Source: a virus
Strand: one strand, 5' to 3'
Virus record (IMG/VR): IMGVR_UViG_3300009703_000092
Location: 1-25,718 of that record
DNA length: 25,718 bases
Positions 1-25,718 of the stretch are shown piece after piece. Positions within the stretch are counted from its first letter, which is position 1. Each line of letters starts with the position of its first letter. The notes below the pieces were generated by a model. That model saw nothing but the letters and a program-made list of their open reading frames with translations, did no database searches and was not told where the DNA came from. The translations under genes and the position numbers were made by a program.

Positions 1-420
1 CAATGCATAAACTGTGTGTTTAGTGATGTGTCTTTCTACCGACCTTCTTGCTTCGTTGAGGGCTAATTCAACTTCGTTGAATCTTGAATCCTCAATCATC
101 CTGCGGGTAACACCTACTGCCATACCCCACTCACGAACGTCCACTCTCTCGGAGCGTAGTTTTGTGTGTTGGTATGCTGGAGTTGTTCCCTCATCTATCT
201 GTTCCATAGCCATTGATGGAAGAGTAAATGTGATATCTATTTTTCCGCCTGTATCCGTGTTCATTCTTTCGGTAAACATTTGTAGAGCTGGTAATGCAGT
301 GACTTTGTAGTCAATTAATGCATCCTTATAATCAATAAGAACTCTTTCTCCTGTTCCTCCGGTATTAGAAAATGAACCTTCGTTGTTGGTTGTTAATATT
401 CCTTTTTGTGCTGTAACCAT
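1..420 (-). CDS. Major capsid protein, HK97 fold (N-terminal part only)
   Basis: The frame starts with ATG at 420 and runs 140 codons to the window edge without a stop, so only the N-terminal part is seen. The protein has an early flexible segment, then residues fitting an HK97-type major capsid protein: a beta segment with TGGKIDITFTLPSMAMEQ, an EGTTP turn, a WGMAVGVTRRMIEDS segment and a long helix with LNEARRSVERHITK. It would form the icosahedral shell. A strong Shine-Dalgarno GAGGTGA lies 7 bases before ATG. It follows the decoration, protease and portal genes in the usual head-gene order. The assignment rests on motif style plus position; the missing C-terminus would settle it. Confidence 0.8.
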   Translation of the reverse strand, partial: MVTAQKGILTTNNEGSFSNTGGTGERVLIDYKDALIDYKVTALPALQMFTERMNTDTGGKIDITFTLPSMAMEQIDEGTTPAYQHTKLRSERVDVREWGMAVGVTRRMIEDSRFNEVELALNEARRSVERHITKHTVYAL

Positions 421-431
421 ATTTAATCACC

Positions 432-824
432 TCAGAGTACCTGTACTAATTTCAGGTTAGGGCCACCACTGTTTGCTTCAAGAGCAAGTGCGACCGATTT
501 GTGTCCTCCGCCTGAACCGTATGCGTTTTTAACTAATCCGTCATCTGCTGACCTGATTACCATTAAATCGTCTCCGGCGGCGATGGTTCCGCTAACATAG
601 ACGTTGAGCTGTATTCCGTGACCAGTTACAACTGAAGCAATGTTACCTGATGTTGCAGCAGTCAAGCAGAACCCTAGTCCTCTTGAGCCACTAACGTGTT
701 GTTGAACAATTTTTCCGACACTGTTCATATGCACGTATTCACCAGCTGATAATGTTTCATAAGCTGTATATGGTATAATTCGGGATGGTGCTCCACCGTC
801 ATTTACTATAATTTCTGTTGCCAT
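432..824 (-). CDS. Head decoration / capsid-stabilising protein
   Basis: A 130-residue, Gly/Val/Ala-rich, all-beta-looking protein lies between protease and major capsid genes, where decoration proteins sit. It has the pattern of small head decoration proteins (DUF2190 / lambda gpD-like): an early LSAGEYVHMNSVGKIV stretch, a run of short beta strands, an IAAGDDLMV segment and a C-terminal VALALEANSGG. Such proteins bind the outside of expanded capsids. The leader GAGGTGAATAAATATG is nearly the same as that of the capsid gene, so both are probably translated strongly from one transcript. Fold-level recognition only; a minor head protein is the alternative. Confidence 0.62.
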   Translation of the reverse strand: MATEIIVNDGGAPSRIIPYTAYETLSAGEYVHMNSVGKIVQQHVSGSRGLGFCLTAATSGNIASVVTGHGIQLNVYVSGTIAAGDDLMVIRSADDGLVKNAYGSGGGHKSVALALEANSGGPNLKLVQVL

Positions 825-826
825 AT

Positions 827-1318
827 TTATTCACCTCTATTAAGTGCTTTCCTGTTCAAACGGATTTCTCCATTTGAAGCCATTCCGAAGAGCCTTTCAG
901 TCTCTTCCTCTTCTTCGACAGCTTTCTCTTCAGAATCCGCAGCAATTCCTTTACCGAATGATTTCTCACTCTCAGGAGTTGGTATGTTTTCTAAAGCCTC
1001 GCTGAATCCTACAAGTTTGGTTTCATCCCAATCTTCCAACTCTTTGAAACGGTCATCCTTTGACTCTTCCTTTACTGAACCAATAAGTACTTGTTTGGAG
1101 ATGATATTATTAACTAAAGTTTTCTTTCTGCGGTCAGCTTCGGCAGCTTTGCGCTCTTCTTCTTTAGCTTTAAAATCATCCACAGCTCCAATAGCTGCTT
1201 CGTATTTACTGGTCAATTCAGTGTGTGCCTTTTCCATCTCTGCAAGTTGCGTTTTAAGATTTGCAAACTCTCTTTCGACTATTTTGTCTGAATCGTTGTG
1301 CTTTACTTCTTCGCTCAT
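827..1318 (-). CDS. Probable internal start producing a scaffold-only protein
   Basis: An in-frame ATG at 1318 (codon 255 of the protease-scaffold gene) is preceded by GAGGT with a 7-base spacer, in a coding region where no such site is required. Translation from here would give a 163-residue coiled-coil protein starting MSEEVKHND, without protease or Cys linker. In lambda, a separate scaffold (Nu3) is made in the same way inside the protease gene C. The site and frame are seen; its use is inferred. Confidence 0.5.
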   Translation of the reverse strand: MSEEVKHNDSDKIVEREFANLKTQLAEMEKAHTELTSKYEAAIGAVDDFKAKEEERKAAEADRRKKTLVNNIISKQVLIGSVKEESKDDRFKELEDWDETKLVGFSEALENIPTPESEKSFGKGIAADSEEKAVEEEEETERLFGMASNGEIRLNRKALNRGE

Positions 1319-2080
1319 ACTATCGACCTCTTTTTCGTTATCGTTACACGTCCCACCACTAGAACAAGAATTACAACAAGGTTCTTGTGCAAATTCTTTT
1401 TCCACTTGTTCAGGTTCGTGTGTATTGCATTCCTTATCAATTGTGCATTCTCCACAGACTGCTTCCATCTTATCATTTTCTATAAATGACACTTCTACTG
1501 GTCTAATATTTGTGGCATAGATGTCACCCATCACATCCACATCTTTAGAAAACCAGTCAATACTGACATTCGTAATATCCCCGTCTTTTACTTTACCAAT
1601 CACTTCGTGTGCTTTTTCTGTTGGTTCAGATATCTGTGCCAACATTTTAATTGCAATCTTTCCATTATCTAATTCTTCCACTTCAGGATTTATTGCCTTT
1701 CCGATTAAATCTTCAGGCGTCCTTTGGTGGTTGACATATATAGGCAACTCTTTAAAGAGTTCTATATTATCTTTAAGCATATTAGGTTCTATATAAACCT
1801 TATGGTCTTTACCATCTTTTTCATACTCGTGAGCCCCAGAAGTTATAGCTTTTACAGTAAATTCTTTAACCTCTTCATCAAGTTTAACATCTTCTACTTT
1901 GAAATCTAAAGCGAAGGTTTTTTGTGTTTCTTCTGCTTTTGCAACTCCAAATTCTTTTTCTACCCCGTTTTCATCTGCCCACATCGAGCACATCTGGGTG
2001 GCCATCTTTTCGTGATTAGTAATACCACGCTTTTTTAAGTTTGGTCCTAGTTGACTTACGCATTTATTGATTTGACTCAT
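827..2080 (-). CDS. Prohead protease fused to scaffold
   Basis: A 417-residue protein. Residues about 60-205 look like an HK97-family (S78-like) prohead protease: a likely catalytic His at 118 in IYVNHQ, a likely catalytic Ser at 173 in NVSIDW, then ATNIRPVEVSFIEND. Residues 209-245 form a Cys-rich linker (Cys 209, 212, 218, 235, 236, 239, 245). From about 255 a charged coiled coil typical of scaffolds follows, rich in Glu and Lys. The protease would cleave scaffold and capsid N-termini during head maturation. The start overlaps the portal stop (ATGA). The first 55 residues have no counterpart I recognise. Confidence 0.8.
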   Translation of the reverse strand: MSQINKCVSQLGPNLKKRGITNHEKMATQMCSMWADENGVEKEFGVAKAEETQKTFALDFKVEDVKLDEEVKEFTVKAITSGAHEYEKDGKDHKVYIEPNMLKDNIELFKELPIYVNHQRTPEDLIGKAINPEVEELDNGKIAIKMLAQISEPTEKAHEVIGKVKDGDITNVSIDWFSKDVDVMGDIYATNIRPVEVSFIENDKMEAVCGECTIDKECNTHEPEQVEKEFAQEPCCNSCSSGGTCNDNEKEVDSMSEEVKHNDSDKIVEREFANLKTQLAEMEKAHTELTSKYEAAIGAVDDFKAKEEERKAAEADRRKKTLVNNIISKQVLIGSVKEESKDDRFKELEDWDETKLVGFSEALENIPTPESEKSFGKGIAADSEEKAVEEEEETERLFGMASNGEIRLNRKALNRGE

Positions 2081-3384
2081 TTTCTATCTCCCGTTGCATT
2101 GGCAGCTGGTTTATTTCCTTTTTTAGGTTCATACGCTCTACGTGCTGTTTTACGGACATCTCCCTTTTTGGTTGTGCCTCGTTTATCAGTTCGTTTAGAT
2201 TCTTCTTTTTTATCAACGTTTTTTCCTCCTGCAACATTAACATTAGGTGTCGTTGGTTGTAAAGGAACTACTCCGTCAGGGTCTAATCCTCTTTCTGCCC
2301 TAACTTCTGAAGATGCCAATACTCCTTCTGATAAGTATATCATATCAGTTTTTGCCTTGGTAAATGCATCTTCTACGTTCAATTGTCTGAACTTAAATCT
2401 AATATCGTCTCCTAATTCTTGCATTAATTGTGAATTAAGAGCAGACTCTACTGCCTTTTGTAAATATTTTACGTAAGGTTCAAAAATAGGTCGTGCTTTT
2501 TCTGGGTCATCCCACATTGTTTTTGGAACTTTTAATGCGATATGTATTTTATCCATAATATCATCTGTGTATTTACCATACTCAAATGCTCTTTCAGTTC
2601 CTCCTAACTCTTTTATTTGAATGTCATTACCGTGAATTATATCTTCTCCGGGTTGTAATGCGTTAAATGCTTCAACTATTTCATCAATTTTATCAGGTCC
2701 ATACGGCATATCAGGTAAACCACAAGATATATCAAATCTAGATACTGCGTGTTTATTTAATGCAACACCAATATCTCTTAATGCGTAATCTTTTAAGTTA
2801 ACTAAATACATAACTGTATGTATGTCTGATAATCCATACGCATAATCATCAAAAGGGTTATTTTGTAATTGTACAATTTCGTCAGGTTCAAACCTAACAT
2901 TCTCTGTGTCAGCCCCTGTATCTTGATAATAATACATTAACTGGCCGTGTTCGTTCCTTTGGATAAACATATTTTGAGAAGAACGCAGTACTAGGTTGTC
3001 TCCGGTCCATTCTAAATAACCAGAACCAAAGATTCGAGCATTACGTAGCCAACCATAGATTGTCATATCAATATTAATTTCTGTAAAAAGTTTTTCTACT
3101 TTTTCTCTCAAATCTGCGTCTTCAGTTACAATATCATATCCATCTTTAACCGCATATAAACAAGGTAAGTCAATTAAAGTTCTAATTATCGGGTCTGATA
3201 AATAAATGTTCATATACTTACGGTTATCACCAATATGTTTTTCATATTGATAGGATTGAGTCTGGTTGGTTAGCTTTAATCTTCTAATAACTCCTTCACC
3301 GAAATTACGTGGCTCATCCTCCTTAAATGGAGGGTTACTTCCGACGGTAGCGAACCGTCTGCTAATCCAATCTCCGAGACCCAT
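2077..3384 (-). CDS. Portal protein
   Basis: A 435-residue protein between terminase and prohead protease. It has portal features: an N-terminal region with a series of YxNxYLSDPIIRTLIDLP-like helices, a central wing domain with RNEHGQLMYYYQD and an FEPDEIVQLQNNPF segment, a helical stem region around LKVPKTMWDD, and a basic disordered tail rich in Lys, Thr and Arg. It would form the dodecameric ring at one capsid vertex for DNA entry and exit. Length fits small portals (about 400-500 residues). The stop overlaps the protease start by four bases. A TATA-like box lies 38 bases before the ATG, so this may begin a head-gene transcript. Confidence 0.82.
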   Translation of the reverse strand: MGLGDWISRRFATVGSNPPFKEDEPRNFGEGVIRRLKLTNQTQSYQYEKHIGDNRKYMNIYLSDPIIRTLIDLPCLYAVKDGYDIVTEDADLREKVEKLFTEINIDMTIYGWLRNARIFGSGYLEWTGDNLVLRSSQNMFIQRNEHGQLMYYYQDTGADTENVRFEPDEIVQLQNNPFDDYAYGLSDIHTVMYLVNLKDYALRDIGVALNKHAVSRFDISCGLPDMPYGPDKIDEIVEAFNALQPGEDIIHGNDIQIKELGGTERAFEYGKYTDDIMDKIHIALKVPKTMWDDPEKARPIFEPYVKYLQKAVESALNSQLMQELGDDIRFKFRQLNVEDAFTKAKTDMIYLSEGVLASSEVRAERGLDPDGVVPLQPTTPNVNVAGGKNVDKKEESKRTDKRGTTKKGDVRKTARRAYEPKKGNKPAANATGDRK

Positions 3385-3417
3385 TGATAAAACCTACTTT
3401 TAATACTGTTTTCACAG

Positions 3418-3427
3418 ATATTTATAG
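3418..3427 (-). promoter_or_regulatory. TATA-like promoter before the portal gene
   Basis: On the minus strand CTATAAATATC lies about 38 bases before the portal ATG, in the only non-coding gap (49 bases) within the head genes. A start site about 26 bases downstream would leave a leader of about 11 bases containing AGTAGGT as a weak ribosome site. It would allow portal, protease, decoration and capsid genes to be expressed apart from terminase. Confidence 0.5.
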
Positions 3428-3433
3428 TTTTGC

Positions 3434-5110
3434 TTACATACCTCGAGGGGGTAAATTAACATTATTAGGTGCATTTCGCCCCCCTGCACCGATAGAATAG
3501 GCACGTGGAGCTCCTCGACCGCCCCTTTGATTATGACCACCTAATTGCACTGAACCAAAACTACTTTCTGCTGGTAACATACCCAAACAAGCGTGGATAC
3601 CTAAAACTGAACTATCGCAATAATCATCGTGTTTGCCTTTCGGTGCACCTATTTTCTCTGATTTTTGTGTATGGTCCATTACATACTCTAATGTTGCGTG
3701 TTCGTTATACCATTTATACATTAGTTTTTCTTCTTTCTTTGATAAATTCTGGGGATTAGGAACGCGGACCATATTTTTTTGAATATACTGTACATAATCA
3801 CGATAAGCATAAGTTTTTGTCCCTTTTGGGCCTCCTGTAAAAATAAAAGGCATAAAATGAATACTTTCTGGTATACATTCTAATCGAATCTCCTGTTCAA
3901 ACGCACCGCCAATACCAGTAGCGTCAATAATAAGACGCTGAGCTCCAAAATCACGAGCGATTGCCATAATACGTTGTCGTTGATATGGTATATCGTGCCC
4001 ACCTGACTTAGGACCGATTTCTTCCAAGTAAATAAGTCTTGCAATATTATCCTCGTCGGACTTTTCGGTAATCCAAGCACTAATAACAGTGCTATTAACG
4101 GACTTGCCAATATCCACACCCACACAACAGTTAGGAATCTTCTTTCCTCGGGCGTCTTCTGGCTGGATAAAGGTGTAGTCATCGAAACATTTCCTCAATT
4201 GTTTAGTATTGAACACATTCGATACACTTTCGATAAATTCACACTCGTATTCTGTCCTCCAGTGGATTGAATCCTCTCCCCACTCCATCATTTTATTCAA
4301 CATTTCTTCTTCATCATAAGGTGCAGTGTACGCTTCACCCTTGATAACTGCATCTCGCCAAGTAAAATGTTGTCTTTCAAACGTTTCGGCATATCCTTCA
4401 TCAAACAGATACCGAAACATATGATTTTCTTTACTTTTCGGTGTGCCTAAATTGATAAAGGGCGCTTTATTGGCTACAATTGCAGGTTCTACGTTATCTA
4501 CAAATAGTTCGTCAGATATTAAAGGGCTTTCATCGACGACAAGGAAGGTAGGATGCTGTCCACGAATAGCTTGACCTTGATTTGAAGGCGCAATTGGTGC
4601 TCTTCTTAATAATGTACCACCTTTCATTTTAATTGAAGGTTTATTGTGTAATTTATATGCACCTACTAACGAATTTAAAAAAGTGTTATCACGGAAGTGA
4701 CGGTATACGTAGTTAAAAATTAATGCAGCTTGGTCTTCAGTAGGTGCAATAACAAAAACGAGGTCTCTAAATCTACGGAAAAACATCCAAATAACTACAG
4801 CAATAGACAATGCCCACGATTTACCACTACCACGTGGTGCTAAAATAGCCATCTTTCGTTGCTTTTTTGAATTCCCGTTAGGATGTGTAAGGGCTTTAAC
4901 AACAATTGATATTTGTAAAGGTCTTAATCTTAATGGTCTTTGTTGTGCATCTACTAAATATGTTTCACAAAAAGAACGAATTAGTTTTTCCATCTTTTTT
5001 TCATCCTTACGGATTTCTTCAAAGAATTTTTCTAATTCAACAGAGTCAAATTTGTTATTACCCTGTAATGTCGCTTTGATTTCTTTCGTTTCGTTCTTTA
5101 TCGCTGTCAT
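3434..5110 (-). CDS. terL: Terminase large subunit
   Basis: A 558-residue DNA-packaging motor. N-terminal ATPase: Walker A APRGSGKS at 91-98, Walker B FLVVDE at 189-194, coupling motif NLGTPKSKE near 220-228. C-terminal RNase H-like nuclease: acidic residues D333 in GVDIGKS, D396 in LIIDATG and a late KHDDYCDSS segment near 500. It hydrolyses ATP to push DNA into the prohead and cuts the concatemer. A Gly/Arg/Asn-rich tail follows. The gene lies between the candidate small subunit and portal, and its first 17 codons overlap the upstream gene. All catalytic motifs look intact. Confidence 0.95.
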   Translation of the reverse strand: MTAIKNETKEIKATLQGNNKFDSVELEKFFEEIRKDEKKMEKLIRSFCETYLVDAQQRPLRLRPLQISIVVKALTHPNGNSKKQRKMAILAPRGSGKSWALSIAVVIWMFFRRFRDLVFVIAPTEDQAALIFNYVYRHFRDNTFLNSLVGAYKLHNKPSIKMKGGTLLRRAPIAPSNQGQAIRGQHPTFLVVDESPLISDELFVDNVEPAIVANKAPFINLGTPKSKENHMFRYLFDEGYAETFERQHFTWRDAVIKGEAYTAPYDEEEMLNKMMEWGEDSIHWRTEYECEFIESVSNVFNTKQLRKCFDDYTFIQPEDARGKKIPNCCVGVDIGKSVNSTVISAWITEKSDEDNIARLIYLEEIGPKSGGHDIPYQRQRIMAIARDFGAQRLIIDATGIGGAFEQEIRLECIPESIHFMPFIFTGGPKGTKTYAYRDYVQYIQKNMVRVPNPQNLSKKEEKLMYKWYNEHATLEYVMDHTQKSEKIGAPKGKHDDYCDSSVLGIHACLGMLPAESSFGSVQLGGHNQRGGRGAPRAYSIGAGGRNAPNNVNLPPRGM

Positions 5111-5411
5111 CGTTTTCTAAGTCTCCTAAGAAGTTCATAAAGTTTTCGGTCTTTGTTTCTATTAAAGTAGGTATCTCAATGTTAAGAGAACGAAACTCAG
5201 TATGAATATCTTTAACAATTTGATTTCTTTCCCGCAATAACTTTGTTCGTACGTCAAAATTCCGAATATGTATAAGAATTTCTTCCCAAAGCACGTCTTC
5301 AATTGCAAGATTACGTGCCAACAACATAACAAGTTCTTTATGACGTTCATACTCTCCTTCACCTACTCTTTTGCGTAACCGAGCTTCATATTCTTCTACT
5401 TTATCTTCCAT
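5058..5411 (-). CDS. Candidate terminase small subunit
   Basis: A 117-residue, highly charged helical protein immediately before the large terminase gene and overlapping it by 53 bases. Small terminase subunits recognise viral DNA and have this size and place; the helices with heptad-like spacing (residues 1-75) would fit an oligomerising core. I do not see a clear helix-turn-helix, so the call rests on position and size. Confidence 0.45.
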   Translation of the reverse strand: MEDKVEEYEARLRKRVGEGEYERHKELVMLLARNLAIEDVLWEEILIHIRNFDVRTKLLRERNQIVKDIHTEFRSLNIEIPTLIETKTENFMNFLGDLENDDSDKERNERNQSDITG

Positions 5412-5415
5412 TATA

Positions 5416-5733
5416 TCAACAACGCCATCGTTTTAACGCTGCACCCTTTCTAGTTAACTTACCGCCTTTACTAGTTGGTCCTTTAACTCCTTTCATTCTT
5501 GCACAAAAGGATTTTCTCCTTTTAGCTGCTTTACTTCCTTTCTTAACTTTACCTGTAACTGCTGTTTTTAATTTACTTCCCGGATTCTTCCTTCTGTATG
5601 CAGCTACACCTTTCTTTGTCATACCAGCGCCTTTACTCGTTGGTCTATAATTAGCATTCTTACCTTTAGTTGTTTTACGTATAGCTTTACCTTTTTTTCG
5701 TTTTTTAGCAGTTTTCTTTTTACGAGGTGCCAT
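5416..5733 (-). CDS. Basic Lys/Gly-rich virion-associated protein (DUF6321-like)
   Basis: A 105-residue, strongly basic protein with no acidic residues that I can see. The segment with TSKGAGMTKKGVAAYRRKN, then PGSKLKTAVTGKV and GSKAAKRRKSFCARMKG resembles a small family (DUF6321 in my memory) common next to packaging genes of marine tailed viruses. The family's function is unknown; a DNA-binding or DNA-condensing role is an inference from charge. The stop is four bases before the small terminase candidate start. Its ATG overlaps the stop of the next basic gene. Confidence 0.7.
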   Translation of the reverse strand: MAPRKKKTAKKRKKGKAIRKTTKGKNANYRPTSKGAGMTKKGVAAYRRKNPGSKLKTAVTGKVKKGSKAAKRRKSFCARMKGVKGPTSKGGKLTRKGAALKRWRC

Positions 5734-5903
5734 TACTTCTTCTTCCTTTTATATGTTCTTTTTTTAGCTGTCTTTGCTGACTTCTTAAAAGCTTTAGCAG
5801 TAGGTCTACCCTTCTGTCCTTTCTTTCTCATCTTTTCACCGCTACCTGCCTTAATCCTTTTTCTCTTTGCGTGTATGTTTGCATATAATCCTTTTTTAGC
5901 CAT
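5733..5903 (-). CDS. Small basic protein, KKGLYANIHAKR family
   Basis: A 56-residue Lys/Arg-rich protein (ATG 5903, TAA ending at 5733). Its N-terminus MAKKGLYANIHAKRKRI, followed by GSGEKMRKKG and a PTAKAFKKSAKTAK stretch, is a pattern I recall from many marine phages and viruses as a conserved hypothetical protein. Function unknown. The stop and the next ATG share one base (TAATG), indicating coupled translation. Probably a DNA-binding or virion protein. Confidence 0.75.
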   Translation of the reverse strand: MAKKGLYANIHAKRKRIKAGSGEKMRKKGQKGRPTAKAFKKSAKTAKKRTYKRKKK

Positions 5904-5917
5904 ATTATTTCACACTC

Positions 5918-6139
5918 CTACTTTTTCTTTTTTCTTTTACTGCCCATTCTTTTAAAAGTTTGCGCAAGACGGGCCTGTCTTTTAGTTCTTGCGTCTGCTT
6001 TAGAACCCTTTTTTAATACTTTCGTAGCGTATGCACTCACGCTCATTCCTGCTTTACGGGCCTTTGCTGTAAATGCTCCGGGTCTTTTAACTGCGCTTTG
6101 AATCCATTTCTTTGGATTACTTTTTTTCTTTTTTGCCAT
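5918..6139 (-). CDS. Small basic protein (PGAFTAKARKAGMSVSAYA type)
   Basis: A 73-residue, very basic protein. WIQSAVKRPGAFTAKARK followed by AGMSVSAYATKVL resembles a small conserved protein of tailed viruses whose function is unknown. The tail is almost all Lys and Arg. It overlaps the preceding gene by 23 bases. Third of three adjacent Lys-rich proteins; together they could coat or condense DNA, or may be packaged with it (inference). Confidence 0.7.
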   Translation of the reverse strand: MAKKKKSNPKKWIQSAVKRPGAFTAKARKAGMSVSAYATKVLKKGSKADARTKRQARLAQTFKRMGSKRKKKK

Positions 6140-6266
6140 CTTTATTGTCGCAACAACAATCGTGTAGCAACGTTTCTAATACTTCTACAACTTGATGCAA
6201 ACCAGATACTTGGTCTTTAAGTTCTTTTAATTCTTTTAGAACTTGTTCTCCTTCAAAATCGTTCAT
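6117..6266 (-). CDS. Small coiled-coil protein with CCC motif
   Basis: A 49-residue protein (ATG 6266). Residues 8-35 form an amphipathic helix (VLKELKELKDQVSGLHQVV) that could dimerise. A CCC triplet at residues 37-39 and a Lys-rich tail follow. I recognise no family. It sits in the small-gene string between structural genes, overlapping the next gene. Confidence 0.6.
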   Translation of the reverse strand: MNDFEGEQVLKELKELKDQVSGLHQVVEVLETLLHDCCCDNKDGKKEKK

Positions 6267-6268
6267 CT

Positions 6269-6448
6269 TTAATTACCTGAACTGACTTTACCATCAGTAG
6301 TTTTTGATGTGTAGGTTGGCATATCTTTCAACCCATCAATTGCTACTAGATTCGGATTTTTATCTTCTTCACTTGCATATCCTATAGGAGACACAGAACC
6401 ATCGTGTTTTCCATTGTAGAACTCTAATTTTTTATCTTTTGGTGCCAT
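6269..6448 (-). CDS. Small hypothetical protein
   Basis: A 59-residue polar protein with ATG at 6448, preceded by AAGGT eight bases upstream. It contains GKHDGSVSPIGYASEEDKN and lacks membrane segments or Cys. It ends two bases before the coiled-coil gene starts. Product unrecognised. Confidence 0.55.
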   Translation of the reverse strand: MAPKDKKLEFYNGKHDGSVSPIGYASEEDKNPNLVAIDGLKDMPTYTSKTTDGKVSSGN

Positions 6449-6457
6449 ATTTATACC

Positions 6458-6667
6458 TTATTTCTTTTTTGACTTTTTAGTCTTTTTTGGTGCTGCCTTT
6501 TTCTTGGCAGGTGCCGGAGCCACTACAGGTTCCGGTGTTGGCTTTGGTGCAGCAGGAAAGTTTAATCTTAGATTAACTACTTTGCCACAACACGGCCATT
6601 TACTAGCGTTTTTAAAATCTGCATATGAGGGTTCTCCCCCACAACCTGAATATTCACATTTAACCAT
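6458..6667 (-). CDS. Zinc-binding small protein with Ala/Pro/Lys tail
   Basis: A 69-residue protein with an N-terminal Cys cluster (CEYSGCGG, then WPCCGK) spaced for one zinc ion, followed by a low-complexity PAP/APAKKK tail. I chose ATG 6667 because AGGTGA lies six bases before it; a GTG at 6676 in the same frame would add three residues. Such zinc-knob plus basic-tail proteins may bind nucleic acid or capsid; role unknown. Confidence 0.6.
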   Translation of the reverse strand: MVKCEYSGCGGEPSYADFKNASKWPCCGKVVNLRLNFPAAPKPTPEPVVAPAPAKKKAAPKKTKKSKKK

Positions 6668-6716
6668 ATCAGTCACCTAATTTAAATTAAGAGATGTTGA
6701 CATATAAACGTTTCGG

Positions 6717-7244
6717 TCATTTTTTACTTTGCATTTTATGTTCGTGTTCTTGCGATTTAGTTTCTATATCTTGTGCTTGTCTCAAAACGTTATCATTATA
6801 ATCAATAACTGCTTGAGCTTTTACTTTATAGAAAGCTGTTTTCTCTGCTTGTTCTTGTTTCCAAACGTCAAGTGCATCTTTAATAATTAGAAGGGCTGGC
6901 CCACCTAAAATAGCTATTAAAGTTGTATATCCTTCAATTTGTTCAAGAACCGCTGCGTCATTAAGTCCGCTATGTATAACGAAACCTGCAAACCCAACCC
7001 AGAGTAAAACTAACGGTACAGCAATCATAAACATAAAAATGTCGTTGAATGTTATTCCTTCTCCTTTTTCTTTACTCATTTTCTCAGTCCTCCTTTCCTT
7101 CTTTGGTATTTTTATTTTGGGCATTCTTCGTTTGGGCACAATTCGTTTTACAGCAACAATCACCATCAGTAGGCATATAATCATACCCAGAAAAGCAGTG
7201 ACAGCTGCTATCACCTCTAACATTAACAATAACCATTCGTTCAC
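6717..7244 (-). CDS. Multi-pass membrane protein, possibly holin-like or tail-associated
   Basis: A 175-residue protein. Hydrophobic segments lie at about 8-33, 69-92 and 105-122, separated by a basic loop (VKRIVPKRRMPKIKIPKK), and the C-terminus is a charged helix. The start is GTG at 7244, overlapping the upstream TGA (GTGA) with GGAG seven bases before it. A second good start, ATG 7079 with GGAGG eight bases before it, would give a shorter form without the first helix. Membrane topology could fit a holin or membrane anchor, but no family is recognised. Confidence 0.6.
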   Translation of the reverse strand: MNEWLLLMLEVIAAVTAFLGMIICLLMVIVAVKRIVPKRRMPKIKIPKKERRTEKMSKEKGEGITFNDIFMFMIAVPLVLLWVGFAGFVIHSGLNDAAVLEQIEGYTTLIAILGGPALLIIKDALDVWKQEQAEKTAFYKVKAQAVIDYNDNVLRQAQDIETKSQEHEHKMQSKK

Positions 7245-7375
7245 TCATCTTCTCCATTATAATTATTTTCAAAGTTTTTAAAGCTTTGCTTCTTTATTAA
7301 CATTTTCAAATCATCTACATCTGATAAAATTTTACTTAACATATTGGTTAGAACAAGCATATCTGATGCTTTCAT
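7241..7375 (-). CDS. Small helical hypothetical protein
   Basis: A 44-residue protein (ATG 7375) of one predicted amphipathic helix, overlapping the upstream glycoprotein stop (ATGA) and the downstream GTG start. Gene-end overlaps on both sides support it. No family recognised. Confidence 0.55.
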   Translation of the reverse strand: MKASDMLVLTNMLSKILSDVDDLKMLIKKQSFKNFENNYNGEDE

Positions 7376-8328
7376 TCTTCCTCCAATATTATCTCAGGAA
7401 TGTAAAAGTAATTGACCCATTCATAAGTGCCATTACTACCGTAATCTGCGTAAAGATTAACGTATATCATATACCATCCTGTATAAGGTTCTGTAAAGTA
7501 TTCTGGACCCGAAGTCATTGTGTACTCGTCAGCTTCCCAACCTGTTACGTTGTAGAAATGGTCAGTCCACATATATCCGTTCCATACAGTTTCATTGTCT
7601 TCTACCTTGATGTGCCCAACGTCGAATGTCACCATCACAGGCAAATCTTCTTGGTCGCAATTTGTGTCTATATCTACTGTGATGTTGAGGGTATTATCTT
7701 CCCTAGAGTAGTTTCCATATTGCATACCGTTGTAAAAATAAGTTTGATTAACTGTACAATTGTATTCCTCGTACTCACAAGTCCCATCATCCTCTTCGGC
7801 TCTGTCGTTGTAGTTCTCTGCGTCTATGTCCATACACCCATAAATTGTCTCGTTAGTCTGTGTCTCATTGTTACCTGTATTGTTTTCTCCGGGGCCGCCA
7901 AGAAATTGACAACGCCCATTATCGTGAGTTGCCTCCTTGTTATAATTTTCAGCATCCGGATTAGTACATCCATAAATCACTGGTGGAGGAAAAGCACAAC
8001 TTCCATTATCAAAGGTTGCTTTTGGATTGAAATTAACTGCTCCAGCATCCATACAACCACCGACAGGTCCTATATCTTCTTCTCCCCATAAATCTTCTAA
8101 CATACTTAAATCCGCGGTACCACTACCAAACATTGCTAAGATAATGACAGTTAGAATAGACCCGATTTTTTGGCCTAACTTTGTCTCTCCAATTTTATCT
8201 GCGGTTTTACCTATTTGTTCGAAGACTCCTTCTTCTTCTTCGTCTGGTTTTTTACTTCCACCAATGCCTAATAACTCGCGTTCCTCGTCCGATATTACAT
8301 TGATAGCACCATAGTCATCGTGGGCCAT
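7372..8328 (-). CDS. Membrane-anchored virion surface protein with GCxDxxAxNYN repeats
   Basis: A 318-residue protein. Residues 1-55 are cytosolic-like and charged, 57-69 is a membrane helix, and the rest would be outside. Three Cys-capped repeats occupy 91-111, 120-140 and 164-184, each matching GCxxxxAxNYNxxAxxDDGxC with small changes. Sequons for N-glycosylation crowd positions 149-220 (for example N149, N154, N159). A C-terminal beta-rich domain is rich in Tyr and Trp. I associate such repeats with cell-surface proteins of Marine Group II archaea and some marine bacteria. Likely roles are receptor binding or surface display; it could also be a host-derived gene. A TATA box fits a leaderless mRNA. 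Confidence 0.65.
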   Translation of the reverse strand: MAHDDYGAINVISDEERELLGIGGSKKPDEEEEGVFEQIGKTADKIGETKLGQKIGSILTVIILAMFGSGTADLSMLEDLWGEEDIGPVGGCMDAGAVNFNPKATFDNGSCAFPPPVIYGCTNPDAENYNKEATHDNGRCQFLGGPGENNTGNNETQTNETIYGCMDIDAENYNDRAEEDDGTCEYEEYNCTVNQTYFYNGMQYGNYSREDNTLNITVDIDTNCDQEDLPVMVTFDVGHIKVEDNETVWNGYMWTDHFYNVTGWEADEYTMTSGPEYFTEPYTGWYMIYVNLYADYGSNGTYEWVNYFYIPEIILEEE

Positions 8329-8350
8329 AAGAATAATTTAGCGATTTTAT

Positions 8351-8359
8351 TATATAAAA
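8351..8359 (-). promoter_or_regulatory. TATA box of leaderless minus-strand promoter
   Basis: On the minus strand TTTTATATA is centred about 27 bases before ATG 8328, the standard TATA-to-start distance in archaea, so transcription should begin at or next to the start codon. It would launch the glycoprotein and following structural-block genes. Confidence 0.7.
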
Positions 8360-8462
8360 GCTATGTTGAAAATACGGTATGTTTATTTCACATCAAAGGC
8401 TAAAGTATATTTCTAAGCTAAGATATATCTATGTATAGTATATACTAAGTAAGGGGTGGTGG

Positions 8463-8471
8463 TTTTATATA
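8463..8471 (+). promoter_or_regulatory. TATA box of leaderless plus-strand promoter
   Basis: TTTTATATA is centred 26 bases before ATG 8493. With the minus-strand box it makes a divergent promoter pair in 8330-8492. Upstream lies TATACTAAGTAAGG (8440-8453), related to the TACTWAGC repeats near 12.0 kb, and a purine-rich AAGGGGTGGTGG; these may be regulator sites. Confidence 0.7.
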
Positions 8472-8492
8472 CTGTGTGGGTATGTTAAAAAA

Positions 8493-9425
8493 ATGAAAGG
8501 AATACAAGACTCGCCTGATACAACGTACACTGTGACTGTTGATGACAGTGGCGCAACCATTAGGCCTGACGATTGGGAACCAAGCGAACATCGTTTGTCT
8601 CCCTCAAAAATAAATTTGTTTTTGCAATGTCCTCGGGCATTCTATTACAAATACATAGAAAAGTTACCGGATAAGTTGACACTCCATCTTTTCCGCGGCA
8701 CCATAGTTCACGATATTTTAGAAAATATATTTGAACAGAAATTTAAAAGTCCTACTCTTTGGCGCGATGGTGAACCTCAAGAATGGGCATTACTTCAATT
8801 TAGAAAGAGGTGGGCAGAACGCAAACAAAAAATGCCTTGGTTATTCGATGACCCTAACATAGATGCAGACGTTATGGAAAGGGAAACTATTCAACTGTTA
8901 GTAAACTTTTGCGCAAAGATAGAAAAGAAGTTAGAGGAATTAGTTGATTGGGGCGTTGCGAAATCTCCTTGGATGGCCCTTAACCAACTTAAACCGAAAT
9001 TTGCGGAACAAAGAGTTCACAATAAAGAACACAAAATAATGGGCATTATAGATAGTGTTGTCCAAGACTTTGAAAAAAATATATCAATCGTTGATTATAA
9101 AACTAGTAAACGATATGGCCACTGGTTGCCTGACGATTATTACCGGCAATTGATTATTTACGCGTTTTTGTATTATAATGATACTGGCACAATGCCACAC
9201 TTTGCGGGTATAGACTGGTTACGGTATGACGAATCGTATTTTGTTAGAATCACTCCTGCAGAAGTAGAGGAAGCACAAAATCTAATCAGGGGAGTTCACG
9301 ACTCTTTAAAAGAAAAGGGACTTGATAAAGATAATTATGAATTGAAACCAAACAATTTATGTGAGTGGTGTGCGTTCTATCAAAAGCCTTGTGAACCTGA
9401 AATTAAAAAGAAACGTAGAAAGTAA
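8493..9425 (+). CDS. Cas4/RecB-family PD-(D/E)XK exonuclease with Fe-S cluster
   Basis: A 310-residue nuclease. N-terminal LSPSKINLFLQCPRAFYYKY carries the first Cys (C46); GTIVHDILE supplies H73; the active site is D187 in GIIDSV, D201 and K203 in VDYKTSK; and YYRQLIIYAFLY holds the following Gln motif. C290, C293 and C300 near the end with C46 fit the four Cys of a [4Fe-4S] cluster, as in Cas4 and AddB. The likely role is 5'-end resection in viral recombination or replication. No CRISPR array or other cas gene is nearby, so it is a solitary viral nuclease. It is the first gene on the plus strand. Confidence 0.88.
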   Translation: MKGIQDSPDTTYTVTVDDSGATIRPDDWEPSEHRLSPSKINLFLQCPRAFYYKYIEKLPDKLTLHLFRGTIVHDILENIFEQKFKSPTLWRDGEPQEWALLQFRKRWAERKQKMPWLFDDPNIDADVMERETIQLLVNFCAKIEKKLEELVDWGVAKSPWMALNQLKPKFAEQRVHNKEHKIMGIIDSVVQDFEKNISIVDYKTSKRYGHWLPDDYYRQLIIYAFLYYNDTGTMPHFAGIDWLRYDESYFVRITPAEVEEAQNLIRGVHDSLKEKGLDKDNYELKPNNLCEWCAFYQKPCEPEIKKKRRK

Positions 9426-9426
9426 T

Positions 9427-9516
9427 CTTTAAATACAAAGACGGAGTATTCAATTACTGAGGGCCGCGCGTTGGTCGAAAAAGATTTATACGAACCTAAC
9501 CGCGACCTCAATACTC
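9427..9516 (+). promoter_or_regulatory. Promoter region with long interrupted inverted repeat
   Basis: CTTTAAATA (9427-9435) and TTTATAC (9485-9491) are TATA-like. The second lies about 41 bases before ATG 9530 and gives a leader near 18 bases with GCGAGG as ribosome site. It is flanked by an inverted repeat: GAGTATT (9444-9450) with AATACTC (9510-9516), GAGG (9459-9462) with CCTC (9506-9509), CGCG (9465-9468) with CGCG (9501-9504). It may be an operator pair, or a leader hairpin if transcription begins at the first box. Confidence 0.5.
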
Positions 9517-9529
9517 GCGAGGAAAAAAA

Positions 9530-9937
9530 ATGGCTAACGAAACAGATAACAACACTGCAGATAATATGACATTAGATGTCGTTACTGCAGTAGAAGAAAG
9601 TGGTTTGTTAGAGGAACCTATGGTGCTTGCACTATTGGCTTGTGTCGGAGCTTTGGTTGCGTTTGTATGTTATACAAATCCTGCACTCAAAGCTGCGGTT
9701 ATGCCAATATTGAATAAGTATTTGAAAAAGTACGACACTCAAATTGAAGCACTGTTAGAGGATAATCTAACCAAAGCGCAAAAGGTCGCCTATCAAAAAC
9801 TGGATGAAACACTTCAGGCACAAGTAAAAGATGAACTTCTTAAGAATGTAATTCTAACTGCTTGGGATGAAAAGGACGACGAACTAAAAACCTTAGTTAA
9901 GGGAAAAGTTAAGACTGCTCTCAATAACACTAAGTAA
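9530..9937 (+). CDS. Single-pass membrane protein with sequon-rich N-terminus
   Basis: A 135-residue protein. Residues 2-15 hold three N-glycosylation sequons (NET, NNT, NMT), a hydrophobic helix spans about 31-48, and the rest is a charged amphipathic helical region (Lys/Glu/Asp-rich, residues 60-135). The topology would be N-terminus out and helical tail in the cytosol or virion. It has its own strong promoter and an obvious terminator, so it is a single-gene unit, probably highly expressed. Family unrecognised; a membrane or virion protein is plausible. Confidence 0.7.
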   Translation: MANETDNNTADNMTLDVVTAVEESGLLEEPMVLALLACVGALVAFVCYTNPALKAAVMPILNKYLKKYDTQIEALLEDNLTKAQKVAYQKLDETLQAQVKDELLKNVILTAWDEKDDELKTLVKGKVKTALNNTK

Positions 9938-9945
9938 ACAATCCG

Positions 9946-9981
9946 TGGGGCAGGATTCAAAATTTAGCCCCAATTTTTTTT
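9946..9981 (+). terminator. Hairpin plus T-run terminator
   Basis: TGGGGC (9946-9951) pairs with GCCCCA (9967-9972) around a 15-base loop and is followed by AA and eight T. It lies just after the stop of the membrane protein gene and would end its transcript; the U-run alone would be enough for archaeal polymerase. Confidence 0.72.
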
Positions 9982-9985
9982 GCAA

Positions 9986-10066
9986 TTACTTACATCTCGT
10001 ACAATATGAGGTTCCATCGTAATGTACAAAAATAGCGCGGGACCTACACTTTGGGCATTGGTTCAT
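9986..10066 (-). CDS. Antisense zinc-ribbon micropeptide
   Basis: A 26-residue frame on the minus strand, with CPKCRSRA then YCTRCK: two CxxC pairs 15 residues apart, a classic small zinc ribbon. It is the only candidate gene on this strand to the right of 8.4 kb. No clear TATA box or ribosome site is seen, so it may be a relic or chance, but paired CxxC in 26 codons is rarely random. Confidence 0.4.
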   Translation of the reverse strand: MNQCPKCRSRAIFVHYDGTSYCTRCK

Positions 10067-10246
10067 ACTATATATTTGTAAAGGGTACTATTTCAAAATT
10101 TACCTCGATTTGTTTAAAGGGGTGGGGGAACTAATTGTGTATCTTAAAGAGAAGTTTAGACGGGGGGTAGAGTATGCTATATAAGGGATTTAGATGTTTT
10201 TAGGGTGTTAAAGAGGGTATTGTATATAGTAGAGCACTATGCAAAG
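10067..10246. other. Non-coding stretch with minor TATA-like boxes
   Basis: No convincing reading frame on either strand. It has G-rich runs (GGGGTGGGGG near 10120 and ACGGGGGGTAG near 10160) and TATA-like CTATATAAG at 10178-10185 and TGTATATAG near 10221. These could be weak promoters for the downstream RNA region. Confidence 0.4.
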
Positions 10247-10256
10247 TTATATATAT
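10247..10256 (+). promoter_or_regulatory. TATA box for the long leader / RNA region
   Basis: TTATATATAT, with a start site expected near 10277. Everything from there to ATG 10613 is non-coding but full of self-complementary pieces, so this box probably drives a structured leader or a separate RNA. Confidence 0.5.
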
Positions 10257-10277
10257 TTGCTAGGGTATCGTAAGTTG

Positions 10278-10612
10278 CTACAATGCAAACTACGTAAGTA
10301 GACTACCACTTATAGGTAGGTCGCCAGAAAGTCCCAAAACAGTAAGACATACAGTTAAGACAAGTCACTGCTGGTATTGTAAAATCCACAAGGTGCAAGG
10401 GGCGGGGAAATTGAAACCTGACTAAAATAGTCCAATGAAATTAATACTGCTTTTCGATACTTCGTTATATTAGCGGAGGCAAAAACAACTCAGAGTAAAG
10501 AGGGTAAACAGACCTGCTGGAGGAACCTCCCTATCACGATTAAGTCAAGGGTAGCAGTTGAGTCTGCTGACTTGATTTAATACCCTGTATAGAAACCATA
10601 CACAACATAAAG
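10278..10612 (+). ncRNA. Structured leader or non-coding RNA before the 10613 gene
   Basis: About 335 bases without a gene. Local hairpins include GACT/AGTC around 10420-10434. The clearest fold is 10501-10586: AGGGTA (10501-10506) pairs with TACCCT (10581-10586); GGAGG/CCTCC (10519-10530) forms a tight hairpin; ATTAAGTCA (10539-10547) pairs with TGACTTGAT (10568-10576), capped by GCAG/CTGC (10554-10557/10564-10567). A second AGGGTA at 10548-10553 competes for the same TACCCT. TGTAT/ATACA (10586-10602) forms a last small hairpin. No known RNA family recognised. Confidence 0.5.
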
Positions 10613-10990
10613 ATGAGTAAACAACCTCTATCTTATGCTCGTATGTCCTATGAGGCATTTGACGCTGTCCTACGAAAGGCTGGATTTATGGGTCGTCCTC
10701 ACGGTAGCAGAGTAGCTATGGGAACTGCAATCAGCAAACTATCAAAAGATAGTGAGCACGATGCATTCTACAAAGCACTCGGCGCTGTGATGAGACAAGA
10801 ACTTAAATCTGGATTATCAGTTGGAGAGAAGGCTGGTGTTGCACTAACCAAAGCAGATAATACCGAGAAGAAAGCATTCGTTGAGTCTGTCCCTGAGACA
10901 GAATTAAAGGAGCTTGCTTTTATGGCATTAGAATCGCTTGGTATCAAACTACCTGAGTCAACCTCTAAGGGCAAGAGCGGTAAGAAATAA
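10613..10990 (+). CDS. Small helical protein of unknown function
   Basis: A 125-residue, mostly helical soluble protein with a GRPHGSRVAMGTAISKLSK segment near 27-45 and a basic Ser/Lys/Gly-rich tail. I do not recognise its family. No Shine-Dalgarno is seen; instead the gene follows a long folded leader, suggesting RNA-level control. Codon use resembles its neighbours. Confidence 0.68.
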   Translation: MSKQPLSYARMSYEAFDAVLRKAGFMGRPHGSRVAMGTAISKLSKDSEHDAFYKALGAVMRQELKSGLSVGEKAGVALTKADNTEKKAFVESVPETELKELAFMALESLGIKLPESTSKGKSGKK

Positions 10991-11180
10991 CCCGCCAAAA
11001 GCCCCCATACAGGAATCAAGCCTTACACAAAAGGCGCTGTCTAACTTGGAGTTGAAACAGCTGAGGAGTCTGGCTACAGGGCCACACACTGACTGCTAAA
11101 GTAAACAAGCTAGTAGACGATTAGCGATACGGGCACTGCGCTTCAAGAATTAGTGCCCCACAATTATTAAGGAAAAAAAA
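10991..11180 (+). other. Non-coding spacer with two hairpins
   Basis: One hairpin has AGTCTGGC (11067-11074) pairing in two steps with GCCA (11081-11084) and GACT (11091-11094). A second, GGGCACT (11131-11137) with AGTGCCC (11152-11158), has a 14-base loop and ends about 22 bases before ATG 11181, whose ribosome site is AAGGA. Processing site, leader structure or weak terminator are all possible. Confidence 0.5.
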
Positions 11181-11462
11181 ATGAGCGAAGAAGAAAAGAA
11201 ATTAGTTGCAGTTGCTAAAGGTGAATTTGTGACCATTCTCGGCGGTCGCTGGAATAGTGAGTCCGGTGGATGGCAAACTGATTCAGTTAGCAATTACATA
11301 AAAGAAGATAGCAAGATTTTCCAATGCAGAATTTTCGGAAGAAAAGTGCTTGAGGAAGATGTCTATGAGCAGATGAATCATCTGTTTGAAAACACTAAAG
11401 TTGCATCCCATTCTGAGCAATTCAGGAAACTGAATAAGCTAATGGAACCCAGCTGGAAGTAA
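11181..11462 (+). CDS. Small protein of unknown function
   Basis: A 93-residue soluble protein. Its N-terminal half looks beta-rich with Gly/Trp (ILGGRWNSESGGWQTDS) and its C-terminal half helical. AAGGA precedes the ATG by nine bases. It stands alone between two long non-coding regions. No family recognised; both TATA boxes nearby are weak, so it may share the 10613 transcript. Confidence 0.65.
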   Translation: MSEEEKKLVAVAKGEFVTILGGRWNSESGGWQTDSVSNYIKEDSKIFQCRIFGRKVLEEDVYEQMNHLFENTKVASHSEQFRKLNKLMEPSWK

Positions 11463-11593
11463 AGTTAAGCTGCTAAATCGGAAGCGTCGATAAGCAAAAA
11501 AATAGACCTGAGCAAGTCTGAGGGTTTCGTTCGTTTGTCCCTCTGGAAAACTGCTCTCTGAGATTTCTATAAATTTTAAAGAAAAAGAGCTAC

Positions 11594-11635
11594 GGTGCGC
11601 CTCTCTGCGCTCGGGGGGCACCCTTGACTTTTTTT
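11594..11635 (+). terminator. Terminator-like hairpin and T-run
   Basis: GGTGC (11594-11598) pairs with GCACC (11618-11622), extended by CC/GG across a bulged G, and is followed closely by TTGAC and seven T. It would stop transcripts from the 11181 gene. Confidence 0.5.
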
Positions 11636-11637
11636 AA

Positions 11638-11775
11638 ATGCTGCAGCAGACTGCTCGAGCTAGGTGAGAATGCTTGAGCATATAGTGCTGTAGCGGTCTG
11701 CCGAGGTGAGAAACTTACGCTGTAGCACATAGCGCTGCAGCGGTCTGCCCTCGTGAGAAACAATCGCTTGACCAT
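11638..11775 (+). repeat. Three tandem hairpin repeats with a GTGAGAA loop, 47-base period
   Basis: Copies begin at 11638, 11685 and 11732. Copy 1: ATGCTGCAGCA pairs with TGCTTGAGCAT (11671-11681). Copy 2: GTGCTGTAGCG pairs over 11 positions with CGCTGTAGCAC (11718-11728), including two G-U pairs. Copy 3: AGCG pairs with CGCT (11765-11768). Loops share GTGAGAA; copies 2 and 3 also share GCGGTCTGCC. Wobble and paired changes between copies point to folding as RNA. Function unknown. Confidence 0.65.
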
Positions 11776-11950
11776 TTGGGGGATAGCGTTATGCAATCAA
11801 TGCTCTTTTAACAATAATGAACCTAAACTGTGGTTCTAGTTTGCTGAACTGGTTTGGTTTGTGTGTGTGCGAAGAAAGAAGCACACGAAAGGCAATATCT
11901 TCAGTATATTAGTAATAGCTAAGTTTAAGTATCCGCATAGATATAGCATA

Positions 11951-12044
11951 TACTAAGCAATAGTAATTACTTAGCACTTAAGTAATGTTAATAAGCACTT
12001 ACTAAGCGAAGCTATAATATAGTTTAGAATATACTTTACTTAGC
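11951..12044 (+). repeat. Four TACTWAGC direct repeats
   Basis: TACTAAGC at 11951-11958 and 12000-12007, TACTTAGC at 11968-11975 and 12037-12044, all in one direction. An inverted ACTTAGCT-type copy sits at 11918-11925, and ATTACTT/AAGTAAT (11966-11972/11980-11986) forms an inverted repeat. A related TACTAAGT lies at 8442-8449 in the divergent promoter. Operator sites of one viral regulator or origin iterons are both possible. Confidence 0.55.
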
Positions 12045-12089
12045 ATATCTAGCAGGATGGTTTCGCTACAGTGCCGCGATTTTTGCTTC

Positions 12090-12132
12090 CAGCTACCATA
12101 GACTTATATATGTAGAGCGGTTGTAAAGTTGC
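12090..12132 (+). promoter_or_regulatory. Duplicated promoter, copy A
   Basis: CAGCTACCATA, three variable bases, TTATATA (12104-12110), three bases, then AGAGCGGTTGTAAA. The same elements in the same order recur in copy B. The start site should lie near 12133, so the AGAGCGGTTGTAAA box sits between TATA and start, where an archaeal repressor would block polymerase. The leader then forms GCAATTG/CAATTGC (12131-12137/12152-12158) and GGAG before the ATG. Confidence 0.62.
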
Positions 12133-12170
12133 AATTGTGCTTACGAAGTATCAATTGCTGGAGTTAAAAA

Positions 12171-12539
12171 ATGGAGCAACAAGTCACAATGGAGCAAATC
12201 CACAAATTACTAGCTTGGCACCGTTCGCTAGATGGCAGAACGCCCTTGCTAGGTCTTGATGACAACGACCAGCCTTTACGTCAAGGGCTGGAAGAGATGG
12301 CTACGTTTTGGTTTGACGACAGCGAGATGACACATCCTGCAGCTATCGGTGCCTTTGTCCGACAGCTATTAGATGCGCTACGTCTTATTGATTCAAACAA
12401 CCAAAAAGCTATCTTAAGAAGAATCCGCTCAGAGGGTGGATATACTAGCACCAACACAGGTGGAGTCAGCGGTAAAGCCCGCTATGATGCAGATAAATCA
12501 CGAGTTGATGGAATGCTGTATAAAAGAGGTCGTCGCTAA
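12171..12539 (+). CDS. Helical protein of unknown function
   Basis: A 122-residue soluble protein, helical, with a basic C-terminal tail (KSRVDGMLYKRGRR). GGAG lies nine bases before ATG. It is the first gene after promoter copy A. I do not recognise the family; a regulator role would fit the neighbouring repeats but nothing in the sequence shows it. Confidence 0.68.
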   Translation: MEQQVTMEQIHKLLAWHRSLDGRTPLLGLDDNDQPLRQGLEEMATFWFDDSEMTHPAAIGAFVRQLLDALRLIDSNNQKAILRRIRSEGGYTSTNTGGVSGKARYDADKSRVDGMLYKRGRR

Positions 12540-12607
12540 TGACTTGGTATAATTTCAAGCAGTGGTGCAGACATATGCTAGGATTAGGATTTAATTACAA
12601 ATATTAA
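12539..12607 (+). CDS. Possible 22-residue micropeptide
   Basis: Starts at ATG 12539 sharing a base with the stop before it (TAATG) and ends in a second TAATG. Residues are aromatic and basic (MTWYNFKQWCRHMLG). The overlaps suggest coupled translation, but so short a frame could be chance. Confidence 0.3.
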   Translation: MTWYNFKQWCRHMLGLGFNYKY

Positions 12608-12810
12608 TGAACACAGCGGAAAGGAATTCAGCAGCAAAATATAGGTTCGTTCAAGCCTCAACTCCGGTTGCTGGGTTCCCCGCAAATGCTGTAGCAGTGA
12701 GAGAAATGCTCGCAGCTACCATAAGTTTATATACTCAGAGCGGTTGTAAAAGTGCCGTTCTGCTATTGAGCAATCAAATGCTGGAATGGGAAGTGAATAG
12801 CAATGCCTGA
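12607..12810 (+). CDS. Doubtful frame overlapping promoter copy B
   Basis: A 67-codon frame that begins in TAATG and overlaps the start of the next gene. It shows no domain. Its second half spans a GTGAGAG hairpin and the duplicated promoter, whose conservation at DNA level suggests regulation, not coding. It may be translated incidentally on transcripts from copy A. Confidence 0.3.
   Translation: MNTAERNSAAKYRFVQASTPVAGFPANAVAVREMLAATISLYTQSGCKSAVLLLSNQMLEWEVNSNA
12688..12716 (+). repeat. Fourth hairpin of the GTGAGAA-loop family
   Basis: GCTGTAGCA (12688-12696) pairs with TGCTCGCAGC (12707-12716) around a GTGAGAGAAA loop. Stem core GCTGTAGC and loop match the tandem hairpins about 1 kb upstream. 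It abuts promoter copy B. Confidence 0.5.
12713..12755 (+). promoter_or_regulatory. Duplicated promoter, copy B
   Basis: CAGCTACCATA, then TTTATATA (12726-12733), then AGAGCGGTTGTAAA, as in copy A. The start should fall near 12756, giving a leader of about 47 bases to ATG 12803. It would drive the multi-zinc-ribbon and peptidase operon in step with the 12171 gene. Confidence 0.62.
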
Positions 12811-14533
12811 AGAAGAAGAGCAATGTAAATGCCCCAACTGTAGCGAAGCAGTAGAAGCTGATGAAGTTATGCACAGCACTTCAACACACGGTGACGTTTG
12901 CTCAGATTGCTATGACGAAGTGTGGTGCTGTGATAACTGTTCTGACGAATATATTGGTTATAATCAGAGCACAACAGACATTCACGGTGATGCAGTGTGT
13001 CAAAGCTGTATTGATGATGAATACCACATCTGTGAATCCAGCGATGAATACTTTAATTTTAACAGAGAAGAATACTATAGCTACGGTGGCACAATAGTTC
13101 ACAGCGATTATGCAAGTGATTATGAAGCAGACTCGTGTTGTAATTGTGGTTGCTCTATCTATATGAATGAGGTATATGCTGATTATTGGGAAGATTCACA
13201 ACAGTGCTACGATTGTTATAACAAACGTGAGCGCCACATTAGTGATGACGCTTTTACTTCAAATAACAAAGTTAATTTAGACAAGCACTATCGAAAGTTT
13301 GGCTCAGAACAATCATCGCCATCTATCGAAAAGTCAATTTATAGTTTCAAAAAGCAATTCTATGGCCATTATCAGTCATATGAATCTAGCAATTTGTATT
13401 TAATGAAGTCACATATCGGATACGGTAGCGATTACGGTTTCTGGCGCTCTGAGATGGAAGTCACATCAGAGCACTATAAGAAATTTGCTCACCATTTGCG
13501 TGATATGATTAGCCATAATTTATTTATTGTAGAACATAGAAAATATGGGCTGTATCACCCACTGCGTGACGTGTGTTCAAGCTGTATTCAGTATTACGAT
13601 AAGAAAGAATCAAGTGTTCGAGCAGGCAAAGACCTGTCAATGGAGCAATTAGGCCACGAATGGCTACGTTTCAATTTGGACTTTGTTGATGTAAGAAAAA
13701 TGACGCATCAATTAAGACACAACAAAACTAATGAAGGCGCTGACTTGCGTAAATTATTAAATAATATTTTCAATCGCTCATACAAAAACCGTATTCCCGG
13801 TTATTATGACGACAATAGCACATATTGGCCTTTATTACAACAGTATCAAACTAATTCAAGCGGTATCAAACTACCTGTTCGTGTTGGTTTCGATGCTAGT
13901 CTAATGAAAGAGTGGAGCAGATTCAACGAAACAGTTGGTAGTTGCCAAGTTAGCCACAATAACGAATCATATGCTTTCGGTATGATGGATATGCTAACTA
14001 ATCCACATTTATTATTGCTGGTGTATGACGAACACGATGACCACATCATAGGTCGCTCAGTTGTAAAGTTTTACAAGGATGATTGGAAAGACAAATCAGC
14101 ACCTATTTACATTACACCATCAAGATTATATTTATCAGAACAAACACAAGCTAAGAAAGATATTTATGTATCAGTATTCAAATGCTTACATCAATTCGGT
14201 GTAGAAACATTTGGTGAAGCAGGTATAGACTTTCACATAGCAGTTCACAAGTATTCACGACACGACTCATCAATTAAGAGCTATGTCGCAGACAGTTCTA
14301 ATTTTACATTTAAGCCTATTGAAAAAGAATTAGCTACCGCTTGGTGGCTACCTTATTGGTTAGAAAAACCACATACAGACGAAGCAGAATATTGTTATTA
14401 TCAAGATGAGTCTGCTTCTATGCATTTTATAAGAAACAGTAGCTTAAAACATTCCACTTACGCAGCGCAAGAAAGAATTCGAGCGCATAACATCGAAATA
14501 ATCGAGGTAAAACAAAAAGAAAATGAGCAGTAA
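12803..14533 (+). CDS. Large multi-zinc-ribbon protein of unknown function
   Basis: A 576-residue acidic protein. Residues 8-145 hold repeated Cys pairs: CKCPNC, CSDC, CCDNC, CQSC, CCNCGC, CYDC, separated by HGDxVC-type repeats, enough for three or four zinc sites. The rest (about 150-576) is a large domain rich in Tyr, His and Ser with a further CSSC near 258 and no motif I can name; it could be an enzyme or structural domain. Similar N-terminal zinc arrays occur in large hypothetical proteins of tailed viruses. It begins the operon after promoter copy B; the peptidase start overlaps its stop by 11 bases. Confidence 0.75.
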   Translation: MPEEEEQCKCPNCSEAVEADEVMHSTSTHGDVCSDCYDEVWCCDNCSDEYIGYNQSTTDIHGDAVCQSCIDDEYHICESSDEYFNFNREEYYSYGGTIVHSDYASDYEADSCCNCGCSIYMNEVYADYWEDSQQCYDCYNKRERHISDDAFTSNNKVNLDKHYRKFGSEQSSPSIEKSIYSFKKQFYGHYQSYESSNLYLMKSHIGYGSDYGFWRSEMEVTSEHYKKFAHHLRDMISHNLFIVEHRKYGLYHPLRDVCSSCIQYYDKKESSVRAGKDLSMEQLGHEWLRFNLDFVDVRKMTHQLRHNKTNEGADLRKLLNNIFNRSYKNRIPGYYDDNSTYWPLLQQYQTNSSGIKLPVRVGFDASLMKEWSRFNETVGSCQVSHNNESYAFGMMDMLTNPHLLLLVYDEHDDHIIGRSVVKFYKDDWKDKSAPIYITPSRLYLSEQTQAKKDIYVSVFKCLHQFGVETFGEAGIDFHIAVHKYSRHDSSIKSYVADSSNFTFKPIEKELATAWWLPYWLEKPHTDEAEYCYYQDESASMHFIRNSSLKHSTYAAQERIRAHNIEIIEVKQKENEQ

Positions 14534-15833
14534 ACGCAAAAACACTGGCGTAGATAAAGCATTCACAATTACTGATGATGAAGTAATTATTGATATGCCA
14601 AAAGAAGCACCAGTTAAAGTAAAGCAAAGTAAACTGACTAAGTTCAAGGTTCAAAACAAGCCTTCAGACATTAAGTTGCTGAGAGAAATGTTTTCAATCT
14701 ATTCACCATCTGGTGACGAGCACGCAATGGTAGCGTATGTCAGTAATTACTTGACCGCCCACGAAATAGAGCATAAGATTGACAGTGTCGGTAATATTTA
14801 CTTCAAAAACCATATTGAAGGAGATAACCGTATCATTGTTAATGCTCATATGGACACAGTGGCGAACGCAGTTGCTGATGTAGGCATTTTCAAAACCGCA
14901 GACGACATAGTATTTAAAAGCAAAAACAATCAAGTGATTGGTGGCGATGATAAATGCGGTGTTTTCGCTGTATTGAAATTAATAACCGATAGGAATTTTC
15001 AAATTCCATTGACCGGCCTACTAACAGTAGCAGAAGAAACAGGATGCAACGGAGTAAGACACGCAATGAATCAGCATATAGACTATTTCGCTGATTGTAT
15101 ATTCTGGGTCACAGTAGATAGACGTGGTAATGACGAAATCATTACAACTAACAGCGACTATCAATTGTCATCTGACGATATTACAACTATGCTAGATAAT
15201 TTAGATGCAAATTGGAAAACTTCAACGGGTTCAATATCCGATGTCAGCGAGGGTGTAGTATCATTAGAGATTAATGGTATCAATCTAGCTGCAGGTTATT
15301 ACAATGCCCACAGTGGAAGTGAATATGTGTCTTTTAAAGACTTAAGTAATTCAGTTGCATTTCTCAAGCAAACATTAATTCCTACTATGCAACGTCATCT
15401 TAGCGCAAATCCAGACCAAGTTAAGTATAAACCATCTCACGCATACAGTTCGTATGGCTGGGGTGCATACAACAATTACAGTGGATACACTAAGAAAGTT
15501 GAAGGTGGAGTCACATATTATACATCAAACCAAGCAAAAGATGATTGGGATGTTTTAGATGACGCAGAAGATAAACTGTGCTTAGTAATCAATGAAGTAG
15601 AGCGTATAGAAGGCTTTATGGTATTAGATGAATTGCACGATGTCCACTGTGAATTGACTAAATCCAAGAAATCAATACGAATGACAGATGCAATGTTGCA
15701 GCACCCAGACGAGTTGGCTGTAATCGGTCGATATGTCACAGTGCGTAGTGATGGACCTGATGCATTAGTAGACATTAAGTCGCTAGAAGAATACACAAGC
15801 TTGTATGAATACGGTGAAGGTGATTGGCATTAG
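14523..15833 (+). CDS. Clan MH zinc metallopeptidase (M20/M28/M42-like)
   Basis: A 436-residue protein with all expected metal ligands and catalytic residues in order: H109 and D111 in NAHMDTVA, bridging D142 in GGDDKCG, catalytic E171 and ligand E172 in VAEETGCNG, D199 in VTVDRRG, H263 in YYNAHSGSE. Spacing between D199 and H263 is short, so it lacks the lid domain of typical M20 dimers and is nearer to aminopeptidases of M28/M42. The first 50 residues are a basic extension and about 290-436 an extra domain. It would remove amino acids from peptides or split a small peptide-like substrate in the host cytoplasm. Unusual in a virus; frame and active site are intact. Confidence 0.82.
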   Translation: MSSKRKNTGVDKAFTITDDEVIIDMPKEAPVKVKQSKLTKFKVQNKPSDIKLLREMFSIYSPSGDEHAMVAYVSNYLTAHEIEHKIDSVGNIYFKNHIEGDNRIIVNAHMDTVANAVADVGIFKTADDIVFKSKNNQVIGGDDKCGVFAVLKLITDRNFQIPLTGLLTVAEETGCNGVRHAMNQHIDYFADCIFWVTVDRRGNDEIITTNSDYQLSSDDITTMLDNLDANWKTSTGSISDVSEGVVSLEINGINLAAGYYNAHSGSEYVSFKDLSNSVAFLKQTLIPTMQRHLSANPDQVKYKPSHAYSSYGWGAYNNYSGYTKKVEGGVTYYTSNQAKDDWDVLDDAEDKLCLVINEVERIEGFMVLDELHDVHCELTKSKKSIRMTDAMLQHPDELAVIGRYVTVRSDGPDALVDIKSLEEYTSLYEYGEGDWH

Positions 15834-16158
15834 TAAAAAACATAGCGGTAATGTAAAGTTAGATTGTCCCGAGTGCTTAGATAAGACAGGTGATAACCTC
15901 AGAAAAGTAGAAGATTTCTACAGATGCTCGGGTTGCCACAATGAGTGGTTCTCAAGCGAGTTGATTAAAACTAAATACAAAACAGCTACGTTTGTAAATG
16001 AGCAAGGTAAAAGAATATACATAGGTCAAACACCCAACCGGCTTGAAGAAATGAAAGTAAGAGGTGTATATGATAAGATTGCTGAAAATAGGAAAAGGAA
16101 TAAATTAGGAAGATTCAGCAGAAAAGACAAAAATTTACTACGGAGGTTAAGAAAGTAA
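15805..16158 (+). CDS. Zinc-ribbon protein with basic C-terminus
   Basis: A 117-residue protein overlapping the peptidase end by 29 bases. CPEC at 21-24 and CSGC at 41-44 make one zinc ribbon like those of transcription factors (TFIIS/TFB type); the remainder is basic and ends in RKDKNLLRRLRK. A transcription or nucleic-acid role is plausible. GTG codons at 15814 and 15820 are alternative starts with less overlap. Confidence 0.68.
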   Translation: MNTVKVIGISKKHSGNVKLDCPECLDKTGDNLRKVEDFYRCSGCHNEWFSSELIKTKYKTATFVNEQGKRIYIGQTPNRLEEMKVRGVYDKIAENRKRNKLGRFSRKDKNLLRRLRK

Positions 16159-16165
16159 GCGGATA

Positions 16166-16358
16166 GGTAAAGAGTTAATTTGGTTGATTAAAGCATTGTC
16201 CGTAGAGTGTGGCACCCTTTTGGCTGGGTATATGGTTTTGCGGTATGATGAGTGGCCACTACAGAATTCATTACACAATGCTAAGGCATTTGTTTCTCAC
16301 CTTTGACAAGTCAACCGCTGAGTCTACTTTGGGCGTGGCTCACAGTTAGCTCTTTACC
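16166..16358 (+). ncRNA. Strongly folded viral RNA candidate, ~193 nt
   Basis: No gene lies here, yet distant segments pair in nested order. P1: GGTAAAGAGTTAA (16166-16178) with TTAGCTCTTTACC (16346-16358), 13 pairs with one G-U. P2: GGTTGA (16182-16187) with TCAACC (16311-16316). P3: AGCATTGT (16192-16199) with ACAATGCT (16275-16282). P4: GTAG (16202-16205) with CTAC (16259-16262), and inside it hairpin ACCC/GGGT (16214-16217/16226-16229). The 3' part has TTTCTCACC, the reverse complement of the GGTGAGAAA loop of the hairpin repeats. I recognise no tRNA, RNase P, SRP or box C/D pattern. Confidence 0.68.
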
Positions 16359-16377
16359 CCGTAAATACTGATTAATT

Positions 16378-17196
16378 ATGGAAATAACAATAACAAACAC
16401 AGACGCAATCCGAGCTATGACTGACGAACAGAGAGTTTTTTACTTCAATGCTATTGAAGCTAGCTGGGTAGGGAGAATAGTTTCATCAAATCAAGATGAT
16501 ATGTATATTTCTGACAATGCTGGATACTGGGCAACATTAGCTTATGTTAATAAACGACCAACTGTATTCAGACACAACCCTCATAAGCTATTCCGAGTTG
16601 ATACGAACGCAAAATCTGAAAAGATTAAACGAGAGCATTTAGTTAAACTCTGGAATGGTATTCTTGACAATACAATCACAGGAGATGTTGTGCTGTATAG
16701 AAGTGGAAGATGTCGTTGGCCTGATTTAAAATACCCAATACATCACAGCCACAACAATACATTTTTTATTATGACAGGTCGAACCGAGTGGACCAACAGA
16801 GCAATAGAGGTATATGAACCACAAGAAGTGCTTGTTCACAGTTCAATGTTATCAGATTTTCAAAGATTCAAATCACAATGCAAACACTCAGAAAAGATAG
16901 GAGCACAAAAGCATATGTCACAACGGCTTCAAGCCGCCAAACAATGGATTAGACGCACTGCTGCTATTTACTCTATATTAAATTTAGAACAAAGTGAGTG
17001 GAGTGTAGCTTTAACACAATACAATGAACCAACAAGATGTGGTTTTTTAGCGTGGTCGCAAGGTAAAGTGTTAACTTGGTGGCACGTTGCTCACAATACA
17101 CCATCACCACTGCACATTATACCACCCAACACACCAATATTAGCACTTAGTGATGACGATATTACCAAATATTTAAATAGGAGCGAGAGTGATTAG
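16378..17196 (+). CDS. Hypothetical protein
   Basis: A 272-residue soluble protein starting right after the folded RNA, 20 bases past its closing stem. It is rich in His and Trp (HHSHNN near 122-127, KVLTWWHVAHNT near 229) but I see no catalytic pattern I can name. The RNA before it may act as its leader. No clear Shine-Dalgarno is present. Confidence 0.7.
   Translation: MEITITNTDAIRAMTDEQRVFYFNAIEASWVGRIVSSNQDDMYISDNAGYWATLAYVNKRPTVFRHNPHKLFRVDTNAKSEKIKREHLVKLWNGILDNTITGDVVLYRSGRCRWPDLKYPIHHSHNNTFFIMTGRTEWTNRAIEVYEPQEVLVHSSMLSDFQRFKSQCKHSEKIGAQKHMSQRLQAAKQWIRRTAAIYSILNLEQSEWSVALTQYNEPTRCGFLAWSQGKVLTWWHVAHNTPSPLHIIPPNTPILALSDDDITKYLNRSESD
17172..17179 (+). promoter_or_regulatory. TATA box opening the micro-gene cluster
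   Basis: TTTAAATA within the end of the upstream gene, centred about 26 bases before ATG 17201, so a leaderless mRNA is expected. It is the likely main promoter for the chain of small genes that follows. Confidence 0.5.
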
Positions 17197-17200
17197 ATTA

Positions 17201-17323
17201 ATGGGAAGAAGCAGATTCGTAGTAAAACAGGAAGATGAAAATAGCAAAATAGTATTGCACCTGTTTGTTTGCATTGTAGCGATGTATTTTTTCTGCTCTT
17301 CCCACCTACGAGGTCAGATATGA
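17201..17323 (+). CDS. Single-pass membrane micro-protein
   Basis: Forty residues: a charged N-terminus, then a hydrophobic helix (IVLHLFVCIVAMYFFC, 18-33). The stop overlaps the next ATG (ATGA). No family recognised. It matches the archaeal leaderless promoter distance exactly. Confidence 0.5.
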   Translation: MGRSRFVVKQEDENSKIVLHLFVCIVAMYFFCSSHLRGQI

Positions 17324-17649
17324 AGAGAAAAAAGAGAAATATGGCAAGGCTATGGGCAGAATTGTTAGCAGATATGTTTGATAATGACGTATTCTTTGAC
17401 TTGATGGATGAGAGAATGTCATACCACGAGGATGATGCTGAGAGAACACCGATGGGTCAATTCACATTAGGTGGAACTATTGGATTAGGAACCAAGAAAA
17501 TAGTAGGTGAGTCAGTCACCGAAATGGGGGACAATAGCTTTTCTGTATCACCTGTAGTATTTGATGATACAATGCTAGACCCAGAAATAACTGAAGATGA
17601 ATTAATTGAAATGGAAGAGGAAGAAAATGAGCGAAAAGAAAAAGACTAA
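17320..17649 (+). CDS. Acidic small protein
   Basis: A 109-residue protein with a basic start (MKRKKRNMARLW) and a very acidic tail (ELIEMEEEENERKE). I chose ATG 17320, which overlaps the upstream stop; an upstream in-frame ATG at 17269 would run back over the membrane gene. Function unknown. Confidence 0.62.
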   Translation: MKRKKRNMARLWAELLADMFDNDVFFDLMDERMSYHEDDAERTPMGQFTLGGTIGLGTKKIVGESVTEMGDNSFSVSPVVFDDTMLDPEITEDELIEMEEEENERKEKD

Positions 17650-17869
17650 AGAAGAAATGCTAGATTACATCTGTGGAAAAGACAAACCATCAATAGATGG
17701 TGAAGTTATAATCGGTTATGCGCTAGATGATGGCGAGGATTATACTGTTTTAGATGCAGAAGAAACAATTCTCGATGAGATAGAGATGACGCTGTATTAC
17801 TTACAAGGGATACAGAACGATTTGATGCGATTAGTGGCACGATTAAGAGCAGAAGAGGACAATGCGTAG
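17627..17869 (+). CDS. Acidic helical small protein
   Basis: An 80-residue protein from ATG 17627, preceded by GAGG; in-frame ATG 17606 would add seven residues. The C-terminal half is a long amphipathic helix (DEIEMTLYYLQGIQNDLMRLV), probably a coiled coil. Overlaps both neighbours. Confidence 0.6.
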   Translation: MSEKKKTKEEMLDYICGKDKPSIDGEVIIGYALDDGEDYTVLDAEETILDEIEMTLYYLQGIQNDLMRLVARLRAEEDNA

Positions 17870-18029
17870 ACGACATCTTTATAATGCTCAAAGAGGAAGA
17901 ACATTATGTGGACACGAGATGACCCACCAAGAAGCAAGAACTGCTAAACATAATACAATCTTACAAGTTAATTGTAAAAACTGTATTAAAAAATACAAAC
18001 AAGGATTATATGAAGAAGAGAGCAACTAA
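17862..18029 (+). CDS. Basic zinc-binding micro-protein
   Basis: Fifty-five residues: C16, H18 and H22 then CKNC at 38-41, followed by KKYKQG. The pattern resembles the HNH-associated or phage small Zn fingers with CGHE...CKNC, without an HNH core. ATG overlaps the previous stop by eight bases. Confidence 0.55.
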   Translation: MRRRHLYNAQRGRTLCGHEMTHQEARTAKHNTILQVNCKNCIKKYKQGLYEEESN

Positions 18030-18150
18030 AATACCATATGAAGGTTATACCTTACCACCTAGCGCTGAGAAGGGAGGAAGGTTTATAGATTTTAATAAGA
18101 TTATAGCACCTGTTAAAAAGGTGAGAATAAAAAGGAAAAGAAATGAGTGA
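18010..18150 (+). CDS. Basic micro-protein
   Basis: Forty-six residues ending in KKVRIKRKRNE, overlapping the genes on both sides (20 and 8 bases). No domain recognised; nucleic-acid binding from charge only. Confidence 0.48.
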   Translation: MKKRATKIPYEGYTLPPSAEKGGRFIDFNKIIAPVKKVRIKRKRNE

Positions 18151-18262
18151 AAGAGAAAGAGAACGAAATGCAGAACTCTACGATAACTGTCCTTGTTGTA
18201 GCAAGGAGTTGTTGATGGGGTGTTGTTTGGAATGCGGGGAGTCTTATGACCCAAATCCGTAA
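18143..18262 (+). CDS. Zinc-ribbon micro-protein
   Basis: Thirty-nine residues with CPCC and CCLEC 11 residues apart, after a charged Arg/Glu start. A complete single zinc ribbon and nothing else. Confidence 0.55.
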   Translation: MSERERERNAELYDNCPCCSKELLMGCCLECGESYDPNP

Positions 18263-18452
18263 TTGTCCTAAATGTAAGCAACAGGCCAAGTTTGACAAAG
18301 GCAATCTCGATATGGATATACTAGCGCACTATTACTGTAGCGATTGTATGATATGGACTGAAGATAGGCACACGTCAATTTGGACCGATGGAGTAGACGA
18401 ATTCAAGAGTAATGGTCGAGCACATCACACGAGGTTAGTGGGATGGGTGTGA
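18246..18452 (+). CDS. Zinc-ribbon small protein
   Basis: Sixty-eight residues. CPKC at 7-10 and CSDC at 31-34 form a zinc ribbon; the remainder has Trp and His (MIWTEDRHTSIW). Overlaps both neighbours. Confidence 0.6.
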   Translation: MTQIRNCPKCKQQAKFDKGNLDMDILAHYYCSDCMIWTEDRHTSIWTDGVDEFKSNGRAHHTRLVGWV

Positions 18453-18538
18453 AATACTGTGAAAACAAATGCACAGGTAGCAATGTAGATTGTCCAACCT
18501 GTCAGATGTTAAAAACATATTTCTTTTTTACAAAATGA
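18443..18538 (+). CDS. Cys-rich micro-protein
   Basis: Thirty-one residues: C6, C10, then CPTC at 17-20, matching a short zinc knuckle, followed by a hydrophobic end. Overlaps the genes on both sides. Confidence 0.48.
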   Translation: MGVKYCENKCTGSNVDCPTCQMLKTYFFFTK

Positions 18539-18657
18539 CATTAACAGATTGGATTATATTTATAGCAGTGATTGACGGACCTATACTAGCTATATTATAT
18601 TTTATATGGAGAAATATAAAACAGCATACTAAGTATGCAGAGGAAATAAATGAATAA
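18535..18657 (+). CDS. Single-pass membrane micro-protein
   Basis: Forty residues; helix at about 6-25 (WIIFIAVIDGPILAILYFIW), then a polar tail. ATGA overlap with the gene before it. Confidence 0.5.
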   Translation: MTLTDWIIFIAVIDGPILAILYFIWRNIKQHTKYAEEINE

Positions 18658-18784
18658 AATAACAAGAAAAGAATTTAATGAAATGTATGAAGCAGATGGA
18701 CACACAGGTCTACCTAAGTGTAGATGCTGTGGAAGAATAGATACTGACACAAGTCTATATTATGAGGTAATAGACGATGAATGA
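18650..18784 (+). CDS. Cys-containing micro-protein
   Basis: Forty-four residues with CRCC at 24-27 inside LPKCRCCGRID. Probably half a zinc site or a dimer-made site. Overlaps both neighbours by eight bases. Confidence 0.48.
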   Translation: MNKITRKEFNEMYEADGHTGLPKCRCCGRIDTDTSLYYEVIDDE

Positions 18785-19046
18785 ACAAGAAGTGAGAGCA
18801 AAATGTGTGCAATTAGCTGAGATGGCAGGGGGACTTACCGTTGAAGTGAAAGGATTAGTAAAAGAAAATGAGATATTGAAAGATTATATCGACAATATTG
18901 CAGCTATAATACATTACCAAATGCCTTTGAAAGAACAAGACGCTTGGTTAAAGAGTATGATAAAGGAAGGATACTACACTGTAGACCCTGAAGATGGATG
19001 CAGTAAATTATATTCTATGTGTATGTGTATGGAGTGCTTGGGATAA
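18777..19046 (+). CDS. Coiled-coil protein with Cys-rich end
   Basis: Eighty-nine residues; a helix across 5-70 and a CMCMEC end (residues 82-87). Its stop shares one base with the next ATG (TAATG). Family unknown. Confidence 0.6.
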   Translation: MNEQEVRAKCVQLAEMAGGLTVEVKGLVKENEILKDYIDNIAAIIHYQMPLKEQDAWLKSMIKEGYYTVDPEDGCSKLYSMCMCMECLG

Positions 19047-19486
19047 TGCAGACATTCTTACCGTTTAGAAGTTTTGAAGACAGTGCTAAATGTTTAGATT
19101 ACAAACGATTAGGCAAACAACGTGTTGAAGCTAAACAAATATTAAATGCATTAGACCCCTCATATGATAAGAAAGGATGGAAAACACATCCTGCTGTATT
19201 AATGTGGAAAGGATATGAAGATTGTTTGAAAAGATATGCTAATGCTATGATAAAGGAATGGATAAGTCGTGGATATAACAACACAATGGAGTTTTATAAA
19301 ACACCTAATGATTTTAAATTACCCCCTTGGCTTGGTAGAGCAGAGTTTCACAAATCACACCGTATGAATCTATTACGTAAAGACTATGATTATTATAGCG
19401 ACATTTTTGACGAACCAATAAAGTATACAACATATGAAATTGAAAGCTACCCATACTGGTGGCCTACGGAGCAGATAAATGACTGA
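19046..19486 (+). CDS. Pyrimidine-dimer DNA glycosylase-like protein (Pyr_excise / MSMEG_6728-like)
   Basis: A 146-residue protein. MQTFLPF, LDYKRLGKQRVEAKQIL, THPAVLMWKGYE and MIKEWISRGY match the small family related to T4 endonuclease V (DenV), which cleaves the sugar bond of UV-made dimers. I chose ATG 19046, where the family begins with MQTFLP and TAATG links it to the gene before; a frame extension from 19019 has no such match. It would protect viral DNA from sunlight damage in surface water. Family membership looks sure; exact substrate less so. Confidence 0.8.
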   Translation: MQTFLPFRSFEDSAKCLDYKRLGKQRVEAKQILNALDPSYDKKGWKTHPAVLMWKGYEDCLKRYANAMIKEWISRGYNNTMEFYKTPNDFKLPPWLGRAEFHKSHRMNLLRKDYDYYSDIFDEPIKYTTYEIESYPYWWPTEQIND

Positions 19487-19565
19487 TATGTGTTTAAATT
19501 GTAATTGTGAAAGTTGTGTTGCTTATAGGGAGAGATACAAGTGTTGCGAGGAGTGTGGTGAATGA
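19479..19565 (+). CDS. Cys-rich micro-protein
   Basis: Twenty-eight residues with seven Cys: C5, C8, C10, C13, C22, C23, C26. CNCESC then CCEEC resembles a zinc knuckle. Overlaps the glycosylase stop and the next ATG. Confidence 0.48.
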   Translation: MTDMCLNCNCESCVAYRERYKCCEECGE

Positions 19566-19657
19566 ACATTAAACGAGCAAATGATGAGATGTCATTTTTT
19601 ACAATGCCGTTATGGGAAGTGAAATACATAGGGAGAAAAAATGAAGAGAAGATATAA
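19562..19657 (+). CDS. Micro-protein
   Basis: Thirty-one residues, MNIKRANDEMSFFTMPLWEV then a basic end. No motif. ATGA overlap before it, 17-base overlap after. Confidence 0.4.
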   Translation: MNIKRANDEMSFFTMPLWEVKYIGRKNEEKI

Positions 19658-19763
19658 AGTTATAATAGCAATTATGTTTTTGTTTATGAGATTGCTAGAC
19701 AAAATATATGAAGGCCAAGATATATGGGGCGAATCAGAGCCGTGGTGGGACTACATTGAGTAA
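19641..19763 (+). CDS. Membrane or amphipathic micro-protein
   Basis: Forty residues; KRRYK then a hydrophobic helix (VIIAIMFLFMRLL, 7-19), acidic Trp-rich tail. Signal-anchor-like. Preceded by GGGAG. Confidence 0.48.
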   Translation: MKRRYKVIIAIMFLFMRLLDKIYEGQDIWGESEPWWDYIE

Positions 19764-19911
19764 GTGTTATCTTTGCTCTAACCAAGTGACACCTTGTAAA
19801 GGATTACAACGTATTTACTGTGATGATTGTCGATGGGATATACATTACAGTAGGAATTGGTATTGCAGAGATTATACAAAGGAAGAATGGAAGTTAGAAC
19901 AGCTACGATAA
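19756..19911 (+). CDS. Zinc-ribbon small protein, TTG start
   Basis: Fifty-one residues from TTG 19756, inside TTGAGTAAG that overlaps the previous TAA. CYLC (5-8) and CDDC (25-28) form the ribbon, CR further on. An ATG at 19708 in frame would overlap the membrane gene by 56 bases. The same TTGAGTAAG start is used for the ATPase at 24322. Confidence 0.55.
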   Translation: MSKCYLCSNQVTPCKGLQRIYCDDCRWDIHYSRNWYCRDYTKEEWKLEQLR

Positions 19912-19913
19912 CC

Positions 19914-19922
19914 TTTATATAA
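19914..19922 (+). promoter_or_regulatory. TATA box before the 19953 gene
   Basis: TTTATATAA, centred 35 bases before ATG 19953. The predicted start lies near 19944 and the leader holds GAGGT seven bases before ATG. A new transcription unit starts here inside the micro-gene cluster. Confidence 0.55.
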
Positions 19923-19952
19923 TAGATACAGATAGATAATTGAGGTATTCAA

Positions 19953-20195
19953 ATGAAAATTAAACGTGAACTGAAATTTGCTAGCTTTGAGTGGGATGAC
20001 GAAGAGAAAACAATAGTCATAGTCACTCGATTAAATTCCCCTAACGATACAGAGGATGCTCGACCTATAAACGGCAGGATTAAATTAAATAAAACATATT
20101 CTTTTGCCCTGCTTAGATTTGTAGTGAGAATAGCACAAAGGAATTGGTTTAGAAAATGGACAAAGACGAGCGATTCAGAGAAATTAGAAAATTAA
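19953..20195 (+). CDS. Small beta-rich protein
   Basis: Eighty residues; alternating charged and hydrophobic strands (KTIVIVTRL, ARPINGRIKLN). GAGGT ribosome site and its own promoter. No family recognised. Confidence 0.6.
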   Translation: MKIKRELKFASFEWDDEEKTIVIVTRLNSPNDTEDARPINGRIKLNKTYSFALLRFVVRIAQRNWFRKWTKTSDSEKLEN

Positions 20196-20287
20196 TTCGT
20201 AAGAAATATGGTAGACGTAGACCGACTGCTTCACAAATTTTACAAATTATGAAAGAGAATAAGCTCAGAGGAAAGAAAAAGAAATGA
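20156..20287 (+). CDS. Basic helical micro-protein
   Basis: Forty-three residues, Lys/Arg-rich; RRPTASQILQIMKENKL looks like a short helix-turn-helix end. Overlaps both neighbours. Confidence 0.48.
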   Translation: MDKDERFREIRKLIRKKYGRRRPTASQILQIMKENKLRGKKKK

Positions 20288-20454
20288 CAAGAGTATTTAA
20301 AAACGGAGATAAATGCCCTATAGGACCACGATTTACAACAGGTGGCTATGACAACTGGAATTGGTGCTCAATATGCACATCTATCTGGGACAAATCTATC
20401 AACCGTTGCCCTGATTGTAGACAGCTCGTAAGAACAAGAACGAGGTGGAAATGA
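20284..20454 (+). CDS. Zinc-ribbon small protein
   Basis: Fifty-six residues: C11 then CSIC at 28-31 and CPDC at 42-45, plus a basic tail (RTRTRWK). A zinc ribbon; nucleic acid binding plausible. ATGA links on both sides. Confidence 0.58.
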   Translation: MTRVFKNGDKCPIGPRFTTGGYDNWNWCSICTSIWDKSINRCPDCRQLVRTRTRWK

Positions 20455-20534
20455 ATTGGGATATAATCGTATTCATATTCTTTTATTTTTTGTGGCAGAT
20501 TGCTTTAACATCACGGCTAAGGAAACGTGAGTAA
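20451..20534 (+). CDS. Membrane micro-protein
   Basis: Twenty-seven residues: helix IIVFIFFYFLWQIAL then RLRKRE. Its stop is immediately before the methyltransferase ATG. Confidence 0.45.
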   Translation: MNWDIIVFIFFYFLWQIALTSRLRKRE

Positions 20535-21359
20535 ATGCCAAAGATAAACATTTTACAAGGAAACGCCATAGAAGTAGTTGAAACACTAGCAGACAAATCT
20601 GTGCAAACTGTCGTGACTTCTCCACCTTACTGGGGACTGCGTGACTACGGAGCAGATGAACAAATTGGATTAGAATCATCACCTGAAAAATATATTGAGA
20701 ATTTAGTTATATTATTTGAAAAGATAAAGAGAGTGTTAAAAGACGATGGCACTGTATGGATAAACATAGGAGATTGCTACGTCGGTCAGTCTTGGTCTGG
20801 TTCAGGTAATGTTGGCAGTGATTTAAAAGGCAGACGTTCAGCAAACCACAAGAAACAAGGTGATAACTTAAAACCGAAGGACTTAGTAGGTATACCGTGG
20901 ATGTTAGCATTTGCTATGAGAGAAGCTGGGTGGTATCTGAGAAGTGATATAATTTGGGCAAAGCCAAATCCAGTTCCAGAACCAGTGAAAGATAGACCTA
21001 CACGAGCACACGAATTCATTTTTTTATTTTCAAAAAATAAGAAATATTATTATAATTATGAAGAAGCAAAAGAAAAAAACAAAGACGGCACAGAAAAGAA
21101 TGCAAGAGATGTATGGTGGATAACACCCCGTCAATATAGAGGTGAACACGTAGCAGTGTTTCCGTTTGAATTACCAGAAAGGTGTATAAAATCAAGCACT
21201 AAAGAGGGTGATATAGTTCTTGACCCTTTTGTAGGCAGCGGCACAGTGTGTGAAGTTGCTCACAAATTACAGAGAGATAGTATAGGTATAGAATTAAATG
21301 AGCGTTATTTTAATATAGCCGCAAAATTGATGAGTATAACCACTTTGGGGGATTTTTAA
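20535..21359 (+). CDS. DNA methyltransferase, beta class (N4-cytosine or N6-adenine)
   Basis: A 274-residue enzyme. Catalytic motif SPPY at 29-32 in VVTSPPYW comes before the S-adenosylmethionine motif DPFVGSGT at 230-237, the order of the beta class; IGIELNERY (250-258) follows. SPPY is more usual in N4-cytosine enzymes. It would modify viral DNA, likely to avoid host restriction, or mark replication state. No endonuclease partner is adjacent, so it acts as an orphan. Its stop shares a base with the next ATG (TAATG). Confidence 0.9.
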   Translation: MPKINILQGNAIEVVETLADKSVQTVVTSPPYWGLRDYGADEQIGLESSPEKYIENLVILFEKIKRVLKDDGTVWINIGDCYVGQSWSGSGNVGSDLKGRRSANHKKQGDNLKPKDLVGIPWMLAFAMREAGWYLRSDIIWAKPNPVPEPVKDRPTRAHEFIFLFSKNKKYYYNYEEAKEKNKDGTEKNARDVWWITPRQYRGEHVAVFPFELPERCIKSSTKEGDIVLDPFVGSGTVCEVAHKLQRDSIGIELNERYFNIAAKLMSITTLGDF

Positions 21360-21844
21360 TGGGAAAAGTTGACACGGGAAAGAATTTTGAAGCAGAAGTA
21401 AGGAAATCTTTGAATGAAGTTAATTGTTTTTGGTTTAGAATACAAGATACAAATGATGTGTCTAGATTCGTTAAACAAGCTATTGCAGAAAAGCAACCCG
21501 GAGATTTTATGATGATTAAATCGGGAGTTCCCGTTCTTATTGAATGTAAGACTAGCAAAAGAGAAACTTCATTTCCTTTGTATTATAATAAGAAACGTGC
21601 TATTCCTAAACATCAAGTGGATGCTGCTTTAGAGGTAAGAGAACACGGTGGTCAATCTTATTTTTTAATAAGAAAGGATAAACCACGAAATAAAAGATGT
21701 TTTGCTGTTAAACCTGAAGACGTAGAAAAGTTATATGATACAACTAAAAAATCAGTTAAATGGGCAGAGGTAGAAAAGTTAGCAACTGAGTTACCACCTA
21801 TATCTAATCCATTACGATGGGATTTAACGCCGATACTTATATAA
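21359..21844 (+). CDS. RecU-like Holliday junction resolvase
   Basis: A 161-residue PD-(D/E)XK nuclease. GDFMMIKSGVPVLIECKTSK (48-67) gives the D...ExK site, and IPKHQVDAALEVREHGG with YFLI matches the end of RecU. It resolves four-way DNA junctions in recombination or trims branched replication products before packaging. Coupled to the methyltransferase by TAATG. A VRR-NUC-like nuclease is the alternative. Confidence 0.72.
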   Translation: MGKVDTGKNFEAEVRKSLNEVNCFWFRIQDTNDVSRFVKQAIAEKQPGDFMMIKSGVPVLIECKTSKRETSFPLYYNKKRAIPKHQVDAALEVREHGGQSYFLIRKDKPRNKRCFAVKPEDVEKLYDTTKKSVKWAEVEKLATELPPISNPLRWDLTPILI

Positions 21845-21845
21845 A
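21837..21845 (+). promoter_or_regulatory. TATA box of leaderless promoter
   Basis: TTATATAAA centred 26 bases before ATG 21867, overlapping the end of the resolvase gene; predicts a leaderless transcript for the following genes. Confidence 0.6.
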
Positions 21846-21866
21846 CTAACAATCAGATAACAAACA

Positions 21867-22220
21867 ATGACTATTATATCCGAATTCAAAAAAATGCTGG
21901 AAGACCCAGAAGAAGATTTGAGAGTGGATACTTTAATTAAAACTCCCACAGAAAGAGCAGTTTATGAAAAATGGATACAAATATTTAACACAATAACACC
22001 ATTTAGTATACCACAAGGTGTGAGTATAATAGATTCTAGTTACAAAATGAGCAAAAGGGACTGTATTGTTCTTCTTGCTTATATTAAATTCTTTGAACAA
22101 AGATTAGGTAAAATGAAAGAAATGAACGAAAGTGACGATTTCAAAAAAATGTTTGAAACATTAACTGAAGCGGATGGAATAGAAGAGGAAAATATATACG
22201 ATGGAACAATGTTTGGATAG
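21867..22220 (+). CDS. Hypothetical helical protein
   Basis: A 117-residue soluble, helical and acidic protein. I recognise no family. First gene of a leaderless unit leading to the replication-like module, so a DNA-related role is possible by context only. Confidence 0.65.
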   Translation: MTIISEFKKMLEDPEEDLRVDTLIKTPTERAVYEKWIQIFNTITPFSIPQGVSIIDSSYKMSKRDCIVLLAYIKFFEQRLGKMKEMNESDDFKKMFETLTEADGIEEENIYDGTMFG

Positions 22221-22482
22221 ATTTAAAAAGTGCTGGAACAAATCCAACCCTAAATTTAGACATAAGTTAATTCAAAAAGTAATGAATCGCGGACTTGAGC
22301 CGACATATGAAGTATGTAAAGACTATTGGTTTGGTAATATTAAACCATATAAGAGTCCCAAGAGCGGAAACGTTGTGCATATCCACATTAGAGATATAAA
22401 AAAAAGGAAGCGATTAGATGAAAACTCCACACGGACAATGGAAAACAAGCATAGATATAAGAAACGCAGAGCTTACAAGTGA
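22201..22482 (+). CDS. Basic hypothetical protein
   Basis: Ninety-three residues, Lys/Arg-rich throughout with a basic tail (KHRYKKRRAYK). It overlaps its neighbours by 20 and 65 bases. May bind nucleic acid; family unknown. Confidence 0.55.
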   Translation: MEQCLDRFKKCWNKSNPKFRHKLIQKVMNRGLEPTYEVCKDYWFGNIKPYKSPKSGNVVHIHIRDIKKRKRLDENSTRTMENKHRYKKRRAYK

Positions 22483-22777
22483 TTGGTGGCCCTTCGTTGA
22501 GAACATTAATGACATACTGGAAAGACTTAAAGAGCTCGAGGGTGACATCGAGATTGTTGACAATAAAGTCAGTGAGGCTGTCGGTTTGGGTAAAGGGCTA
22601 TACAAGCTTTTATATAAACTGGGCCTTTTGGATAAGGAGTTCAAGGTCATCTGGCCAGCCGCACAGCGGTTGCGTGAGGTGCTAGAAGAACCAGAAGAGG
22701 AAGAAAATGCAGAAAGAAATGAAACCGGAAAAGGAAACAGAAATGGAAAGGATGGCGCTAGTTCAGGGAATGTATGA
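22418..22777 (+). CDS. Coiled-coil hypothetical protein
   Basis: A 119-residue protein; NDILERLKELEGDIEIVDNK is a heptad-patterned helix, and the tail is acidic then Gly/Asn-rich. Its local G+C is higher than its neighbours. Long overlaps at both ends. Confidence 0.6.
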   Translation: MKTPHGQWKTSIDIRNAELTSDWWPFVENINDILERLKELEGDIEIVDNKVSEAVGLGKGLYKLLYKLGLLDKEFKVIWPAAQRLREVLEEPEEEENAERNETGKGNRNGKDGASSGNV

Positions 22778-23006
22778 ACTAGACCAACAAAATAGCGCAT
22801 TGCGTGGGGGAAATAAACACGTGTTAAATTTAGGTGTAGCAAGACTAGAAATAGTTCCTACGTCTAAAGGTGAATCAGTAGCAGATGTATTCAAATGTTT
22901 TACAAAGTTTGCTAAAGATTTAAAGAAGTTGCACGGCGACAAACATCTTGTAGTAAGATTTGAAGGAGATACACCAGCAGTCCCAGCGGACTCAATGATT
23001 AACTAA
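22707..23006 (+). CDS. Hypothetical protein
   Basis: Ninety-nine residues from ATG 22707 with GAGG upstream; in-frame ATG at 22743 and 22752 would reduce the overlap. The core (HVLNLGVARLEIVPTSKG) looks alpha/beta. Stop shares a base with the next ATG. Confidence 0.58.
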   Translation: MQKEMKPEKETEMERMALVQGMYELDQQNSALRGGNKHVLNLGVARLEIVPTSKGESVADVFKCFTKFAKDLKKLHGDKHLVVRFEGDTPAVPADSMIN

Positions 23007-23305
23007 TGCGACGTAGAGGATTAAGTAAAGGTACGCTTCTGGGTAAGTGCCAATGGTGCACTCAACCCATCAAAGAAGGTGACTCAACATTTTCAGCATA
23101 TAACGCACGTATAATAAATACTAAGTGGTATTGTGGTGAATGTTTAGTCGCACTAAAGCCGACAGTAGACAAGTTAACTATCGAAAAAGAGTATACTGAA
23201 GATAAGTTAGCTGCTGAACAAGCCGGCAATCTTGACCTACTCAGCCAGAAATGGATTGTAGAGGTCGGAACGGGTAAAATTAGACGCAACCCAAAGTATA
23301 AATAG
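23006..23305 (+). CDS. Zinc-ribbon protein
   Basis: Ninety-nine residues. CQWC at 15-18 and CGEC at 43-46 form a zinc site, followed by a charged helix and basic tail. TAATG start. Possibly a nucleic-acid binding protein in the replication module. Confidence 0.65.
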   Translation: MRRRGLSKGTLLGKCQWCTQPIKEGDSTFSAYNARIINTKWYCGECLVALKPTVDKLTIEKEYTEDKLAAEQAGNLDLLSQKWIVEVGTGKIRRNPKYK

Positions 23306-23331
23306 GGTCTTAGTATACATAGCAAAGGAGG
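23297..23331 (+). promoter_or_regulatory. TATA box and strong Shine-Dalgarno of the ssDNA-binding module
   Basis: TATAAATA (23297-23304) overlaps the end of the previous gene; the start site should fall near 23326, and AAGGAGG (23325-23331) is the best ribosome site in the window, seven bases before ATG 23339. Strong expression is expected. Confidence 0.62.
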
Positions 23332-23338
23332 CAAAAAA

Positions 23339-23551
23339 ATGGCTGACAACAACAACAATGGTTTGGAAGAACTCTCGGGTCTCTTCCGAAATGAAAGCAA
23401 GAAAGGAGATATCTACTACGGTGGAAAACTCGCAGACGGAACTGAAGTGGTAATGTTTAGGAATTCCTACTGGGAAGAAGGTAAAAACAGACCCTACTTC
23501 CGTCTATACAAACGCAGTGCTGAAGGCGCAAAGCAACAACTACAAGACTAA
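23339..23551 (+). CDS. Small abundant protein, ssDNA-binding candidate (DUF736-like)
   Basis: Seventy residues. GLFRNESKKGDIYYGGKLADG, then VVMFRNSYWEEGKNRPYFRLYKR (both quoted in part) resembles small DUF736-like viral proteins found next to replication genes. Strong promoter and ribosome site fit an abundant DNA-binding protein. Function not proven. Confidence 0.55.
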   Translation: MADNNNNGLEELSGLFRNESKKGDIYYGGKLADGTEVVMFRNSYWEEGKNRPYFRLYKRSAEGAKQQLQD

Positions 23552-23552
23552 A

Positions 23553-24239
23553 GTGAGTAGTTACAGCGACTGGTTGCAATCGGGTAAAAGTGAGAGGGTC
23601 TGGCTTGCAGACTCAATGACTGCTCTTGCTCAATTTGCATACGTAAACCCTTTGCATAGATTAAAGCATTGGGACGCCAAGAAGCAGAGACGAGTGGACT
23701 GCTGGCAAGCTCGCGGTGATAAGTGTTATTACTGTGAGGCAGGATTACCACAAATACACGACTATACTTATGGTCTGTATATAGAAGAAGGAAATGCTAA
23801 CATACAATATCTGAGCACAACTTTGACAACCCACACCTATTTACAAAGAACATTTTCTGCTCTTTTTGATAGTGAAAAGAATCCTTGTGATTTTATATTT
23901 GCTTTTACAAGAGGTAAAATAACATCATTAAAAGGTGCTAGAGTCAATGGGTATAAAGTTGAAATGATTGATGATATGAAGATGTATGTTCCTGAAGTTC
24001 AAAGACCTTCACCGTTATCACCACATCAGAACAAAGTGAGGGATTTCAAGTGGAAGGTTCCAGAAGAAATAGCATTAAAATTAGTTGAATATGATGGGCA
24101 ACCCTTTAATTTAATAGACTTGTTTATAAAAATAAAAGAGTTATCACCACGTTCAAATGATAGTACGATTAAGTCTTATGCAATAAGATTAATAGAAAAT
24201 GGAGTGCTGGACGTAAGAAAAGCAAAAGAATTTAGATGA
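23553..24239 (+). CDS. Zn-containing ssDNA-binding-like protein with winged-helix end
   Basis: A 228-residue protein from GTG 23553, two bases past the preceding stop; an ATG at 23517 in frame would overlap that gene. RVDCWQARGDKCYYCEAGLP holds Cys for zinc, in a fold reminiscent of viral single-strand binding proteins. Residues about 165-228 have a predicted winged helix (LIDLFIKIKELSPRSNDSTI). Adjacent to the ATPase, so a helicase-loader or ssDNA-binding partner is a good guess, no more. Confidence 0.55.
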   Translation: MSSYSDWLQSGKSERVWLADSMTALAQFAYVNPLHRLKHWDAKKQRRVDCWQARGDKCYYCEAGLPQIHDYTYGLYIEEGNANIQYLSTTLTTHTYLQRTFSALFDSEKNPCDFIFAFTRGKITSLKGARVNGYKVEMIDDMKMYVPEVQRPSPLSPHQNKVRDFKWKVPEEIALKLVEYDGQPFNLIDLFIKIKELSPRSNDSTIKSYAIRLIENGVLDVRKAKEFR

Positions 24240-24325
24240 ATGAAGAAATGAATGAAGCAATGTGGTATATGTTATTCGCATTATTTATGATGATGTGGAT
24301 GATGTTAGTGATGGTGATTACTTGA
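24236..24325 (+). CDS. Met-rich membrane micro-protein
   Basis: Twenty-nine residues, of which eleven are Met, in one hydrophobic helix (MWYMLFALFMMMWMMLVMV). ATG overlaps the gene before it, and its TGA overlaps the TTG of the ATPase. Coupling supports it; it could also be a bridge for translation. Confidence 0.45.
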   Translation: MNEEMNEAMWYMLFALFMMMWMMLVMVIT

Positions 24326-25718
24326 GTAAGAAATATCAAATTGAAGACCTTGTCAATTACTTTCACAATGTAAAGAATAAAAAAGGCGACCTTGTTCCTA
24401 TAATAGGCGAGGATAAGCTAGCAGTGACAGCAGCGTTAGCATATTTGTTAGAAGATACTAACTTTATGATTAACGCATACAGTGGAACTGGTAAAACAGT
24501 AATAATGAATGCGGTGTTTGAATTACTAGAAGATACTGGTATACCTTATGCTGTGTTGGAACAGTTATCAGACACCGCCCTATGGTATGATATGGAAACA
24601 TTAAATCGTTCTCGATTTATTGCTATTCCAGAGGCACAGAAATGTCCTGAAAGTATTATTGAAATATTAAAGACGTGGGCAGACGATAGACCTGCTGAAA
24701 GAAAAAGAACTGATGTGACTATACAAGATATTAGGACACAAACACTCTATCCAAAGTTTGTGTTTATGTGTAAAGCAGTTGAAAATACACGCGGTAATTT
24801 GTTTTTAGATGCTGAGTTAGAACGTAGGTATATGATTACACACACAAATCCCACAGTTAAGCAGACAGAAGATGTATTAAAACAAAAGTTACGTTCTATT
24901 GCTAAACCTGATGGTGATTTACAAACTATGAGTGATGAAGATATTAAAGGTTTAAAAGACCATATAGTTGATTGTATTATTCGTCGTGATGATTCTGCTG
25001 CGGTTAAGATTAGAAATCCGTGTGCTCCTTTCTTATTTGATGTTATACCAACACTCTTTCCAATAGCTAGAAGTAAAGTTCATTACTTTCTAAAGATTAT
25101 TAACGCTGTAGCACGATTCTTTCCAGATGAAATAATGACTTGTGAAAAGGATGGTGTAGAATATGGTTTAGTCACACCAAAACATAACTGGTTGGCAACA
25201 CAGATATACATAGATACATTCGTGACAGAATGTTTACAGATGCCCTCGCACGGCATAGATATATTACAACTGATACCTGATAGTGAAATGGATTCTTATG
25301 GTATGGTTAGTAGTGATGTAGCAAAATTATCTATGAAAGAGTTACAGCAGGCTGCTAGAGCAGCAGGGTTACCATTTGCACAAAAGAATTTAAATCCTTT
25401 GTTACAATCTTTAGTAATGCTTGGGTTTTTAGAAATGGATGAAGATGATGGTAAACGAAGATTCTTTAAATCACCATTGATAAGAGAACCTAGCACTAAG
25501 ATTAATTGGCCTGACTTAATGACATCAACTCAAGAGTTAGTAAAACAGACTTGGCCAGAGGTAGCAGATGATTATATAGAACAACACTGCACACACGTTG
25601 AGGTGACAAATCCTTTCACAAAAGAAAAGGTAGAGTTAGGCACTAGGACTGAAAAAACACCCTCAATGTCAAACGCAGATTCCGAATATAAAGCAGACCC
25701 GTTAGACTATGGAGATAG
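24322..25718 (+). CDS. P-loop ATPase with C-terminal winged helix (incomplete at window end)
   Basis: Reads 465 codons from TTG 24322 (TTGAGTAAG) to the window end without a stop. Walker A AYSGTGKT at 52-59; FIAIPEAQ near 99-106 as Walker B-like; FVFMCKAVEN as sensor-like. Residues about 325-400 form a winged helix (LSMKELQQAARAAGLPF). It would use ATP to move along or load onto DNA. Domain order resembles viral helicase/ATPases of replication modules, but no MCM or DnaB motif is seen. No ATG start in the right place. Confidence 0.75.
   Translation, partial: MSKKYQIEDLVNYFHNVKNKKGDLVPIIGEDKLAVTAALAYLLEDTNFMINAYSGTGKTVIMNAVFELLEDTGIPYAVLEQLSDTALWYDMETLNRSRFIAIPEAQKCPESIIEILKTWADDRPAERKRTDVTIQDIRTQTLYPKFVFMCKAVENTRGNLFLDAELERRYMITHTNPTVKQTEDVLKQKLRSIAKPDGDLQTMSDEDIKGLKDHIVDCIIRRDDSAAVKIRNPCAPFLFDVIPTLFPIARSKVHYFLKIINAVARFFPDEIMTCEKDGVEYGLVTPKHNWLATQIYIDTFVTECLQMPSHGIDILQLIPDSEMDSYGMVSSDVAKLSMKELQQAARAAGLPFAQKNLNPLLQSLVMLGFLEMDEDDGKRRFFKSPLIREPSTKINWPDLMTSTQELVKQTWPEVADDYIEQHCTHVEVTNPFTKEKVELGTRTEKTPSMSNADSEYKADPLDYGD

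Follow-up and report, generated by a model that had tools for sequence, protein, structure and literature searches.

Candidate bulge-helix-bulge RNA elements between genes of marine archaeal tailed viruses

The analyzed DNA (hereafter, the window) is a 25,718-base virus record from IMG/VR. Its left part carries terminase, portal, and capsid-type genes, and its right part carries early genes. Two of its intergenic gaps carry members of a family of RNA elements that a clade of tailed viruses of marine archaea keeps at fixed gaps. The larger window element, at positions 16159–16365 of the plus strand, has the form of an archaeal bulge-helix-bulge (BHB) motif, the type of substrate recognized by the tRNA-splicing endonuclease EndA. 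We consider it probable that these are conserved viral BHB elements that are cut by the host EndA and joined by the host RtcB, so that intron-like RNAs would be excised from viral mRNA. The motif, its conservation, covariation, strand preference, and distribution were observed directly, as described below.

Architecture of the two elements in the window

The larger element lies in a gene-free gap (16159–16377, stops in all three forward frames) between two plus-strand genes, a position denoted here as site B. The upstream gene, a conserved neighbor, encodes a zinc-finger-like protein of 117 aa with weak similarity to DUF7836 (15805–16158), and the downstream gene encodes a fast-evolving protein of 272 aa with no assigned function (16378–17196). 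The original prediction had rightly placed a structured RNA in a gene-free stretch just 5′ of a gene of unknown function. Since site B is located 3′ of a stop codon and 5′ of a start codon, no reading frame is interrupted. An M42-like peptidase gene is found two genes upstream of the gap, and the order peptidase, zinc finger, gap, and 272-aa homolog is maintained in the relatives.

The site-B element has the layout AGUA A GCGG [AUA] GGUAAAGAGUUAAUU ... AGUUAGCUCUUUACC CCGU [AAA] UACU, with the bulges in brackets. From the 5′ end, a 4-bp outer helix (AGUA at 16154–16157, pairing with UACU at 16366–16369; minimum-energy fold and motif scanner) and an unpaired A at 16158 in the minimum-energy fold are followed by a 4-bp central helix formed by GCGG (16159–16162) and CCGU (16359–16362), which is seen in the minimum-energy fold and supported by covariation. 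The central helix is flanked by two 3-nt bulges identified in the folds, AUA on the 5′ strand (16163–16165) and AAA on the 3′ strand (16363–16365), the former preceding the inner closing helix and the latter separating the central helix from the outer one. The inner helix comprises 15 contiguous pairs (16166–16180 with 16344–16358; scanner, fold, and covariation) and encloses a variable interior (16181–16343), for which comparisons with shuffled-sequence energies and between viruses showed no conserved structure. Four nested helices closed by a 13-pair stem had been proposed for this region; of these, the outer stem holds up, although with other ends than proposed, and the bulges and 4-bp helix had been missed, as had a second copy at 12616–12686 and the restriction of conservation to the closing part.

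The folding energy of the site-B element is only mildly better than that of shuffled sequences and is marginal when considered alone. The interval 16160–16365, suggested earlier for comparison with shuffled controls, folds at −62.8 kcal/mol vs. −54.1 ± 4.9 for the shuffles (z −1.8; 13/200 shuffles as good), and the element with exact ends has z-scores between −2.1 and −2.3. The interior alone folds no better than its shuffles (z +0.75), and the 8- and 6-pair inner helices of the original prediction, though present in the minimum-energy fold, are not supported, with no conservation of the interior among the five viruses with a site-B element. The element is matched by a covariance model with 36.2 bits (E 4e-6), although it was absent from the training set of that model, and the gap is shared by four relatives. 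A search of Rfam at the gathering score, including group I and group II introns and SRP RNA, identified no family in the window and only tRNAs at seven relative loci.

The interior was also proposed to pair with hairpin repeats through the complement of the GGTGAGAAA loop. This complement is indeed present at 16294–16302 (it occurs in 17 of 20,000 shuffles), but the full 9-mer is found in none of the 18 other elements, one of which has 7 nt of it, and RNA–RNA pairing of the site-B element with the GGTGAGAAA hairpins was rejected because it is not conserved elsewhere. The hairpin array itself, with GGTGAGAA-type loops, occupies positions 11640–11770 and contains about 11 nt complementary to 16290–16302 in this genome; GGTGAGAA hairpins also occur in the relatives L013, L017, L018, and L056.

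The second window element (12616–12686, plus strand), at a position denoted as site A, precedes a 576-aa gene and has the layout GCGG [AAA] GGAAUUCAGCAG .. UUGCUGGGUUCC CCGC [AAA]. It was detected by the covariance model with 39.7 bits (E 4.6e-7) and has a folding z-score of −3.9, none of 200 shuffles being as good. Eight relatives carry an element at the equivalent site, which is occupied in 9 of the 10 examined viruses with the 576-aa gene; no element was found there in G028. A 67-aa open reading frame (12607–12810) overlapping the element is probably not a real gene, and similar chance frames overlap element A in G008, G016, and G026. The vicinity also contains a 79-nt direct repeat with 75% identity between its copies. 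The first copy (12084–12162) has a 7-bp closing stem and a folding z-score of −2.15, and the second (12707–12785) lies 3′ of element A and ahead of the 576-aa gene, a place taken by a tRNA-Lys gene in G008 and G016. The repeat was not called as tRNA and is perhaps a decayed RNA gene.

Distribution and conservation in related viruses

Relatives of the window were collected via the terminase (56 loci) and an alignment of the M42-like peptidase; searches with the 272-aa protein or with a single M42-like protein gave no relatives, and an alignment of the 576-aa protein yielded no additional virus. A total of 19 BHB elements were counted in 15 related ocean viruses at four kinds of site: before the 576-aa gene (site A, 9 elements), between the zinc-finger and 272-aa genes (site B, 5 elements), upstream of a p89 homolog (site D, 4 elements), and adjacent to tRNA-Glu (1 element). 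Their predicted excised lengths vary between 64 and 304 nt. The four site-B relatives (L068/G008, L073/G026, L074/G027, and L075/G028) were located by gene order alone, without a motif search, and their gaps have the same end architecture but different sequence. Further copies at other gaps were obtained by a motif scan. The covariance model, trained on eight short elements, recovered four already-known elements left out of training, the site-B window element among them, and revealed new ones in G013, G025, and G027, as well as the site-A element of the window. Eight matches came from a pattern scan of all IMG/VR: three are on contigs with known elements, and three represent further viruses of the clade; the other two, both in one unrelated sequence, do not form the motif and were discarded. 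Only the two already-known relatives were real among the 11 matches of a 5′-arm pattern scan of IMG/VR, and no DNA relatives of the site-B element were found among phage records. One weaker copy (L068 7158–7269, 24.2 bits), whose imperfect central helix has only 3 bp, was excluded from the count of 19; located 3′ of the 272-aa homolog, it is possibly a third BHB-like element in G008.

Some relatives have no element at site B. A short KVSEIDKD-type open reading frame is found there instead in G013, G025, G010/G016, and G029, and G030 has no gap at all; therefore, the site-B element is gained or lost cleanly. The short peptide in the element-free gaps is conserved (KVSEIDKDLI..YWRKRLLK) and is encoded at L069 9941–10093, L070 5101–5253, L072 5842–5988 (reverse strand), and L081 5607–5783.

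Pairing of the closing part is maintained in related genomes. Standard pairs constitute 98.8% of the 323 pair cells in the 19 elements, a percentage that is biased for the scanner-found elements, as pairing was a requirement of the scanner. Changes on both sides were observed at 12 of the 17 pairs, and the covariation score is 0.774, compared with 0.263 ± 0.026 in column shuffles (0/500 as high) and no more than 0.125 with the partner shifted by 1–3 positions. The five site-B elements were located by gene order or by the original prediction rather than by the motif; among these five alone, the central helix takes three different forms, and several stem positions show compensation. The BHB is contained in the unconstrained minimum-energy fold of every element (19/19). 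Strict motifs, as defined only after the first elements were seen, number 14 in 0.62 Mb, compared with 0.1 on average over 20 shuffled versions of that DNA. Run generically, the BHB scanner lacked specificity (509 matches, with many in shuffles also), which was gained by adding the bulge sequences.

Strand preference is pronounced. In 18 elements with 306 pairs altogether, G-U occurs 41 times and A-C once; therefore, sense RNA, rather than DNA or antisense RNA, is under selection. Together with the covariation, this strand-specific excess bears out the original prediction that the virus encodes a structured RNA with a long closing stem, rather than a DNA inverted repeat.

The closing parts share a common geometry. 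Both 3-nt bulges, on opposite strands, are present in all 19 unconstrained folds, with the central helix preceding the bulge on the 5′ strand and with invariant bulge lengths; their sequences are AUA or AAA and AAA or AAU. The central helix is 4 bp long and paired in 19/19 elements, and three of its four pairs covary. The inner helix varies between 12 and 17 bp. The first outer pair is present in 19/19 elements; in several of them, including the site-B element of the window, the outer helix is short, imperfect, or displaced by an unpaired A. In the closing stem, 8–10 bp from the 5′ bulge, there is an invariant A-U pair followed by G-C or G-U and then by a U-G wobble (15/19); this conserved triplet is not accounted for by what EndA is known to recognize.

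Conservation of the interiors was detected only among orthologs, at site A for some and at site D for all four; none was seen from one site to another or within the site-B group of five (mean z 0.40 for B–B and 0.09 for A–D). A single conserved non-coding RNA fold within the stem has no support across sites. On inspection, the interiors contain CUCC/UCACC, for which an anti-Shine-Dalgarno function is conceivable. The closing motif common to all sites, with interiors that differ, constitutes a pattern that would be typical of an intron.

Predicted processing and alternative explanations

The viral elements fit the definition of the archaeal BHB and are oriented as in tRNA introns (PMC7714728, PMC4090602). 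Moreover, the AUA and AAA bulges of the site-B window element are identical to those of a BHB RNA co-crystallized with the EndA of A. fulgidus and ARMAN-2, which has AUA on the 5′ side and AAA on the 3′ side (PMC12397907). In that substrate, a non-cleavable deoxy-U occupies the middle of AUA, and the 3′ site is cut between the second and third A. By analogy, the host EndA would cut after the second base of each bulge (AU/A and AA/A), i.e., between 16164 and 16165 and between 16364 and 16365, and would release an RNA of 200 nt (16165–16364), as expected from the motif geometry. The host RtcB would then close the released RNA into a circle with the predicted junction TTTACCCCGTAA to AGGTAAAGAGTTAA and rejoin the mRNA with the predicted junction AAGTAAGCGGAT to ATACTGATTAATTATGG, bringing the stop codon of the zinc-finger gene and the start codon of the 272-aa gene to within 19 nt of each other. 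A second excision, with predicted cuts between 12621 and 12622 and between 12685 and 12686, would release an RNA of 64 nt (12622–12685) from the site-A element. The excised RNAs are probably circular; from the established biochemistry of EndA and RtcB, we infer that the elements are cut, the ends joined, and the product circularized, and likewise any role that the circle or the rejoined mRNA may have.

Neither EndA nor RtcB genes were found in the virus records examined. HGTV-1 and some haloarchaeal tailed viruses carry tRNAs and RtcB (PMC8651126). The tRNAs of the studied viruses are of the archaeal type (Lys CTT and Glu CTC; L073 6086–6163, L068 2465–2542, L070 1607–1684, and L082 7892–7969). 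Within the GTDB collection, the 22-base D-arm pattern of the viral tRNA-Lys and tRNA-Glu is confined to three contigs, from Marine Group III CG-Bathy1, Thermoplasmata UBA9653, and Euryarchaeota CSMAG_707, and in the first two it is located in tRNA-Glu genes. CG-Bathy1, a candidate host from tRNA similarity only, carries both EndA and RtcB, and Marine Group III is tentatively proposed as the host group. A search of 390 Thermoplasmatota genomes, of limited sensitivity, revealed no proviruses or elements, and the terminase was found neither in these genomes nor in GTDB contigs.

Excision by EndA has to be weighed against several other explanations. The elements may act uncut, as BHB-like stems that regulate or stabilize viral mRNA or bind a protein, which we regard as unlikely. 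They directly precede genes, as such a role would suggest, and the invariant A-U pair and the U-G wobble (15/19) at a fixed distance in the stem suggest another binding partner. On the other hand, covariation is free in the central helix, whereas bulge length is the same in every element, the bulge letters equal those of the EndA crystal substrate, and, to our knowledge, only EndA substrates need two opposite-strand 3-nt bulges 4 bp apart. A less probable possibility is that EndA only cleaves the polycistronic transcript, freeing neighboring mRNAs or tRNAs with no meaningful religation, as in rRNA processing stems, which also employ the BHB motif (PMC7714728). All viral tRNA genes found (four distinct loci) are indeed located 17–120 nt from an element; however, most elements, including both in the window, adjoin no tRNA, and ligation normally follows BHB cuts (PMC7714728, PMC4731332).

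That the elements are decoys, occupying or inhibiting the host splicing endonuclease and hence host tRNA maturation, seems quite improbable: several near-ideal motifs per genome and interiors free to vary would suit this role, but the copies are few and located at fixed gaps, which suggests action in cis, and there is no sign of an uncuttable bulge. We give almost no weight to chance or to a DNA-level inverted repeat, such as an attC-like recombination site, a transposon end, or a replication cruciform. The site-B window element taken alone (z about −2, 13/200 shuffles as good) would be compatible with these, in contrast to the 14 strict motifs observed where 0.1 was expected and to the positions conserved in gene order; a DNA cruciform or attC-like site is ruled out by the asymmetry between G-U and A-C pairs and by covariation. 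Two further identities were rejected. ARAGORN, applied to the spliced exons and circularized interiors of 18 elements, identified only separate neighboring tRNAs, and not a permuted or intron-bearing one. A cbf5-type intron in a protein-coding gene was dismissed, as no reading frame is restored by splicing at site B or in the site-A ATG frames read; the spliced ATG frames at site A hit stops within a few codons (window and G016, read by hand). Excision by EndA and joining by RtcB is the reading that we retain.

Relation to known archaeal BHB RNAs

In archaea, tRNA, rRNA, and a few other RNAs are known to undergo BHB splicing. The nearest precedent for the viral elements is the intron in the 5′ untranslated region of HVO_1309 in Haloferax volcanii, a BHB intron of 46 nt that was seen as a circle and is cut by recombinant EndA; HVO_1309 is down-regulated upon EndA knock-down (PMC7714728). 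Like the viral elements, with their predicted 64–304 nt, it is a BHB-closed RNA outside a reading frame and outside tRNA. It is, however, a single cellular case, cut and circular, whereas the viral elements form a repeated intergenic family known from sequence alone. Canonical tRNA introns (hBHBh′) have the same 4-bp helix, 3-nt bulges, and orientation, but the viral elements are located outside tRNAs and their splicing yields none. Similarly, the processing stems of archaeal 16S and 23S rRNA are long helices with a BHB that release circularized RNA, whereas the viral stems enclose no rRNA and have short, variable interiors. The circular SRP RNA of Thermoproteus is a functional circular non-coding RNA made via a BHB (PMC4731332); the viral elements share the BHB but contain neither SRP nor any other Rfam RNA. 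The cbf5 introns of Crenarchaeota also place a BHB in mRNA, but they interrupt reading frames, in contrast to the intergenic viral elements. The same difference holds for an archaeal virus with putative introns of 12 bp (Peng et al., cited in PMC2738675), which interrupt reading frames and were reported without demonstrated splicing. They are the only earlier virus case that we found; among open-licence papers, a scope in which an earlier report may be missed, there was no report of BHB elements between archaeal virus genes. The viral elements are predicted BHB substrates, and they appear to be new as a repeated, conserved, and intergenic viral family.

It is possible, though we would not lean toward so broad a conclusion, that they represent a class of virus-encoded circular RNAs made by the host EndA and RtcB, often more than one per genome and with roles of their own in infection; they would then be the first family of non-coding RNAs in archaeal viruses to depend on splicing. 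The 19 elements are ready candidate substrates for purified EndA, and they provide a sequence signature for finding viruses of uncultured marine archaea. Conserved, repeated, near-ideal substrates between virus genes would mean that viruses exploit the BHB splicing pathway and, if this is true, archaeal mRNA splicing extends beyond cbf5 and HVO_1309.
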